Shown: positions 1 to 64,000 of the stretch, in pieces
Layout: the number at the start of each line of letters is the position of its first letter
How positions within the stretch are numbered: the first letter of the stretch is position 1
Assembly (NCBI GenBank): GCA_945870425.1
Contig: CAMBSD010000010.1
Coordinates: forward strand, 1-64,000
Source of the DNA: Chitinophaga pinensis
GTDB lineage: Bacteria > Bacteroidota > Bacteroidia > UKL13-3
Length of the DNA: 64,000 nucleotides
Direction: 5' to 3'
Made by a program: the position numbers and the translations under genes
The notes under the pieces: model-generated
The model's input: the letters and a program-made list of their open reading frames with translations, nothing else
What the model was told of the DNA's origin: nothing
The model's database searches: none

Positions 1-1
1 A

Positions 2-97
2 AAAGCAACGATTGATGCACTAGTAAATATGCGTGATGCTTACACCATAGCGCAACAAAGAGGATTAAGTTTAAAAAGAGTATTTAACGGAGACTAA
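2..97 (+). CDS. rpsE: 30S ribosomal protein S5, C-terminal end (partial)
   Basis: This is the last 31 codons of S5; the gene begins before the window. The visible tail runs KATIDALVNMRDAYTIAQQR and ends GLSLKRVFNGD, which matches the conserved S5 C-terminus. It precedes rpmD by four bases, the usual spc-operon order. S5 sits at the back of the 30S subunit and contributes to decoding accuracy. Confidence 0.93.
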   Translation, partial: KATIDALVNMRDAYTIAQQRGLSLKRVFNGD

Positions 98-101
98 TCA
101 G

Positions 102-281
102 ATGGCTATAGTAAAAATAACACAGGTAAAAAGTACCATCGATAGAACGGAAGTTCAGAAGAGAACAGTTAGGGCGTTAGGATTTACCAAAATGCACCAA
201 ACTTTAGAAAAAGAAGCTACTCCTCAAATTATGGGGATGATTAGACAAGTATCACATTTGTTAAAAATCGAAAATATTTAA
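102..281 (+). CDS. rpmD: 50S ribosomal protein L30
   Basis: A 59-residue protein starting [15 protein letters not shown] and ending [10 protein letters not shown], the full length of bacterial L30. It has the typical LGFTKMHQT segment (around residues 26-34) and the [12 protein letters not shown] helix near the C-terminus. It lies between rpsE and rplO with gaps of 4-5 bases, so it is co-transcribed in the spc operon. Confidence 0.95.
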
Positions 282-286
282 TAGAA

Positions 287-736
287 ATGCAGTTACATAC
301 ATTAAAGCCTGCATCAGGCTCTACACATAAAGAAGGTAAACGCGTTGGACGTGGTGAGGGTAGTGGTAAAGGCGGTACGGCCGCAAAAGGTCACAAAGGA
401 GCTCAATCTCGTTCTGGTTACAGTTCGAAAAGAGGTTTTGAAGGTGGTCAAATGCCATTATACAGACGTGTGCCTAAGTTTGGTTTCAAACCTTTCAATA
501 GGGTTGAATACATTGGAATCAACTTAGATAGATTACAAACATTAGCTGAATCAAAAGGTTTAACTACTATTACTATCGAGACTTTGGTTTCAAACGGTAT
601 GGTCGGTAAAAAAGATTTAGTAAAAATATTAGGTAGAGGTGAAATCAAGTCATCACTAAATGTGAGTGCTCACGCATTCTCAGAATCTGCTCAAAAAGCA
701 ATTGAAGCAGTAGGTGGTTCAGCTGTTAAAATATAA
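287..736 (+). CDS. rplO: 50S ribosomal protein L15
   Basis: A 149-residue protein with the L15 layout: a basic glycine-rich N-terminal tail ([22 protein letters not shown], about residues 17-38) that threads into 23S rRNA, the [15 protein letters not shown] block at about 53-67, and a globular C-terminal domain ending in GGSAVKI. It starts six bases after the rpmD stop and precedes secY by four bases, so it is part of the same operon. Confidence 0.97.
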
Positions 737-739
737 CAA

Positions 740-2104
740 ATGAAGAAATTTATAGAAACCGTAAAGCATATTTATCAGATAGATGAATTAAGGTATAAAT
801 TAGTTATTACCTTTTGGATGCTATTTATTTACAGACTAGGTTCATACGTTACCCTTCCGGGTGTTGATGCCAATATGTTACAAGGTTCAGCTCGCCAAGC
901 CGCAGGTGGAATTTTTGGATTGATAAACATGTTTGCAGGTGGAGCCTTTGGACGCGGATCCATATTCGCCTTAGGTATAATGCCTTACATTTCTGCTTCA
1001 ATTGTTGTTCAGTTATTAACCCTAGCTGTTCCTTCATTTCAAAAAATGCAAAAAGAAGGTGAAGATGGAAGAAGAAAGATTAATCAAATTACTCGTTATT
1101 TGACAATCGTTATCACTGCTGTTCAATCCATTGGTTTCTTGGTTAATTTAAAATCAGAAAATCCTCAAGCAATTATATCCATCACTCACCCTCAAGAAAT
1201 TTCTGATTTCTTCTTTATGCTATCTTCTGTTGTTGTTCTAACTGCTAGTACTATGTTTGTGCTTTGGTTAGGTGAAAGAATAACAGATAAAGGTATTGGT
1301 AATGGTGTTTCTTTGATTATCATGATTGGTATCATTGCTCGATTACCATTTGCATTAAAAGAAGAATTTAATTTCAAATTAACCGAGTCAGGTGGAGGTT
1401 TGGTAATATTCTTAATTGAATTAGCTGCCTTGTTTGGTGTTATTATGATGGTTATTTTGCTAGTGCAGGGCACTAGGAGAATTCCAGTTCAATATGCTAA
1501 GAGAATTGTTGGTAACCGTCAATACGGAGGAGTAAGACAGTATATTCCCTTAAAAGTGAATGCTGCCGGTGTAATGCCTATCATCTTCGCCCAAGCTTTG
1601 ATGTTTATACCTTCAACAGTTGCTCAATTTTTCCCCAACTACGAAAGTATGCAAGGTGTTGTCGCAGCTTTTATTAACCCGCTATCGTTAACATACAATA
1701 TTACCTTTGCTCTGTTAATTATTATTTTCACCTATTTTTATACAGCCATTTCAGTTAATTCTGTTCAAATAGCTGATGATATGAAAAGAAATAGTGGTTT
1801 CATTCCAGGTATAAAACCAGGAAAGTCTACCGCTGATTTTATTGATAATGTAATGTCAAGGATCACTCTACCAGGTGCAATCTTTTTAGCTATTGTTGCC
1901 ATATTGCCCTCATTTGCGGGTGCCTTAAACATTAATAGCCAGTTTGCTCAGTTTTATGGTGGAACATCTTTACTAATTTTGGTTGGTGTAGTGCTTGACA
2001 CCTTGCAGCAAGTAGAAAGTCATTTGTTGATGAGACATTATGATGGACTTATGAAATCAGGCAGAATTAAAGGTCGTACTAACACTAGCGCAGGTGCTGC
2101 ATAA
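740..2104 (+). CDS. secY: Preprotein translocase subunit SecY
   Basis: The 454-residue channel subunit of the Sec translocon in the inner membrane. Visible family marks are the N-terminal [12 protein letters not shown] segment, the plug-proximal [22 protein letters not shown] stretch, the cytosolic [15 protein letters not shown] loop and the [10 protein letters not shown] loop that contacts SecA and the ribosome. Ten hydrophobic membrane segments are evident and the length is normal. The next gene is infA, with no map (methionine aminopeptidase) in between. The start is four bases after rplO. Confidence 0.97.
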
Positions 2105-2113
2105 AATTGCGCC

Positions 2114-2143
2114 TTGCTTTTTGTGAAAATGCGGTTATTTTTG
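2114..2143 (+). promoter_or_regulatory. Candidate Bacteroidota promoter for infA and the alpha operon
   Basis: TTG at 2114-2116 and TATTTTTG at 2136-2143 are separated by exactly 19 bases, matching the Bacteroidota -33/-7 consensus (TTTG, N19-ish, TAnnTTTG). Transcription would start near 2147, about 14 bases before the infA ATG at 2161. This argues against an upstream start for infA. It is inferred from sequence only. Confidence 0.5.
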
Positions 2144-2160
2144 CAACCCTTTTAACAAAT

Positions 2161-2379
2161 ATGTCAAAACAATCTTTAATAAAACAGGACGGAGTAATAT
2201 TAGAAGCATTATCAAATGCCATGTTCAGGGTACAGCTTGAAAATGGTCATGAGATAATAGCTCATATCTCAGGTAAAATGAGAATGAACTATATCAAAAT
2301 ATTGCCAGGTGATAAGATTTCAGTTGAAATGTCACCATACGATTTATCAAAAGGAAGAATTATTTACAGATATAAGTAA
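2161..2379 (+). CDS. infA: Translation initiation factor IF-1
   Basis: A 72-residue single-domain OB-fold protein that binds the 30S A site during initiation. It reads [17 protein letters not shown] and ends [10 protein letters not shown], with the conserved [20 protein letters not shown] block and [15 protein letters not shown]. The open frame extends upstream to a TTG-like start at 2107, but the family length and the candidate promoter overlapping that stretch both support the ATG at 2161. It sits directly after secY. Confidence 0.96.
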
Positions 2380-2387
2380 TAAGAAAG

Positions 2388-2504
2388 ATGAAAATTAGAG
2401 CATCGGTAAAAAAGCGCAGTGAAGACTGCATTATCGTTAAGCGTAAAGGAAAAGTTTACGTAATTAACAAAAAGAACCCAAAGTTTAAACAACGTCAAGG
2501 ATAA
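2388..2504 (+). CDS. rpmJ: 50S ribosomal protein L36, zinc-free type
   Basis: A 38-residue protein, [19 protein letters not shown] to the end NPKFKQRQG, located between infA and rpsM. The usual C-x2-C-x12-C-x5-H zinc ribbon is mostly lost: position 11 is Ser, 27 is Asn and 33 is Phe, and only Cys14 survives. It is therefore a C-minus paralogue type that should fold without zinc. The basic C-terminal HKQRQG-like tail is kept as FKQRQG. Confidence 0.94.
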
Positions 2505-2514
2505 TTAAAGAATT

Positions 2515-2892
2515 ATGGCTCGTATATCAGGTGTAGATTTACCCAAAAATAAAAGAGGAGAAATAGGTTTAACCTATATCTTTGGCATAGGTCGTTCCAA
2601 AGCAGTTAGAATTTTAGCTGACTGTGGAATAGATGTAGCAAAAAAAGTTCAAGATTGGAACGATGAGGAGTTGAATGCAATTCGTAAGCACATTACAGAT
2701 AATGTAACTGTTGAGGGAGAATTACGTTCAGAAAAGCAATTAAACATTAAGCGTTTACTTGACATCGGCTGCTATCGTGGTTTGCGTCACAGAAAAGGTC
2801 TTCCAGTTCGTGGTCAGCGCACTCGCACAAACTCACGTACTAGAAAAGGTAAGCGTAAAACAGTTGCAGGTAAAAAGAAAGTTACTAAATAA
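2515..2892 (+). CDS. rpsM: 30S ribosomal protein S13
   Basis: A 125-residue S13, the head protein of the 30S subunit contacting the P-site tRNA and 50S bridges. Recognisable segments are [14 protein letters not shown] at the start, the [11 protein letters not shown] helix-two-turn-helix region, [19 protein letters not shown] and the basic tail ending KKKVTK. It lies 10 bases after rpmJ, in standard alpha-operon order. Confidence 0.97.
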
Positions 2893-2911
2893 TAAATAAA
2901 GAACAATAGTA

Positions 2912-3301
2912 ATGGCAGGTTCAAAAAAGACAACAAAGAAACGTAATGTAGTGATTGAAGCACACGGTCAAGTGCACATCAAAGCATCGTTTAATAATAT
3001 AATTATCTCTATAACAAATGCAACTGGACAAGTTATCTCTTGGGGTTCGGCTGGTAAGATGGGTTTTAGAGGTTCTAAGAAAAATACTCCATATGCAGCT
3101 CAAACTGCAGCAACAGATGCTGCCAAAGTAGCTGTAGATGCTGGTCTAAAAAAGGTTGATGTATTTGTTAAGGGCCCCGGTTCAGGAAGAGAAAGTGCAA
3201 TCCGTACGCTTGCTGCAGCTGGTTTAGAAGTACTATCAATAAAAGATATTACTCCTCTTCCTCACAATGGATGTCGTCCTCCAAAAAGCAGAAGGGTATA
3301 A
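2912..3301 (+). CDS. rpsK: 30S ribosomal protein S11
   Basis: A 129-residue S11, located on the 30S platform. The signatures are [18 protein letters not shown] near the N-terminus, [19 protein letters not shown] in the middle and the C-terminal [18 protein letters not shown], all highly conserved. It starts 19 bases after rpsM and is followed by rpsD. Confidence 0.97.
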
Positions 3302-3343
3302 TTACTTATTTATATTTTTTGATAATAGAAGAATAATAAAAAA

Positions 3344-3952
3344 ATGGCAAGATATATAGGTCCTAAAACCAAAATAGCAAGAAGATTCAAAGATCCTATC
3401 TTTGGTCCGGATAAGTCTTATGAAAAAAGACAAACACCTCCAGGTCAGCATGGTATGTCTCGTAAGAGATCAAAACCAACCGAATATGCTATACAGTTAG
3501 GTGAAAAGCAAAAAGCTAAATATACTTACGGTGTATTGGAGCGTCAATTCTACAAAACTTTTGAAGAAGCAGCGCGTAAAAAAGGTGTTACGGGTGAAAA
3601 CTTAATGAAGTTCTTGGAAGCTCGTTTAGATAATACTGTTTTTCGTTTAGGTATTGCTAAAACTCGTAGCGCTGCTCGTCAATTGGTTAGTCACAGACAT
3701 ATTACCGTTAATGGTAAAGTAGTAAATATTTCATCATATGCTTTGAAACCAGGAGATGTTGTTGGTGTTCGTGAGAAATCTAAAACATTAGAAACTATTA
3801 CCGATTCATTAGCATTAAGTAATAATAAAAAATTCAATTGGGTTAATTGGGATGGTCATAATATGACGGGTACTTTTGTTTCTTTCCCTGAGAGAGATCA
3901 AATTCCTGAAAATATCAAGGAACAACTAATTGTCGAATTGTATTCTAAATAA
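3344..3952 (+). CDS. rpsD: 30S ribosomal protein S4
   Basis: A 202-residue S4, a primary 16S rRNA binder and 30S assembly initiator. The N-terminus ([20 protein letters not shown]) has none of the zinc-binding cysteines found in some S4 proteins. The S4 RNA-binding domain is visible as [30 protein letters not shown]. It lies between rpsK and rpoA. In other bacteria S4 represses its own operon; no operator is identified here. Confidence 0.97.
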
Positions 3953-3971
3953 CATTTAATCAAAACAACAC

Positions 3972-4964
3972 ATGTCAATACTTGCTTTTCAGAAACCTGA
4001 CAAAGTTATCATGCATAAAGAAACTGATTTTTTTGGTCAGTTTGAGTTTCGTCCTTTAGAAAAAGGTTATGGTGTTACTATCGGTAATGCGCTTAGAAGA
4101 ATCTTATTATCTTCGTTAGAAGGTTATGCAATTACTACACTTAAAATAGCTGGTGTTGAGCATGAATTCTCAACCATCAAAGGTGTAATTGAAGATGTTA
4201 CCGAAATCGTTCTAAATCTAAAACAAGTTCGTTTCAAACGTATTGTTGATGGAGTTGAAAACGAAAAGATATATATCAACATTAAAGGACAAGAACAATT
4301 TTTAGCAGGTGATATCGCAAAGCATACCAATGCTTTCAAAATATTGAACCCTGAAATGGTGATTTGCAACATGGAATCATCAGTTCATTTAGAAATTGAA
4401 TTGACTGTAGATAAGGGAAGAGGATATGTTCCTGCGGAAGAGAACAAACCAAAAGATTCTGTTTTAGGTTTGATTCCTATCGACTCTATTTTTACCCCAA
4501 TTAAAAATGTAAAGTTCTCAGTTGAAGATTTTCGTGTTGAACAAAAAACCGATTATGAAAAACTGAATTTAGAGATTATTACTGATGGATCAATTCATCC
4601 AGAAGATGCATTAAAAGAAGCTGCTAAAATACTCATCCAACACTTCATGTTGTTTAGTGATGAGTTGATTACACTAGATACTCAGGTTAAAGAAGTTCAT
4701 CCTGAGATAGATGAGAATCTAATGCAAATGAAGAAAATTCTTAAGACTCCATTGTCTGACTTGGATTTATCTGTAAGAGCATACAATTGCTTAAAAGCAG
4801 CTGACATCAAAACATTGGGCGAACTAGTTAGCTTTGATATCGCAGACTTATTAAAATTCCGTAATTTTGGTAAGAAATCATTAAGTGAGTTAGAAGAATT
4901 GGTGCGTGACAAAAATTTAACTTTTGGTATTGACGTTGCTAAATATAAATTGAACGAAGACTAG
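3972..4964 (+). CDS. rpoA: DNA-directed RNA polymerase alpha subunit
   Basis: A 330-residue alpha subunit. The N-terminal dimerisation/assembly domain shows [19 protein letters not shown] (about residues 26-43) and [13 protein letters not shown]. The C-terminal domain (about 250-330) has the DNA-binding helix-hairpin region [19 protein letters not shown] and [12 protein letters not shown], which contacts UP elements and activators. Length and order (rpsD-rpoA-rplQ) are normal. Confidence 0.97.
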
Positions 4965-5048
4965 ATTAATAGGGTTGAACGTTGATAGTTGTTGGTTGAT
5001 AGAAAACAACTCCATCAACAAACAGCAAATAACTATATACGAATAAAA

Positions 5049-5564
5049 ATGAGACACGGAAATAAAGTAAATAAATTAGGCAGAACTGCCACCCACCGTA
5101 AAGCAATGATGGCTAACATGGCTTCTTCGTTGATATTACATAAGCGTATCATGACTACGGCCGCCAAAGCTAAAGAGTTACGTAAATTTGTTGAACCTCT
5201 TATCACAAAAGCAAAAGAAGACATTACACATAACCGTAGAACCGTTTTCGCCTACTTGAAACAAGGTCCTGCAGTTAAAGAATTGTTTGGTACTGTAATG
5301 ACCAAAGTTGGTGACAGGCCAGGTGGATATACACGTGTATTAAAAACCATGAACCGTAAAGGTGATAATGCTGAAATGGCCATTATTGAGTTAGTTGATT
5401 TTAACGAGGCTATGTTGGCTGCTAAAGCTACAAAAGGTGCAGCTAAGAAAACACGTAGAGGTCTTACTAAAGCAGCTGATAAAGCTGTTGAAACTACTGA
5501 TACTGCTGAAGCTACAGATACTGCTGAAGCTACAGATACTGCTGAAGTACCTTCTGCTGAATAA
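5049..5564 (+). CDS. rplQ: 50S ribosomal protein L17 with repeat-containing C-terminal tail
   Basis: A 171-residue L17, longer than the roughly 120-residue core family. The core is clear: [44 protein letters not shown] and AIIELVDF near residue 118. After the core come a basic stretch ([13 protein letters not shown]) and then an acidic threonine-alanine repeat of TDTAEA units ending VPSAE. The open frame extends upstream to 4989, but MRHG is the universal L17 start. It is the last gene of the operon before a terminator. Confidence 0.95.
5499..5548 (+). repeat. 18-bp tandem repeat in the rplQ tail
   Basis: The unit GATACTGCTGAAGCTACA occurs twice perfectly (5499-5516, 5517-5534), followed by a partial third copy. 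It encodes the TDTAEA peptide repeat. In-frame 18-bp units allow length change by slippage without a frameshift. Confidence 0.85.
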
Positions 5565-5580
5565 TACTATTTAACAAATT

Positions 5581-5611
5581 CAAAAAGCTCGGACTTGTTC
5601 GGGCTTTTTTT
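5581..5611 (+). terminator. Rho-independent terminator after rplQ
   Basis: AAAAGCTCG pairs with CGGGCTTTT (one T-G wobble) around a short loop, followed by a run of T. It lies 17 bases after the rplQ stop and ends the ribosomal operon. Confidence 0.85.
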
Positions 5612-5682
5612 ATGCCTTATTGCTTGCATTCCTAATTCTAACTTTTTATTTCATTTTTTAATCCGTTTTTTTGTAGTATAGT

Positions 5683-6687
5683 ATGAATAAAGAAATTGTT
5701 GTTAGTGGCATAAGGCCTACAGGTAATTTGCATTTGGGAAATTACTTAGGAGCGGTAAAGAATTTTCTTAAAATGCAGCATGATTACCCGTGCTTCTTTT
5801 TTATTGCCGATTATCATTCGCTTACCACTCATCCTAACCCAGCAGATTTGCATAATAATGCCCAACAAGTGATGGCCGAATATTTGGCTTGTGGTTTGGA
5901 TCCAGAAGTCTGTACACTCTATATGCAAAGTCACCTTCCAGAGATATTGGAATTATACTTGCTTTTAAATATGCATGCATACAAAGGTGAATTGGAAAGG
6001 GTTAGTTCTTTTAAAGAGAAGGCTAGAACCCAACCTGATAATATAAATGCTGGTTTGCTTACCTATCCAGTTTTGATGGCTGCAGATATTATTATTCATA
6101 AAGCTGTGAAGGTCCCAGTTGGTAAGGATCAAGAACAGCACTTAGAAATGGCCCGCACTTTTGGAAATAGGTTTAATCGTATTTATAACAATGAAATTTT
6201 CCCTGAACCATATGCATTTAATTATGGAACAGAATTGGTGAAAATACCTGGCCTATTAGGAGGTGGGAAAATGAGTAAGAGTGATGGAGATGGAAATGTT
6301 ATCAATTTAATTGATACCCCTGAGACTATTAGAAAGAAGTTTTCAAAGGCGGTAACTGATACAGGTCCAACAGAACTAAATTCAATACCTACCCAAGCGG
6401 TTCAAAATTTGTTTGATTTGATGAAGACTGTTTCTAGTGAAGATACTTTGAAACATTTTACAGACGCTTATGCTTCATGTAGCATCAGATATGGTGATTT
6501 AAAGAAACAATTGGCAGAAGATATGATATTTTACCTTAGTCCTATTAGAGAGCGCATAGAAGATATCAAAAGCAATAAAAAAGAACTTAATAGAATAGCT
6601 AAATTAGGTGCTGAAAAAGCAAGAGAAAGCGCAAATAGGACAATGAAAGAAGTGAGGGCAGCTGTAGGTTTTAAATCAATTGTATAA
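5683..6687 (+). CDS. trpS: Tryptophanyl-tRNA synthetase
   Basis: A 334-residue class I aminoacyl-tRNA synthetase that charges tRNA-Trp. The HIGH-type motif is HLGN at residues 17-20 (PTGNLHLGNYLGA) and the KMSKS motif is exact at 196-200 (GGGKMSKSDGDG). The family segment YPVLMAADII and the KDQEQHLE ATP/tryptophan-pocket region are present. Length is normal. It is followed after two bases by an IscA-like gene, so the two are probably co-transcribed. Confidence 0.97.
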   Translation: MNKEIVVSGIRPTGNLHLGNYLGAVKNFLKMQHDYPCFFFIADYHSLTTHPNPADLHNNAQQVMAEYLACGLDPEVCTLYMQSHLPEILELYLLLNMHAYKGELERVSSFKEKARTQPDNINAGLLTYPVLMAADIIIHKAVKVPVGKDQEQHLEMARTFGNRFNRIYNNEIFPEPYAFNYGTELVKIPGLLGGGKMSKSDGDGNVINLIDTPETIRKKFSKAVTDTGPTELNSIPTQAVQNLFDLMKTVSSEDTLKHFTDAYASCSIRYGDLKKQLAEDMIFYLSPIRERIEDIKSNKKELNRIAKLGAEKARESANRTMKEVRAAVGFKSIV

Positions 6688-6689
6688 GA

Positions 6690-6989
6690 ATGAAGATTAT
6701 TGAAATTACAAGGAGTGCAAAAGAAGCAATTCTTAAATATAAAGATACCTTACAAATACCTAGTGATCATTATTTACGGGTTGGGATAAAGCAGAAAAAC
6801 TCACAAGACAAAGGCTTATTCATAGGTTTTGATACAATAAATGAAAAAGATAAGTTGGTAGAAAACGATGGCATTGAGCTTTTATACCATCCAGGTCAAG
6901 CTTTGTTTTTTGCTGGTATGATAATAGATTATAGGGAAAGAGAAGGCAAGAAAGGGTTTGTTTTGGTTGAAAATAAGAAGACTATTTAA
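6690..6989 (+). CDS. HesB/IscA-like fold protein lacking all cysteines
   Basis: A 99-residue protein aligning along its length with A-type iron-sulfur carriers: SAKEAILKYK helix, LRVGIKQKNSQDKGLFIGFD where IscA has LRVGVxGGGCSG, LVENDGIELLYHP, and the IDYRE strand. The first cluster-ligand Cys is replaced in the KNSQDK stretch and the C-terminal CGCG is absent, leaving no cysteine in the protein. It therefore cannot bind a cluster in the known way. It begins two bases after trpS and its stop overlaps the folE stop by eight bases. The role is unknown. Confidence 0.7.
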   Translation: MKIIEITRSAKEAILKYKDTLQIPSDHYLRVGIKQKNSQDKGLFIGFDTINEKDKLVENDGIELLYHPGQALFFAGMIIDYREREGKKGFVLVENKKTI

Positions 6990-7680
6990 TCTCTAAGGAG
7001 ATTAATTTCATCATTTCTTCTCTTGTTTTAGAATCTTGAAATTTACCACTAAATTCACTTGTAATAGTGCTACTAGTAACATCCTGAACACCACGCATGC
7101 CTACACACATATGGTCGGCTTCTATAATAACTGCTACATCGTTTGTATACAATGTGTCTTTGAGCATGTTTACTATTTGAATAGTCATTCTTTCTTGTAC
7201 CTGCGGTCGTTGGGCAAAATACCTCACAATACGGTTTAGTTTTGACAGACCTACAACTTTATCATTTGGAATGTAGGCTACATGAGCTTTACCAATGATG
7301 GGAACAAAATGATGTTCACAAACACTATGAAAAGAAATATTCTTTTCGATGAGCATGTTTTTATAATTGTATTTGTTCTCAAACAACTTAACCGAAGGTG
7401 CATTATCTGGGTTCAGTCCCTTGAACATCTCTGTAACATACATTTTGGCTACCCTATTGGGTGTGCCACTTAGACTGTCGTCATTAAGATCTAAACCCAA
7501 AATGAGCATTATTTCTTTGAAATGCTTTTCAATAAGTTCAATTTTTATTTCATCATCCAATTCGAAAGCATCCTCGCGGAGTGGTGTTTCCATTGAAAAA
7601 CTCTCATGGTTGTTTTCCATGTCTTCTGTATTGAGTTTTTTAATTTCCGTTGTATTCAACGAAGTTACGTTCTGTTTCAT
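6982..7680 (-). CDS. folE: GTP cyclohydrolase I
   Basis: Converts GTP to 7,8-dihydroneopterin triphosphate, the first step of folate, biopterin and queuosine precursor pathways. The zinc ligands are C121, H124 (CEHHFVP) and C192 (MCVGMRG); the GLSKLNRIVRYFAQRPQVQER helix and the GTPNRVAKMY motif are also present. As called here it is 232 residues and overlaps the upstream PTPS gene by 41 bases. An internal Met at residue 21 (start 7620) would remove the overlap and fit family length well, so the start is uncertain. It follows the PTPS gene in the same transcript. Confidence 0.95.
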   Translation of the reverse strand: MKQNVTSLNTTEIKKLNTEDMENNHESFSMETPLREDAFELDDEIKIELIEKHFKEIMLILGLDLNDDSLSGTPNRVAKMYVTEMFKGLNPDNAPSVKLFENKYNYKNMLIEKNISFHSVCEHHFVPIIGKAHVAYIPNDKVVGLSKLNRIVRYFAQRPQVQERMTIQIVNMLKDTLYTNDVAVIIEADHMCVGMRGVQDVTSSTITSEFSGKFQDSKTREEMMKLISLEIK

Positions 7681-8050
7681 ATAAGGTTATTTTAATATTA
7701 TATTTCTTTTCTATTCTGTTTCTAATAAGGTTCCAAATGGTAATTGCGATATTCTCGGCTGTTGGGTTTAAATTTTTGAATTCGAGTGTGTCTAGGTTTA
7801 GATTTTTGTGGTCGAATCTATCTTCCACTTCTTCTTCAAGAATTTGTTTCAAAATTTTCAAATCAAATAAATAACCGCTTACGGGATCAATTTCACCAGT
7901 GATGCTTACAATTAATTTATAGTTGTGTCCATGGTAATTATCATTGTTACATAAACCAAAGAATACTTTGTTTTGTTCAGTTGACCATTCATTTACGTGC
8001 AATCTATGTGCAGCATTGAAGTGACATTCTCGAGATACAGTTAATTCCAT
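7640..8050 (-). CDS. 6-pyruvoyl-tetrahydropterin synthase family protein (PTPS/QueD)
   Basis: A 136-residue pterin-fold enzyme. Zinc ligands are H15 (FNAAHRL) and the HGH at 40-42. The catalytic cysteine is C34, with five residues before HGH (C-NNDNY-HGH). That C-x5-HGH spacing is the one seen in animal-type PTPS; classical QueD has C-x3-HGH. The enzyme may thus make 6-pyruvoyl-tetrahydropterin, although a QueD role is not excluded. The partner gene folE supplies its substrate and lies immediately downstream in the same transcript. Confidence 0.88.
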   Translation of the reverse strand: MELTVSRECHFNAAHRLHVNEWSTEQNKVFFGLCNNDNYHGHNYKLIVSITGEIDPVSGYLFDLKILKQILEEEVEDRFDHKNLNLDTLEFKNLNPTAENIAITIWNLIRNRIEKKYNIKITLYETERNFVEYNGN

Positions 8051-8073
8051 TAGTTAGTATAAATCTTATTTTT

Positions 8074-8104
8074 CAAAGATGTCGAAACATCTTACTTTTT
8101 CAAA
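8074..8104 (-). promoter_or_regulatory. Candidate promoter of the PTPS-folE operon
   Basis: On the minus strand TTTG (8104-8101) is followed after 19 bases by CATCTTTG (8081-8074), one mismatch from TAnnTTTG. The start codon lies about 24 bases downstream. Inferred from pattern only. Confidence 0.4.
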
Positions 8105-8175
8105 CTTGATGTTGTTTTTTTCTATTTATAACAACTTGAAGTAAGTTTAATTGTTTTATATATTGTTATAATCGT

Positions 8176-8328
8176 TAAACAAAATTTTATAATTATGTAA
8201 CAAAATAGGGTATAATTACCTTAATTTTGCGCTGTAACCACCTGTAAAATATATGAATCAAATTTTTTTTAATTGATTTATAGTAATTTATGTTTTGTTT
8301 AAGCTTTTGTTTAAAATATTAAACAAAA
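8176..8328. promoter_or_regulatory. Repeated TTTTGTTTA elements upstream of the ECF sigma gene
   Basis: The 344-base gap between the PTPS gene and the sigma factor has no gene. It contains four copies of the 9-mer TTTTGTTTA: inverted at 8176-8184, direct at 8293-8301 and 8305-8313, inverted at 8320-8328. The last two form a palindrome with 9-bp arms around AAAATA. This could be an operator array for the divergent promoters, but the region is very AT-rich, which raises the chance of coincidence. Confidence 0.4.
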
Positions 8329-8394
8329 ATACTTGCTAGTATGAAATAAGTAATTCACATTTGCTGAAGATTTAGAATAAAAACAATTCCTGTC

Positions 8395-8934
8395 ATGACT
8401 CAAATAGAATTTAAAAAGTTAGTAGAACGTGAATCCCGTGGTTTAAGATATTATGCATATCAGTTAACTCGCAACGTTGAAGATACGAACGACTTGATGC
8501 AAGAAACAATGCTTAAGGCCTACACATATCAAGATAAATTTGAGGATGGAACCAATTTGAAAGGGTGGCTCTTTACGATTATGAAAAACAACTTCATAAA
8601 CAACTATCGAAGAAATCTTAAACGAAATACTTTTGTTGATCAAACAGACAATGATTACTATTTAGATTCTGTATCCCCATTGGTCAAAAATCAGGGAGAG
8701 ATGAAATTCATTATGAAAGATTTGGAGCAAGCATTAGATAGTTTGCCCTTAAGCTTGAAAAAGCCATTTACTATGAATTTCAAGGGTTTCAAATACCATG
8801 AAATTTCTGAACTACTTAATATTCCAATAGGTACAGTTAAAACTAGAATATTCGTTGCAAGAAGGCATCTTAGATTGCAGTTAAGTGATTATGCCAAAGA
8901 TTATGGACTAAATAACGCGACAATAAATCAGTAA
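8395..8934 (+). CDS. ECF-type RNA polymerase sigma factor
   Basis: A 179-residue sigma-70-family protein with only regions 2 and 4. Region 2 is seen in YAYQLTRNVEDTNDLMQETMLKAY and NLKGWLFTIMKNNFINNYRR. Region 4 is the helix-turn-helix GFKYHEISELLNIPIGTVKTRIFVARRHLR. No anti-sigma factor gene is adjacent; the next genes code for a secreted protein and a membrane protein of unknown function. It is flanked upstream by a repeat-rich regulatory region and downstream by a terminator, so it is probably transcribed alone. Confidence 0.93.
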   Translation: MTQIEFKKLVERESRGLRYYAYQLTRNVEDTNDLMQETMLKAYTYQDKFEDGTNLKGWLFTIMKNNFINNYRRNLKRNTFVDQTDNDYYLDSVSPLVKNQGEMKFIMKDLEQALDSLPLSLKKPFTMNFKGFKYHEISELLNIPIGTVKTRIFVARRHLRLQLSDYAKDYGLNNATINQ

Positions 8935-8970
8935 AAAATCCCTAATTTTTCAACTAAATAACTATATATT

Positions 8971-8999
8971 AGCAGTTCATATTCTGGGCTGCTTTTTTT
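8971..8999 (+). terminator. Terminator after the sigma factor gene
   Basis: AGCAGTTC pairs with GGGCTGCT (two G-T wobbles) and is followed by seven T. It lies about 36 bases after the sigma factor stop. Confidence 0.7.
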
Positions 9000-9055
9000 A
9001 TTTAGTAGTACTTATATTTTTACATGATTTATAGTCATATTTGCTTTTTTTATCA

Positions 9056-9919
9056 ATGAAACATATGAATAAAAATTTATTATTACTCGCTCTTCTATTG
9101 CCACTTGGGCTATTTGCTCAGTTTGGTAAAATTAAGAAAAAGGAGGATGTTGAAAAGTTTAAGGATACACGTTTGGTAGTGGTATTAATGCAAGACAGTG
9201 CTTATAACGTTAGTATTATTTCTGCTATGGAAAAGTATTGGAATTTTACTGGTTTTGAATTTGCTTTCGATACTGCCATGCAAAAATTTAAGAAGGGCGA
9301 TTTTGCATTTTTATTATTCAGCAAGTCTAAGGGAAGTAAAATTAGAACCAAGGTATGCAGCAGCGAAGAAGATTTTAATGGAATGGTAATTACTAAAAAA
9401 TTTAAAAGAAGAATTGTTCCTGAGGATATAATTGCTCAAGCATTTTGCCGAAATTTTATTGATACACCTGATTGGGAAACTGAAATGATAAGAGGTGTTC
9501 AAATGCTGAACAACTATTTCAATTATGCTATTGAGGCAAAAAGTGACGCAGACCTTTCGGAAAATAAAATGATGAACAATTACCCTTCAGACAAAGGTTT
9601 GCTTATCGATAAGACTTTATTTGTTGAAGACAAACAAATAGAAATGAAAGGTAAGGAAGATAAGAATGTTTTGATTGACGGTGAAATAGAAGAAACTGAA
9701 ATTGAAAATATTCAAAAAATGATAAGGGCTCAAGACAACATGTCTTTACACTACTTCTATTCAAAGGATGAAAAATTTTGCAATAAATTGATAATTAGCA
9801 CGGCCAATAGTGAGTTAATGTATTTTAATTCAACTAGTTCAGATAAGTGTAAGCTGCTTTCTAGTGATTTGAAACAAGTTAAAAATATTAAAACAGATTA
9901 TATTAAAAAGAATAATTAG
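9056..9919 (+). CDS. Secreted protein of unknown function
   Basis: A protein of about 287 residues that I do not recognise. It starts MKHMNKNLLLLALLLPLGLFAQ, a typical signal peptide ending at Ala-Gln; the second Met (9065) is an equally good start. A TTG at 9041 opens the frame further but is unlikely. The mature part is charged, alternating short hydrophobic strands (TRLVVVLMQDS, DFAFLLFSKS) with Lys/Asp/Glu-rich segments, and has no transmembrane helix after the signal. It is followed after eight bases by a membrane protein gene, suggesting a shared transcript. Confidence 0.75.
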   Translation: MKHMNKNLLLLALLLPLGLFAQFGKIKKKEDVEKFKDTRLVVVLMQDSAYNVSIISAMEKYWNFTGFEFAFDTAMQKFKKGDFAFLLFSKSKGSKIRTKVCSSEEDFNGMVITKKFKRRIVPEDIIAQAFCRNFIDTPDWETEMIRGVQMLNNYFNYAIEAKSDADLSENKMMNNYPSDKGLLIDKTLFVEDKQIEMKGKEDKNVLIDGEIEETEIENIQKMIRAQDNMSLHYFYSKDEKFCNKLIISTANSELMYFNSTSSDKCKLLSSDLKQVKNIKTDYIKKNN

Positions 9920-9927
9920 AATTATTC

Positions 9928-10602
9928 ATGAGCATGGAAGAAACCAAATCTAAACCACTATTGTATATATTTATTCTTTTAATTCTATTGTTAATTTCAG
10001 TAGGTCTCATAAACTATTATTATGTGAAAAAAATTAACGACAGTTATACTGATTTGATTGGAAGCCTTTTAAAAGAAGACAAAGCCATTCATGAAGTTAC
10101 TAGAAATAGTACTAAATCTTTACTTATTATGAGTAAGATTCTTAAATCCCAAGCAGATGCTGATAAGAAAAATTTATATCAAGAATTAGAAATTTATACC
10201 CAAAAAAATAACACAAATTTCGAAATTTTAGGCTCTATATGTAATGATGATTTTAGGAAAAAAAACCTTTCAAAATTGATAGATTTTAGAAAAAAGTATT
10301 TGGATAGCAAAGACAGTTTGTTGAAACTTGTAAATCGTTATGGTTCTTCCGAATATGTAAATACCTACTATCGAAATGTTGTTAAAATCAAACTAGACGA
10401 TTATCAAGATCAGCAGATGTTGTTTGCCTACAATGCGAAATATGTAATTCTTGAGAATTCAGATGCAATAAACAACATGACCAGCAAAATACGAAATATT
10501 ACATTCGGACTTTTATTTGCACCAATTGTTATTATTGGAATTGGGATACTGTATGTATTTACAATTTTATACAGAACTTCAACCTACGATGATGATATTT
10601 AG
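9928..10602 (+). CDS. Two-helix membrane protein with a four-helix-bundle-like sensor domain
   Basis: A 224-residue protein with a transmembrane helix at about residues 11-31 (LLYIFILLILLLISVGLI) and another at about 193-215 (FGLLFAPIVIIGIGILYVF). The roughly 160 residues between are helical and charged, resembling the extracytoplasmic four-helix-bundle domain of chemoreceptors. No HAMP, kinase or signalling domain follows: the cytoplasmic tail is only about 10 residues (YRTSTYDDDI). It is paired with the secreted protein upstream. Its stop overlaps the convergent E1 gene by four bases. Function unknown. Confidence 0.7.
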   Translation: MSMEETKSKPLLYIFILLILLLISVGLINYYYVKKINDSYTDLIGSLLKEDKAIHEVTRNSTKSLLIMSKILKSQADADKKNLYQELEIYTQKNNTNFEILGSICNDDFRKKNLSKLIDFRKKYLDSKDSLLKLVNRYGSSEYVNTYYRNVVKIKLDDYQDQQMLFAYNAKYVILENSDAINNMTSKIRNITFGLLFAPIVIIGIGILYVFTILYRTSTYDDDI

Positions 10603-13004
10603 TTAAACTTCCTAAAATACCCTGGTTCGTATTCAGACATCATTTCAACTATCACTTCAAAAACATCTTCTGCATTAGGTTTGCTATAGTAGTCACCATC
10701 AGTTCCATATGCAGGTCTGTGTGCTTGGGCTGTTAAGGTTATAGGTTTATAGTCTAACCATTGGTATGCACCTTGTACTTCAAGCACTTGTTGCATCATA
10801 TAGGCAGATGCACCACCTTCTACATCCTCATCCATAAAAATAACTTTATTGGTTCTTTTAATACACTCAAGAATACTGTGGTTGATATCAAATGGCAACA
10901 AAGTTTGTACGTCAATCAATTCTACAGAAATACCTATTTCACTTAGCTGCTTTACTGCCTCTTCTGCAATTCTTGTGCAACTTCCGTAGGTAATTAGGGT
11001 AACATCTGTACCATTGATTAAAACTTCTGGTTTACCAAGGGCTATCGAAAATTCACCAAGGTTTTCTGGCATTCTTTCTTTTAACCTATATCCATTCAAA
11101 CATTCAATCACTATCGCTGGTTCATCACTTTTTAATAAAGTGTTATACATACCTGCAGCTTGGGTCATGTTTCTTGGAACACACACATACATTCCTCGGA
11201 GAGAGTTTAATATCATTCCCATTGGAGAGCCACTATGCCAAATTCCTTCTAACCTATGGCCTCTTGTACGAACAATTAGTGGGGCTTTTTGACCACCTTT
11301 GGTGCGGTATTGTAAGGTCGCTAAATCATCACTTAATGGTTGTAATCCATACAGCAAATAATCTAGGTATTGAATTTCGGCAATAGGTCTTAAACCTCTG
11401 AGTGCAGCGCCAATACCTTGTCCTATAATTGTTAATTCTCTAATTCCAGTATCACTTACTCTGCTTTCTCCATATTTATCTTGCAAACCACTAAAACCTT
11501 GGTTTACGTCTCCAATTTTACCTACGTCTTCTCCAAAGGCAAATACACTAGGGTCTCTTGCTAAAGCAGCATCAAAGCATGCAGTCATTATTTCAAATCC
11601 ATTCACAACTTGTGATTCATCATTGTAAACAGGTTTGATTTCTTCAGCTTTTAAAGCTGATTGATTTGATTGACTATGCAGGTAGGAGTTATATCTTTCA
11701 GCATTATCTCCTCTGTATATTCTTTTAAAAGATACAAGCCTTTCACGTGATGCCGTACCCTCTGTATAAGTAAGTCGCAATGCTTTATTAATGGCAGTAG
11801 CTATATCTTTTCTTATTGGTTCATTGATGCGTTGAAGATCATTAATTAGATCATTAATTTCTGAAGATTTTTGGCTTGAGTCTGCTAAATCATTTAGGTA
11901 TTCAATCAATTCATTAACCTCCGCTTTTATTGGTCCTAAATAGTTTTCCCAAGCATTCTTTTTGCTTACATTAACATGGATTTTTGCCTCGTTTTCAATA
12001 GTATCCAATTCATCAATGCTGGCTATGTCGCTTGATTCTATCCACTCTCTAAATTTTAATAAACAATCATATTCTGTCTCCCACGCAAGTCTTTCTTTGC
12101 TCTTGTATCTCTCGTGACTTCCACTTGTGCTGTGTCCTTGTGGTTGAGTTAGTTCCATAACATGAATCAGGCATGGCACATGTTCTTCACGCGCAATTTT
12201 CGCAGCCTTTTCATATACCCTGCATAGGTCGGCATAGTCCCAACCTTTTACCCTAAATATTTCATAGCCTTTGCCATTTTCATTTCTTTGAAATCCTTTT
12301 AAAATTTCACTGATATTTTCTTTTGTTGTTTGGTATTTTGCCGGAACCGATATACCAAACATATCATCCCATACGCTCACAATCATTGGTACTTGCAAAA
12401 CCCCACCCGCATTGATGGCTTCAAAAAAATGACCTTCACTACTACTGGCATTGCCAATGGTTCCCCAAGCAACTTCATTTCCAGCATTACTGAATTTATT
12501 TTCACCAATGAGTTGAGCATTTTCTCTGTAATATTTTGAGGCTTGGGCCAATCCAACCAAACGAATCATTTGACCGGCTGTTGGTGAAATATCGCTTGAC
12601 GAATTTTTTGAATTTTTGAGCTCTTTCCACTCACCGTTGTCATCCAAACTTCTGGTACCATAATGGCCATTCATCATTCTGCCTGCGCTTGCTGGTTCAG
12701 CATTAACATCTGTATGAGCATACAATTGAGCAAAAAATTCTTGAACGGTCAATAAGCCTGATGCCATCATGAATGTTTGATCCCGATAATAGCCGCTTCT
12801 GAAATCGCCATTTTTGAAAGCCTTTGCCATTGCTAGCTGAGGTAATTCTTTACCATCACCAAAAATACCAAATTTGGCTTTTCCAGTCAGTACTTCTTTC
12901 CTTCCAACTAGACTAGCTTGTCTGCTTTCAAATGCTATTTTATAATCTTGTAAAACTTGAGATTTAAATTCTTCGAATGTTAGGTTTGTCAATGTGTTGC
13001 TCAT
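10599..13004 (-). CDS. 2-oxoacid dehydrogenase E1 component, alpha and beta fused
   Basis: An 801-residue thiamine-diphosphate enzyme, probably the branched-chain 2-oxoacid dehydrogenase E1. The N-terminal half is E1 alpha-like (GYYRDQTFMMASGLLTVQEFF, then the ThDP-binding region GNASSSEGHFFEA and VSVWDDMFGISVP). The second half from about residue 470 is E1 beta-like (DPSVFAFGEDVG, GIGAALRGLRPIAEIQYLDYL, and the transketolase C-domain LITYGSCTRIAEEA, DVQTLLPFD). Usually alpha and beta are separate genes; the fused form is common in Bacteroidota. E2 and E3 are not nearby. A good promoter lies just upstream. Confidence 0.92.
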   Translation of the reverse strand: MSNTLTNLTFEEFKSQVLQDYKIAFESRQASLVGRKEVLTGKAKFGIFGDGKELPQLAMAKAFKNGDFRSGYYRDQTFMMASGLLTVQEFFAQLYAHTDVNAEPASAGRMMNGHYGTRSLDDNGEWKELKNSKNSSSDISPTAGQMIRLVGLAQASKYYRENAQLIGENKFSNAGNEVAWGTIGNASSSEGHFFEAINAGGVLQVPMIVSVWDDMFGISVPAKYQTTKENISEILKGFQRNENGKGYEIFRVKGWDYADLCRVYEKAAKIAREEHVPCLIHVMELTQPQGHSTSGSHERYKSKERLAWETEYDCLLKFREWIESSDIASIDELDTIENEAKIHVNVSKKNAWENYLGPIKAEVNELIEYLNDLADSSQKSSEINDLINDLQRINEPIRKDIATAINKALRLTYTEGTASRERLVSFKRIYRGDNAERYNSYLHSQSNQSALKAEEIKPVYNDESQVVNGFEIMTACFDAALARDPSVFAFGEDVGKIGDVNQGFSGLQDKYGESRVSDTGIRELTIIGQGIGAALRGLRPIAEIQYLDYLLYGLQPLSDDLATLQYRTKGGQKAPLIVRTRGHRLEGIWHSGSPMGMILNSLRGMYVCVPRNMTQAAGMYNTLLKSDEPAIVIECLNGYRLKERMPENLGEFSIALGKPEVLINGTDVTLITYGSCTRIAEEAVKQLSEIGISVELIDVQTLLPFDINHSILECIKRTNKVIFMDEDVEGGASAYMMQQVLEVQGAYQWLDYKPITLTAQAHRPAYGTDGDYYSKPNAEDVFEVIVEMMSEYEPGYFRKFN

Positions 13005-13020
13005 ACACGTTTTCTTTTTT

Positions 13021-13050
13021 CAAACCTAATAATTTTTATAATTTTAGCAA
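13021..13050 (-). promoter_or_regulatory. Candidate promoter of the E1 dehydrogenase gene
   Basis: On the minus strand TTG (13050-13048), 19 bases, then TAGGTTTG (13028-13021): a full match to the Bacteroidota -33/-7 consensus. The predicted start site is about 13 bases before the ATG. Confidence 0.55.
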
Positions 13051-13126
13051 AGGAAATTTAGTGTATAAGACAATTGTTAGGATTTTTAGCTGAATAACAT
13101 AAATGACAAGCAATTAGAGCGTTTTT

Positions 13127-13621
13127 TTATGCCTTTAATTTCTCTTTCAAGCCTTCTACGACTAAGACTACTGCCGGACATATCAAAGTGTTATGGTAAG
13201 TGATTTTTAGTTTTTGCAAAATGTTTCTTTGCTGTGTATGAGGAAATTCTTTGCAAGCATTAGGTCTTGCCTCATACACATGGCAATAATTATCACTTCC
13301 CAAAAAAGGACAAGGCATGCTTGTGAAAACATAGTCATTGTCCTCATCCACTCTTATATATCTTTCTGCGAAAATTGAAGGCTTCAGTTTAAGTTCTGAA
13401 GCCAATCGATCAATGTCTTTGTTTAGCAAGAGAGGGCCTGTTGTTCGACAACAATTAGCACATTCTAAACAATTAATTTGTTCAAAAGCTTCATCATGTA
13501 ATTCGTTAGTTAGGATGTCTAAATCTTTTGGCTTTTTGGCCTTAAGCTTTTCCAAAAACTTTTTGTTTTCAGATGATTTCTTTCTAGCGTTTTCTAGTAT
13601 TTTTAGATACTCTGGATTCAA
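13127..13621 (-). CDS. YkgJ-family cysteine cluster protein
   Basis: A 164-residue protein with the CxxCxxCC cluster at C51, C54, C57, C58 (CLECANCCRTTG) and further cysteines at 104, 113 and 123 (MPCPFLGSDNYCHVYEARPNAC). This layout defines the YkgJ/UPF0153 family, which is predicted to bind zinc or an iron-sulfur cluster. The biochemical role is not established. It is the last gene of the ribD-led operon, 14 bases after the metallopeptidase gene. Confidence 0.88.
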   Translation of the reverse strand: MNPEYLKILENARKKSSENKKFLEKLKAKKPKDLDILTNELHDEAFEQINCLECANCCRTTGPLLLNKDIDRLASELKLKPSIFAERYIRVDEDNDYVFTSMPCPFLGSDNYCHVYEARPNACKEFPHTQQRNILQKLKITYHNTLICPAVVLVVEGLKEKLKA

Positions 13622-13635
13622 CTCTAATTGCCAGT

Positions 13636-15477
13636 TTAGAATTTGATTAACTTGAACTTAGTGGTTCTGTTCTGACTATCTAGGATATCAACAAAATACA
13701 AACCTGATTTGAAATCTTCTGCGATAAATTTGGCATGGTAAGCATTTATTTCTGCAGTATTCATAAGTTGTCCATTGCTTGAGTATATTTGAATAGTCTT
13801 GATTTTAGCATTGTTCAACACCAATTCGGCATCCCCTTTGTTTTGAGAAAATTCTTGGGTGTTATATAAAATATATTCGTTTGAAGGTATGGTATTAGCA
13901 ATCGAGCTGATAACATCCAAGCCTCTTGCTGATATGGTAGATTTAATGCAAGAGGTATGTGACTGGTTATAAAGCATACTATCAGCCAATAATACTAGTT
14001 TGGCTGCTTGGGGCATATCCGTATTTAATTGAAGCATAGAAGCTGCGCTAAAGAAAAGTTTAAATGCTACATCTGTGCCTGTGCACTCTGCCATATCATT
14101 TAAAAATCCAGACCAAATAACTGAATTACCATAAATATCGCTAGAAGATAAGTTGCTTGAATATACTTTTGATGAGTTTGTATTTCGTCCTCCATTGGTG
14201 TTTCCTGACCAAAAGTACCCATCCCAATTGGCAAACCAGCGCCAATTGTTTGTTGTTTGCATTTTCGAAAATTGTGTGGCTATAAAATCACAGCTTCCTT
14301 CTTCTAAAGATAATCTATCATTAGGATTTGTTGGGTCTATAGTCTTTGGTGCAATTGAGTTTATGCAAGCATGGGTGTATTCATGGTTAATAACGTCAGC
14401 ATCCTCAGCATCTGGCACTCCACCTGTCCCAAAGATTAAATAAAATGGAGGATCACCAAACGAAAAGCTTGAATTATCATCGCCACGGCCATGTGCATCC
14501 ACATGTAATTGGTAATTGGTTAGGTTGCTGATACCAATGCTTCTCATGTAAGTTTGATAATGATGAATATGATAAAGGACCATTTCTTCTTTGAAAGTTG
14601 AGGTAGCTCGGGTGAAATCGAAGTTTGCATCAGTTGAACTATAAACAGGCAATCTAGGTGACTCAATATCTAAACTAATTGCATATTCATTTTCCATAAT
14701 GAATGTATCATTAGAAATTCTTATCGGAAGTAATACATCTCTTCTTTGGTTATTTATAGCAGGGTAATCAGCATGGTTACTATCTACCCAACGGCCTGAT
14801 TTATCTGGCCATGGGTCATTGTATTTAGCGTTAATCATTGAGATTGGATCTGGGTTAAAAATTTTAGCAGCCACCAAAGTATCTTTTTTATCAAATCCTA
14901 AATGTAAGGCTTCGGAGTATAAGGTTTCATTGCTTGTAGCATGCTTAATCACATTGTCTTTTAAACCGTATTCAGATTTGATTTTTTCAGAATACGATGG
15001 TATAAGTTTATCTCCATCATAGATCCATAATTTTTGCGAATTTGTATTGGCATTTGTTTTTGTGAAATAGCTGTCGCTCCAATCACTTGCATCAAATAAA
15101 TTGTCGGACATAGAGATGATTTTTCCATCAAAATTGATGTTTATTTTTACAGTTGATTGATAGACTTCAATGTCTTTGTAGGTTTGAATAAATTGAAAAT
15201 GATAGCCCAACAATGATTGTATAGACGATTGCAATTTCAAACCAATGTTTGGGTTATTTAGTTTGGGATTATGCTTTGTTAAATATGACTGCGCCTCATT
15301 TGCATACATCTCAAGGTTGTTTGAAGCCTTTTGCAATGGGGCATTCAAACTGATTTTGTCATTGGTATAGATTATTTGTGTACTTCTGTGTTGCAGAAAA
15401 TCCTTAACATTTTGTGCAAACAACATTTGTTGAAATGAGAGGGTGAAGATGAGGAATAATATTTTTTTCATTTTCAA
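13636..15477 (-). CDS. Secreted thermolysin/fungalysin-like zinc metallopeptidase with T9SS sorting domain
   Basis: A 613-residue secreted protease. It starts with a signal peptide (MKMKKILFLIFTLSFQQMLFAQ). An FTP-like propeptide region follows at about 60-130. The catalytic zinc motif HEYTH is at 365-369 and the third ligand Glu is in LEEGSCDF near 391-397, the gluzincin arrangement. The last 80 residues (IQIYSSNGQLMNTAEI, GLYFVDI, TTKFKLIKF) are a T9SS type A sorting domain. Its start overlaps the yigZ stop by four bases. Assignment between families M4 and M36 is not settled by eye. Confidence 0.85.
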   Translation of the reverse strand: MKMKKILFLIFTLSFQQMLFAQNVKDFLQHRSTQIIYTNDKISLNAPLQKASNNLEMYANEAQSYLTKHNPKLNNPNIGLKLQSSIQSLLGYHFQFIQTYKDIEVYQSTVKININFDGKIISMSDNLFDASDWSDSYFTKTNANTNSQKLWIYDGDKLIPSYSEKIKSEYGLKDNVIKHATSNETLYSEALHLGFDKKDTLVAAKIFNPDPISMINAKYNDPWPDKSGRWVDSNHADYPAINNQRRDVLLPIRISNDTFIMENEYAISLDIESPRLPVYSSTDANFDFTRATSTFKEEMVLYHIHHYQTYMRSIGISNLTNYQLHVDAHGRGDDNSSFSFGDPPFYLIFGTGGVPDAEDADVINHEYTHACINSIAPKTIDPTNPNDRLSLEEGSCDFIATQFSKMQTTNNWRWFANWDGYFWSGNTNGGRNTNSSKVYSSNLSSSDIYGNSVIWSGFLNDMAECTGTDVAFKLFFSAASMLQLNTDMPQAAKLVLLADSMLYNQSHTSCIKSTISARGLDVISSIANTIPSNEYILYNTQEFSQNKGDAELVLNNAKIKTIQIYSSNGQLMNTAEINAYHAKFIAEDFKSGLYFVDILDSQNRTTKFKLIKF

Positions 15478-16079
15478 ATTGGTTTAATATCGAAACGAGC
15501 CTCTTTCAGTTTTTTGATTAAGGACTCTGCTTTTTGTTTAGAAACCTCAAATATAAGACCTTGCTCCAAAACATCTATGTCAGTAGCGTGTAAATTTATC
15601 ACACTGTTTTTTAAGATACGATATAGATCGGGATGTTGCTCATATCCGCAGGGAACAAGGTATTTCTCAGTAATTTCTTTTTCAATAATGTTTGCCCCAG
15701 ATATAGCTTCTTGTGCTGCTGTCCCATATGCGTGTATTAAGCCCGGTACGCCTAAAAGTTTACCTCCAAAATAACGAACCACCACCACCAAAACGAAACT
15801 TAATTCCTTGCCAACAATGGCTCTTAATATGGGTTTACCGGCTGTATTATTGGGTTCTCTGTCGTCACTGCTTTTTTGAAATTCTCTATCATTTCCCAAA
15901 ACCAATGCCCAGCAATGGTGATTAGCCGAAGGTTGTTCTTTTTTGAGTTGATTGATTTTTTCTTTGGCCTCAATCTCATTTGTAACAGGATAAGCAAAGG
16001 CTATAAAACGACTTCCTTTGTCTTTAAACTCTGATTGAACTTCGGTTGATATGGTTTTATATGAATTAGAAAACAGCAA
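15474..16079 (-). CDS. yigZ: YigZ/IMPACT family protein
   Basis: A 201-residue protein with the IMPACT N-terminal domain: KGSRFIAFAYPV, HHCWALVLG, SDDREPNNTAGKPIL and the VVVRYFGGKLLGVPGLIHAYG block, all characteristic. The C-terminal DUF1949-like domain spans about 135-200. The bacterial role is poorly defined; eukaryotic IMPACT regulates Gcn2. It overlaps the transporter gene upstream by 14 bases and the metallopeptidase downstream by 4, so translation is probably coupled. Confidence 0.93.
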   Translation of the reverse strand: MLFSNSYKTISTEVQSEFKDKGSRFIAFAYPVTNEIEAKEKINQLKKEQPSANHHCWALVLGNDREFQKSSDDREPNNTAGKPILRAIVGKELSFVLVVVVRYFGGKLLGVPGLIHAYGTAAQEAISGANIIEKEITEKYLVPCGYEQHPDLYRILKNSVINLHATDIDVLEQGLIFEVSKQKAESLIKKLKEARFDIKPI

Positions 16080-16950
16080 GGTAAACTTCAGAAATTAAAA
16101 TGATTGAGACCACAGATAGAAGCAAGCCATACCAATTTAATTTGTTCATTTTTTCTTTGAAAAAAACAATCGAAACTAAACTAGATGCCGCCAAGATGCC
16201 AATATTATTTAAAGGGAAAACAACGGCACTTGTATTGTGAAAAGCTGAAAGTGTTTTTAGTAAAAAATACATACTAAAATAATTGGGAATACCCAACATA
16301 AATCCCCAGAAAATATTTTTTATAGTGAGCTTTAAATTGTTTTTGAAAACATCATAAAGCAAAACAAAAATACCAAAAACAAAAGCCATAGTAAAGGTGA
16401 TGGTAATAATGTGTGCCTCGCTATGCGCAGGTATGAAATGGGTTTGAATGATTTTTAAAGTGGTATCTATTACACCACTTCCCATAAATACAATAAGTGG
16501 AAGTATCCAAAGGTTTTTGCTTTCCGTTTTTCCTGATTGGTCTTTTTTGCTAATAAAATACACTGCCACAAGCGACAAACTGATTCCTATTAATTGCATG
16601 TATTTTATATGTTCGCTGTACATGATAACTGCAAATAAAATGGGAACCACCACTGAGAGTTTGGCTGAAACCATACTCACCGAAACCCCCATCTGTTGGG
16701 CTGTTTTTCCTATGGCAAAAAATATGGTAATGAACATAAAGCCTAAGAATACCGTGTAAGGAAACCAATCCATTGTCCAAAAAGGTGTGCTAAATACTGC
16801 GTCAGAAACACCAACAAAATTGCCTAAGATGGCACAAGCCAAATAATTGAAAACAATTCCTGTGAGTATGTGAACCCCAAGTTTTTCAAATACTTTAAAA
16901 TAACTTACCGTGATGGTGGAAGCGAGGATGCTGAGAAGTAAAAATATCAT
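16066..16950 (-). CDS. EamA/DMT-family membrane transporter
   Basis: A 294-residue protein with about ten hydrophobic segments in two EamA-like halves, typical of the drug/metabolite transporter superfamily (MGVSVSMVSAKLSVVVPILFA in the first half, TSAVVFPLNNIGILAASSLVSIVFFKE in the second). The substrate is unknown. Its start overlaps the ribD stop by four bases, which invites the idea of transport of a flavin-related compound, but other genes in the operon are unrelated to flavins, so this is only a suggestion. Confidence 0.85.
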   Translation of the reverse strand: MIFLLLSILASTITVSYFKVFEKLGVHILTGIVFNYLACAILGNFVGVSDAVFSTPFWTMDWFPYTVFLGFMFITIFFAIGKTAQQMGVSVSMVSAKLSVVVPILFAVIMYSEHIKYMQLIGISLSLVAVYFISKKDQSGKTESKNLWILPLIVFMGSGVIDTTLKIIQTHFIPAHSEAHIITITFTMAFVFGIFVLLYDVFKNNLKLTIKNIFWGFMLGIPNYFSMYFLLKTLSAFHNTSAVVFPLNNIGILAASSLVSIVFFKEKMNKLNWYGLLLSVVSIILISEVYLAVF

Positions 16951-17999
16951 GAATGTAAATAATAACTAAGCTGAACATTATCTATTACTTCTTGTTGTAA
17001 TAGCTTACCTGAGATGAGAGGAGAAGGAACTCCTTGGCTAATGGTTTTATTGGATGTAAACACAATGGCTTCGTCCCATATACCTTGATTTATAAGGGTG
17101 TTTAACAATTGCTCACCGCCTTCAACAATTACACTTTGTATTCCTTTTTGATAAAGCGATTTGAGAATAGTATGAATTAAATTTTCATCAAAAGGTATTT
17201 GCATATACTCGAGGTTTTCTGAAGATGCTTTTTCTTTTTCGGTATAAACTATTGTTGGAATAGAGCCATCAAACAACTTAAGTGTTGAATCCAAACGCAA
17301 GTTTTTATCAAGGGTAATTCTGATTGGATTTCTACCTTCCCATTCGCGGGCATTCAAAGCTGGGTTGTCAAATAGGGTAGTGTTCGTTCCCACCATAATG
17401 GCATCCTCTTGGGTGCGCCATCTATGTACTAATTTTTGAACAATCCTATCTGTAATATGTCTTTGTTCTTCAAATTTTTCTTTGCTTAACAACCGGGCAT
17501 CTGGAGCAATGTATCCATTGATGGTTTTGGCCCATTTCAAAATAACATAAGGCAATTGTTTAGTGTGATATTTGATGAATCTTCTATTCAAGTATTTACA
17601 CTCTTCCTCCAAGATACCAATTTCCACATCAATGCCTACATCCTTTAGTTTAGCCATGCCCTTACCATCCACTTTACTAAAAGGATCAATCATGCCAATA
17701 ACCACCTTTTTAGGACGATGACTTATCAATAAATCTGCACAAGGAAGGGTTTTGCCATGATGGCTGCATGGCTCAAGGTTTACATATATGGTGGATTCAG
17801 CAATTAGGCTTTTGTCTTTTACAGAAGCAATGGCATTTACCTCCGCATGGGCTTGGCCATATTGCTGGTGCCAGCCTTCTCCAATAATTCTGTCATTGTG
17901 CACGATGACACAGCCAACCATTGGGTTAGGTGTAACCTTGCCTGCTCCTAAAAGAGCCAATTGCAGGCAGCGCTCCATATATAGCTTATGCTGTGACAT
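16947..17999 (-). CDS. ribD: Riboflavin biosynthesis bifunctional deaminase/reductase RibD
   Basis: A 350-residue bifunctional enzyme that deaminates and then reduces the pyrimidine intermediate of riboflavin synthesis. The N-terminal deaminase has zinc ligands in HAEVNAI (about residue 51) and EPCSHHGKTLPC (about 76-86). The C-terminal reductase has KWAKTINGYIA, GTNTTLFDNPALNARE and the VIVEGGEQLLNTLI dinucleotide-binding region. It is the first gene of a five-gene overlapping operon. No FMN riboswitch is visible upstream. Confidence 0.96.
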   Translation of the reverse strand: MSQHKLYMERCLQLALLGAGKVTPNPMVGCVIVHNDRIIGEGWHQQYGQAHAEVNAIASVKDKSLIAESTIYVNLEPCSHHGKTLPCADLLISHRPKKVVIGMIDPFSKVDGKGMAKLKDVGIDVEIGILEEECKYLNRRFIKYHTKQLPYVILKWAKTINGYIAPDARLLSKEKFEEQRHITDRIVQKLVHRWRTQEDAIMVGTNTTLFDNPALNAREWEGRNPIRITLDKNLRLDSTLKLFDGSIPTIVYTEKEKASSENLEYMQIPFDENLIHTILKSLYQKGIQSVIVEGGEQLLNTLINQGIWDEAIVFTSNKTISQGVPSPLISGKLLQQEVIDNVQLSYYLHS

Positions 18000-18133
18000 G
18001 GCGCGAAAGTAATGGATTTGCTTTTATTTTATGTATTAGGCTTGTTGATGAGTTTATAATAAACATGGTTTATTCTTTATTTAAGCTATACACATCACAT
18101 TTCAATTCTCATTATTAAACCTACCTTTGAAGC

Positions 18134-18979
18134 ATGAATCTTCAGTTGTATTACAACAATTACATCAAGCAACTATCAGGGGTGTATGAAGCCGATGAGG
18201 CTGTATCCATCACCAATTGGGTTTTTGAAGATATTTTGTTGGTAAAGTCTTTTCAAATACCCATGCTCGAGAAGCAATTGAGTTTTACTGAAGAAAACGA
18301 CTTGAATGATATTTTGGAGCGACTCCTGCTCCATGAGCCTTTGCAGTATATTTTGGGCTACGCCTATTTTTATGAATTGAAATGTATTGTCAATAAATCG
18401 GTGTTGATTCCAAGGCCTGAAACGGAAGAATTAGCTAGGTTGATTGTGCAGAGAGAAAAAGTCAATACATCGCTAAATATTATTGACATTGGAACTGGCA
18501 GCGGCTGCATTGCTATTAGTTTGAAGCACCACATGCCTCAATCCAAAGTTTGGGCGATGGATATTTCTACGGAAGCATTAGTAGTATCAAAGCAAAATGT
18601 CTCAGATAATAAAGTGGCTATTCAGTTTGTTCAAGATGATATCAGAGATTCACAATTCAAATTTGAAAACCAGAAATTTGATATCATTGTTTCAAATCCA
18701 CCCTATATCAAAGAGGATGAAAAGGCCGCGATGCATAATAATGTCCTTAATTATGAACCTAGCTTAGCTTTATTTGTGCCCAACCAAAATGCATTGCTTT
18801 TTTATAAAGCCATTTTAGCATTTGCTAAAGGTAATCTTGCCGAAAATGGAAGAATTTATTTCGAGATTAATGAAGCGCTTGGTAATGAAATGAAGGAACT
18901 CTGCCTATCATTTGGCTTTCAAAATGTTGAATTGCAAAAGGATATGCAAGGGAAAGATAGGATCTTGGTTGTTAGTTGA
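18134..18979 (+). CDS. prmC: Peptide chain release factor N5-glutamine methyltransferase
   Basis: A 281-residue SAM-dependent methyltransferase that modifies the GGQ glutamine of RF1 and RF2. The substrate-binding NPPY motif is in IIVSNPPYIKEDE, the SAM-binding glycine motif is DIGTGSGCIAIS, and the N-terminal helical domain carries PLQYILGYAYFYELK and LIPRPETEEL. A TACCTTTG box (18122-18129) lies only four bases before the ATG, so the transcript could be leaderless or nearly so. It is divergent from ribD. Confidence 0.95.
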   Translation: MNLQLYYNNYIKQLSGVYEADEAVSITNWVFEDILLVKSFQIPMLEKQLSFTEENDLNDILERLLLHEPLQYILGYAYFYELKCIVNKSVLIPRPETEELARLIVQREKVNTSLNIIDIGTGSGCIAISLKHHMPQSKVWAMDISTEALVVSKQNVSDNKVAIQFVQDDIRDSQFKFENQKFDIIVSNPPYIKEDEKAAMHNNVLNYEPSLALFVPNQNALLFYKAILAFAKGNLAENGRIYFEINEALGNEMKELCLSFGFQNVELQKDMQGKDRILVVS

Positions 18980-19130
18980 CAATTTTCAGTAAACAATTAG
19001 TTCGAGTATATTGAATGCTTACTAAAGTTCATAATTCACACATATACACATTCTCACATTTCCACATTTACGTATGCGGTAATTAAGAAAATCAAACAAA
19101 ATGTATATTCGCCCGCAAATGATAAAACAA

Positions 19131-22073
19131 ATGAAAAAATCAATTTTAGCCCTTTTAGTGGCTGTATTATTTTCAGTTTCGATGGTTTATGCCCAATACG
19201 AAACCGAAACCATCAAAGATGCAAATAGTAAGTTTACCTATACCATGGTAAAAGGTGATCCTATGAAAGTGCGCACTTACACATTAAGCAATGGCTTAAC
19301 GGTGATGATCAGTGTAAACAAAAAATCACCACGTGTTCAAACTTTAATAGCTACCAAAGCGGGAAGTAAAAACGACCCTGCTGAAAACACAGGTTTAGCG
19401 CATTACCTAGAGCACATGTTATTTAAAGGAACTGATAAGTTTGGTTCTAAAAATTGGAAGAGCGAAAAAGAGCAATTGGAAATAATTGATGAGTTATATG
19501 AAAAATACAACAAAACAACAGATGAGCAAAAGCGCAAAACCATCTACCACGAGATTGATTCGGTGAGTGGCTTGGCCAGTAAATATGCTATTGCAAACGA
19601 ATATGATAAAATGATGACATCTATTGGTGCCCAGGGTACCAATGCTTTCACCTCATTGGAGCAAACAGTATATGTGAATGATATCCCGCAAAACAACATT
19701 GAAAAATGGTTAGGTATAGAAGCAGAAAGATTCAGAAACCCAATTCTTCGTTTATTCCATACCGAACTAGAAGCCGTTTACGAAGAAAAAAACATCTCTT
19801 TGGACAACGATGGCAGAAAAGTATTCGAAGCTTTGTTGTCGAATTTATTCCGCAAACACAGTTACGGAACGCAAACTACGATTGGTACGGTTGAACATTT
19901 GAAAAACCCTTCATTGGTTAAGATTAGAAATTATTACAACTCATACTACGTGCCTAATAATATGGCTATCATTCTAGCAGGAGATATTGACCCTGAGAAA
20001 ACCATGACTTGGATTGAGGCTAAATTTGGATACATGAAAACCAAAAAAGTACCTTCATTTGAATTCTTACCTGAAACCACCAAACCAGTTGAAACCGTTG
20101 TGGAAGTTAATGGTCCTGATGCTGAAAATATGATGATTGGTTATCGTTTACCAGGTATTGGAAACCTAAGAGAAGCAAGACTTTTACAAATTGTAGATGC
20201 CATTTTATCAAACTCTAAAGCAGGTTTAATTGATTTGAATTTGTTGAAGAAGCAAGAAGTGTTAGCGGCATCATCTTCTAACTGGATTAACAAAGATTAT
20301 AGCATTGAATTTTTAACAGGTAAGCCAAAAGCAGGTCAAAAATTGGAAGAAGTTAAAGACCTATTATTAGCTCAAATCGAAAATATTAAGAGCGGAAACT
20401 TTGATGGAAATTTATTAAAAGCCATCATCAGCAATATTAAAGTGATGAAGATAGAAGAGCGCAAAAGCAATGATGCCATTGCTTATACTATGTTGGATGC
20501 TTTTACTTTAGGTCGTCAATGGAAGGAAGCAGCAGCTGATTTAGATGCCATGGCCACATTTACCAAAAAGGATGTGATGGATTTTGCTAAAATGTATTTC
20601 ACTAACGATCGCGTGGTGATCTACAAACGCAAAGGTGAAGATAAGTCTGTAACCAAAATTGTGAAGCCAGAAATAACACCAGTTGATGTAAATCGTGATG
20701 ATGTTTCTCCTTTTGTAAAAGCAGTATTGGATACCAAAACAGAACCTATCAAACCCGTTTTTGTGGATTATAACAAAGCCATCAAACGTTTTGGATATGC
20801 CAGCAAAGTGCAAGTGTCATATCTTAAAAATGAAGACAATGATTTATTCAAATTATACTATGTGTTGGATATGGGTAAATTCAATGATTTGAAATTGCCT
20901 TTAGCTGTAAATTACCTGCAATTTTTAGGAACGGATAAATACTCGGCAGAAGATATCAGCAAAGAGTTTTACAAGCTTGCTTGCGATTTTGGTGTGAGTG
21001 TTCAAGATGAACAAGTATATGTGTATTTAACTGGATTGAATGAGAATTTTGATGCGGCTGTTAAATTGTTTGAACATTTATTGGCCAATGCCAAGCCAGA
21101 TGAAGAAGCTTTGAAATCAATGGTTGAGCGCAATTTAAAAAACAGAGCTGACAATAAATTGAACAAAGGTGTGATTTTCCGTAGGGCATTAAATAGCTAT
21201 GCCATGTATGGTAAAAACAATCCTTTTACATACAACTTAAGCGAGCAACAATTAAAAGCAATTACAACTACTGAGTTGGTAAGTTATATCAAAGCATTAA
21301 CTTCATACCAACACAAAATTTGGTATTTCGGTCCTCTTGAAATGCAAGGATTGCGCAAGGCTTTAACTACCTACCATTTATTACCTGCACAATTAAAAGA
21401 TTATCCAAAGCCAGTTGAGTTTACTAGAAACAATACAAGTGAAAATAAAGTTTTCTTCACCAATTACGATATGGTGCAAGCAGAAATTATGTGGATTAAC
21501 CGTGCTTATGATGGATATGATACAAGCAAAACTGCTACTGTTACTTTGTTAAATGAGTATTTTGGTGGTGGCATGAGTGGCTTGGTGTTTCAAACCATTC
21601 GCGAGTCGAAAGCTTTGGCCTATTCAACCTATTCTTATTTCCAACAACCAAGCAAAAAGAAAGATCCGAATTATATCATTGCTTATGTAGGAACGCAATC
21701 GGATAAAATGAATGATGCCATTCCAGCTATGAATGAGTTGTTGAACAAATTGCCTAGAGCAGATAAGAATTTTGACAATGCTATTTCATCTATAAAAAAT
21801 AGCATCGAAACAGAGAGAATAAATGATGAAGAAATTCTTTTCAGATTTGATGCATTAAACAAATTGGGAATTAACCACGATAACCGTCAACAGATTTACA
21901 ATAGAATTGGAACTTTGAAATTTGAGGATATTGATAATTTCTTCAATATGTATTATGTAAACAAGCCAAGCTATTACTGCATCATGGGTTCTAAAGACAA
22001 ATTGAAACAAGACGATTTGAAAAAATACGGAAACCTAGTTGAGTTGAGTTTGGAAGATATTTTTGGATACTAA
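19131..22073 (+). CDS. M16-family (insulinase-like) zinc peptidase, two-domain form
   Basis: A secreted or periplasmic protease of about 980 residues with both M16 halves in one chain. The start chosen, MKKSILALLVAVLFSVSMVYAQ, gives a clean signal peptide; ATGs at 19101 and 19119 are possible, but a promoter-like TATATTCG overlaps them. The inverted zinc motif HxxEH appears as HYLEHMLFKGTDKFGSKN, with the third ligand in ELEAVYEEKNISLDND. The C-terminal inactive half contains the family segment EYFGGGMSGLVFQTIRE. It is followed by cdsA after 24 bases. Confidence 0.93.
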   Translation: MKKSILALLVAVLFSVSMVYAQYETETIKDANSKFTYTMVKGDPMKVRTYTLSNGLTVMISVNKKSPRVQTLIATKAGSKNDPAENTGLAHYLEHMLFKGTDKFGSKNWKSEKEQLEIIDELYEKYNKTTDEQKRKTIYHEIDSVSGLASKYAIANEYDKMMTSIGAQGTNAFTSLEQTVYVNDIPQNNIEKWLGIEAERFRNPILRLFHTELEAVYEEKNISLDNDGRKVFEALLSNLFRKHSYGTQTTIGTVEHLKNPSLVKIRNYYNSYYVPNNMAIILAGDIDPEKTMTWIEAKFGYMKTKKVPSFEFLPETTKPVETVVEVNGPDAENMMIGYRLPGIGNLREARLLQIVDAILSNSKAGLIDLNLLKKQEVLAASSSNWINKDYSIEFLTGKPKAGQKLEEVKDLLLAQIENIKSGNFDGNLLKAIISNIKVMKIEERKSNDAIAYTMLDAFTLGRQWKEAAADLDAMATFTKKDVMDFAKMYFTNDRVVIYKRKGEDKSVTKIVKPEITPVDVNRDDVSPFVKAVLDTKTEPIKPVFVDYNKAIKRFGYASKVQVSYLKNEDNDLFKLYYVLDMGKFNDLKLPLAVNYLQFLGTDKYSAEDISKEFYKLACDFGVSVQDEQVYVYLTGLNENFDAAVKLFEHLLANAKPDEEALKSMVERNLKNRADNKLNKGVIFRRALNSYAMYGKNNPFTYNLSEQQLKAITTTELVSYIKALTSYQHKIWYFGPLEMQGLRKALTTYHLLPAQLKDYPKPVEFTRNNTSENKVFFTNYDMVQAEIMWINRAYDGYDTSKTATVTLLNEYFGGGMSGLVFQTIRESKALAYSTYSYFQQPSKKKDPNYIIAYVGTQSDKMNDAIPAMNELLNKLPRADKNFDNAISSIKNSIETERINDEEILFRFDALNKLGINHDNRQQIYNRIGTLKFEDIDNFFNMYYVNKPSYYCIMGSKDKLKQDDLKKYGNLVELSLEDIFGY

Positions 22074-22097
22074 TTACTGCCGAACCCAAGAGCTATA

Positions 22098-22910
22098 ATG
22101 AATAATTTCGCGCAACGATCATTAACAGGTTTCTTTTTTGTGAGCACCATTGTTGGATGCACACTATTTAATGAGTGGTCGTATTTTATATTGTTGTTTG
22201 CCATCAATTTTCTTTGCTTATTGGAGTTTTATGAATTGATGTTGCCCGATAAATCTTGGATTGAAAAGTACTTAGGTGTTATTGCAGGAAGTATCATTTT
22301 CTGCATGTTTGTTTTCATCATCAGAGGAACACTATCCTTGAGTTGGTTCTACCACTTGATACCTGTTTTCATGCTCATGTTTATTATTAAATTGTTTGAA
22401 AACACTAAGCGTGAGTTTGATACCTTGGCTTACCAATTGTTTGGCATCATGTATATCTGTTTTCCTTTGGTGATGCTAGCTGATTTAAGTTACTTCAATT
22501 CGGTGGATTATAGCTTTGCCTTACCAATGGGATTTTTTATCCTACAATGGGGGAGTGATACAGGTGCTTATATAGCAGGCAAGCAATTTGGCAAGCATAA
22601 GTTTTTTGAAAGAATTTCGCCTAAAAAGACTTGGGAAGGCGGCATTGGTGCTTTTATTATTAATCTAGCTGTAGCCTATGGCCTATCTATGTTATGGGAT
22701 GATGTTAGCACCATAGATTGGATGATAATAGCATCTATCATTGTGGTTTTTGGCACCTTTGGCGATTTGTTTGAATCTTTGCTTAAACGCAATTTAGGAA
22801 TAAAAGATTCTGGTAATAAACTACCCGGACATGGGGGTGTTTTAGACCGTTTTGATGGTGTGTTTTTCTCGGCACCTGCGGTTTATTTTTATATGTTATT
22901 TACAAACTAA
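22098..22910 (+). CDS. cdsA: Phosphatidate cytidylyltransferase
   Basis: A 270-residue multi-pass membrane enzyme making CDP-diacylglycerol from phosphatidate and CTP, the branch point of phospholipid synthesis. The family signature is complete: SDTGAYIAGKQFGKHKF, ISPKKTWEGGIGAF, DLFESLLKRNLGIKDSGN and LPGHGGVLDRFDG. About seven hydrophobic segments precede and intersperse these. It ends with a strong terminator. Confidence 0.95.
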   Translation: MNNFAQRSLTGFFFVSTIVGCTLFNEWSYFILLFAINFLCLLEFYELMLPDKSWIEKYLGVIAGSIIFCMFVFIIRGTLSLSWFYHLIPVFMLMFIIKLFENTKREFDTLAYQLFGIMYICFPLVMLADLSYFNSVDYSFALPMGFFILQWGSDTGAYIAGKQFGKHKFFERISPKKTWEGGIGAFIINLAVAYGLSMLWDDVSTIDWMIIASIIVVFGTFGDLFESLLKRNLGIKDSGNKLPGHGGVLDRFDGVFFSAPAVYFYMLFTN

Positions 22911-22931
22911 TTCTAATAGAACATTTAAAAG

Positions 22932-22967
22932 AAAAGGGTTGAAATCTAAGGTTTCAACCCTTTTTTG
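22932..22967 (+). terminator. Terminator after cdsA
   Basis: AAAGGGTTGAAA pairs perfectly with TTTCAACCCTTT across a 7-base loop and is followed by T residues. It lies 20 bases after the cdsA stop. Confidence 0.9.
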
Positions 22968-23045
22968 TTTTGCCTATGCTTGTTGTTTAGCGCAGCGCCA
23001 TCAAGCATATAAAATGTTTGGTGATAATAACAAGCGTAGGCAAAA
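22968..23045. repeat. Long inverted repeat between convergent genes
   Basis: TTTTGCCTATGCTTG (22968-22982) is matched by its near-perfect complement CAAGCGTAGGCAAAA (23031-23045), 14 of 15 pairs. The 48-base interior contains a second weaker pairing (ATCAAGCAT with ATGTTTGGTGAT). A 31-codon frame from 23014 crosses the right arm but has no support as a gene. It may be a REP-like or structured element. Confidence 0.5.
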
Positions 23046-23111
23046 GACAAATCGTATTGAAATACTCAAATTTAAATCAGGTGATGACATATTTGAGTTA
23101 ATACCATAACC

Positions 23112-23149
23112 TAAAAACAAAAAATCTCGAAGCCACGCTTCGGGATTAA
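23112..23149 (-). terminator. Terminator of the membrane ATPase gene
   Basis: On the minus strand TCCCGAAGC-GTG-GCTTCGAGA forms a 9-bp stem with a 3-base loop (one wobble), followed by TTTTTTGTTTTT. It starts within a few bases of the stop codon of the upstream gene. Confidence 0.85.
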
Positions 23150-23150
23150 T

Positions 23151-24158
23151 TTATAGATATACCGCATTGATATTTGATTGCGGAATTCCCATGGATAAAA
23201 GCAGTTGTTTCCAATCGTAAAGGGCATTTTCGTCATCACCCAAAACCCATATAATATTGGTTTGTTTAATAGCATTAATGTTCTCTTTGCCATATTGGTT
23301 GTTGTTTAGCAATTGGTAAAAAGTCTGCGGATTGATGCTGCCATCATTGGTTTTAATACTAGGGCTAATATCATCAATTACCAGGTAATTGGTGTTTCTC
23401 CAATTCCAAAGGTTGTTTATTTTAATGTCATTATCATTCAAATCAGGTTCGTAAAATTGGTTATACAATTTTGTGGCAGAAGTGTACAAGGCCTTTTTAT
23501 GCCTAATGGATTCTTCGTTGGCTATGGCTACACTCAAACTGGTTTTACCTCTTTTGTAGGTGCCAAAAATGAGTAAATGCTGCCCATTTTGGTTGCTGTT
23601 AAGGTAATTGGTAATGATTTGCTTGCTGTTTTCGTCCAATTTATTCTGCCATTGGCTTAGTCTGAATTGAAAAGGTAGTTTAGCCTCTTGTTGGTACATT
23701 TTGGTGGTGTACCAATAGTAAGATGGATAGGCAATGGCTGCAAGTAGCATCACATTTAGTAACACCAAAGTAGAACTTAATTGGATGACTGTGGCTGCAA
23801 GTAATGCACCTAAAGCAAAGAAGCACACATCTGTGGCAGTGTCGAAGGCCACATTTGATAAATCAGGGTTAAAAACGTAAACATTGGTTTTTCTGAGTAT
23901 CGGTCCAAGTGAATTGTAGGTTTCAAAAAAGAGCCAAAAAATACTCACCCCAATACCTGTGTATAGGTTTAGTCGCTGAGCTGAGAGGTATGGTTTTAGG
24001 ATTTGGTAAATTAATATGGTGGGGATAAATCCTAATGCAATGTGACCGAGTTGATTGGCCAACCATGCATAGGTTAGGGTGATTCCGCGATACGAGTCTT
24101 TGCCAATTAAATCAAAATTTAATTGTTGCAAAATGTACTTAACCTGAATAAATTTCAT
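23151..24158 (-). CDS. Integral membrane protein fused to a DnaC/IstB-like P-loop ATPase domain
   Basis: A 335-residue protein I cannot name. The N-terminal half has about four hydrophobic segments (residues 38-58, 65-80, 108-128, 130-150). The C-terminal half is a P-loop NTPase: Walker A GTYKRGKTS at 199-207, Walker B YLVIDD at 258-263, and a probable sensor strand NIIWVLGDDE near 301-310. The 'YLVIDDIS' and the small size resemble the AAA+ helicase-loader/IstB group. Fusion of such an ATPase to a membrane domain is unusual. It is monocistronic, convergent with cdsA, and has a 600-base noncoding region upstream. Confidence 0.75.
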   Translation of the reverse strand: MKFIQVKYILQQLNFDLIGKDSYRGITLTYAWLANQLGHIALGFIPTILIYQILKPYLSAQRLNLYTGIGVSIFWLFFETYNSLGPILRKTNVYVFNPDLSNVAFDTATDVCFFALGALLAATVIQLSSTLVLLNVMLLAAIAYPSYYWYTTKMYQQEAKLPFQFRLSQWQNKLDENSKQIITNYLNSNQNGQHLLIFGTYKRGKTSLSVAIANEESIRHKKALYTSATKLYNQFYEPDLNDNDIKINNLWNWRNTNYLVIDDISPSIKTNDGSINPQTFYQLLNNNQYGKENINAIKQTNIIWVLGDDENALYDWKQLLLSMGIPQSNINAVYL

Positions 24159-24777
24159 AATGATTGGTTTGGGTTTTTTAATTATGTTCTAGAAGCAATA
24201 TAAACAATACCTAAGTTTTTGGTTGCGAAAATGATTACGAATTTAAATGAGACATTCAAATATTTGAAATTTTATATAGCGAAAAGTTGTGGCATTTTGA
24301 AGAATTGTTTCAATATGAAATTTGAAGTTCTATTTTGGTAAATATTAGCAACATGCTAATTTTTAAATATTTGATTTTAAGTTATTTGAGAATTGGACTT
24401 TTTCTTGTTGTGTGTTAATTACAAAACAATTAAATGATGATACTTTTATTTTTTGCAACAAGCATAGCGATAGTATGTATTGCTTTTGGAATTATCAAAA
24501 GCCGATTGAAATTGAAACTTGTCAAAATTAGAAACTAAATTACTTTAAAAGTGACCATACAATACCTATGCTAACTCATAAAAAGAAGGCTGCTTTAAAG
24601 TGATTAAAGTAGCCTTCGTCTATTGCAGCCATTGCTAAATCATTGCAATTTCAATATCTCCTGTGACATGCTAGGCATAGATGAATAGATAATAATCTAG
24701 GTTGCTAATCTACACATACATTTAATTGAGTGAATTAGAATTTGTGAAAATAAATTCTATAATTGTACAATAAGAGT
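24159..24777. other. AT-rich intergenic region with palindrome and hairpin
   Basis: There is no recognised gene over about 600 bases. Contents are a palindrome ATTAGCA-ACA-TGCTAAT (24344-24360), a possible 34-codon membrane peptide (24434-24538, listed separately) and a 14-bp hairpin with arms GAAGGCTGCTTTAA and TTAAAGTAGCCTTC (24585-24617, one wobble). The hairpin is followed by T-rich sequence only on the minus strand. Confidence 0.5.
24434..24538 (+). CDS. Possible small membrane peptide
   Basis: A 34-codon frame, starting MMILLFFATSIAIVCIAFG and ending in a basic tail (KSRLKLKLVKIRN). A hydrophobic helix followed by positive charges is the pattern of small single-span proteins. There is no homology that I recognise and no clear ribosome-binding site; a hairpin follows about 47 bases downstream. 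It could be chance in AT-rich DNA. Confidence 0.3.
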   Translation: MMILLFFATSIAIVCIAFGIIKSRLKLKLVKIRN

Positions 24778-25929
24778 ATGAGTACAATTCAATCATTTGT
24801 AAAAAGATATGCCATCGGAAAAGGCATTGTTAGCGGATACATATCCGTGTTTTTAAGTCTATTGGCCCTCGGTGGTCTTATATGTTTTTACTTTCCTGAA
24901 ATATTCACCACCCCCGAATTTAGAGAGGTATATACTGCAAAATCAATGAAAACCTTGCTTACTTTAACCATCATAGCTTCCTTGCTTTTTGGTTTAAGCA
25001 ATGTGTTGTTAAGTAATGAAAGAAAAAGAGGAATCTTAGGCATATTCATAGCTAGTGTAACCATCGTTATTGGTGGATTTGATGTGCAAGGACGAGCAGT
25101 TGAAAAAGTGAATTGGCATTTGGGTCTTGATTGGCTCTTGCTTGATTTATTGTTGATGGCAATTATTTTTATTCCTATCGAAATGATTTTTCCGAAGCGA
25201 GACGAGCAAGATCGGTTTCATGCTGAATGGAGAACAGATTTAATTTATTTTGCCATCAGTCATCTTTGTATTCAGTTTTTTGGGGTGATTACACAAGAAC
25301 CAGCAGTGGTATTTTTTGGTAAAATGAATTTAGAAGCATTTCAACTTTGGATTCAAAGTTTGCCATTGGCAGTTGAAATATTCCTAGCTTTTTTTATCAC
25401 AGATGTTTTTCAATACTGGGCACATCGTATATTTCATTCAAATTTTTATTTATGGCGTTTTCATGCCGTTCACCATTCAACAAAAACAATGGATTGGTTG
25501 GCGGGTTCGCGTACCCATTTCATTGATATTTTCTTTACTCGTTCTATAACATTCATTCCTTTATATGTTTGTGGTTTTTCTCCTTTGGTATTTAATATTT
25601 ACATTGTTGTGATTGCCATACATGCTGTGTTTATTCATGCTAATACTCGCATTAATATTGGCTTTTTAAAATACCTTTTAACCACACCCCAATACCATCA
25701 TTGGCATCATTGTGTTGAAGAGGATAAATACGGAAAGAATTTTGCTGTTTTTTTTCCTTTTATAGATAGAATATTTGGCACTTATTATTTGCCCGAAAAC
25801 GAGTGGCCAAGTGGAACAGGCTTAAACGAAGCTCAGTTTCCTAAAGGATATACCAAGCAATTGGTTTATCCATTTAAGAACAATCCTTTTGATAAGCAAT
25901 TAGACGAAGGAAAAGAGAGTTCAAGGTAG
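24778..25929 (+). CDS. Sterol desaturase/fatty acid hydroxylase family protein
   Basis: A 383-residue membrane-bound di-iron enzyme of the fatty acid hydroxylase superfamily. The histidine boxes are all visible: FQYWAHRIFHSNFYLWRFHAVHHS, IHAVFIHAN and QYHHWHHC. An extra N-terminal region of about 130 residues holds several hydrophobic segments before the catalytic part. The frame opens at a TTG (24763), but the ATG at 24778 is the better start. The substrate (sterol, carotenoid, fatty acid or alkylglycerol) cannot be told. The beta-lactamase-like gene follows after 52 bases. Confidence 0.88.
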   Translation: MSTIQSFVKRYAIGKGIVSGYISVFLSLLALGGLICFYFPEIFTTPEFREVYTAKSMKTLLTLTIIASLLFGLSNVLLSNERKRGILGIFIASVTIVIGGFDVQGRAVEKVNWHLGLDWLLLDLLLMAIIFIPIEMIFPKRDEQDRFHAEWRTDLIYFAISHLCIQFFGVITQEPAVVFFGKMNLEAFQLWIQSLPLAVEIFLAFFITDVFQYWAHRIFHSNFYLWRFHAVHHSTKTMDWLAGSRTHFIDIFFTRSITFIPLYVCGFSPLVFNIYIVVIAIHAVFIHANTRINIGFLKYLLTTPQYHHWHHCVEEDKYGKNFAVFFPFIDRIFGTYYLPENEWPSGTGLNEAQFPKGYTKQLVYPFKNNPFDKQLDEGKESSR

Positions 25930-25981
25930 TTGTAGATCCAAAACAAAATCGTATTATTTATTTCATCAAAAAAAAATAACC

Positions 25982-27496
25982 ATGCGTTTAATATTTATTT
26001 CTCTATTATCATGCCTGCAACTAATGGCAATGGCACAGCCCGCTTTTGTTAAAGACTCTTTGGAGGCTTATGTTAATAGAGAAATGCAGCGATGGCAAGT
26101 GCCAGGTTTGGCTATCGCCATCGTAAAAGATGGAAAAATTGTGCATTGCAAAGGTTATGGAGTAAAGGACATTCATAAACCCGAAAAGGTGGATGAATAT
26201 ACCTTGTTTCAAATTGCATCCAACAGTAAGGCTTTTACTGGGACTTCCATTGCCTTATTAAATCAACAAAAGCGATTGCTTTTGGATGACAAGGTAACTA
26301 AATACATGCCCGACTTTAAATTGTATGATGATACTTATACAAATCAATGCACAGTAAGAGATTTGCTTTGTCATCGCATTGGACTGCAAACTTTTCAAGG
26401 AGATTTTTTGAATTGGGGTAGTAATTTAACAAGGAAAGAAATCATTCAACATTTGGCTTTGACCAAACCTGTTTATCCATTCAGATACAAGTATGGGTAT
26501 TGTAATGCGGCCTTTATAACTGCTGGGGAGTTGATCAACAATGTGACTGATACCAGTTGGGATGATTTTATTAAATATCATTTCTTTGAACCTCTTCAAA
26601 TGAAGCACACAAGCAGCACCTATCAAATGATTGCCAATGATGCTAACGCATGTATACCGCATACACTTGTGAATGGTAAATTAGTTACCATGCCCTTTAC
26701 TAATATTGATAATATGGGTCCTTCGGCCAGTATTAATTCATGTGCCCGAGATATGGCCAATTGGTTATTGTTTCAATTGGATAGTGGGAGATTTGAAGGC
26801 AAACAAGTTATTCCTTTCTCAGTGTTGGCTGAAACCAGAAAATCAAATATGATTAGTAATGATGTGAATTCGAGGGTTTTTAAAACAAAGCATTTTTCAA
26901 CCTATGGACTTGGTTGGCAGAGCTATGATTATGAAGGTAGAAGGGTTTGGGAGCACAGTGGGGGAGCCAATGGTTTTGTGACAAAGACTGAGTTTATTCC
27001 TGAAGAAAATCTAGGTGTTTTGGTTTATACAAACACAGATGCCAATTCGCTTTATGATGCTTTGGTAAAACAAGTATTGGAATCTTATTTAAATGTACCG
27101 TATAGAAATTTGAGTGAGATGTATTTTAAGTCATCTCAAAAATCCAGAGAGGCAGAGCAAAAAGAATTGGATAGTTTGCAAAAAGTAGCACAATCAAAAA
27201 ATAAACCTAGCATTGATTTGCAAAGTTATGCGGGCGTTTATAACAATGGTTTTTATGGAGATGCTGAGGTGAAACTAAGCAAAGGTAAATTGACCTTGCA
27301 CTTAAGCCATCATCCAAATAATATTGGAAGTTTATCATACTTAAACAACCACGATTTTTTATGTACCTATAGTGATGTAACCTGTGGAGTGCAAGTGTTA
27401 CCATTCAAAGTGGAGGATGGAATAGTAAAAGGCATTACAATTAAAGTAAATGATTTTATTGATTACTTGAGTTATGATTTTGTTAAAGTGAAATAA
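25982..27496 (+). CDS. Serine hydrolase of the beta-lactamase/class C PBP family
   Basis: A 504-residue secreted protein: signal peptide MRLIFISLLSCLQLMAMAQ, then the catalytic S-x-x-K motif at S80-K83 (IASNSKAFTG), the Y-x-N motif in YGYCNAAF and the HSGG box in WEHSGGANGF in place of KTG. The C-terminal roughly 110 residues (YAGVYNNGFYGDAEV onward) form a small beta domain like DUF3471. Such proteins are usually D,D-peptidases, esterases or of unknown substrate; resistance to beta-lactams should not be assumed. Confidence 0.9.
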   Translation: MRLIFISLLSCLQLMAMAQPAFVKDSLEAYVNREMQRWQVPGLAIAIVKDGKIVHCKGYGVKDIHKPEKVDEYTLFQIASNSKAFTGTSIALLNQQKRLLLDDKVTKYMPDFKLYDDTYTNQCTVRDLLCHRIGLQTFQGDFLNWGSNLTRKEIIQHLALTKPVYPFRYKYGYCNAAFITAGELINNVTDTSWDDFIKYHFFEPLQMKHTSSTYQMIANDANACIPHTLVNGKLVTMPFTNIDNMGPSASINSCARDMANWLLFQLDSGRFEGKQVIPFSVLAETRKSNMISNDVNSRVFKTKHFSTYGLGWQSYDYEGRRVWEHSGGANGFVTKTEFIPEENLGVLVYTNTDANSLYDALVKQVLESYLNVPYRNLSEMYFKSSQKSREAEQKELDSLQKVAQSKNKPSIDLQSYAGVYNNGFYGDAEVKLSKGKLTLHLSHHPNNIGSLSYLNNHDFLCTYSDVTCGVQVLPFKVEDGIVKGITIKVNDFIDYLSYDFVKVK

Positions 27497-27523
27497 TAGT
27501 AAGAATCAACATATAGTTTGCTG

Positions 27524-27766
27524 TTAATGTCTCCTGTATTTTCCTCTTGTATGATAATAGTACCTTGATCTAGCCTGACTTTTTAAAGCATCTTTTTTCG
27601 TGCTTGTTTTAAATCTTACATGCCCTTTTCTATAGCGTCCACGATAGTCAACGGAGGGTTTAACATATACAGCACCTGATGAATCTTCATCATATCCATC
27701 ACTTGAGTTACAACTTGAAATAAGTATACATAAAACAAATGTGATGGCTATAAAGTTTTTTTTCAT
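27524..27766 (-). CDS. Small lipoprotein
   Basis: An 80-residue protein, MKKNFIAITFVLCILISSC, with a lipobox (LISSC) at the end of a hydrophobic helix, then a short acidic stretch (SSDGYDEDSSG) and a basic tyrosine/arginine-rich C-terminus (SRYYYHTRGKYRRH). There is no known domain. The reading frame continues upstream into a 26-codon transposase-like fossil (27767-27844), but the signal peptide shows the true start is here. It is convergent with the beta-lactamase-family gene. Confidence 0.6.
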   Translation of the reverse strand: MKKNFIAITFVLCILISSCNSSDGYDEDSSGAVYVKPSVDYRGRYRKGHVRFKTSTKKDALKSQARSRYYYHTRGKYRRH

Positions 27767-27844
27767 GTGAAACAAATGACTAGAAATTCCCCTATTATAA
27801 ATATGATAGTAAAGATCTGGCTTTAGAGGATTATTTAAGTTCAT
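27767..27844 (-). pseudogene. Fossil N-terminus of a REP-associated tyrosine transposase (Y1_Tnp)
   Basis: Twenty-six codons in frame with the lipoprotein read MNLNNPLKPDLYYHIYNRGI, then lose similarity. The pattern NPL-x-P-x-x-YYHIYNRG is the hallmark start of Bacteroidota Y1/RAYT transposases, with the HUH-region His in YHIYNRG. The rest of the transposase (catalytic HUH and Tyr) is missing. A REP-like palindrome lies 0.8 kb away at 28631-28702. Confidence 0.55.
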
Positions 27845-27983
27845 AGTAAATAATTTATATATCTAATCAAATATATAATTTGATAGAGATTTAGAGAATA
27901 AAGTTTAAAACTTTAATAACGATATAAACTAAGCCTTGTATTTAAACCATACATTTAACATATTGCCATCAATAGCCCAGCTT

Positions 27984-28598
27984 ATGTGTTACCATACCAA
28001 ACAAAGTAAAGACATAAAACCCCTTGAAGAACGATTTGAAGCTACAGTATCCTATAATAATTTTACAAGCAGCGACCGTTACAACGGTTTTACAAATCCC
28101 CCAACACCTGTGATATGTAGCAAGCAAGCAGATCAAATTCAATTGTATCATTGGGGACTAATTCCCTTTTGGTCTATGGATAAAAACATTCGCAAGCATA
28201 CCTTGAATGCCAGAATTGAAACACTTAAAGAGCTTCCATCATTTAGAGATGCTGTAAAAAATCGTTGTTTAATTTTGGTAGATGGTTTTTATGAATGGAA
28301 ATGGCTTGATCCCAAAGGTAAAGAAAAACAGCAATACCTTATTAGCATGCCCAATGATGAACCTTATGCTATTGGAGGCATATACAGCGAGTGGACCGAT
28401 AAAGAAACAGGAGAAATAATGCTTACATACGCCATGGTAACCACTGAAGCCAACGAGCTAATGGCTGAGATACACAATACCAAAAAACGAATGCCCCTTA
28501 TTCTTACACGTGATAACGAAAAATTATGGCTTGATGCTGGTATTAGCCCCGATGCTTTTAAAAACTGCCAAGTCGATTTGATAGCAAAGGAAGTATAA
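27984..28598 (+). CDS. SRAP-domain protein (YedK/HMCES-like abasic site processing protein)
   Basis: A 204-residue protein beginning Met-Cys (MCYHTKQSKD). Cys2 is the catalytic residue that forms the thiazolidine link to abasic sites in single-stranded DNA after Met removal. Other SRAP marks are HTLNARIETLKELPSFR, the Glu in VDGFYEWKW and the His in MAEIHNTKKRMPLIL. The frame opens earlier at a TTG (27936), but the required Cys2 fixes the ATG. It stands alone, divergent from the lipoprotein. Confidence 0.93.
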   Translation: MCYHTKQSKDIKPLEERFEATVSYNNFTSSDRYNGFTNPPTPVICSKQADQIQLYHWGLIPFWSMDKNIRKHTLNARIETLKELPSFRDAVKNRCLILVDGFYEWKWLDPKGKEKQQYLISMPNDEPYAIGGIYSEWTDKETGEIMLTYAMVTTEANELMAEIHNTKKRMPLILTRDNEKLWLDAGISPDAFKNCQVDLIAKEV

Positions 28599-28630
28599 AT
28601 TTGTTGTTCCCTTCATTTCAAAGAGAGCCT

Positions 28631-28702
28631 GTCATTTTGAGCGGAGTCGAAAAATAGACGGACTCTAATCATAAGCCAGTTCTCGACTCCGCTCGAACTG
28701 AC
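28631..28702. repeat. REP-like palindrome
   Basis: Arms GTCATTTTGAGCGGAGTCGA (28631-28650) and TCGACTCCGCTCGAACTGAC (28683-28702) are complementary at 18 of 20 positions around a 32-base centre. The GTCAnTTCGAGCGGAGTCGAGAA type sequence is a REP family recurrent in Bacteroidota genomes and is mobilised by RAYT transposases. GC content stands out from the AT-rich surroundings. The rest of the 330-base gap (28599-28928) holds no other element except the short leader frame at 28861. Confidence 0.8.
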
Positions 28703-28860
28703 AACTTTCAACAGTCTACCAAGCACAAATCATAGAGTACTTATTACAAAGCACTACTAAACCCTTACCTTTATTATGCGATTGTTAACTTTGATTGATA
28801 AACTTTGGAGAAAGAAATAAAATCCTATCATTGTGCTTTAATCTAAAAAATAAAAAGTTA

Positions 28861-28932
28861 ATGAATGTAAGCGGTTTAGGTATGCAATTTGGCTTCTATC
28901 TAATTTCACCTTTAAAAGCAATTATACTTTGA
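28861..28932 (+). other. Short frame overlapping the hydrolase start (leader or broken N-terminus)
   Basis: ATG at 28861 opens 23 codons (MNVSGLGMQFGFYLISPLKA, then IIL) ending in a TGA that overlaps the TTG start of the next gene by four bases (TTGA). The sequence resembles the hydrophobic N-terminal helix expected for the hydrolase. A one-base frame slip between the two is therefore an alternative to a leader peptide. Confidence 0.4.
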
Positions 28933-29957
28933 TTTCCTTTTTAGCAGGATTTCGCTTTATCATACATTCTTCTTTGCTCAAAAATGAAAGTAAAGGAGAG
29001 GAGCGTGAATTGACCTTTTCAAGTGGTAAAAAACCTTTGCTTTTATATAGGCCTCCTCATAAAGAAAAAGGACTCATCCTTTCCCTTTCTGGTTTTTCTA
29101 TGAGTGGATATGAAGATAAACGTATAGCAGTAGTAAATAATGCCTTTGCCAAATTAGGCTACCGTGTAATAACTCCGAAGATTCATAAAATAGATGCTTT
29201 ACTAATTGATCCCTCATGTATTGATGAAGTGAAGGAATTTATTACCCGACTTGAAGCTGATGAGGTTTTGAACCCACACAAATTTTGTCCTGCTGTATTT
29301 GCCCCTTCATTTAGCGCTGGCATTGCAGCATTGGCCATTGCCGAAATGCCAACAAACAGTGTATCTTCTTTGTGTTTGATAGGAAGTTTTTGTGATTTTG
29401 AAACCACCATTCAATTTGCCTTAACCAACGACAAGAATTTAGATGATTATGGGATGCATATTCTCATGAAGAATTTTCTAAAATATGAAGTTGGCCATCA
29501 TCCTAAATTAGAAGAAATCATTCAAACTGCCCTTGAAGACAATGGTTTGAAAAGACAAGTGCCAATGCTGCCAAGCCTGCTTGCGCAAACAGATGAAGAA
29601 ACCCTTGATTTGTATAATAAGCTTAGGCATGATAAAGAATTAAGAAGAGAAGTCGTTATGCGTGCTTGGACTAAAATCCCCGATTTTTCCCTTTGGAAAA
29701 ACCGACTTGATTTATCTAAACATGCTATTAAAATTACTTGTCCAGTAAGTATTATTCATGGAAAAGAAGACAATGTAATTCCTTCCTCTGAATCTATATT
29801 GCTGCATGCTTTGATTAAAGACAATACTAGAACCCATTTAGAAATATCAAATTTATTAGACCATGGCGACATGAAAGTTGGATTTAAAATCTTTAGCGAA
29901 ATTATCCGCTTGGCAAAGGCATTTCATTATTTTATGAAACATATTGATAAAAAATAA
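28929..29957 (+). CDS. Alpha/beta hydrolase
   Basis: A 342-residue protein of alpha/beta-hydrolase type: the strand LILSLSGFSMSGYEDKRIA, a probable nucleophile elbow FAPSFSAGIAALAIAE (Ser in PSFSAG, about residue 123), a late acid/loop region SIIHGKEDNVIPSSES and a terminal catalytic His in LLDHGDMK. There is no in-frame ATG before the core; the frame opens at TTG, overlapping a 23-codon upstream frame, so the true N-terminus is doubtful. Substrate unknown. Confidence 0.75.
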   Translation: MISFLAGFRFIIHSSLLKNESKGEERELTFSSGKKPLLLYRPPHKEKGLILSLSGFSMSGYEDKRIAVVNNAFAKLGYRVITPKIHKIDALLIDPSCIDEVKEFITRLEADEVLNPHKFCPAVFAPSFSAGIAALAIAEMPTNSVSSLCLIGSFCDFETTIQFALTNDKNLDDYGMHILMKNFLKYEVGHHPKLEEIIQTALEDNGLKRQVPMLPSLLAQTDEETLDLYNKLRHDKELRREVVMRAWTKIPDFSLWKNRLDLSKHAIKITCPVSIIHGKEDNVIPSSESILLHALIKDNTRTHLEISNLLDHGDMKVGFKIFSEIIRLAKAFHYFMKHIDKK

Positions 29958-30240
29958 GCAGCTCGATTGGTTTTTGATTAGCCTCAGATTTCACAAATTA
30001 CACTGATAAATAAAGAGCTTGACTTGCAGTCGTTGTTGTGTCTCACTAACAATAAAATATATTACTTTTTTGTCTTTTTTGATGCTGTCGCTAAAACACC
30101 TAAAATTGCCACAAGGGCTGAAAAAAAGTTTAAAATTTATTATTTACTTTATAATTGACACTTTGCTTAACAATTGCGAAGGTGAGATTGCGATATTCCC
30201 CAATTGGTATATGGCTTAATGAAAATGAGCTAGAATAAAT

Positions 30241-30933
30241 CTACTTCCCCATCTCAGCATTCATAATCTCTACCAACTCTTCATCACTTTTAATAAAACG
30301 GTAAGAGGCTGGAATTTGAAACAAAACATCACCTACTTTTTCGTCAAAAACTTGTCTTACTTTTAAGGTCTTTGTAATACCATCTTGCGTAATGGTATAT
30401 TCCATCATAAATCCTTCAATGGCATCATAATTTGTATCTGTACCATTCATAATTTTAGGAAGTTTATCTGTATACCAGCATACATTGTTTATAGTGGTTT
30501 CGCCATATTTTAAATGGATGGAGGCCTTTTTACAAGCATAACCAGCAATGAGTTTAGTTTCTTCACTTTTGGTAACGTTAATAACAGGCGCGTTACTTGC
30601 ACCTTGCAAATCAATTTGTGCTTTTTTGATGTCTTCAGCGGTTTTCTTCATGGCAATTTTTTTGCCTTGTAAATTCATTAAGATAATCACATCATTCATG
30701 CTGCTATCGGCAATGGTAGTTATTTTACCGGCTGCATTAGGCATTTCTACTCTGCTTTTTCCATTTTTGAAATATACGGTGGCGTCTTTAGGCAACATGG
30801 CTTCAAATCTTTTGGCCTCACCTGTCAGGTCAGGATAAGTGATGTCGTAAAACACTTTGCCTTCTGTTAATTTGTTTTGCGCCCAAGTTTGCATGCTTAT
30901 GCAACATAGTAGTATGAATAATTTGTAGTTCAT
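30241..30933 (-). CDS. Secreted GLPGLI/DUF4412-like protein
   Basis: A protein of about 230 residues with signal peptide MNYKLFILLCCISMQTWAQ, followed by EGKVFYDITYPDLTGEAK and an all-beta body. The IAGYACKKASIHL segment followed by a WYTDKLP strand is typical of GLPGLI/DUF4412 envelope proteins in Bacteroidota, whose role is unknown. An upstream Met at 30945 would overlap the crotonase gene; the Met used here fits the signal peptide. It is the last gene of the comEC-led operon. Confidence 0.78.
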   Translation of the reverse strand: MNYKLFILLCCISMQTWAQNKLTEGKVFYDITYPDLTGEAKRFEAMLPKDATVYFKNGKSRVEMPNAAGKITTIADSSMNDVIILMNLQGKKIAMKKTAEDIKKAQIDLQGASNAPVINVTKSEETKLIAGYACKKASIHLKYGETTINNVCWYTDKLPKIMNGTDTNYDAIEGFMMEYTITQDGITKTLKVRQVFDEKVGDVLFQIPASYRFIKSDEELVEIMNAEMGK

Positions 30934-30938
30934 GTGTA

Positions 30939-31712
30939 TTACCAACTTAATTTTTCTTTGTTTAAAAATGCATTAATTCCTTTTTTGCAATCATCGCTTT
31001 TGCGAGCTTTCATGTTCATTTTGGCAGCATATTGTAAGGCTTCATCCATGGATATATTTTGCACCTCAGCAATCATTTGCTTGGTCAAGGCAATGCTTTG
31101 AGAAGAAGTTTGTTTACATAGTTTTTTAGCAAATTCAAATACTTCTTCTTCTATCAACTCTGCATCAATAATAGCATTAATCAGGCCAAATTGTAATGCC
31201 TTTTGTGCATCAATAATATCACCCGTAAGCATCATGCTGCGTGCATTGGTTTCACCAATTTTTCTAATTAAGAAAACCATCACTATGGCGGGTACGAATC
31301 CAATTTTAACTTCGGTGTAAGCAAACTTGCTAGTAGGAGTGGAGAAGCAAAAATCGCAAATACTTGCTAAGCCACAACCACCTGCCAATGCTGCGCCTTC
31401 AACCTGCGAAATAACCACTTTAGGTGAAAGGTGAATCATTTTGTATAGTTCCATCAAATGAAGAGAGTCTTGAAGGTTTTCATCATCCGTATTGGTTTGT
31501 AGTTTTTGCAAAGATGCCAAATCAGCCCCGCTACAAAAAGCTTCACCATTGGCTTTAATCACAATCACTTTGCAGTTTTCATCCGCTTCTGCTTTTTTAA
31601 AAGTGTCTTTAATGAATTGAACAAAATCGTAGCTAAGTGCATTGCGCTTTTCCGGGCGATTAAGCGTGATATAGGCCACGCGTTCTTTTACTTTGTAATT
31701 AACTAAATCCAT
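30939..31712 (-). CDS. Enoyl-CoA hydratase/isomerase family protein
   Basis: A 257-residue crotonase-fold enzyme. The oxyanion-hole segments are AFCSGADLASL and EGAALAGGCGLASICD, and a catalytic-position Glu lies in YTEVKIGFVPA. The Bacteroidota orthologues are often annotated as methylglutaconyl-CoA or enoyl-CoA hydratases; substrate specificity cannot be read from sequence. It starts six bases after comEC and is followed by the GLPGLI-like gene. Confidence 0.9.
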   Translation of the reverse strand: MDLVNYKVKERVAYITLNRPEKRNALSYDFVQFIKDTFKKAEADENCKVIVIKANGEAFCSGADLASLQKLQTNTDDENLQDSLHLMELYKMIHLSPKVVISQVEGAALAGGCGLASICDFCFSTPTSKFAYTEVKIGFVPAIVMVFLIRKIGETNARSMMLTGDIIDAQKALQFGLINAIIDAELIEEEVFEFAKKLCKQTSSQSIALTKQMIAEVQNISMDEALQYAAKMNMKARKSDDCKKGINAFLNKEKLSW

Positions 31713-31717
31713 ATTGT

Positions 31718-33784
31718 TTATAATGCTATGCTATGTGCACCTGTTTCATTCAGGTCAACAAATAAAATATTTAATTCCTTTAGTTTATTAGCAAAATACT
31801 GACGTTTGCGTGCTGACAAGTCAGAACTTAGTATAAACAAGGCTTCAGGGGTATTGGATATTTCATTGAAATCCATAAAAGTTCTTTGTGTGATCAAGAT
31901 TATGTCATTTTTAGCCACATCTTTCAAGGCAAGCTTGTTTCTATTAATCCATAATTTTCTATCTGGTAAATGAATAATGTATGAATGTTCAATACTTCTT
32001 TTGTCTATCTTATCAGCTCCTTGCGACCAAATATGTTGTTGCACATGAAAACGAAATCTCTCTTCATCATTTATCAAAACACTGTCAGCATAAAAGTAGG
32101 ATACACCATTTTGAATGATATTAAAAGCGCTGGCTTTAGGAATTTTATAGAATGTAATGCTCTTTTTTGTTTGATTAACAAAACTTTCGTATCCATTGTA
32201 AACACTGATGGTGAAGCAAAGTGAAAGTGCATACCTCAAATAGCGATGTTTAATTTGAATGAACCAGAAAAATACATACAAAATGAGGAGGTAAATCATG
32301 ATGGTTTCTGCAATGCTTATGTGTATGCCATTTATATATGAATAGGGAATATCCTCCACAAGCATGACAATCTTATTGGTGATTATGATGAGCCATTTAC
32401 TCAAAAATCCTATTATAGAAGCTGTCCAGTCCCAAAAGCTCAAAACCATTAATCCAATATCTAGGAATAGGATAATTGTGGTAAGTGGAATGATGATTAG
32501 GTTTGAAAATAGAAAGCAAAAAGGGAATTGATGGAAATACAACAATCCAATTGGAAAGGTAGCAATTTGTGCTGCAATAGATACCGCTGTTATGGTCCAA
32601 ATTTGATTTGTAATCCAATATTTAGGGGTATACCAATCATAAATTCTTTTTTGAAAAGTAACTATTCCTAATACTGCCAAATAACTTAGTTGGAAACCCA
32701 CATTGGCAATGATATTGGTATCAAAAACTAGAATTACAAACGCAGAAGTCGCAAGCGTATTGTAAATATTAACATCCCGTTTACACAGTTTACCAATAAT
32801 CATAAAGCTAAACATAACCGTGGCTCTTAAGATAGAAGGAGAGAAGCCACACAATAATGAATAAGCCCAAAGTAAAACTAAACTTATAAAAGCCTTAATC
32901 AATTGCCCCCATCTTTTTTTGTCTAGGAATAATAAGAGTTTTGAAATGATCCAAAAGATGATTCCCACGTGCATGCCACTTACTGCCAAAACATGTAAAG
33001 TTCCCGTATTTGAGTATGCTTTTACCACATCTGCATCTATGTCATCATCGTATCCATATAGCAATGCTTGACTTACTGCCACTTCTGTTTTGGATGAAAC
33101 AAATTTGTTTAAAACCTCTTTAAAATAGTTTTGTGCTTTGTATGAAAAATCGAATAGTACATTTTTGTATGACTTACCTGTTTTGATTAAATCATTCACT
33201 CGCAAATAACTTTGGTGGTATATATTGTTAAATGCCAAATACCTTTTGTAATTGAATTCATAAGGATTTTGGGGAGGAGAGGCTTCTTTATAGTTTGATT
33301 TTATCAGTAAAACATCTCCATAATGAATGTTATTGACAATAATACTGTCTTTTTGAAAATAGATAGCTAAGTTTCCGATACATACTTGCCTATTACCCAT
33401 ACTATCAATGGCACTTATTACCTCAGCCAATGCTTTGTAGGATTTTTTTCTTTCTAGCAAAGGTTCTTTTATTCGAACCTCTATGTATTGAGATTTATGT
33501 TTACTAAAATGATTGGGTTTGAGGATATCTTTTTGTGAAACATGCAATGCAATTCCAAAGCAAAAAATGAAAAGATTTAAAGCCAATCCTTTAATCCAAT
33601 CATGTAAATACGATTTTAGAAATAGCGATAATCCTCCAAACATGGATATGTTCAGGAGCATCATGATGATGGCTTGTGAATAGCTGAATTCTACAAACAT
33701 GCTCGAGCCTATACCCAAAATAAAAGGGAAAATGATCCTTACAAAAGGAACTTGGTGCCAATATGAGTGAAATGAGGTGTTCAC
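31718..33784 (-). CDS. comEC: ComEC/Rec2-family DNA uptake channel protein
   Basis: A 688-residue membrane protein. The N-terminal DUF4131-like region has several hydrophobic segments followed by an OB-like part (YIEVRIKEPLLERKKSYKA). The competence domain has the signature VLAVSGMHVGIIFWII and CGFSPSILRATVMFSFMI, with about seven membrane segments. The last 130 residues lack the metallo-beta-lactamase HxHxDH motif found in many ComEC proteins, as is common in this phylum. It is a probable translocase of single-stranded DNA in natural transformation. Confidence 0.9.
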   Translation of the reverse strand: MNTSFHSYWHQVPFVRIIFPFILGIGSSMFVEFSYSQAIIMMLLNISMFGGLSLFLKSYLHDWIKGLALNLFIFCFGIALHVSQKDILKPNHFSKHKSQYIEVRIKEPLLERKKSYKALAEVISAIDSMGNRQVCIGNLAIYFQKDSIIVNNIHYGDVLLIKSNYKEASPPQNPYEFNYKRYLAFNNIYHQSYLRVNDLIKTGKSYKNVLFDFSYKAQNYFKEVLNKFVSSKTEVAVSQALLYGYDDDIDADVVKAYSNTGTLHVLAVSGMHVGIIFWIISKLLLFLDKKRWGQLIKAFISLVLLWAYSLLCGFSPSILRATVMFSFMIIGKLCKRDVNIYNTLATSAFVILVFDTNIIANVGFQLSYLAVLGIVTFQKRIYDWYTPKYWITNQIWTITAVSIAAQIATFPIGLLYFHQFPFCFLFSNLIIIPLTTIILFLDIGLMVLSFWDWTASIIGFLSKWLIIITNKIVMLVEDIPYSYINGIHISIAETIMIYLLILYVFFWFIQIKHRYLRYALSLCFTISVYNGYESFVNQTKKSITFYKIPKASAFNIIQNGVSYFYADSVLINDEERFRFHVQQHIWSQGADKIDKRSIEHSYIIHLPDRKLWINRNKLALKDVAKNDIILITQRTFMDFNEISNTPEALFILSSDLSARKRQYFANKLKELNILFVDLNETGAHSIAL

Positions 33785-33869
33785 TTATTTGTATTAAAAA
33801 CAGCTAATGTGGGTTGATAAATACCAATAATGATTTCAAAGAAAGTAATTTAGCTGAAATTTTAAAACC

Positions 33870-34325
33870 ATGTATCAAACATTACTTTTACTTCACAATG
33901 CACTTCGCTGGGTATTTTTACTCTTAGCTGTTTACACCATTTTAAAGGCACTTATGGGTGTTATTAATAAAACTCCTTTTGGTCCTGAAGACAACAAAGC
34001 AGCTAAATTCTTTATTATGGTCTGCCATACGCAATTATTGTTGGGACTAATATTATACTTCACAAGCCCCGTTATTAAATCTTATATGGATTTAGGAATG
34101 GGTGTTGCCATGAAAGATAAATTGATGAGATTGCAATTGGTAGAGCATCCATTAACAATGATTATTGGTGTTGCTATTATACAAACAGGTAAAATAAAAG
34201 TGCGCAAAGCCTATGAAGATACCGTAAAGCACAAACGCAGTTTGATTTTTTACAGTATTGGCTTGATATTGATTTTATCAAGAATTCCTTGGGGAAATGC
34301 TCCTCTACTTAGAGGTATGGAATAA
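33870..34325 (+). CDS. Four-helix membrane protein with regularly spaced histidines (possible cytochrome b-like)
   Basis: A 151-residue protein with four transmembrane helices, each with one histidine near its start: H9 (LLHNALRW), H53 (VCHTQLLLG), H93 (VEHPLTMII) and H121 (VKHKRSLIF). Such paired His in a four-helix bundle suggests haem b binding, and Bacteroidota homologues are sometimes labelled cytochrome B. Neither haem binding nor a redox partner can be shown here. Divergent from comEC; followed by a terminator shared with tRNA-Cys. Confidence 0.75.
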   Translation: MYQTLLLLHNALRWVFLLLAVYTILKALMGVINKTPFGPEDNKAAKFFIMVCHTQLLLGLILYFTSPVIKSYMDLGMGVAMKDKLMRLQLVEHPLTMIIGVAIIQTGKIKVRKAYEDTVKHKRSLIFYSIGLILILSRIPWGNAPLLRGME

Positions 34326-34352
34326 AAAAAGCCCTTGAAAACAAGGGCTTTA
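34322..34352 (-). terminator. Bidirectional terminator of tRNA-Cys
   Basis: AAAGCCCTTG-AAAA-CAAGGGCTTT is a perfect 10-bp stem. On the minus strand it is followed by seven T after the tRNA; on the plus strand it closes the four-helix membrane protein gene. Confidence 0.85.
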
Positions 34353-34355
34353 ATG

Positions 34356-34426
34356 AGGACTCGAGCAGATTCGAACTGCTGTAGGAGCTTTTGCAGAGCT
34401 CAGCCTAGCCGCTCGGCCACGAGTCC
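34356..34426 (-). tRNA. tRNA-Cys (GCA)
   Basis: A full cloverleaf of 71 nt on the minus strand: acceptor GGACTCG/CGAGTCC, D-stem GCC/GGC, anticodon stem GAGCT/AGCTC with loop CTGCAAA (anticodon GCA), T-stem AGCAG/CTGCT with loop TTCGAAT, and discriminator U73 as required for cysteine. CCA is not encoded. Confidence 0.97.
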
Positions 34427-34515
34427 TTTTGCGGGTGCAAATATAGAAAAAATACTTTGTCAAAGAAGTTTTTATGAAAATCTATTCTAAAACACTAATT
34501 CATTAGCTAAAAAAT

Positions 34516-34523
34516 TATATTTG
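34516..34523 (+). promoter_or_regulatory. Candidate -7 box of the DUF4920-like gene
   Basis: TATATTTG matches TAnnTTTG, 23 bases before the start codon. No good -33 TTG at the expected distance, so confidence is limited. Confidence 0.35.
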
Positions 34524-34545
34524 TCAAATATTAATTAACAAAAAC

Positions 34546-34989
34546 ATGAAAAAAATAATAGTAAGCTTTTCGCTGTTTTTTGCGCTAACAGCATTTGTTT
34601 CAGCTCAAAACTTTGGTTCAAAAATTACAAAAAAAGGTGCTGTTTCATTATCAGAAATGAAAAAGAAAATGGGCAGCAAAAAAGAAATGACTACCAAAGT
34701 GACAGCTAAAATAGAAGACGTTTGTCAGAAAAAAGGTTGTTGGATGAATTTGGTTGACAATAAAGGAAACAAAATCAGAGTAACTTTTAAAGACTATGCT
34801 TTCTTTATGCCTAAGGATGCTGCCGGTAAAACCGCTATTGTTGAGGGTATTGCCATGGTTGATGAAACAAGTATAGCTGATTTGAAAGAGTATGCTAAAG
34901 ATGCAGGCAAGACCAAAGAAGATATAGCTAAAATCAGAGAGCCTAAGCGCGAATTGGTATTCGAGGCGAGTGGCGTTATTTTAAAATAA
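34546..34989 (+). CDS. Secreted DUF4920-like protein
   Basis: A 147-residue protein with signal peptide MKKIIVSFSLFFALTAFVSAQ. The mature part contains KVTAKIEDVCQKKGCWMNLVD, with a CxxxxC pair followed by Trp, and an OB-like strand pattern (IRVTFKDYAFFMPKDAAGKTAIVEGIA). This matches the DUF4920 family of Bacteroidota periplasmic proteins; function unknown, with redox or metal binding at the cysteine pair possible. It is a single gene between tRNA-Cys and a terminator. Confidence 0.85.
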   Translation: MKKIIVSFSLFFALTAFVSAQNFGSKITKKGAVSLSEMKKKMGSKKEMTTKVTAKIEDVCQKKGCWMNLVDNKGNKIRVTFKDYAFFMPKDAAGKTAIVEGIAMVDETSIADLKEYAKDAGKTKEDIAKIREPKRELVFEASGVILK

Positions 34990-35011
34990 TCAATATAAAA
35001 CTAATTTTGGG

Positions 35012-35045
35012 AAACGAGATGCTGCAAAGTGTCTCGTTTTTTTTA
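35012..35045 (+). terminator. Terminator after the DUF4920-like gene
   Basis: AAACGAGA pairs with TCTCGTTT around a 12-base loop, followed by a run of T. Confidence 0.85.
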
Positions 35046-35055
35046 TGTTTGATGC

Positions 35056-35556
35056 ATGAAAAAGATAGTTTACAGCCTTTTTGCACTTACCATGCTATCT
35101 ATGGTATTTTTTGCTTGTGGTGGAAATCAAAATAAGGAAAACAAGAACATAGCCGACTCAAGTCAAGTGATTGTTGATAGCACAAAGTCAGATTCTTCTT
35201 GTAGTTCTGAAACCATAATGGATCCTAACAATGCCAAACCTATGGCATTAATGATGCGAGCTTTGGTAAAAAATACATCGGAAATGAGAGAAAAATTGAA
35301 AGCAGGTGAAACTTTAGAAACGGCCAAATACCCATTGGTGAGGTTTTGGTTAGTAGAACCTACCGATCCAGATGTTTTAGAACCTCAATTTTTTGAGAAC
35401 GCTAGATTGTTTTCAGAATCATATAAAAAATTATCTGCCTCACATGATAATGCATCGCAAATAAAAGCATACAACGCAGTAATTGGCATGTGTATTAATT
35501 GTCATGAAAGTTATTGTAGTGGTCCATTAAAAAGAATTAGAAAATTACCTATTTAG
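35056..35556 (+). CDS. Lipoprotein with a c-type haem-binding motif
   Basis: A 166-residue lipoprotein: the signal peptide ends in the lipobox FFAC with Cys21. After a low-complexity linker, the folded part has a helical body and CINCH at residues 146-150 (GMCINCHESYC), the covalent haem c attachment motif, close to the C-terminus. This resembles the helical cytochrome c' style with a C-terminal CxxCH, but the axial ligand is not evident by eye. A periplasmic electron carrier or sensor is possible. Confidence 0.78.
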   Translation: MKKIVYSLFALTMLSMVFFACGGNQNKENKNIADSSQVIVDSTKSDSSCSSETIMDPNNAKPMALMMRALVKNTSEMREKLKAGETLETAKYPLVRFWLVEPTDPDVLEPQFFENARLFSESYKKLSASHDNASQIKAYNAVIGMCINCHESYCSGPLKRIRKLPI

Positions 35557-35596
35557 TTTAGTTCATATTTTCAAATAGCATTAAATCAACCAACGC

Positions 35597-36412
35597 ATGA
35601 GTACTTACAAGGAAATAAAAAAAGTGACTACACATACCCTGCAAGAAATGAAATTGAGGGGTGAGAAAATTAGTATGTTAACAGCCTACGATTATAGTAT
35701 GGCCAAGATATTTGATGCTGCTAAAATAGATGTCCTGCTTGTGGGAGATAGCGCCAGTAATGTGATGCACGGACATGAAACTACGCTACCAATTACGTTG
35801 GATGAAATGATAAGTCATGCGGCTTCCGTTATCAGAGCAGTTGATCGCTCTTTGGTTGTGGTTGATTTGCCTTTTGGAAGCTATCAAGGTAATTCGAAGG
35901 AAGCTTTGAATTCTGCTATTCGAATTATGAAAGAAGCTGAGGCCCATGCTGTGAAATTAGAAGGTGGATTAGAGGTGGTAGAATCAATTAAAAGAATATT
36001 AACTGCAGGCATACCCGTAATGGGACATTTAGGTTTAACACCACAAAGTATATATAAATTTGGTACTTATGAGGTAAGAGCTAAAGAGGAGGCAGAAGCT
36101 GATAGATTGTTAAATGATGCCCGGTTATTAGAAGAAGCAGGCTGCTTTTCAATAGTGCTTGAAAAAATACCATCTAAACTTGCGAAACAAGTGGCTGAAA
36201 TGGTTAAAATTCCAGTTATAGGAATAGGTGCTGGACCTCATGTGGATGGGCAGGTTTTGGTTAGTCATGATATGCTTGGCATTAATAAAGATTTTTCACC
36301 CAAATTTTTGCGCAGGTATTTAAGCTTATATGATGTGATAAAAGAGGCTGTTGAACAATATATATCAGATGTGAAATCTGTTGATTTTCCTAACGAGAAA
36401 GAGCAATATTAA
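35597..36412 (+). CDS. panB: 3-methyl-2-oxobutanoate hydroxymethyltransferase
   Basis: A 271-residue TIM-barrel enzyme, the first step of pantothenate synthesis: transfer of a hydroxymethyl group from 5,10-methylene-THF to 2-oxoisovalerate. Signatures are [58 protein letters not shown] and [16 protein letters not shown]. Length is normal. It is followed after 27 bases by an RluA-type gene; panC is not in the window. Confidence 0.96.
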
Positions 36413-36439
36413 TGCTCTTTCATTTCTAGATTTATTTAA

Positions 36440-37093
36440 ATGCCCGATATAATTTTTGAAGACAATCATCTAATAGCTGCCGTAAAAAGGAGCGGGCAAA
36501 CGGTTCAACCTGAGCCTAACAAACCTTTGAGTTTAGAAGAAGAGGTGAAGTCCTACATCAAACAAAGCAGTAATAAACCCGGTGATGTTTTTCTTGGGGT
36601 TATTCATCGAATTGATATGCCTGTTTCCGGTTTGGTATTGTTTGCAAAAACAAGTAAGGCTTTGACGAGAATGAATGAGATTTTTCAAAAACGAGAAGTT
36701 GAAAAATATTATATAGTGAAGGTGCATAACAAACCTGCTCATCATAAAGAAATTATTACCCATTGGCTTAGGCGTGATGAAAAAAAGAATATCACCAAAG
36801 CATTTGATGAAGAGGTAACACACAGCACAAAGGCTCAATTGGAATATGAATTACTTGAAACATCAGGCAGGTTTAGTGTATTAAAAATTCGATTGCTCAC
36901 AGGTCGCAAACACCAGATTAGAGCGCAACTTGCATATATTGGTTGTTCGATAGAAGGAGATATGAAATATGGAGCGCCTTCTCCTATGAAAGACCAAAGT
37001 ATTTCATTACATTCTTACAGTCTGAAATTTGTGCATCCCGTAAAAAAAGATGAATTAGAATTGATAGCCCCATCAAAAATAAAATTGAATTAA
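36440..37093 (+). CDS. RluA-family pseudouridine synthase
   Basis: A 217-residue RNA pseudouridine synthase lacking an S4 domain. The catalytic Asp is in the HRID motif (GVIHRIDMPVSGLVLFAKT, about residues 53-71). The RKHQIRAQLAYIGCSIEGD motif is also conserved. Members of this size modify tRNA (TruC/RluA-like) or rRNA; the target cannot be decided. It is followed by the PagL-like gene after three bases, so the genes are co-transcribed. Confidence 0.93.
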   Translation: MPDIIFEDNHLIAAVKRSGQTVQPEPNKPLSLEEEVKSYIKQSSNKPGDVFLGVIHRIDMPVSGLVLFAKTSKALTRMNEIFQKREVEKYYIVKVHNKPAHHKEIITHWLRRDEKKNITKAFDEEVTHSTKAQLEYELLETSGRFSVLKIRLLTGRKHQIRAQLAYIGCSIEGDMKYGAPSPMKDQSISLHSYSLKFVHPVKKDELELIAPSKIKLN

Positions 37094-37096
37094 TCC

Positions 37097-38170
37097 ATGA
37101 GGCTTGTTGTTTTCACCATATTGTTTTTAATAGGTACTTCAACATTTGCACAAAATGATTTTTACAAATTAAATTTTGGCTTACAATCCGCTATTGGATT
37201 TGCTTGGGCGCATGATGATAAGGTAAGTACAATAAAAGACACCTATTTATCAAACCTTACTTTTGAAATAAGCAAATACCATTTCGGAAACATGGCTGAA
37301 AAATTGTGTAAAAAAGGCTATTACAATGGTTTTCAATTTTCTTATTTCCGTTTTAATAATGATATTCTAGGGCATTCTTACATTGCTTCCTATTTTTTAG
37401 AACCCATTTTATTAAAAACAGAAAACATAAAATTAAGTCTAAGGGCAGCTTTGGGTTTGGCATATGCTAACAATCCCCATGATAGCATTACCAATCCACT
37501 AAATAAAAATTATAGTTTATATGTGAATCCATACCTTAATTTAGGTTTAAATGTAAGATACCAAATAAACGGAGGTAGCGCTATTAAAGCTTGCGTGCAC
37601 TATAACCACATTTCAAATGGCAATATACAAGACCCTAATTATGGTTTAAATTTTCCTAGTATGAGTCTAGGAATAGAAAAAACAATAAATACCTATAAAA
37701 ACACTCAAAAGATAATAGATGAAAAGTCAAATTGGCGTTTGGACTTAGCTTTATTTGCTAGTAACAAAAGCAGCACACTAAGCCTGAAAGATAGATTTTG
37801 GGTATATGGATTAGGTTTGAATCTGAGTAGAAAAGTAAATTTACTTCATGCCTATACTATTGGTGCAGAATGTATGGCTGATGAATCTGTTCGGTTTTTA
37901 TACCAAATGGAGTTACGAAAAGGAAGAAGTTTTTATCGTTTAGGAGCCAATGTTGGACATGAATTCTTATTAGGTAGCAAATTTATATTTAGTCAACAAA
38001 TTGGAGTTTATATATTCAATCAAACCCCTTATATTTCTTGGATATACCATCGATGGGGTCTTAATTACAAACTGACGGAAAATATTATGATTGGATCTAA
38101 TCTTTTAGCGGATTTGCAAAAAGCAAATTTCCTGGATTTGAGAATGACATACAGCATTATCAAAAAATAA
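37097..38170 (+). CDS. Acyloxyacyl hydrolase/PagL-like lipid A 3-O-deacylase
   Basis: A 357-residue outer-membrane barrel protein with a signal peptide (MRLVVFTILFLIGTSTFAQ). The PagL catalytic pair is seen in YNHISNGNIQDPNYGLN, with His171 and Ser173. The first 195 residues fit a PagL-type barrel. The remaining 160 (WRLDLALFASNKS onward) are further amphipathic strands, making the protein about twice the size of enterobacterial PagL. It probably removes an acyl chain from lipid A in the outer membrane. Located three bases after the RluA-type gene. Confidence 0.8.
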   Translation: MRLVVFTILFLIGTSTFAQNDFYKLNFGLQSAIGFAWAHDDKVSTIKDTYLSNLTFEISKYHFGNMAEKLCKKGYYNGFQFSYFRFNNDILGHSYIASYFLEPILLKTENIKLSLRAALGLAYANNPHDSITNPLNKNYSLYVNPYLNLGLNVRYQINGGSAIKACVHYNHISNGNIQDPNYGLNFPSMSLGIEKTINTYKNTQKIIDEKSNWRLDLALFASNKSSTLSLKDRFWVYGLGLNLSRKVNLLHAYTIGAECMADESVRFLYQMELRKGRSFYRLGANVGHEFLLGSKFIFSQQIGVYIFNQTPYISWIYHRWGLNYKLTENIMIGSNLLADLQKANFLDLRMTYSIIKK

Positions 38171-38297
38171 AAAATATTGAATTAAGAATAGTTGAAAAAA
38201 AATGCCAAGTATGCAACCAATTTTCTAGAATAGTTTACTTCTTATTAAATAAAAGTAATTTTATTGAAAAATATTATAGATTGGTGGCGGAATTTTG

Positions 38298-39239
38298 ATG
38301 CCAATGCAAGTAATAATTGTGGATGATGTTCATCCAATTCTAATAAATGGTTTGAAGGAAGATAATTTCATAGTTGATTATTTGCCTGGTGCGAGTGAGA
38401 ATGAAATACTTTCTGTTATTCAGAATTATGAAGGCATAGTAGTGAGGAGTAAATTGCAATTGGGTGAACAAGTTTTATCCAAAGGTTCAAAACTAAAATG
38501 GATTGCTAGGGCAGGAAGTGGAATGGATAATGTGGATGTTGAATTTGCAACTAGAAATAATATTATTTGTTTGAATGCTGCAGAAGCCAATGCAGATTCA
38601 GTAGGTGAACATACGGTGGGCATGTTGCTATCATTGATGCACAAATTAAATCAAGCTGATCTTCAGGTAAGAGCCAGTATCTGGGATAGGGAAGGAAACA
38701 GAGGCGTTGAAATAAGTAGCAAAACCATTGGTATTGTGGGTTTTGGGCATACAGGGAAATCCGTTGCCAAGAAACTAAGTGGTTTTGGATGTAAGATTTT
38801 GGTCTATGATAAGTATCTTGAGAATTATGGAACTGGGAATACCCAACAATCTGAAATGGACCAAATTTTTGAGGAATGTGATATCATTACTTTTCATGTT
38901 CCATTGACCAAAGAAACAAAAGGGATGGTAGATAATATTTACCTAAATCGCTTCAAAAAGTCGATTTATTTGCTGAATTTGAGCCGAGGAAAGGTAATTA
39001 GGACAAAAGATTTGGTGAAGTGTATGGAAAGTGGAAAAGTTTTGGGAGTGGCCTTGGACGTCTTGGAAAATGAAAAAATTGGAAAATTGAGTGAGGATGA
39101 AAAAGAGTGGTTTGAATATTTAATTCACTCAAAGCGAACACTTTTAGCCCCTCATGTGGGGGGGTGGAGTAAAGAAAGCTATCAAAAAATTTCTGAATCG
39201 TTATTGTTGAAAATAAAAGAATTAAAGAGCAAAATTTAA
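38298..39239 (+). CDS. D-2-hydroxyacid dehydrogenase (phosphoglycerate dehydrogenase-like)
   Basis: A 313-residue NAD-dependent dehydrogenase of the SerA/2-hydroxyacid family. The nucleotide-binding motif is GIVGFGHTGKSVAKKL. Catalytic Arg (NLSRGKV), Glu (DVLENEK) and His (APHVGGWS) are all present. There is no ACT domain, so it is the short form. A TTG three bases upstream is not needed; ATG at 38298 or 38304 is the likely start. The substrate, 3-phosphoglycerate or another hydroxyacid, is not determined. Confidence 0.88.
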   Translation: MPMQVIIVDDVHPILINGLKEDNFIVDYLPGASENEILSVIQNYEGIVVRSKLQLGEQVLSKGSKLKWIARAGSGMDNVDVEFATRNNIICLNAAEANADSVGEHTVGMLLSLMHKLNQADLQVRASIWDREGNRGVEISSKTIGIVGFGHTGKSVAKKLSGFGCKILVYDKYLENYGTGNTQQSEMDQIFEECDIITFHVPLTKETKGMVDNIYLNRFKKSIYLLNLSRGKVIRTKDLVKCMESGKVLGVALDVLENEKIGKLSEDEKEWFEYLIHSKRTLLAPHVGGWSKESYQKISESLLLKIKELKSKI

Positions 39240-39339
39240 ATTACTTAAAAGGCAAATAGAGATGATAGTTGATAAATTAAATTAATCTGCTTTTATTTAC
39301 CACCTTTTAGTAAGCGTAATAAATTAATAAATCTGTAAT

Positions 39340-42300
39340 ATGATGAAAAAAATATACATCCTACTCATTGCATTATTTGCCATTCACTTTGCGGCACAAG
39401 CACAGTCTGGTTTTGGCGAAATCCGTGGTAAAGTAATTGATGAAAAGACTAAGAAACCTATGGATTATGTTACGGTAACAGCCTATTTGAATGGTATTGC
39501 CAAAGCATCCACCCAAACAGATGACGAAGGTGGTTATACTTTCAAAACGCTTCAAGTTGGAGAATACAGCATTAAAGCCTACTACTCTGGTTACCCGCTT
39601 CAAACAGTTACTGATATTGGTGTAAATCCTGATGGAATTACATTTGTAAATGTTACAATGGAGCAAAATGTTAATCTGAAAGAAGTTGTAATTAAAGACA
39701 AACCTGCCTTGATTAGAAAAGATGGTGTGAGTGGTGCTCAATTTAACGCTGCCAAGATTATGGCCTTGCCACAACGTAACGTAAATGCAGTTGCAAATTT
39801 AACAGCTGGTGTTGAAAGTCGTGGTGGTGCTACGCCAAACATACGTGGTGGACGTTCTGAAAATACTGCCTATTATATTGACGGTATTCGTGTGCAAGGC
39901 GGATCTAGTACAGGTATCGCTTCAAATGCTATTGACCAAATCCAAGTAATTACGGGTGGTACACCGGCACAATATGGTGACTTTATTGGTGGGGCTATCT
40001 CAATCACAACAAAAGCCCCAACTAAAAGATTTATTCGTTCAATAGAATATACTACTTCAACTCCTTTTACGGGTTATTTAGATAACTCGCAATTTAACCA
40101 ATTAGAGGGCGTATTGTCGGGCCCACTTAAAATAATAAACAAAGGTAAAGGTGATAAAGAAAGAGTTTTGATTGGATTTTTACTTTCTACCAATATCAAC
40201 TACCAATTAGATGGTCGCTTACCTTCAACAGATATTTATAAAGTAAACGACACCAAATTAGCCGAATTACAAGCACGTCCTTTGACATTGGCTTCAAATG
40301 GTTCGTTGGTTTATTCTGCTGAATTCCTGCGAAAAACAGATTTGGAAAAGGTTGATTACCGACAAAATGTTCCGCAATATGCTATCAATTTGCAAGGTAA
40401 CTTCAATTTCCAACCTGCCGAGAATATAAACATACGTTTAGGATATCAAGGTAATTATTTTAACGGTCGCGACTATAGCTATTATAGTTCTTTGATGAAT
40501 GCTTCCAACAATCCTTTAAGAAATGATTATACTGTAAGAGCTTATTTACAATTCACTCAAACTTTCAACAAAAAGAAAGATGAAGAGAAGGATAAAAAAG
40601 AAGCTAAAGGTGGCATAACAGATGCATTCTACACTGTTAGGGTTTCCTATGAAAATCGATTCGTTGAAGTGATGGATGCAGTTCACCAAAAGAATTTCTT
40701 TGATTATGGTTATATCGGACAATTCAAAACCTATAAAGCACCAGCTTTCGAAAGAATTAGTAAGTCATTTGGTCAAGCCCCTGATACTTTTAAAGTGAAT
40801 GGAAATGATTATTATTTAACCAGTTATTGGAAGCAAAACTCCTTTAGAGACACAGCTTATAGATTTGTTCCTGGTGATGCAAACCCAGTTTTAGCAAATT
40901 ACACTAAAACTGTTTATGACTTGCTAGGAAACAGTAATATACGCACAGTGGATGACTTATTAGGTTCTCGCGGTTTGACAAACGGAAGTCAGCCTGATGG
41001 TATTTATTCATTTATGTGGGGTAATGTGGGAACCAACCAAGCTTCATATGCTAAATTAAATAATGAAACCTATTCGGCATATATTATGAGTGAAGCGAGT
41101 GTTGCGCCAAAAAGTAATCCTAAAGCTAAGCACGATTTGCAATTCGGTATTAATATAGAGCAACAGTACAATAGATCATACAGTTTAGGTGCTGTAGGTT
41201 TATGGACAGCCATGAGACAATTAGCTAATGAGAAATTCCCAGGCGAAGGTAACTTAGACCCTGCTACCGCTAAACTAAAATTTGATGCCAACGGTGTTTT
41301 CCAAGATACTGTAACCTTTGATAGAGCAGTTGCTGATAGCTTAACCAATCAATTTGGTGAAAACTTAAGAAATAAATTGCGTGATATGGGAGCCACCGAC
41401 ATTTCTGGAAGACCTATTGATAGTAAGTCTTACATTGATGTTAATTCATACAATCCTAATACCTTCTCTTTAGATATGTTCAGTGCAAATGATTTATTAA
41501 GAAATGGTGTAGGTTCATTAGTTAGTTATAATGGATATGACTATTTAGGAAATAGAGTGGGCGGACAACCTGGGATCAAAGATTGGATTAAAAACAGAGC
41601 ATTACCAGCATATCAGCCAACATACGCTGCAGCTTGGTTCCAAGATAAATTTGTATTTAAAGATTTAATTTTACGTTTAGGTGTGCGTGTTGAAAGGTTT
41701 GATGCAAATCAACCTGTGTTAAAAGATCCATTTTCATTGGTTCCAATCTATACCGCTGGAGATGTTAAAAACGGCAATATCAAAGGATTGGCAAGTCAAA
41801 TACCAAGTACCATTGGTGATGGATATGCGGTATATGTTGACAGAGCAGGTGTAGACCAAGCCCTATCGAATAACAACATTAATATAACTGGATTTAGAAG
41901 TGGCGATAAGTGGTATGATAAAAATGGTAATTATGTATCAGACCCAAATACTTTGAATAAAAACTATCAAACCTTAAATGGACAAAATGCTCCATTATTG
42001 GTTGATCCAACCAAACCTGAAACACCAACTGAAAATTCATTTAAAGATTATGTTCCGGATGTAAAAGTTTCTCCTCGCGTTTGGTTCTCGTTCCCTATTT
42101 CAACAACATCGCAGTTCTTCGGTACTTACGATATCTTAACGCAAAGACCTGCAGCTGCTGGATTTAGTCCAAACAACGCACAATTTGATGATTATTTCTT
42201 CTTACAATATAGAAGAGGTGGAGCTATCAATAATCCTGATTTGAAATTTACACAAGTAACTGATTATGAAATTGGTTTCCGTCAACAAATTGGAGATAAT

Positions 42301-43140
42301 TCAAGTTTAGGTATCATTGGTTCATACCGTGAGTTCAAAAACTTGATTCAACAATACAAATATGTTCAAGCTTGGCCATTTGACTATATCACCTATGGAA
42401 ACTTAGATTTCTCTACTGTTAAAAGTTTCCGATTGGAATATGAGTTGAGAGATTTAGGTAACGTAAATATCTCAGCAAACTATCAATTGCAATTTGTTGA
42501 AGGAACAGGTTCAGGAACTAATACTTCAGGTAATTTAGTCAATGCTGGTTTGGGCCAGTTAAGAACTGTATTCCCTCTAGATTACGATACACGTCATACC
42601 ATCAAAGGTACATTTGACTTCCATTATAAAGATGGTAAGAAATATGATGGTCCAGTTGTAAGAGGTAAGAAAATTTTAGAAAATGCAGGTTTCAATATTA
42701 TATTTAATACTGTTTCGGGTAGACCGTATACCCAAAATACAATCGCAGTGCCTGAAGGATTAAGTGGTGTTTCGGCTCGTTCTCCAATTAAAGGTACTAT
42801 CAATGGTTCAAACCTACCTGCACAGTTTTATACCGACTTAAACGTTGATAAGAACTTTACTTTCACAAGCAAAAAAATTGATGGAAGAACGGTTGAATAC
42901 AGAATGAGAATATTCTTAATCATTCAAAACTTATTTAATGAAGCCAACGTTCTAGGCGTATACAGATATACAGGTAGTGCCTATTCAGATGGGTTTGTTA
43001 CTTCTCCGCAAGCAATTGAAAGTTTGCGTGCTTCAACCAATGTACAATCTTTTGTTGACTTGTATAATACAAGGATAGTTAATCCTGGCAATTTTGCCTT
43101 GCCTCGTTTAACCCGTTTTGGTATTCAATTAACATTTTAA
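39340..43140 (+). CDS. TonB-dependent receptor with N-terminal carboxypeptidase regulatory-like domain
   Basis: A 1266-residue outer-membrane receptor. After the signal peptide (KIYILLIALFAIHFAAQAQ) comes a beta-sandwich carboxypeptidase regulatory domain (GEIRGKVIDEKTKKPMDYV, about 25-115). The plug follows (NVNAVANLTAGVESRGG, IRGGRSENTAYYIDGIRV, about 140-230), then the barrel with a C-terminal aromatic residue (GIQLTF). There is no SusD partner. It is first in an operon with a large secreted protein (11 bases downstream) and a PorV/PorQ-family barrel, a different arrangement from SusCD uptake loci. Confidence 0.92.
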   Translation: MMKKIYILLIALFAIHFAAQAQSGFGEIRGKVIDEKTKKPMDYVTVTAYLNGIAKASTQTDDEGGYTFKTLQVGEYSIKAYYSGYPLQTVTDIGVNPDGITFVNVTMEQNVNLKEVVIKDKPALIRKDGVSGAQFNAAKIMALPQRNVNAVANLTAGVESRGGATPNIRGGRSENTAYYIDGIRVQGGSSTGIASNAIDQIQVITGGTPAQYGDFIGGAISITTKAPTKRFIRSIEYTTSTPFTGYLDNSQFNQLEGVLSGPLKIINKGKGDKERVLIGFLLSTNINYQLDGRLPSTDIYKVNDTKLAELQARPLTLASNGSLVYSAEFLRKTDLEKVDYRQNVPQYAINLQGNFNFQPAENINIRLGYQGNYFNGRDYSYYSSLMNASNNPLRNDYTVRAYLQFTQTFNKKKDEEKDKKEAKGGITDAFYTVRVSYENRFVEVMDAVHQKNFFDYGYIGQFKTYKAPAFERISKSFGQAPDTFKVNGNDYYLTSYWKQNSFRDTAYRFVPGDANPVLANYTKTVYDLLGNSNIRTVDDLLGSRGLTNGSQPDGIYSFMWGNVGTNQASYAKLNNETYSAYIMSEASVAPKSNPKAKHDLQFGINIEQQYNRSYSLGAVGLWTAMRQLANEKFPGEGNLDPATAKLKFDANGVFQDTVTFDRAVADSLTNQFGENLRNKLRDMGATDISGRPIDSKSYIDVNSYNPNTFSLDMFSANDLLRNGVGSLVSYNGYDYLGNRVGGQPGIKDWIKNRALPAYQPTYAAAWFQDKFVFKDLILRLGVRVERFDANQPVLKDPFSLVPIYTAGDVKNGNIKGLASQIPSTIGDGYAVYVDRAGVDQALSNNNINITGFRSGDKWYDKNGNYVSDPNTLNKNYQTLNGQNAPLLVDPTKPETPTENSFKDYVPDVKVSPRVWFSFPISTTSQFFGTYDILTQRPAAAGFSPNNAQFDDYFFLQYRRGGAINNPDLKFTQVTDYEIGFRQQIGDNSSLGIIGSYREFKNLIQQYKYVQAWPFDYITYGNLDFSTVKSFRLEYELRDLGNVNISANYQLQFVEGTGSGTNTSGNLVNAGLGQLRTVFPLDYDTRHTIKGTFDFHYKDGKKYDGPVVRGKKILENAGFNIIFNTVSGRPYTQNTIAVPEGLSGVSARSPIKGTINGSNLPAQFYTDLNVDKNFTFTSKKIDGRTVEYRMRIFLIIQNLFNEANVLGVYRYTGSAYSDGFVTSPQAIESLRASTNVQSFVDLYNTRIVNPGNFALPRLTRFGIQLTF

Positions 43141-43151
43141 TAATTACTCAT

Positions 43152-46100
43152 ATGAAAGTATATACATATAAAACTCAATTTTTTAAAAGTTTATTATTCT
43201 TACTTGCTATTGCAACATCAGGCGCTAACCTATACGCAAAAGAGAATGTAAGAAACAGAGAAGAGAAAAGAACACCCTCTAATCAAATGGCAATCGGACA
43301 GATTTTACAGAAAGGTTCAGGATGTACGGTGGGTTCTCAGCAGAAAGAATTGTCAATTAATAATGTTCGCACTCGTATTTTGAATGGGGGAGACATGTGG
43401 TGGGATTTACAAAGCGCGAAATATGAAATACCAAAAGTACCTGCAGGACAAGTTTCAAAGAACTCATTGTTTGCTGGAGCTTTATGGATTGGTGGTGTAA
43501 GTAGTGGAAACTTAAGATTAGCTGCCCAAACTTACCGTCAAGGTGGTAGTGATTATTTTCCTGGGCCGCTTATCGCTGGTTCTGCAACTATTTCATCATC
43601 TCGTTGTAAAGATTTCGATAAAATTTGGAAGATACAGTTACAAGAGATTGTTAATTTTCAGAATGATGCACAAGCAGCTGTAGATGCAAATAATGATTTT
43701 TTAACTTGGCCAGGTAATGGAAAAGTATCAGACGGAGAGGCTGCATTTCTCGCACCTTATTACAATGCCCCAAGCGATGAAGCAAAAGGTATCATAAATG
43801 ACCCCAATTTATATGAGCCTGAAAAAGGAGATTTTCCTTCACTAGACCAAAACAGAAAAGACAATATTCCTGATGAAATGATTTATATTCTTTATAATGA
43901 TAAAGGAAATGTTCATACTGAAACAGGAGGGCTTCCAATTGGATTGGAATTACATACACAATGTTTTGCTTTTGCTACAAACAATGAATTGAACAATACT
44001 ACATTATATAGAACTACTATCTATAACAGAGGAAATGAAACAATTGACTCATGTGTTTTTGGTCAATGGGTTGATCCTGATTTAGGTAACTATACAGATG
44101 ATTATGTTGAGTGTGATTTAGCTGTTGATCCTGTAAACAATGTTCCAAGAAATTTGGGTATTTGTTATAATGGTGATGATAATGATGAAGGTGTATTTGG
44201 TTATGGATTGAATCCCCCTAGTATTGGTGTTCGTTTTTTCGAAGGTCCTAAGAAAGCCGATGGAACCTTATTGGGTATGACTAAATTTATTTATTATAAC
44301 AATGACTTTTCTGTAATAGGTAATCCCAATAGACCATCAGATTATTGGGGTTATTTGAATGGAAGATGGAAAGATAACAAAGTAATTACTTACGGTGGAA
44401 ATGGTAGAGACGGGGCTGATACATCTAGCTTTATGTTCCCTGGTAAAACCGATCCAGCTGGAAGGGTTAATTGGACGGAAAGAACTGCCAACAACGCTCC
44501 TGGTGATAGACGTTTTCTTCAAACTTCAGGTCCATTCAGTATGTTGCCTGGAGCCGTAAATAAAGTAACTGTTGGTGTTGTTTGGGCTAGAGCAACCACT
44601 GGAGGTGCCACAGGGTCATTCAATTTACTGAAAACAGCTAGTGATAGAGCTTATCAATTGTTTAAAGCTGATTTTGTTAATCCCAAATCACCGATTGCGC
44701 CTGATGTAACAATTACTGAATTAAATAGAGAGTTAATTTTAACCCTTAATAACTATAAGACAACAGAATCTTTTGTAGACACCATCAAAGGGCCTTGCAA
44801 TGAAAAAACTAAAATTAAATTTCAAGGATATAAAATTTATCAATTGAAAAACAATAATTCAGGAGCTGATTTATCAGATCCAACCCAAGCAAAATTGGTA
44901 GCTCAGTGTGATATTCAAGATGAATATACCAGATTGACCAATGTTGTAAGAGATATAGAGTTGGGTCAATCATATAAAGTTGTTCAAGTAGATGGAGAAA
45001 ATAAAGGTATTAGACATACTTTTAGTTTAACCCAAGATGCATTCTCTACCCTTTCAGATAGAAGATTTGTTAATTTTAACGAATACCATTTCTTGTTGGT
45101 TGCTTATGCTAATCCTGTAAACTGTCCAATTGTTGAAGAACAATACATTTCAGGAAGTACAAATATTTCAACAGGTACTTCATTAGTGCATACGGGTACA
45201 CCTCATGATCCAACCCCAAGAGCAGAAGGTTCTGTTATTAACTCAAGTTTAAATACCGGCCCTGAAATTACTAGGATTGAAGGTATTGGAAATGGCGGTA
45301 ATACAATAAGACTTTCAAGAAAAACAATCGAAGAATGTTTAACTTCACCAAATTATGCTGCTATAGCACCTACCTACGAAAAAGGATTTAGCCCTGTTAC
45401 TATTAGAGTATTTGATCCATTCAAAGTTCCATTAGCTGATTTTGAATTGAAATTGGTTGATAGTTCTTCTTATGGCAATAAAGCAGATTCTATTTCAGCT
45501 CCAAGCACAAGATGGTTTTTAACTAGACTTGGTCCTAATTCTAAAACTATTTCATCTGAAGTTGCTATTTCTGTTAATAATGAGCAAATAATAGAAGAGT
45601 GGGGATTAGCACTTAATGTCACCTCTACAATCAGGCCGGGAAATCAAACATCTCAGTTTGACTTGACAAATGGTTTTATTTCGGGAGAATTGACTTATGA
45701 AAATACTTCAAACAGATGGTTGACGGGTGTGGCGGATGAAGATGCTAACTATCTATCTAGTATGGGATATCCTGAGTCTGTGACCATTCCTTTTAATTGG
45801 ATTAGGTCGGGGGCAAGTGGAAAATCTAATAACTATAATGATCCTTTAAGAAATGACTTTTCGATTGGTGGTGAGGCAATGGATGCTGGTAAAAACTTTG
45901 GTAAAATATTAGGAGGCACTTGGGCTCCTTACGGATTGGCTGCAAAAGAGGTAAGTACGAATACCCCTACTTTAGGACCTGGATGTAAAATCACAACAGG
46001 GGGTGGAAGTACTGATAATACATTGAATGATTTACAAAGCGTAGACATTGTGTTTACAAACGATAGAAGCAAGTGGAGCAGATGTGCGGTAGTTGAAACA

Positions 46101-47078
46101 GGAGAGTTAGCTGCATTTAATGTTGGAAATGCCGACAAATTTGACCTTAGAGCTTCTCCATCTGTAGATAAATTTGGTAAGCCTGACGGCACTGGAAATG
46201 GTATGGGTTGGTTCCCTGGCTACGCAATTAATGTTGAAACAGGTGAACGTTTGAACATTATGTTTGGAGAAGATTCTTCTATTCCATCAGAAAATGGAAA
46301 TGACATGATTTGGAACCCTACCAAAAATCTTCTTTCAAAAAATTTCTTAAGCCCGGTATTTGGCGGAAAACATTATGTCTATATTATGGGTAACAAGAAG
46401 TTTAAATCGGGAACTAAAGAGGTTGGTACTAAATATGACTTATGTGCCTCATATGCTTCTATATTAAGTGATGCAAGTATCTCTAATAAGTCATTAAGAA
46501 AAAGATTGGTATTTTCTCAAGCTATGTGGGTTACTATGCCTATGGTTAAAAACGATAGAAATGTAAGTTTAGCTTCAATTGAAGGAGGTATTGTGCCGAA
46601 TGAAGTTACTGTTCGATTAAGGGTTAAACGTCCTTATGCAAAATACATCAATTCGCTAACCACCACACCTTTGGCTAATGACAGCGCTCCATTGTATAGA
46701 TTCTCAACAGCTAGTGTTTTTCCTGATAAAGCAAATTCAGACGCTGCCAAAAAAGCTTTGGACATGATTACCGTTTCTCCTAATCCTTATTATGCTTATG
46801 CAGGTTACGAGAATCCAAATAACCAATTGGATACCAGAGTTAAGATCATTAATTTACCAAATAAATGTACGGTATCAATCTTTACCATGAACGGTTTCTT
46901 GGTACGAAGATTTAAAAAGGATGATGACAAAACCCATTTAGATTGGGATTTGAAAAATGAAGCCTTAGTTCCTATTGTGAGTGGTATATATTTGGTTCAT
47001 ATTGATGCTCCAAATATGGGTGAGAGGGTTATTAAATGGTTTGGAATTATGCGTCCTGTAGATTTTGATACATTCTAG
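43152..47078 (+). CDS. Large secreted protein with FlgD/T9SS-like C-terminal domain
   Basis: A 1308-residue protein with a signal peptide (SLLFLLAIATSGANLYA). The N-terminal region has ARILNGGDMWWDLQSAKYEIPK-like segments (residues about 70-95) seen in large Bacteroidota cell-surface proteins. No enzyme motif is visible. The C-terminus (about 1210-1300) is an Ig-like FlgD/T9SS-type domain: VSPNPYYAYAGYE, CTVSIFTMNGFLVRRF, GIYLVHIDAP, followed by WFGIMRPVDFDTF. Cysteines are scattered. It sits between the TonB receptor and the PorV-like gene with gaps of 11-13 bases, so it is probably the surface partner of both. Confidence 0.8.
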   Translation: MKVYTYKTQFFKSLLFLLAIATSGANLYAKENVRNREEKRTPSNQMAIGQILQKGSGCTVGSQQKELSINNVRTRILNGGDMWWDLQSAKYEIPKVPAGQVSKNSLFAGALWIGGVSSGNLRLAAQTYRQGGSDYFPGPLIAGSATISSSRCKDFDKIWKIQLQEIVNFQNDAQAAVDANNDFLTWPGNGKVSDGEAAFLAPYYNAPSDEAKGIINDPNLYEPEKGDFPSLDQNRKDNIPDEMIYILYNDKGNVHTETGGLPIGLELHTQCFAFATNNELNNTTLYRTTIYNRGNETIDSCVFGQWVDPDLGNYTDDYVECDLAVDPVNNVPRNLGICYNGDDNDEGVFGYGLNPPSIGVRFFEGPKKADGTLLGMTKFIYYNNDFSVIGNPNRPSDYWGYLNGRWKDNKVITYGGNGRDGADTSSFMFPGKTDPAGRVNWTERTANNAPGDRRFLQTSGPFSMLPGAVNKVTVGVVWARATTGGATGSFNLLKTASDRAYQLFKADFVNPKSPIAPDVTITELNRELILTLNNYKTTESFVDTIKGPCNEKTKIKFQGYKIYQLKNNNSGADLSDPTQAKLVAQCDIQDEYTRLTNVVRDIELGQSYKVVQVDGENKGIRHTFSLTQDAFSTLSDRRFVNFNEYHFLLVAYANPVNCPIVEEQYISGSTNISTGTSLVHTGTPHDPTPRAEGSVINSSLNTGPEITRIEGIGNGGNTIRLSRKTIEECLTSPNYAAIAPTYEKGFSPVTIRVFDPFKVPLADFELKLVDSSSYGNKADSISAPSTRWFLTRLGPNSKTISSEVAISVNNEQIIEEWGLALNVTSTIRPGNQTSQFDLTNGFISGELTYENTSNRWLTGVADEDANYLSSMGYPESVTIPFNWIRSGASGKSNNYNDPLRNDFSIGGEAMDAGKNFGKILGGTWAPYGLAAKEVSTNTPTLGPGCKITTGGGSTDNTLNDLQSVDIVFTNDRSKWSRCAVVETGELAAFNVGNADKFDLRASPSVDKFGKPDGTGNGMGWFPGYAINVETGERLNIMFGEDSSIPSENGNDMIWNPTKNLLSKNFLSPVFGGKHYVYIMGNKKFKSGTKEVGTKYDLCASYASILSDASISNKSLRKRLVFSQAMWVTMPMVKNDRNVSLASIEGGIVPNEVTVRLRVKRPYAKYINSLTTTPLANDSAPLYRFSTASVFPDKANSDAAKKALDMITVSPNPYYAYAGYENPNNQLDTRVKIINLPNKCTVSIFTMNGFLVRRFKKDDDKTHLDWDLKNEALVPIVSGIYLVHIDAPNMGERVIKWFGIMRPVDFDTF

Positions 47079-47091
47079 TACTTTAAAACAA

Positions 47092-48195
47092 ATGAAAATT
47101 ACAATGAAAAGATCTTTAAAAATAGTATTAATAATTTGTGCAATGGCACTTCAGAATGTGCAAGCAGGAAATCCTGATAGGGCAGGAGGGGCAGGTGCTA
47201 CACAGTTATTATTTAACCCTTATGCAAGGTCATTTGGCTATGGAGGTGTAAATACGGCATCAGTAAAAGGCCTAGAGTCATTTTACCTGAATATTGCCGG
47301 TTTAGCAAATGCTGATAAAACAGAGGTAACCTTCTCTCGTCAAAATTATTTGATGGGTGCGGGTGTAAATATTAATAACCTTGGTATTGCACAAAAAATA
47401 GGTGAAAATGGTGGTGTTATTGGTTTAGGAGTTATGTCATTTGATTTTGGCAATATTCCAACTGCTTCATATGAAAACCCTGATTTAACATTACCTTTTT
47501 ATAATCTTCAGGTACTTAATTTTGGTTTCTCATATGCAAAGAAGTTCTCGAATAGTATATCTGGTGGTATTCTATTGAGAATAGTTTCTGAAGGAGTATC
47601 TAATGCAAGTTCTAGTGGTGTTTGCTTTGATGGAGGTGTTCAGTACCAAACTTCATTAAATAGAACTAAGAAAATCAAAAAAGAGGATTTTAGATTTGGT
47701 ATCTCTGTTAGAAATCTAGGAGCTAATATGTCTTATTACGGTAATGGTTTGTCGTTTCGTTCAATTAACCAATCAACTGGTGCTGATAGAAGGGCTTTAA
47801 TGGCCGCAGAATCATTTAATATGCCAGCTTTGGTGCACATTGGTGCCTCTTATGATATGCGTTTAGATGCTAACCCTGATACCTATAATCATAAATTGAC
47901 CGCGTCTGCTAATTTTAATTATAATGCCTTTCAATCTGATGTTTTGGGTTTAGGTGCAGAATATTCGTACAAAGATGCTTTTATGGTTAGAGCTGCTTAT
48001 AACCATATTGATGGTAATTTTAGTTCTACTGATAATAGACAACCGGTTTATGGAATCTATACAGGATGCACTCTTCAAATGCCAGTTACTAAGACAGGAA
48101 CTATCTTGGCATTCGACTATGGTTATGCCCCAACTAGATTCTTTAGTGGTATTCAAACCATTGGAGTTAGATTATCTTTAGGAAATAGTAAATAA
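47092..48195 (+). CDS. PorV/PorQ-family outer-membrane protein
   Basis: A protein of about 367 residues with a signal peptide (KIVLIICAMALQNVQA) followed by GAGATQLLFNPYARSFGYGG and SFYLNIAGLANADKTEV, the PorV/PorQ-family start, and a predicted 14-strand-type barrel ending in GVRLSLGN. PorV is the T9SS shuttle that delivers cargo to the attachment complex; PorQ is a paralogue. Which paralogue this is cannot be read by eye. A frame open from 47065 uses a TTG inside the previous gene; ATG at 47092 or 47104 is preferred. Confidence 0.82.
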   Translation: MKITMKRSLKIVLIICAMALQNVQAGNPDRAGGAGATQLLFNPYARSFGYGGVNTASVKGLESFYLNIAGLANADKTEVTFSRQNYLMGAGVNINNLGIAQKIGENGGVIGLGVMSFDFGNIPTASYENPDLTLPFYNLQVLNFGFSYAKKFSNSISGGILLRIVSEGVSNASSSGVCFDGGVQYQTSLNRTKKIKKEDFRFGISVRNLGANMSYYGNGLSFRSINQSTGADRRALMAAESFNMPALVHIGASYDMRLDANPDTYNHKLTASANFNYNAFQSDVLGLGAEYSYKDAFMVRAAYNHIDGNFSSTDNRQPVYGIYTGCTLQMPVTKTGTILAFDYGYAPTRFFSGIQTIGVRLSLGNSK

Positions 48196-48214
48196 AGAGT
48201 TATATTTGTTCACA

Positions 48215-48256
48215 CAAAAGAGAAACGTTCGGCTTCGGTCCGGACGTTTCTTTTGT
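48215..48256 (+). terminator. Terminator of the receptor/T9SS/PorV operon
   Basis: GAAACGTTCGG pairs with CCGGACGTTTC (one wobble) around a GC-rich loop, followed by TTTTGTTTT. It lies 20 bases after the PorV-like stop. Confidence 0.85.
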
Positions 48257-48290
48257 TTTAATATTAAACCAAAAACAAGATAAAGAGAGT

Positions 48291-48767
48291 ATGAGCGATA
48301 TTAATTATGTATCAAAAGAGGGATTTGAAAGAATGCAGAAAGAACTTTATGAATATAAATTTGTAAAGCGCCCTTTCATATCGAAACAAATCGCAGACGC
48401 ACGTGATAAAGGTGATTTGAGTGAAAATGCAGAATACCACGCTGCTAAAGAAGATCAAGGTTTGCTTGAAACTAAAATTGCCCAATTAGAAGATATTATA
48501 ACAAAGACAAGAATCATTGATGAATCTAAACTTGATATTAGCAAAGTAATGATGCTTACTAAGGTTACAGTTCTCAATCATAATGTAAAAAAAGAATTCA
48601 CCTATATGATTGTATCCGACTCAGAAGCTGATATGAAATTAGGTAAGATCTCAACAAAATCTCCAATTGGTGCAGGTTTAATTGGCAAGAAATTGGGTGA
48701 TATTGTTGAAATAAATGCCCCTGCGGGTGTCATAAAATTAGAAGTTATAAATATTAGTCTTACTTAA
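48291..48767 (+). CDS. greA: Transcription elongation factor GreA
   Basis: A 158-residue cleavage factor that rescues backtracked RNA polymerase through its secondary channel. The N-terminal coiled coil has the acidic tip DKGDLSENAEYHAAKEDQ. The C-terminal FKBP-like domain has YMIVSDSEADMKLGKIS and SPIGAGLIGKKLGD. Length is normal. The HIT gene starts one base after the stop, so the two are co-transcribed. Confidence 0.96.
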   Translation: MSDINYVSKEGFERMQKELYEYKFVKRPFISKQIADARDKGDLSENAEYHAAKEDQGLLETKIAQLEDIITKTRIIDESKLDISKVMMLTKVTVLNHNVKKEFTYMIVSDSEADMKLGKISTKSPIGAGLIGKKLGDIVEINAPAGVIKLEVINISLT

Positions 48768-48768
48768 T

Positions 48769-49167
48769 ATGTCGAGTATTTTCACTAAAATTATTAATGG
48801 TGAAATTCCATGTTATAAAATAGCTGAAAGCAAAGATTACTTTGCTTTTTTAGATATAAGACCTTTAACCAGGGGGCATACCTTAGTTGTACCTAAAGTT
48901 GAAGTGGATTATATTTTTGATTTGGAAAATGAACTTTATGCAGGGTTGTATTTGTTTTCTAAAATTGTTGCTGAGGCAATTCAAAAATCTGTTGATTGTA
49001 AGAGGGTTGGTACAGCTGTAATTGGCTTAGAAGTGCCTCATGCACATATTCATTTGATTCCATTTAATACGATGAATGAAATGAATTTTAGTAATCCCAA
49101 ATTAGAGTTATCTAAAGAAGAAATGCAGGCTATTGCCAATCATATTAAAAGCAATCTACCTGCCTAG
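48769..49167 (+). CDS. HIT-family protein (histidine triad nucleotide hydrolase/transferase)
   Basis: A 132-residue protein with the catalytic triad HAHIHLIP near residue 90 (VPHAHIHLIPF), the N-terminal FTKIINGEIPCYKI segment and FLDIRPLTRGHTLVVPK. Family members hydrolyse adenosine phosphoramidates or dinucleoside polyphosphates; the physiological substrate is unknown. It is coupled to greA, a common pairing in this phylum. Confidence 0.93.
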   Translation: MSSIFTKIINGEIPCYKIAESKDYFAFLDIRPLTRGHTLVVPKVEVDYIFDLENELYAGLYLFSKIVAEAIQKSVDCKRVGTAVIGLEVPHAHIHLIPFNTMNEMNFSNPKLELSKEEMQAIANHIKSNLPA

Positions 49168-49179
49168 TTTTTCGTCTTT

Positions 49180-52100
49180 CTATGGAGTTGACTTAATAAT
49201 TCCCAAGCTACTATTGATGTCAATCAAAGGATAGTCATTAAAGTCTGTGGATGCATCACCATTTAAATCGGTTGCTACATATCCTAAATCTCCATTTGAG
49301 CTAGAAATATCTAATGTTGGATAATCATTGAAATCTATGGAACCATCTTGGTTTATATCTCCACTGAAAATAGCGTATATACCATTCCCCATATCCACCA
49401 AGTTACTGCTATAAGCTTGTCCTATTCCACTACTAAAATTGTAGTTGGTTATGGCTGAAATGAATACTGGATTTGCACTCCAAGTTTCAATAGCATTCCT
49501 ATGTAATACTGAGATATAATAGGAGTTGCCAATACTTGCCCCTGGCAATATGATGTTTGATAGGCCATTTATATCTAATGTTGATTTTTGAGAGTATTGC
49601 GTGGAAAATGGTGCAGTGGATGAATGTAATTCAATCGTAACTGTATCTGCAATGCTTAATGATGAGGTGGCATCTGCATTTCTTGGTGCGCTTGTCATTT
49701 GATTATTACCAGTGTATAAACCTTGAATGAATGCCGTAATATTTAGGTTAACAACATTCGAAGTTATTACTGAGTCAATAGTTGAATTTACTGAGGCGCC
49801 ACTGGTATTGATGGATTTCAGTCGGTAGTAGTATTTAGTATTAGGATTTAAACCTGAAACCATGCTATTATTACCTATAACTGACAAGGCATTGTATCCA
49901 GTTATAAAACTTGTAAAGCTTCGATTTGATGATACATCTATGGTGTATGATGCTGCACCTAGAGCAGGTGTCCAATTTGCCTTGAAACTGTTAGTGCTTA
50001 TTGTATTTGCAAACAATGCAGTTGGTGGATTGCTGATTGTAGTTATGCTTGATTTAGTTGAATTTCCTGAACTGCAGTTACCTATAGATTTTACCCTACA
50101 ATAATATACTGTTCCAGCAGCCAATCCTGTAATAACTTTGGAATTAGTAGCTACGCTTAAAGCATTATAGCCAGAAACAAAGCTGCCAAAATTTGAGTCT
50201 ATAGATACATCAATTGTATAGGATGTTGCTCCAACTACACTTGACCAATTTGAGGTAAATGAGTTGACATTTGCTGAAGCACTTGTTAGGTTTGTAGGAG
50301 CATTTAGTATGGGGTTAACAGTCACTAATACGGTATCCCTATTTTGAATTCCTGAAAGGTTATGGGTGGCAGTTACAAAATAGGTGGTTGAAGAACCAGG
50401 AGTGGCACTTGGGTTACTAATGTTGGATGCACTTAAACCTGTTATTGGACTCCATGTGTATGACAAACCATTAACAGATGCACTACCAATACTTGTTGAT
50501 GCTCCAGTACAAATACTCTTGTCGATGCCTGCATTGGCTGCTACAGTTGCTGTAACATTTATGTTATCAAGATATAATTTATTGCCATAGCCATTTATAT
50601 TTTGAAAAGCAATAATCACGCTTGATTGTCCTATATATGGAGTTAAATTAATTGAATCCTTTCTCCATTGTGCAGCATTTGGAATAAAGCTAACTGAAGC
50701 ACTTCCAGCGGTAGATAAGGTAGTTCCACCTTTGGCATATATTCTTGTGAAAGTGGCACCACAATCTGTAGAAAGTAAAACGGCTAAGGTGTCAGAATAT
50801 CCCGAATATACTTGGTAGGCTACATCAAAAGTTACCCTAGCAGAATTATAATTAGATAAGTCAAACCTGCTAGTTTGAATCTCATCTTTTTGACCCACAA
50901 TATTCCAACTATAATTATCAAACATCATCGAGTTGGTGGAAGTTGCAAAACCTCCTGCTGTTGATGCCTTAACCCAAGCATTTCCTACGGTTCCATTATC
51001 TATATTTTTCCATCCAATGGGTGGATCAGTGGTTCCTTCAAACCCTTCTGAAATGGGCAGATTACCACCACTTGTATTGATGTAATTGCTTTTATTGGCT
51101 GTACTGTTGTTTGTGCCATCTGATACCGTTAAGGAAACATTATAAACACCTGAAGGGAAGGTGACAGTCGGGTTTGATAAAGTTGAACTTGATGGTGTGC
51201 CCCCCGTGAAGGTCCAATTTCTGCTTGCTACATTTCCAGTAGATAAATCCGAAAAGGTAACAGTAGCTCCTGGGCATGGGTTTGTATTGTCAGCTATAAA
51301 ATTACAGGTAAGGGCTCTTAAATTATTAATAGGTGTTTCCCACATTCCTCTTCCATAACTTGTATATCGTAACAGTGTATTGGATGTACTGTCGTTAAAA
51401 ATTGAGATATCAATAGCATCGGTTCTTGAAGGTAAGTTAGTATTGAAAATGGTCCAGGTATTAGCTGTGGCTATTTTGTAATAAACAGTATTATTGCTTG
51501 CAATAAATACCAATTCATTGCTTGAATAATATTCGTCAGCTATAATTTTATCGTGGTTGACTGAAGGTAGGTTGAATGTGATATTGGTCCAAGTAGCTCC
51601 GTTATTTGTTGAGCGATATACCTTGGTATTGATTGTTATGTATATGGTATTAATATTTGATTTTATGGTAGTGATATTTGCTTCATTGTTACTTGTGTTG
51701 GGTAGTGTGTAGCTTGTAAAACTAGGCGTGGCTGCCAAAGCATTTGTACTCACATAAATCAACCCATCGCTTGTGATTACATACAATCTATTTGCATCTG
51801 CGAAGTGACAATGCATGGCCATAATTTTTTTACCAAAGTTTGCAATTTGTGACCAGCTAGGCGCTCCAGCTGTGAGGTTTGTTGTGCGATAAATTATGGT
51901 ATCACTTGCAAAAGCTAGGTTAGGATTGCTTCTATGAAAGGTAATATCTGTAATATCTTCAACGGTTGATGGAAGTCCATAAGTAGCTTCGCTGCCATTA
52001 ACTAATCTCCTTTTAGGTAAATTTCTAGCTCCCCAATCTGGATTGTAATAATATGCCATAGAGCTATTAGGCCTGTAATCAAAAACACAATGCGATTGCC

Positions 52101-53349
52101 AATCGCCACCACGATTGGTGAACCACCCTGATGAATTTGCATATAACTCACCATTGTCTTGTGTGCCAATGCTAAACATATCTCTTCTAGTTGGACTGCA
52201 ACTACCATGGTATATCTCATATCCCGCTATGCCATCACTTTTGGGAGTCCAATTATTTCCCCCATCAACACTTAAAAAAATACCTCCATCATTAACATTG
52301 TATAGGTTTGCATTATTATAGGGTGAAGTAATAATTTGGTGCATATCAGTATGACATTTTTGCCACCAGTTCGTAAGTTGTGTCCATGTTACTCCGCCAT
52401 CCGTTGATTTCCAATTATTGTGGGCCACTAGGTATAAAATATTTGCATTGGTTCTATCTACTCCAATACCAAAATTATAATCTCCTTGACCAGATGAGGT
52501 TGGTGAATTATCATAATAGGTAAGGTATGGTGATGCTGTGTTTTTTACTGCCGAGAATGAAAGTCCTCCATTAATAGACTTGTAAACTGTGCCGCTATTT
52601 GCCACCATAGCGAGGTAAACCACATTGGTATCAGCGGGGGTTACTGCAATTCTACATCCATTTCCGTTGGTAATTCCTGAGGGTAAAACGATACCTGATG
52701 TAATTTGTGTCCAAGTATCGCCAAAGTCTAACGAGCGGAAAAATGCCGAATCTCTGGTAGCTGCATACAATGTTCTTGAAGTAGGTGTTTTTTGCTTTAA
52801 ATCACCAAAACCCCTTGACGCTGTTTTTAGTGTCCATGTTGAACCTGCATCATTGGTTTTATAAATACCTGTATTGGTAATGGCTACTATGCTGTTGTTA
52901 TTGTTAGGGTCCATTACCATATCAATTACTAATTTACCTGTTAGGGAAGTTTGGGTAAATGTTTGACCACCATTGGTAGATTTCATTACCCCATTTCCGG
53001 AATAATAATAATTACGATCACCTGTTCCCAAGTATATAATTTGGTCATTTGTATAATCAATACAAACTGATGCTAATCTAGCACTTGCCATAAAATCAGT
53101 ACCAGGCGCAACTACCCAATTAGCACCAGCGTCAGTGGTAATAAATAAGCCGCCCCGAGCACTTACTGCATACATTTTATTGGCATTACTTGCGTGAAAT
53201 TTTAGTTGACTTACGCGACTAATGCCATTTATTTGACCGCTTGCATTGGTAGGAAATTTGGTTGGTAATACAGCAGACCAATTGGCTGATTGAGAATAGC
53301 CAATGAATGTGCAAATAAGAGATAGTAATAGAAGTAGATATTTTTTCAT
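49180..53349 (-). CDS. Large secreted multidomain protein: BNR/sortilin propeller, PKD, MAM-like, FN3, dockerin-like repeats
   Basis: A 1389-residue protein with signal peptide MKKYLLLLLSLICTFIGYSQ. Residues about 20-660 hold many SxDxGxTW repeats (STNGGQTF, TDAGANW, SVDGGNNWTP), giving one or two seven-bladed BNR/sortilin-type propellers. A PKD domain follows (FSDLSTGNVASRNWTF), then a MAM-like jelly roll (SEGFEGTTDPPIGW), a second PKD-like part and two similar FN3 domains ending in TVYYCRVKS and TKYYYRLKS. The C-terminus carries two EF-hand-like loops (DINQDGSIDFND, DLNGDASTDFND) resembling dockerin. It is probably exported and surface-bound. Confidence 0.82.
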   Translation of the reverse strand: MKKYLLLLLSLICTFIGYSQSANWSAVLPTKFPTNASGQINGISRVSQLKFHASNANKMYAVSARGGLFITTDAGANWVVAPGTDFMASARLASVCIDYTNDQIIYLGTGDRNYYYSGNGVMKSTNGGQTFTQTSLTGKLVIDMVMDPNNNNSIVAITNTGIYKTNDAGSTWTLKTASRGFGDLKQKTPTSRTLYAATRDSAFFRSLDFGDTWTQITSGIVLPSGITNGNGCRIAVTPADTNVVYLAMVANSGTVYKSINGGLSFSAVKNTASPYLTYYDNSPTSSGQGDYNFGIGVDRTNANILYLVAHNNWKSTDGGVTWTQLTNWWQKCHTDMHQIITSPYNNANLYNVNDGGIFLSVDGGNNWTPKSDGIAGYEIYHGSCSPTRRDMFSIGTQDNGELYANSSGWFTNRGGDWQSHCVFDYRPNSSMAYYYNPDWGARNLPKRRLVNGSEATYGLPSTVEDITDITFHRSNPNLAFASDTIIYRTTNLTAGAPSWSQIANFGKKIMAMHCHFADANRLYVITSDGLIYVSTNALAATPSFTSYTLPNTSNNEANITTIKSNINTIYITINTKVYRSTNNGATWTNITFNLPSVNHDKIIADEYYSSNELVFIASNNTVYYKIATANTWTIFNTNLPSRTDAIDISIFNDSTSNTLLRYTSYGRGMWETPINNLRALTCNFIADNTNPCPGATVTFSDLSTGNVASRNWTFTGGTPSSSTLSNPTVTFPSGVYNVSLTVSDGTNNSTANKSNYINTSGGNLPISEGFEGTTDPPIGWKNIDNGTVGNAWVKASTAGGFATSTNSMMFDNYSWNIVGQKDEIQTSRFDLSNYNSARVTFDVAYQVYSGYSDTLAVLLSTDCGATFTRIYAKGGTTLSTAGSASVSFIPNAAQWRKDSINLTPYIGQSSVIIAFQNINGYGNKLYLDNINVTATVAANAGIDKSICTGASTSIGSASVNGLSYTWSPITGLSASNISNPSATPGSSTTYFVTATHNLSGIQNRDTVLVTVNPILNAPTNLTSASANVNSFTSNWSSVVGATSYTIDVSIDSNFGSFVSGYNALSVATNSKVITGLAAGTVYYCRVKSIGNCSSGNSTKSSITTISNPPTALFANTISTNSFKANWTPALGAASYTIDVSSNRSFTSFITGYNALSVIGNNSMVSGLNPNTKYYYRLKSINTSGASVNSTIDSVITSNVVNLNITAFIQGLYTGNNQMTSAPRNADATSSLSIADTVTIELHSSTAPFSTQYSQKSTLDINGLSNIILPGASIGNSYYISVLHRNAIETWSANPVFISAITNYNFSSGIGQAYSSNLVDMGNGIYAIFSGDINQDGSIDFNDYPTLDISSSNGDLGYVATDLNGDASTDFNDYPLIDINSSLGIIKSTP

Positions 53350-53365
53350 GTAAAGTTTACCTTTC

Positions 53366-53824
53366 TTATTTGTAAGATTTATTAAGTTTTTTCATTTCCT
53401 CTTGCTGTCTATTCCAAATTTCAAGCTTTTGATCATAGCTTAAAAGATGACCATCTTCCTGAACAAATTTCTTCACTTCGCGTTTCCAATTATCAAATCT
53501 TTTGCATTCGTATTTCATTCTATCAAACACAGTTCTTTCAGCAGGGGTCATCTTGGCTAGTTTTTTCTCAAATTTTTCACGCTTTCTTTCTTCTTTTCTT
53601 GAGCCATGCTCATTAATTGCATCCTCTTCTTCCTGAGGTCTAAGGCGGTTTTGCCAATATTGTTCATACGCTTTCAAAGCCTCATAATAATTCACATTGC
53701 TATCGTCCATCATTTCAATCCACATAGGTTTGATGCTGTATTCTTTGGGGTTGTATTGAGTATCTTGGGCCCATACAGCATTGAGGCTTAAAAATAATAC
53801 AAGGCAGAAAAATAGTTTTTGCAT
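53366..53824 (-). CDS. Small secreted charged protein of unknown function
   Basis: A 152-residue protein with a signal peptide (MQKLFFCLVLFLSLNAVWAQ), then a mature part very rich in Lys, Glu and Arg (EERKREKFEKKLAKMTPAER, KFVQEDGHLLSYDQKLEIW). It is mainly helical, with no cysteine pair and no known domain. The frame extends 25 codons upstream, but the signal peptide fixes this start. It lies upstream of the large multidomain protein with a 16-base gap, so the two are likely one transcript. Confidence 0.65.
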   Translation of the reverse strand: MQKLFFCLVLFLSLNAVWAQDTQYNPKEYSIKPMWIEMMDDSNVNYYEALKAYEQYWQNRLRPQEEEDAINEHGSRKEERKREKFEKKLAKMTPAERTVFDRMKYECKRFDNWKREVKKFVQEDGHLLSYDQKLEIWNRQQEEMKKLNKSYK

Positions 53825-54052
53825 GTGCTTTTTTTTGAATAAGATATTCAAACATATTAAATTATTTTCAATAATTGTTGATGCTACATGTAAAATCAAA
53901 TAGTTGTCTTAGAAAATATTAAACAAATTAACCTAAACCTTTGCCCTTGATTAGTCAGCAATTGATTGGGTATATTTTATGGCTATCAATTAACATGTTA
54001 GCTTTCGTTAATTTTTGTTTACTTTACATCTTTATCTGCAAACTAAAATCCT

Positions 54053-54400
54053 ATGTCAGAATTACCTGAATGCCCAAAATGTAAATCACCCTACACCTAC
54101 GAAATGGATAACTTATTGGTATGTCCTGAATGTGCACACGAGTGGAGTGTAGAATCTGTTTCTGATGCAGTTGCTGCGGGTGATACATTGGTGGTGAAAG
54201 ATTGCAATGGCAATATTTTGCAAAACGGAGATTCAGTAATTATTGTTAAAGATTTGCCTGTAAAAGGTTTTTCGAAAAATATTAAAACGGGTACCAAAGT
54301 AAAAAACATTCGCTTGGTGGATGGAGACCACAACATCGACTGCAAAGTAGGGGAATTTGGGGCTATGGCTTTGAAATCTATTTTTGTGAAAAAAGCTTAG
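54053..54400 (+). CDS. PhnA/YjdM-family zinc ribbon protein
   Basis: A 115-residue protein with an N-terminal zinc ribbon, [25 protein letters not shown] (C8, C11, C27, C30), and a C-terminal beta domain with [23 protein letters not shown] and [11 protein letters not shown]. This is the PhnA/YjdM family; despite the name, a role in phosphonate use is not established. Monocistronic; a palindrome module follows the stop. Confidence 0.93.
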
Positions 54401-54410
54401 TGAGTGTGCT

Positions 54411-54498
54411 TTGTCCTTGGTTTGTGTCCCCACAAACCAAATCTATTTTATAATCTATTTTATACAGAAGGATTGGTGAGGACACCAACCTTGGACAA
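54411..54498. repeat. Composite inverted-repeat module
   Basis: Outer arms TTGTCC (54411) and GGACAA (54493) enclose hairpin TTGGTTTGTG-TCCC-CACAAACCAA (54417-54440), a perfect 12-bp tandem ATCTATTTTATA x2 (54441-54464), and hairpin AAGG-A-TTGGTG-AGGA-CACCAA-CCTT (54468-54492). The second hairpin resembles the first read on the other strand. It looks like a BIME- or MITE-type mobile repeat; it also follows the PhnA stop and could act as a terminator-like structure. Confidence 0.6.
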
Positions 54499-54502
54499 AA
54501 AA

Positions 54503-54724
54503 TTAAACAAGTACAACATCCAACAAACCTTTACCATCTGCATAATCAATAGCTGAACTAAATTTATAATGCTCAGGATAATTTACAAACTCAGCTTTAA
54601 CAGGAGAATCACCTTCAGCAAAATAAATGTCAGGTGGAAACACCTGACAATGTAATCCCGAATGGCATCTTCCCGAATGGCACTCCTCAAAAAGCCAGCC
54701 AACCCCTATATAAACCCATTCCAT
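54503..54724 (-). CDS. Possible small protein overlapping the vWA gene end
   Basis: A 73-codon frame from an ATG inside the 3' end of the vWA gene (19-base overlap). It reads MEWVYIGVGWLFEECHSGR and then CHSGLHCQVFPPDIYFAE with a tail GKGLLDVVLV. It contains a short ECHSG-RCHSG repeat (from GAATGGCA direct repeats) and looks protein-like in composition. I do not recognise it. It would be translationally coupled to the vWA gene. Chance cannot be excluded. Confidence 0.4.
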   Translation of the reverse strand: MEWVYIGVGWLFEECHSGRCHSGLHCQVFPPDIYFAEGDSPVKAEFVNYPEHYKFSSAIDYADGKGLLDVVLV

Positions 54725-56793
54725 TTTCTTATGAACCACTCTAGGCTCAGTAAACCTAGTATTACAAAGAAAATCCATTTCAAGTTTAACAACTCTTTTA
54801 CTTCGTTTTGTTTGTATATAACGGGTTTAATGTTTTCGTTTTGTTCAATGGCTTTTTCCAATGCATCCAATTGGTTTTTATAAAATAATTGTCCACCACT
54901 TTGCAAAGCTATGTTATTTAAAAGTTGGTGGTTGGCTTTGGTTTCAATTAATTCAGCTTGTAAGGCAGCCACAATAAATTGCCCATTTTTATAATACGTT
55001 TTATTGCCGCTTGTTACCTTGGCATTATAGGTATAAGTGCCCACAGGCATATTGCCCAACTTGGCATGATAGCTTTTTTCGGTTTTGCTAAAGGTATATT
55101 GAAAGAGTTTGCCTTTGCTATCTTTCACTTCCAAACTAACATCAGGTTGGTTTATCAATTCATAGCTTTCATTGTATAGCTCTGCATCCAATTCGATTTT
55201 TTCGTTTTCAAAAAACTTCTTTTTAATGCTGCTAACCCTGAATAAACTGTTGTCGTTTTTACTTGCCAACAACTGCACTATTTTGCTCATGAGCTCATTG
55301 GTAATATCATGGTTTTGTTGGAGCAAATAGTTTTGCAAACGCCATTTCCAAAAGCCCTCGCCACAGAAATAGCCTGTTTGCTGTCTATTGCTTTTTATAA
55401 AAAAAACCAAAGGCACTTGGGTTTTTACATATCCTATTTGCTGATAAAACAGCACTTGTGCATCTAATGGAACTTTATAGTTGCCATATGGTGCAGATAG
55501 AGGTGGAAATTTTTGTATGATATTGGCATTGCTTTCATCCAAACCAAATAGCGCAAATTGCTTGTTAAATATAGCACTTACATCATTGCTATTGGTTCTG
55601 TTGCCAGTAATAATCAGTTCGCCACTTTCATTGCTAATTTGGTTTACACCCGTGGCATTGCCCAATACAAAAAGAAGCGGAATTTGTTTCTCGCGAAGTG
55701 ATTTTATCAAGCGCAATCCCTCGTTTCGTGAGCCTGGTAATTGATGGAGGATAACCAAATCGTACCTTGATTTTTCATCATAGTTGAAGTTTTCGAGTAG
55801 GCTATAGCTCACCTCATAATTAAGATTGCTTTCAATGCTTTGTTTCATGGCAGACACATCTGGGTGAGGTGCTTGTGCCAGTATCAATACCTTTTGCTTC
55901 GATTTGATCACATTGATAAAAACATCATACACATTGTTGGCATAAGAAATTTCATTACTTAGAGGTAAAATTTGAATACTGTAATGTTCCGTACCTTCTT
56001 CGTTTGCTTCTAGTTTTACAGGTATGTTATTGAAGTATGATTGGCTATTGATTTGAAGGTTTTGTTCAAAAATCGTTTTACCATTGCGGTTAATTTTAAG
56101 CTTACTGTTTTGGTTAAGGCAATTGAAAGTTTTGCATTCTATTTGCATTTCAAAATTATTGCCTGCAAATACCAATTGGTTGTGTCGCACATTACTAATC
56201 AAGGCATCTTTTTGTTGATTGGTATCTCCTAAGGCAATCGTAAATACAGGTGCTTTAGTATTTTTAGATGTATAGATTGGATTTTCACCTTCATTGTAGA
56301 TTCCATCACTTGCTAAAATGATGGCACCCAAATTTAGGTTGCTGAATTTGTTTTCAGCTTCACTAAACACTTTTGATAAGTCGCTTTGCTTTTGGCTGAA
56401 ATCAATCTTGGTATCTTCGTTTACATCTTTGCCAAGGGTATAGAATTTTACTTCGTACTTATTGGATAGTTTGTCTTTAAATTCAAGTATTTGCTTGGCA
56501 AAATCATTTCTGTAAAAAGCGGAATCTTTGTTACTCACAATTGACTGACTGTTATCAACTGCTAACATGATAATGGGTTTCTCAACTTTTCGATTTACTA
56601 GGTTCAATAAGGGTCCTAAAAGCAAAAAGCAAAGAATGAAAATGCTTGCAAAACGCAGGACATGAATTAGCCAAAGTATGTATTTATTGCTGATATCTAA
56701 AGGGTTTTTGCGATACAAAAACCAAGCAGAGCTTGCAGCTAATAGGCAACATATAAATAGGTATAAGTAAGGATAAGAAACTTGAAAACTCAT
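54706..56793 (-). CDS. Membrane protein with von Willebrand factor A domain
   Basis: A 695-residue protein: two N-terminal transmembrane helices (about 6-25, 42-68), a vWA domain with MIDAS motif DNSQS (about 81-85; metal ion dependent adhesion), then beta-sandwich regions and a glutamine amidotransferase-like stretch (VLILAQAPHPDVSAM, YDLVILHQLPGS, PLLFVLGNATG). A C-terminal helix (WIFFVILGLLSLEWFIRKW) anchors the end. This is the BatA/BatB-like vWA architecture often found in Bacteroidota, without the MoxR ATPase nearby. Function unknown. Confidence 0.85.
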   Translation of the reverse strand: MSFQVSYPYLYLFICCLLAASSAWFLYRKNPLDISNKYILWLIHVLRFASIFILCFLLLGPLLNLVNRKVEKPIIMLAVDNSQSIVSNKDSAFYRNDFAKQILEFKDKLSNKYEVKFYTLGKDVNEDTKIDFSQKQSDLSKVFSEAENKFSNLNLGAIILASDGIYNEGENPIYTSKNTKAPVFTIALGDTNQQKDALISNVRHNQLVFAGNNFEMQIECKTFNCLNQNSKLKINRNGKTIFEQNLQINSQSYFNNIPVKLEANEEGTEHYSIQILPLSNEISYANNVYDVFINVIKSKQKVLILAQAPHPDVSAMKQSIESNLNYEVSYSLLENFNYDEKSRYDLVILHQLPGSRNEGLRLIKSLREKQIPLLFVLGNATGVNQISNESGELIITGNRTNSNDVSAIFNKQFALFGLDESNANIIQKFPPLSAPYGNYKVPLDAQVLFYQQIGYVKTQVPLVFFIKSNRQQTGYFCGEGFWKWRLQNYLLQQNHDITNELMSKIVQLLASKNDNSLFRVSSIKKKFFENEKIELDAELYNESYELINQPDVSLEVKDSKGKLFQYTFSKTEKSYHAKLGNMPVGTYTYNAKVTSGNKTYYKNGQFIVAALQAELIETKANHQLLNNIALQSGGQLFYKNQLDALEKAIEQNENIKPVIYKQNEVKELLNLKWIFFVILGLLSLEWFIRKWNGFI

Positions 56794-56893
56794 AGTAAAT
56801 TCAGATAACGAATTAAGGTAAAAATCTGCGGAAAACGAATCATTTTAAAATTACCTTGATTATCACGAATTTATTGATGTATTTTGTAATCGT

Positions 56894-57289
56894 TTGAAGA
56901 AAATTTGTACCATATTATTGCTTTGCATTTATACGATTGCCAATGTGGGTGTGTATGCCAATACGCACTACTGTGGCGGGGTTATCACACATTTGGGTTT
57001 GTTTGAAAATGCTGATGAGCAGGACCAATGTGAATGTGCAGCCATGAAAAAAACGGATTGCTGCGATGATGTGCAAGTAAAAGCCAATGTTAAATCTGAA
57101 AGTGTTATCTCACCTGTTTTGCAAAGTAATTTAGTCTTTAAAATTATAAAAGTTCTTTATTCTAATCATTCAGCCTTTACTCAAAATTTAGGAACAAAAT
57201 CTATTCAAAAAATATTTATCCATAAATGGCGGTGCGCCTTGCCTAATTTTTCTCTGCTGGGCACCACCACAACAATTCTCAGGTTTTAG
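56894..57289 (+). CDS. HYC_CC_PP-type small envelope protein
   Basis: A 131-residue protein, TTG start, signal peptide (ICTILLLCIYTIANVGVYA), then HYCGG (H25-C27) and DCCDD (C56, C57). These two motifs define the HYC_CC family of Bacteroidota, found next to heavy-metal resistance genes. The C-terminal Pro-Pro of the family is not in this frame; a neighbouring frame gives WAPPQQFSGF at the end, so a frame disturbance near 57250 is possible. It precedes the HMA-domain and TonB-receptor genes. Confidence 0.75.
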   Translation: MKKICTILLLCIYTIANVGVYANTHYCGGVITHLGLFENADEQDQCECAAMKKTDCCDDVQVKANVKSESVISPVLQSNLVFKIIKVLYSNHSAFTQNLGTKSIQKIFIHKWRCALPNFSLLGTTTTILRF

Positions 57290-57400
57290 GATTTTCGCTC
57301 GAATTAGCGTGCGATGAAATTCGCTTGTTGTGCATCGTTAGATGCCAATTCTAGCTGCATTTAATGTGGCTTTTCTTCACAATACAAATTCTTAAATAAA

Positions 57401-57748
57401 ATGAAAAACATACTATTCATATTAGCTGTCATTGCTATTTCGTTTTCAGTGACTGCTCAAAACAAAACTATAAAAACAAGTTTCAAAGTGTATGGCAATT
57501 GTACCCAATGCAAAGAGCGTATAGAGTCGGCCTTGGACATTAAAGGAATCAAAATAGCAGAGTGGAATATCGATACCAAAGTTTTGCAATTGGTATATGA
57601 TTCATCAAAAATTTCTGAAAGTCAAATTAGACAAAAGGTTGCAGCAGTAGGACACGATACCGAAAAAGATAAAGCACCAGATAATGTCTATTTGCGACTA
57701 CCTGATTGTTGTTTATTTAGGGAAAACAACAATACCCATCATGATTAG
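57401..57748 (+). CDS. Periplasmic heavy-metal-associated (HMA) domain protein
   Basis: A 115-residue protein with a signal peptide (MKNILFILAVIAISFSVTAQ) and an HMA fold: the metal-binding CTQC at C34-C37 (NCTQCKERIE), and the ferredoxin-like betas WNIDTKVLQLVYDSSKISESQIRQKVAAVGHDT. The extra LPDCC near the C-terminus adds a second cysteine pair. It probably carries Cu(I) or Hg(II) in the periplasm. It is 111 bases after the HYC gene and 23 before the receptor gene. Confidence 0.9.
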   Translation: MKNILFILAVIAISFSVTAQNKTIKTSFKVYGNCTQCKERIESALDIKGIKIAEWNIDTKVLQLVYDSSKISESQIRQKVAAVGHDTEKDKAPDNVYLRLPDCCLFRENNNTHHD

Positions 57749-57771
57749 TTATAATTTAATCGATTAAAATT

Positions 57772-60021
57772 ATGAAACGATTTGTATTTTTTGTATGGTG
57801 TTGTCTAACACTATACCAAACTGCTGTGTCACAAAACCAAAGTTTAAAAGGCATCGTTTTAGAAACCGACCCTAAAGGAAATATTACTGCTTTAAAAGGA
57901 GCGCTTGTTTCATGGTTACACACAGCTATTGGCACATCAACAGATAGTTTGGGTGTCTTTATACTTCCTGCTTCTGAGAAAAGTAATCGCATCGTAGTGA
58001 ATGCTACAGGTTATGTGAGTGATACCATTTTGATTACTAAAAGCCATTTTGTGAAAGTAATCATGATAAGTAAAAGTAAACTAGGAGAGCTTACCATTTC
58101 ATACGAAAGACAGAGCACTGCAATTAGTTTTATTGATCCTTGGAAAACAAGCATCATGAATGAAAGAGAATTATTCAAGTCAGCTTGCTGCAATTTAAGT
58201 GAGAGTTTTGAAACCAATCCTTCTGTGGATGTAAGCTACAGCGATGCCTTAACAGGAACAAAACAAATTCAAATGCTTGGTTTGGCAAGTCAACACGCAC
58301 AACTAACCCAAGAGGCGATGCCTTCTACACGAGGATTGGCAAGTAATTTCGGGTTTTCATATACCCCAGGTACCTGGATAAATAGTATTCAATTGAGCAA
58401 AGGTGTGGGTAGTGTGGTAAATGGATATGAAAGTATAGCAGGTGGTATCAATGTTGAACTTCATAAACCCGATGTGAAAGAGAAATTATATTTTAATGCA
58501 TATGGTAGCGAGGGTGGGAGATATGAAACCAATCTTATTCTTGCTAACAAAATCAATCCAAAGTATAGTCATTCGGTGTTTTTACACGCAAGTACCTTAA
58601 ACCAAAGGATGGATAGAAATAATGATGGATATCTTGATAATCCATTGGGTTATCAATTGAATGCTATGTATCGTTTTAAATTCGAAAACCATAAGGGTTT
58701 CATGGTGCAGGGTGCTATAAGGGCTTTGCAAGATAAAAAAACAGGAGGGGCATTGGACATTAGTGATGATATGCAATACAATGTCAATCCGAAGGTATAT
58801 GGCACACAAGTGAAAGGGGAGAGATATGAAGCCTTTTTGAAAGTGGGATATGTGTTTGAGAAAAAGCGCTACAAGAGCATCGGTCTGCAAATAAATGCTT
58901 CAGATCAAAACTATGATAATTTCTTTGGTGTAAATAAATATAATGGAACAGAGAAAAGTGTTTATTCTAACCTCATTTACCAGAGCATTATTAGCAATAC
59001 CAATCATAAATTTAGAACAGGTATTAGCTATATGTTGGATGAATATGATGAGAAGCTATACAACCTTCAAGAATATACTTTCAAACGAAACGAAAATGTA
59101 AGTGGTGCCTTCTTTGAATACACCTATTCTTACTTGGCTAAGTTTACTTTGGTGGCTGGCAACAGAATGGATTATCACAATTTATTTGGATGGTATTGGG
59201 TGCCAAGACTGCATGCACGTTATGCATTTAATGAGAATACTGTGTTAAGAGCCTCAGCTGGTAAAGGTTGGAGAACACCCAATTTGATAGCAGAAAATAG
59301 TGGCATGCTGGCAAGTTCAAGACGGTGGAATTTTCTATCTAAGGATAATCAGAATGCCTTTGGATTTGAACCAGAAGTGGCTTGGAATTATGGTATCAAC
59401 TTAACCCATGATTTTAAATTGAATTACAGAAAAGGAACCTTTAGTGTTGATTATTATTATTCAGATTTTACAAAGCAAGTGGTTGTGGACAGAGATGCTT
59501 ATGCCCAGCAAGTTTTGTTTTATCAATTAAATGGTGCATCTTTCTCACACAGCTTACAAGTGCAGTTGGATTATCAGCCTTTAAAGAGATTTGATGTCCG
59601 ATTGGCTTATAGGTGGTATGATGTGAAAACCCAATACCAGCAAGGTTTATTTGAAGTGCCAATGATAGCTGCTCATCGAGCCTTTGTGAATTTGGCTTAT
59701 CAAACCAAAAATAAATGGACATTTGATTTAACGGCACAATGGTTTGGGCAAAAAAGATTACCTAATACACAAAGCAATCCCGATGGTTTGAGGTTGGCTA
59801 ATTATTCAGACGCTTATTTTATATTCAATTCTCAACTCAGCAAATCATTGTTTCAAAAGAAACTTGATTTGTATGTGGGGCTTGAAAATATTTTTGACTT
59901 TAAACAAAATAATCCGATTATTGACGGTTCAAATCCGTTCAGTTCATACTTTGATTCAAGCATGGTGTGGGCACCAGTTTTTGGTAGAATGATATATGCT
60001 GGATTAAGATTTAAAATTTAA
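57772..60021 (+). CDS. TonB-dependent receptor, probably for copper or another metal complex
   Basis: A 749-residue receptor. Signal peptide VVFFVWCCLTLYQTAVSQ-like, carboxypeptidase regulatory-type domain (LKGIVLETDPKGN, about 20-105), plug with ACCNLSESFETNPSVDVSYSD (CC near 139-140) and barrel ending GLRFKI. The CC pair before the plug's NLSESFETNP block is a repeated feature of receptors near copper genes in Bacteroidota. Together with the HMA and HYC neighbours this suggests handling of a heavy metal, but the substrate is inferred. Confidence 0.88.
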   Translation: MKRFVFFVWCCLTLYQTAVSQNQSLKGIVLETDPKGNITALKGALVSWLHTAIGTSTDSLGVFILPASEKSNRIVVNATGYVSDTILITKSHFVKVIMISKSKLGELTISYERQSTAISFIDPWKTSIMNERELFKSACCNLSESFETNPSVDVSYSDALTGTKQIQMLGLASQHAQLTQEAMPSTRGLASNFGFSYTPGTWINSIQLSKGVGSVVNGYESIAGGINVELHKPDVKEKLYFNAYGSEGGRYETNLILANKINPKYSHSVFLHASTLNQRMDRNNDGYLDNPLGYQLNAMYRFKFENHKGFMVQGAIRALQDKKTGGALDISDDMQYNVNPKVYGTQVKGERYEAFLKVGYVFEKKRYKSIGLQINASDQNYDNFFGVNKYNGTEKSVYSNLIYQSIISNTNHKFRTGISYMLDEYDEKLYNLQEYTFKRNENVSGAFFEYTYSYLAKFTLVAGNRMDYHNLFGWYWVPRLHARYAFNENTVLRASAGKGWRTPNLIAENSGMLASSRRWNFLSKDNQNAFGFEPEVAWNYGINLTHDFKLNYRKGTFSVDYYYSDFTKQVVVDRDAYAQQVLFYQLNGASFSHSLQVQLDYQPLKRFDVRLAYRWYDVKTQYQQGLFEVPMIAAHRAFVNLAYQTKNKWTFDLTAQWFGQKRLPNTQSNPDGLRLANYSDAYFIFNSQLSKSLFQKKLDLYVGLENIFDFKQNNPIIDGSNPFSSYFDSSMVWAPVFGRMIYAGLRFKI

Positions 60022-60037
60022 AACATTCAACTACAAA

Positions 60038-60934
60038 ATGAAAAAACTAATTACTTCCATTCTTTTAATTTGTGCCATCAATTCATTGTTTGCGCAAACA
60101 ATTCCCAATGCTAGTTTTGAGAATTGGACTTTTAAAAATTCGAAATTTTATGACCCAGATGGCTGGGGCACTTTAAACCCAATGACATCTCCTGCAAATT
60201 TAATTACTTGCAACAAAGGCACTGCTTCCCCAGCGCCTAATGCAGGTATTTCATATTTGATGTTATCTTCTAAATCACTAAGTGGACAAACTTTGGGTGC
60301 AATTGCAGTTTCAGGGACTTTCGATCCACTAACGGAAGAATTCGGTGGAGGTTTTGCCATTAATTCAAAACCTTCTAAACTAAACGGTAAATGGCAATAC
60401 ATGGCCCAAGGCGCTGATCAAGGTGCCGTGGCTATCATACTTACTAAACAAAACGCAACAACGGGAATGAAAGATACCATGGCAATGGGTGGTCAATTAC
60501 TTCAAGGAATGGCAATGAGTTGGGCTAGCTTTTCAATTGATATTAATTATTTATCTAATGCAATGCCTGATTCTTGTTTAATTATTTTCTTAGCAAGTGG
60601 CGGAAATCCTGTTGCAGGAAGTTATTTGTACATAGATGATTTGTCATTTTCAGGAAATACATCAGTGAGTGAAATAAGTAATTTTAGTTTTTATAATGTG
60701 TATCCAAATCCTGTAAAAGAAAAGCTTAACCTTGAAATTAATTTAAAACAAAACACTTTGGTTCAAGTTGAAGTGATAGACATTCAAGGTAAACAAATTA
60801 AAGCGCAAGATTTTGCTATGAATAAAGGCGAAAATCAAGTTTCAATTGATTTGTCTGATGTTCAAAAAGGAATTTATATTGTAAGAATGACTGCAGACGG
60901 AGAGAGCCTTTCTCAGAAATTAGTAGTCGAATAA
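60038..60934 (+). CDS. T9SS-exported protein with a PCMD-like N-terminal part
   Basis: A 298-residue secreted protein with a signal peptide (LITSILLICAINSLFAQ). The N-terminal 200 residues form a beta-rich domain (IPNASFENWTF, GWGTLNPMTSPAN, YLYIDDLSFSG), similar to carbohydrate-binding jelly rolls. The last 80 residues are a standard T9SS type A sorting domain (FYNVYPNPVKEKLNLEI, VEVIDIQGKQI, GIYIVRM, SQKLVVE). It follows the metal receptor by 16 bases, ending the cassette before a terminator. Confidence 0.82.
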   Translation: MKKLITSILLICAINSLFAQTIPNASFENWTFKNSKFYDPDGWGTLNPMTSPANLITCNKGTASPAPNAGISYLMLSSKSLSGQTLGAIAVSGTFDPLTEEFGGGFAINSKPSKLNGKWQYMAQGADQGAVAIILTKQNATTGMKDTMAMGGQLLQGMAMSWASFSIDINYLSNAMPDSCLIIFLASGGNPVAGSYLYIDDLSFSGNTSVSEISNFSFYNVYPNPVKEKLNLEINLKQNTLVQVEVIDIQGKQIKAQDFAMNKGENQVSIDLSDVQKGIYIVRMTADGESLSQKLVVE

Positions 60935-60955
60935 TACTTCAATCATTTATTAAGG

Positions 60956-60981
60956 AACGCCACTTTTTAGTGGCGTTTTTT
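60956..60981 (+). terminator. Terminator of the metal cassette operon
   Basis: AACGCCAC pairs perfectly with GTGGCGTT around a 6-base loop, followed by a T run; 22 bases after the last gene. Confidence 0.88.
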
Positions 60982-61049
60982 GTTTAATTATCTTTTATGA
61001 ATTAGTATTTTAGACTTATCTTCGCCCTCCAATAATTTATAACAATACC

Positions 61050-62717
61050 ATGTCTGAAAACAAGATTATATTCTCAATGGCAGGTGTGAGCAAAACGCAT
61101 CCACCGCAAAAACAAGTACTGAAAAATATTTACTTATCTTTTTACTATGGTGCCAAAATTGGTGTCTTGGGTTTAAATGGAAGCGGAAAGTCAAGCTTGC
61201 TTCGCATCATCGCGGGTGTTGATAAAAGCTTTCAAGGTGAGGTTGTTTTTGATAAAGAATATAAAATTGGGTTTTTAGAGCAGGAGCCAGTTTTGGACGA
61301 AACCAAAACGGTTTTGGAATCAGTGAAAGAGGGTGTGAAACACATTACCGATTTGCTTGAGGAATTTGATGAGGTAAACAACAAATTGGCTGAACCCATG
61401 GATGATAAAGCCATGGAGAAACTCATGAACCGTCAAGGTGAATTGATGGAGTTGTTGGAGCAACATGATGCATGGGAGCTTGATACCAAATTAGACAAAG
61501 CCATGGATGCTTTGCGTTGCCCTGATGCTGATACCCCAGTGAAAGTGCTGTCGGGTGGTGAGCGCAGAAGGGTTGCCCTTTGTCGTTTGTTACTTAGCAA
61601 TCCTGATATTTTATTATTGGATGAGCCCACCAATCACTTGGATGCCGAGTCGGTAGATTGGTTAGAGCAATTCTTGAAAAACTTCCCTGGAACGGTTATA
61701 GCCGTTACCCACGATAGGTATTTCTTAGACAATGTTGCAGGATGGATATTGGAATTAGATAGGGGAGAAGGCATTCCTTACAAAGGAAATTATAGCAGTT
61801 GGCTAGAGCAAAAATCTAATAGGTTGTTGCAAGAAGAAAAACAAGAAAGCAAACGTGCCAAAGCTTTACAGCGTGAGTTAGACTGGGTGCGTCAAGGTGC
61901 CAAAGGCCGTCAAACCAAACAGAAAGCTCGTTTACAAGCCTATGATAGAATGATGGGTGAGGAACAAAAAGAGAAAGAGCAAAGCATGGAATTGTTTATT
62001 CCAGCGGGTCCACGTTTGGGAGATTTGGTTATTGAATCTAACAATGTGAGCAAGGCTTTTGGTAATAAATTGTTATATGAGAATTTAAGTTTCAGTCTTC
62101 CTAAAGGAGGTATAGTTGGTATTATCGGACCAAATGGGGTAGGTAAAACCACCTTGTTCCGCATGATGATGGGTTTGGAACAACCCGATTCAGGTGATTT
62201 TAGAATAGGAGAATCTGTCAAGACAGCCTATGTAGATCAAAGCCACAAAGATTTATTGCCTGAAAAATCAGTATTTGAAGTAATAAGCGGAGGTACTGAA
62301 ACCATGATGGTGGGCGACAAGCAAGTAAATGCAAGGGCCTATATTTCTAAGTTTAACTTTAGTGGAAATGATCAAAGTAAAAAAGTAAATGTATTATCTG
62401 GAGGGGAGCGAAACCGTGTGCATTTGGCCATGACTTTGAAAGAAGGTGGCAATGTGTTGTTGCTGGATGAGCCTACCAATGATATAGATGTTAATACTTT
62501 GCGTGCCTTGGAAGAAGCCATTGAAAACTTTGCTGGATGTGTGGTGGTAATTAGCCACGATAGGTGGTTTATCAATCGTATTGCAACGCATATCTTAGCA
62601 TTTGAAGGCAACTCACAAGTGTATTTCTTTGAAGGAGATTATAGCTCATATGAAGAAAACAAAAAACAACGCCTTGGCGATACCGCTCCACATAAGGTGA
62701 GGTTTAAAAATATCTAG
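61050..62717 (+). CDS. ettA: ABC-F translation factor, EttA type
   Basis: A 555-residue soluble tandem ABC ATPase acting at the ribosomal E site to gate the first peptide bonds. Walker A motifs are GLNGSGKSSL and GPNGVGKTTL; signatures are LSGGERRRVALCRLLL and LSGGERNRVHLAMTL; Walker B are DILLLDEPTNHLD and VLLLDEPTNDID. The arm region of about residues 95-155 (EFDEVNNKLAEPMDD to LEQHDAWELDTK) is the EttA-type inter-domain arm. Its length and the absence of membrane parts fit EttA. Confidence 0.95.
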   Translation: MSENKIIFSMAGVSKTHPPQKQVLKNIYLSFYYGAKIGVLGLNGSGKSSLLRIIAGVDKSFQGEVVFDKEYKIGFLEQEPVLDETKTVLESVKEGVKHITDLLEEFDEVNNKLAEPMDDKAMEKLMNRQGELMELLEQHDAWELDTKLDKAMDALRCPDADTPVKVLSGGERRRVALCRLLLSNPDILLLDEPTNHLDAESVDWLEQFLKNFPGTVIAVTHDRYFLDNVAGWILELDRGEGIPYKGNYSSWLEQKSNRLLQEEKQESKRAKALQRELDWVRQGAKGRQTKQKARLQAYDRMMGEEQKEKEQSMELFIPAGPRLGDLVIESNNVSKAFGNKLLYENLSFSLPKGGIVGIIGPNGVGKTTLFRMMMGLEQPDSGDFRIGESVKTAYVDQSHKDLLPEKSVFEVISGGTETMMVGDKQVNARAYISKFNFSGNDQSKKVNVLSGGERNRVHLAMTLKEGGNVLLLDEPTNDIDVNTLRALEEAIENFAGCVVVISHDRWFINRIATHILAFEGNSQVYFFEGDYSSYEENKKQRLGDTAPHKVRFKNI

Positions 62718-62840
62718 TAGAATTTTGTCCTTTAAAATGTTCGGTACTTCATCTATGTGAGATGTCAAATTTGAATGTTGCATTCCTAATTTACTCTAAC
62801 TTTCGATATTTTCAATAACTATGTAACGCTACACGAATTC

Positions 62841-62881
62841 CTCTGTGTCCTCTGTGTTGCATTTTCTCTGTGTCCTCTGTG
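62841..62881 (+). repeat. Direct repeat CTCTGTGTCCTCTGTG
   Basis: The 16-mer occurs at 62841-62856 and 62866-62881, separated by 9 bases, in the gap between ettA and alkB. Similar CTCTGTG-rich strings are scattered in many Bacteroidota genomes, so this is likely a dispersed intergenic repeat. Nothing else is seen in this 179-base gap. Confidence 0.7.
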
Positions 62882-62896
62882 GTTAATAAATCATGC

Positions 62897-63496
62897 CTAA
62901 ACAATCGTCCTAAAAGTTAAATTTATGCGTGGTTTTAGAACCCTAGTTGATTTGGCTAAACTATGCAGCCAATGGCTTTGCACTTGCCCTTTCATGAGAA
63001 GTAAACTCCCATGCTCTAGCATCAAATACATAGTTTGTTTGTCTGCTTTATGTTTGAAACCAAATTTTCTCTCAGTACCCAAACTAACTGATGCTATGGC
63101 ACCATCCTTTTTCAAGTCTTTTTCATCATCGCTGTGCCAGCCCATGCCTTCATTGCCATCATGGTATAAATTTAGCAAACATGAATTATAATTTTCGTTG
63201 CTAATCGATTCAACTATGGTTTTTAATTCCAATAGTTCATTGGTCCAAGGCAAGGCCGTTCTGCTGATATTGGAGTATTTGTATTCAAATGGCCTATCTC
63301 CATACCATGCCATTTTTCTCTTTGTAATGATTCGCTTTCCATATATGACTACCTCATCATTTCTCCAATCAATACCATTGAGCAAGGCCTCCATAAATTG
63401 ATTTGCCTTTTCAGTTGAAATGACTTTTCCATAATATTGAACTACTCCATCTTTGGGTAATAGGTTTGTATGTGAGTTGTTAAATAAATCCATCAA
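62897..63496 (-). CDS. alkB: AlkB-family 2-oxoglutarate/Fe(II) DNA or RNA demethylase
   Basis: A 199-residue dioxygenase. The iron facial triad is H121 and D123 (GWHSDDE) and H178 (HWLHSL). Oxoglutarate-binding arginines are R190 and R196 (PRINLTFR). The nucleotide-recognition lid region contains YGDRPFEYKYSN. It removes alkyl adducts such as 1-methyladenine and 3-methylcytosine by oxidation. Length and motif order resemble ALKBH2/3-type bacterial proteins. Monocistronic, convergent with ettA. Confidence 0.94.
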   Translation of the reverse strand: MMDLFNNSHTNLLPKDGVVQYYGKVISTEKANQFMEALLNGIDWRNDEVVIYGKRIITKRKMAWYGDRPFEYKYSNISRTALPWTNELLELKTIVESISNENYNSCLLNLYHDGNEGMGWHSDDEKDLKKDGAIASVSLGTERKFGFKHKADKQTMYLMLEHGSLLLMKGQVQSHWLHSLAKSTRVLKPRINLTFRTIV

Positions 63497-63843
63497 TTAT
63501 TTAGATTTTCTATTGCAAAATACATCAGATTTTTCTAGATTAAGTATTGTAAATTTATGGCGTTATGGCGGGTATCGAAGATATAGGTAGCATAGGTTAT
63601 TTTATATATTTAAAATCAGTATTTCAAATTTTCCCAATAGGCTATCCAAATGATCAATTAGGTTCTTATCATAAATGCCATACGCATTGTTGCCCATATA
63701 ATAATTGAACTTTCTATTTTTTATGATTGCCCACTCTTAATTCAGCTTGGCTAATACCAAACAAATCATCATAAATAATAAGAAATCATTTGTTTTTTGA
63801 ATGTATTTAAAGAAGCCGCCTGATAAAATTTGTTGCATCATCA
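63497..63843. other. Gap between alkB and corA
   Basis: These 347 bases hold no intact gene. They contain the frameshifted coding-like remnant listed at 63602-63785; the rest is AT-rich and I see no other structured element. Confidence 0.5.
63602..63785 (-). pseudogene. Possible frameshifted coding remnant
   Basis: Downstream of corA on the minus strand one frame reads FLIIYDDLFGISQAELRVGN then stops after a run of six A; removal of a single A joins it to KFNYYMGNNAYGIYDKN and LIDHLDSLLGKFEIL, ending at TAA. The joined 60-residue string is protein-like. There is no start codon and no recognised family. It may be a decayed gene or chance. Confidence 0.3.
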
Positions 63844-63999
63844 TTACATCCAACCTTTGCGTTTAAACCAAATCCAAATGAAGATTGTAATACTTAACAT
63901 TAACCCTATTACGGCAGGGTAGCCCCACATCCAATGCAGCTCTGGCATAACATCGAAGTTCATTCCATAAATGCCAACGATAAATGTGAGTGGTAAGAA
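63844..63999 (-). CDS. corA: CorA magnesium/cobalt transporter, C-terminal end (partial)
   Basis: The final 51 codons of a minus-strand gene whose start lies beyond the window. It reads LPLTFIVGIYGMNFDVMPEL, with the GMN selectivity motif at the pore mouth, followed by the MPEL loop variant and the second transmembrane helix (YPAVIGLMLSITIFIWIWF) and a basic tail KRKGWM. CorA pentamers pass Mg2+ across the inner membrane. Confidence 0.95.
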   Translation of the reverse strand, partial: FLPLTFIVGIYGMNFDVMPELHWMWGYPAVIGLMLSITIFIWIWFKRKGWM

Positions 64000-64000
64000 G

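Follow-up and report, generated by a model that had tools for sequence, protein, structure and literature searches.

A conserved operon of a TonB-dependent receptor, a T9SS cargo and a PorV-like barrel in Bacteroidota: a possible counterpart of SusCD

The three-gene operon described here, which encodes a TonB-dependent receptor (TBDR), a large secreted protein of the T9SS type (the cargo) and a PorV-like barrel, might work as one outer-membrane machine, a T9SS-built and PorV-like-anchored functional counterpart of SusCD; we give this reading a probability of roughly one half (0.52). The operon lies in a stretch of 64,000 nucleotides from a Chitinophaga pinensis contig that was analysed as a whole (hereafter, the window). 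A first-pass annotation had placed three plus-strand open reading frames there and had proposed that a dedicated PorV-like paralogue, encoded with its own cargo and a receptor, makes up a surface module; the three frames are present as placed, and the gene comparisons appear to support the idea of such a module. No earlier description of the triad was found in open-access PubMed Central papers, a collection that covers almost no preprints.

The operon and its three products

The features of the operon and of its neighbours are collected in Table 1. Gaps of 11 and 13 bases had been annotated between the three genes; the first holds for a cargo start at 43152, while the second holds for a barrel start at 47092 (the barrel ORF spans 47065/47092-48195 on the plus strand in the ORF list) but gives way to 25 bases at the start favoured by the relatives. 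The terminator at the end of the operon, which had been called strong, ranks strongest in the region. The dehydrogenase, GreA-like and HIT genes are regarded as synteny partners and are not claimed as part of the proposed machine. The operon is also adjoined, on the minus strand (49180-53349), by a gene whose 1389-aa product combines sortilin/Vps10-type repeats with PKD and fibronectin III domains.

Table 1. Features of the triad operon and its flanking genes in the window.
Feature	Position	Strand	Remarks
2-hydroxyacid (D-3-phosphoglycerate type) dehydrogenase	38295..39239	+	upstream conserved synteny partner
TBDR gene	39340..43140	+	1266 aa; ORF call, Pfam domains
Cargo gene	43152..47078	+	1308 aa; ORF call, TIGR04183 match
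Cargo C-terminal sorting domain (CTD)	about residues 1205-1295		followed by a conserved C-terminal extension
Codons of conserved cargo tail KWFGIMRPVDFDTF (residues 1295-1308)	47034..47075	+	beyond the TIGR04183-matched region
PorV-like FadL-type outer-membrane barrel gene	47104..48195	+	first annotated from 47092; conserved start 47104
Intrinsic terminator of the operon	48218..48254	+	15 pairs plus T run
GreA-like protein	48291-48767	+	downstream synteny in Bacteroidia; family named from sequence alone
HIT-family hydrolase	48769-49167	+	downstream synteny in Bacteroidia; family likewise named from its sequence

The TBDR has a signal peptide recognised by eye, a CarboxypepD_reg domain (residues 28-118, 54.9 bits) and a Plug domain (residues 135-218, 37.8 bits), both over the Pfam cut-offs, and a barrel C-terminal to the Plug; the Plug domain together with the TonB-dependent barrel places it among the TonB-dependent receptors. 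A possible TonB-box stretch, LKEVVIKD, occupies residues 113-120, and its conservation was checked among relatives. The Pfam barrel model found no match in the window TBDR, while accessory-triad relatives do match it, and the only PDB sequence matches of the TBDR were to its regulatory domain and to distant plugs. The NCBIfam profile search did not match the TBDR to the SusC model TIGR04056, and SusCD membership was ruled out, as neither the SusC nor the SusD model matched in the operon.

Receptors of accessory triads and of other classes match PF25183 (OMP_b-brl_4), which we take to be the Oar-type barrel. Such matches would suit a receptor that aids export in an Oar-like manner, energising the release or the surface assembly of the cargo, and Oar of Myxococcus xanthus is reported to be a TBDR needed for secretion of the PopC protease (PMC6434023). 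This alternative is nevertheless very unlikely, given that the cargo has a T9SS CTD and tracks SprA, that the T9SS has its own motor and that the Pfam profile search found no PF25183 match in the window receptor.

The cargo, whose signal peptide was likewise recognised by eye, was assigned to no family by the Pfam search, has no binding or enzyme domain recognisable in profile searches and gave nothing useful in a PDB sequence search. Its T9SS-like C-terminus, already noticed in the first-pass annotation, is borne out by TIGR04183, the T9SS type A sorting domain: profile positions 2-62 of 72 align with residues 1219-1288 at a score of 23 bits, exactly the cut-off. The conserved tail beyond this match has a consensus of roughly GE[KR]..KWFG[VI]MR..D[LF]D[ST][FY] in the core triads of Bacteroidia, and a related tail is found in the core triads of other classes; moreover, cysteines 58, 152, 321 and 338 are invariant in all 54 of 54 aligned sequences. 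Neither a type B CTD nor PorP/SprF was among the NCBIfam matches of the operon, which rules out membership of the type B / PorP-SprF systems. In addition, the dedicated barrel encoded downstream would argue against carriage of the cargo by the shared PorV and cleavage of its CTD by PorU.

Inheritance of the triad and its relation to T9SS and SusD

The triad recurs in the order TBDR, cargo, barrel well beyond this strain. It is complete on 66 of 80 named contigs, with 13 others cut by contig ends and one holding a lone cargo. A class-level set of 40 loci, almost every one of them from a different family, comprises 34 complete triads, 2 truncated ones and 4 lone cargo paralogues, and of 20 loci in other Bacteroidota classes, 19 are triads. 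The same gene order across the phylum means that the operon arrangement is not due to chance, and a strain-specific chance order was ruled out by this recurrence. The cargo is present in 63/64 genomes of the order (45/45 good ones) and in 321 of the 395 sampled genomes of the class. Bacteroidetes bacterium UKL13-3 (CP012155, locus L077) is one carrier of the triad. Lone cargos, with no receptor or barrel nearby, were seen at loci L161, L163, L184, L189 and L089, and tandem duplicate cargos that share one barrel at L191.

Within Bacteroidia, the triad is mostly a single syntenic copy beside greA-HIT; these two genes follow it at almost every locus, and it is often preceded by a 2-hydroxyacid dehydrogenase gene. 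In other classes, too, the triad is preceded by a gene for an ACT-domain phosphoglycerate dehydrogenase, and the core triad was therefore probably inherited from the ancestor of the phylum Bacteroidota. This deep synteny of a dehydrogenase or greA-HIT with an outer-membrane operon (window 38295-39239 and 48291-49167; L198, L202, L203, L205, L207) is an observation in its own right, as are the genes for a multihaem cytochrome c and TPR proteins that immediately follow the core triad in several genomes of other classes (L198:2-1774, L205:3-2153, L215:3-1820).

A core triad that is near-universal, single-copy and syntenic with the dehydrogenase, greA and HIT in Bacteroidia might instead serve a housekeeping function in the envelope, such as outer-membrane biogenesis or integrity, with the accessory triads specialised for uptake later. 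FadL-type BamG has been reported to support the surface subunits of the Bacteroidota BAM complex (PMC12578637, PMC12611786). The BamG-BamH pair resembles the triad in that a FadL-family barrel holds an extracellular subunit above a second barrel of the outer membrane; however, BamH is a lipoprotein, BAM inserts outer-membrane proteins, and BamG ranks below PorV structurally. Two observations make a housekeeping function quite improbable, namely that the core triad is lacking in about 19% of the sampled class genomes, complete T9SS-bearing ones among them, and that accessory copies in some classes number about ten in a genome, as is the case for uptake systems.

SprA was found in 385 of the 395 genomes of the class. 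The cargo is likewise missing from seven of the ten that lack SprA, and the three with it are all draft assemblies. The cargo distribution appears to follow SprA, which fits T9SS dependence. By raw counts in 20 hand-picked, phylogenetically dependent genomes, three genomes that lack the triad, each of a different family, have 38, 19 and 32 SusD_RagB matches, and seventeen triad-bearing genomes have 0-7. The source genome has one such match (contig C3), and three of the triad-bearing genomes (G639, G660, G694) have none, with nine to twelve cargo-barrel pairs counted. The complementarity of triad and SusD in this small sample would support an uptake role.

The pairing of cargo and PorV-like barrel

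The earlier assignment of the barrel to the PorV/PorQ family agrees with NF033709, which it matches at 121.5 bits against a cut-off of 90. It falls short of the models for T9SS core PorV (NF033710, 57.6 bits against an equivalog cut-off of 250), PorQ (NF033711, 58.4 against 220) and PorV2 (NF052325, 31.3 against 325). The source genome has six PorV-family genes, i.e., core PorV, PorQ, PorV2, two more and the triad barrel; the true PorV adjoins porU on contig C6 and scores 476 bits, and PorQ and PorV2 are encoded elsewhere in the genome. In a tree of 65 PorV-family members, a single clade (35 rows, support 96/95), separate from PorV, PorQ and PorV2, unites the triad barrels, among them nearly all those of other classes; the divergent accessory-type barrel of L216 stands outside it. 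The objection that the barrel is the sole genomic PorV fails, since it has a separate clade and five other PorV-family genes exist; a core PorV role was ruled out on the same grounds and by the PorV beside porU, and the proposal of a dedicated paralogue stands. Elsewhere, at L196:5606-12233, a weak PorV-family barrel (48-56 bits) is flanked by an LruC-domain secreted protein of 1162 aa on one side and a ComEA-like protein on the other, which is perhaps another case of a secreted protein paired with a barrel. An unassigned PorV-family gene (172 bits) was noted near a TBDR with a weak SusC-model match (L194:7066-14445).

Genomes of other classes carry many extra cargo and PorV-like genes. Among the matches listed for ten of them, 62 of 79 cargo-type CTDs have a PorV-like gene <=250 bp downstream, and several of the unpaired ones are in tandem arrays beside one PorV-like gene. 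In three of the ten genomes, a PorV-like neighbour was found for 28/36 cargo-type versus 0/101 ordinary type A CTDs among the matches listed (p=2.7e-22), and the source genome gave 0/49 for a PorV-like gene downstream of ordinary type A CTDs, also among the matches listed. These neighbourhoods show the rule that each cargo-type CTD, or each array, has one dedicated barrel. The 20 loci chosen for the cargo-barrel pair hold 21 accessory triads and have a TonB receptor upstream in all cases; the accessory cargos end without the core-triad C-terminal tail.

Many accessory triads adjoin T9SS type A proteins, some of which have CBM9 or FG-GAP domains, and those directly upstream of the receptor (L249, L250, L254-L256, L260-L262 and L266, in G639, G660, G469 and G465) are a possible fourth component. 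Tandem arrays of proteins of about 550-600 aa, akin to the cargo N-terminal region, were also observed (G648 contigs C96, C200 and C232; G660 C11; G469 C6); G648 has some 20 copies of such proteins, and at least some of the arrayed proteins carry ordinary type A CTDs.

Distance-matrix (mirror-tree) correlations were 0.93 for TBDR and cargo and 0.83 for cargo and barrel, hardly above the 0.80-0.82 obtained with GreA, and they thus indicate co-inheritance rather than contact. The cargo could also be a T9SS surface protein, i.e., an adhesin, surface-layer or structural protein, held on its own barrel, while the TBDR is co-transcribed and has a separate job. The only pairing with a direct mechanistic precedent is that of cargo and barrel, namely type B CTDs with PorP/SprF (PMC9143113, PMC12618676), and a cargo that shows no binding or enzyme domain would also be in keeping with such a role. 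A mere passenger should often be lost, however, and the receptor is retained upstream phylum-wide, in core and accessory triads; as the SusD complementarity also points to uptake, a separate job for the TBDR is unlikely, without being negligible.

Structure prediction was applied to an artificial single chain, in which the cargo CTD and the barrel of a relative (locus L053) were read through the intervening stop codons and modelled by AlphaFold2 from an alignment of 24 further in-frame relatives plus partial rows. The CTD and the barrel reached about 88 and about 86 pLDDT, respectively; the linker itself brings the two close, and the interface was judged from pTM alone. We infer that the CTD has a defined place on the barrel, since the pTM was 0.73 despite about 130 of 590 residues being disordered, where a value near 0.6 would be expected otherwise. 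The best PDB matches of the model were PorV in SprA complexes (8gl6_F and 6h3i_F, TM 0.67-0.71), 8gl6_F being the PorV of the RemA-CTD-bound translocon, and FadL, TodX and BamG ranked below PorV. PorV is itself of the FadL family, and with FadL and TodX among the next best matches, the barrel might be read as a FadL-type importer of hydrophobic compounds in a two-channel uptake system, the cargo being an unanchored secreted capture protein. That the top match is PorV in the translocon rather than FadL, and that the barrel accompanies cargo-type CTDs rather than other secreted proteins, renders this extremely improbable, while a dedicated PorV-like carrier for the cargo is well supported.

The cargo body was modelled well, at pLDDT 79.9, and its fold search gave weak PDB matches, mostly to GH94/GH116-like enzymes (TM about 0.12-0.17), in which the about 300 aligned columns are taken to be a beta-sandwich domain. 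Together with the CBM9 neighbours, these folds hint weakly at carbohydrate as the ligand class.

Proposed mechanism and meaning

In the preferred reading of the triad as one machine, the cargo would cross via Sec and then, owing to its type A-like CTD, through SprA, the T9SS translocon. A T9SS substrate exits the translocon together with its carrier (PMC10994853), and the cargo's own PorV-like barrel, encoded just downstream, would collect it in place of the shared shuttle PorV. The cargo would then remain on the barrel through its uncleaved, extended CTD. Such retention is likened to that of PorU on PorV and PorZ on PorQ, whose uncleaved CTDs stay bound, and cognate PorV-like barrels have been suggested to shield CTDs from cleavage (PMC10202324); it is also likened to that of type B CTDs on PorP/SprF, FadL-family barrels that bring cargo out of SprA and can retain it (PMC9143113, PMC12618676). 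Anchored in this way, the cargo would cover or neighbour the TBDR as a surface binding subunit or lid and might pass a ligand on to the receptor, which would import it in a TonB-driven manner. Given the constant presence of a TonB receptor, import is the simplest purpose, and delivery of ligand by the cargo would gain from the SusD complementarity. The uncleaved CTD, the contact between TBDR and cargo, import and the ligand class are the elements of the machine that we infer.

The proposed machine shares with SusCD a TBDR with an N-terminal CarboxypepD_reg domain, a large surface-exposed partner encoded adjacent to it, multiple copies in many genomes and, presumably, assembly into an outer-membrane complex. 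In contrast to SusCD, its partner is not a SusD lipoprotein but a T9SS protein that bears a CTD and lacks a lipobox, its TBDR misses TIGR04056, and it has a third gene, whose PorV-like barrel would be the anchor instead of the lipid of SusD. Operons of type B CTD proteins with PorP/SprF, with or without PorE, similarly encode a secreted protein followed by its own FadL-family carrier; the CTD of the triad is type A-like, however, its barrel is PorV-like, and a TonB receptor stands where PorE sits. The PorV-PorU and PorQ-PorZ pairs have barrels of the same family and an uncleaved CTD bound to the barrel, as proposed for the triad, whereas the triad barrel is in a separate clade, under the PorV, PorQ and PorV2 cut-offs, and is encoded away from the genes of the attachment complex, once for each cargo gene or array.

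More broadly, the triads might represent an unrecognised class of T9SS cargo, with type A-like CTDs and PorV-like carriers of their own, and an ancestral Bacteroidota uptake system that predated SusCD and was later displaced in SusCD-rich lineages; this extension is tentative, possible but short of an even chance. According to the published rule, all type A CTDs use a single PorV shuttle, and dedicated carriers are a feature of type B CTDs (PMC12618676), against which stands a large, phylum-wide set of type A-like CTDs with dedicated PorV-like barrels, each pair being tied to a TonB receptor. If the triad is an importer, it would be a main nutrient-uptake system of the many Bacteroidota with few or no SusCD genes, and the T9SS would be linked to nutrient uptake, beyond secretion and gliding.
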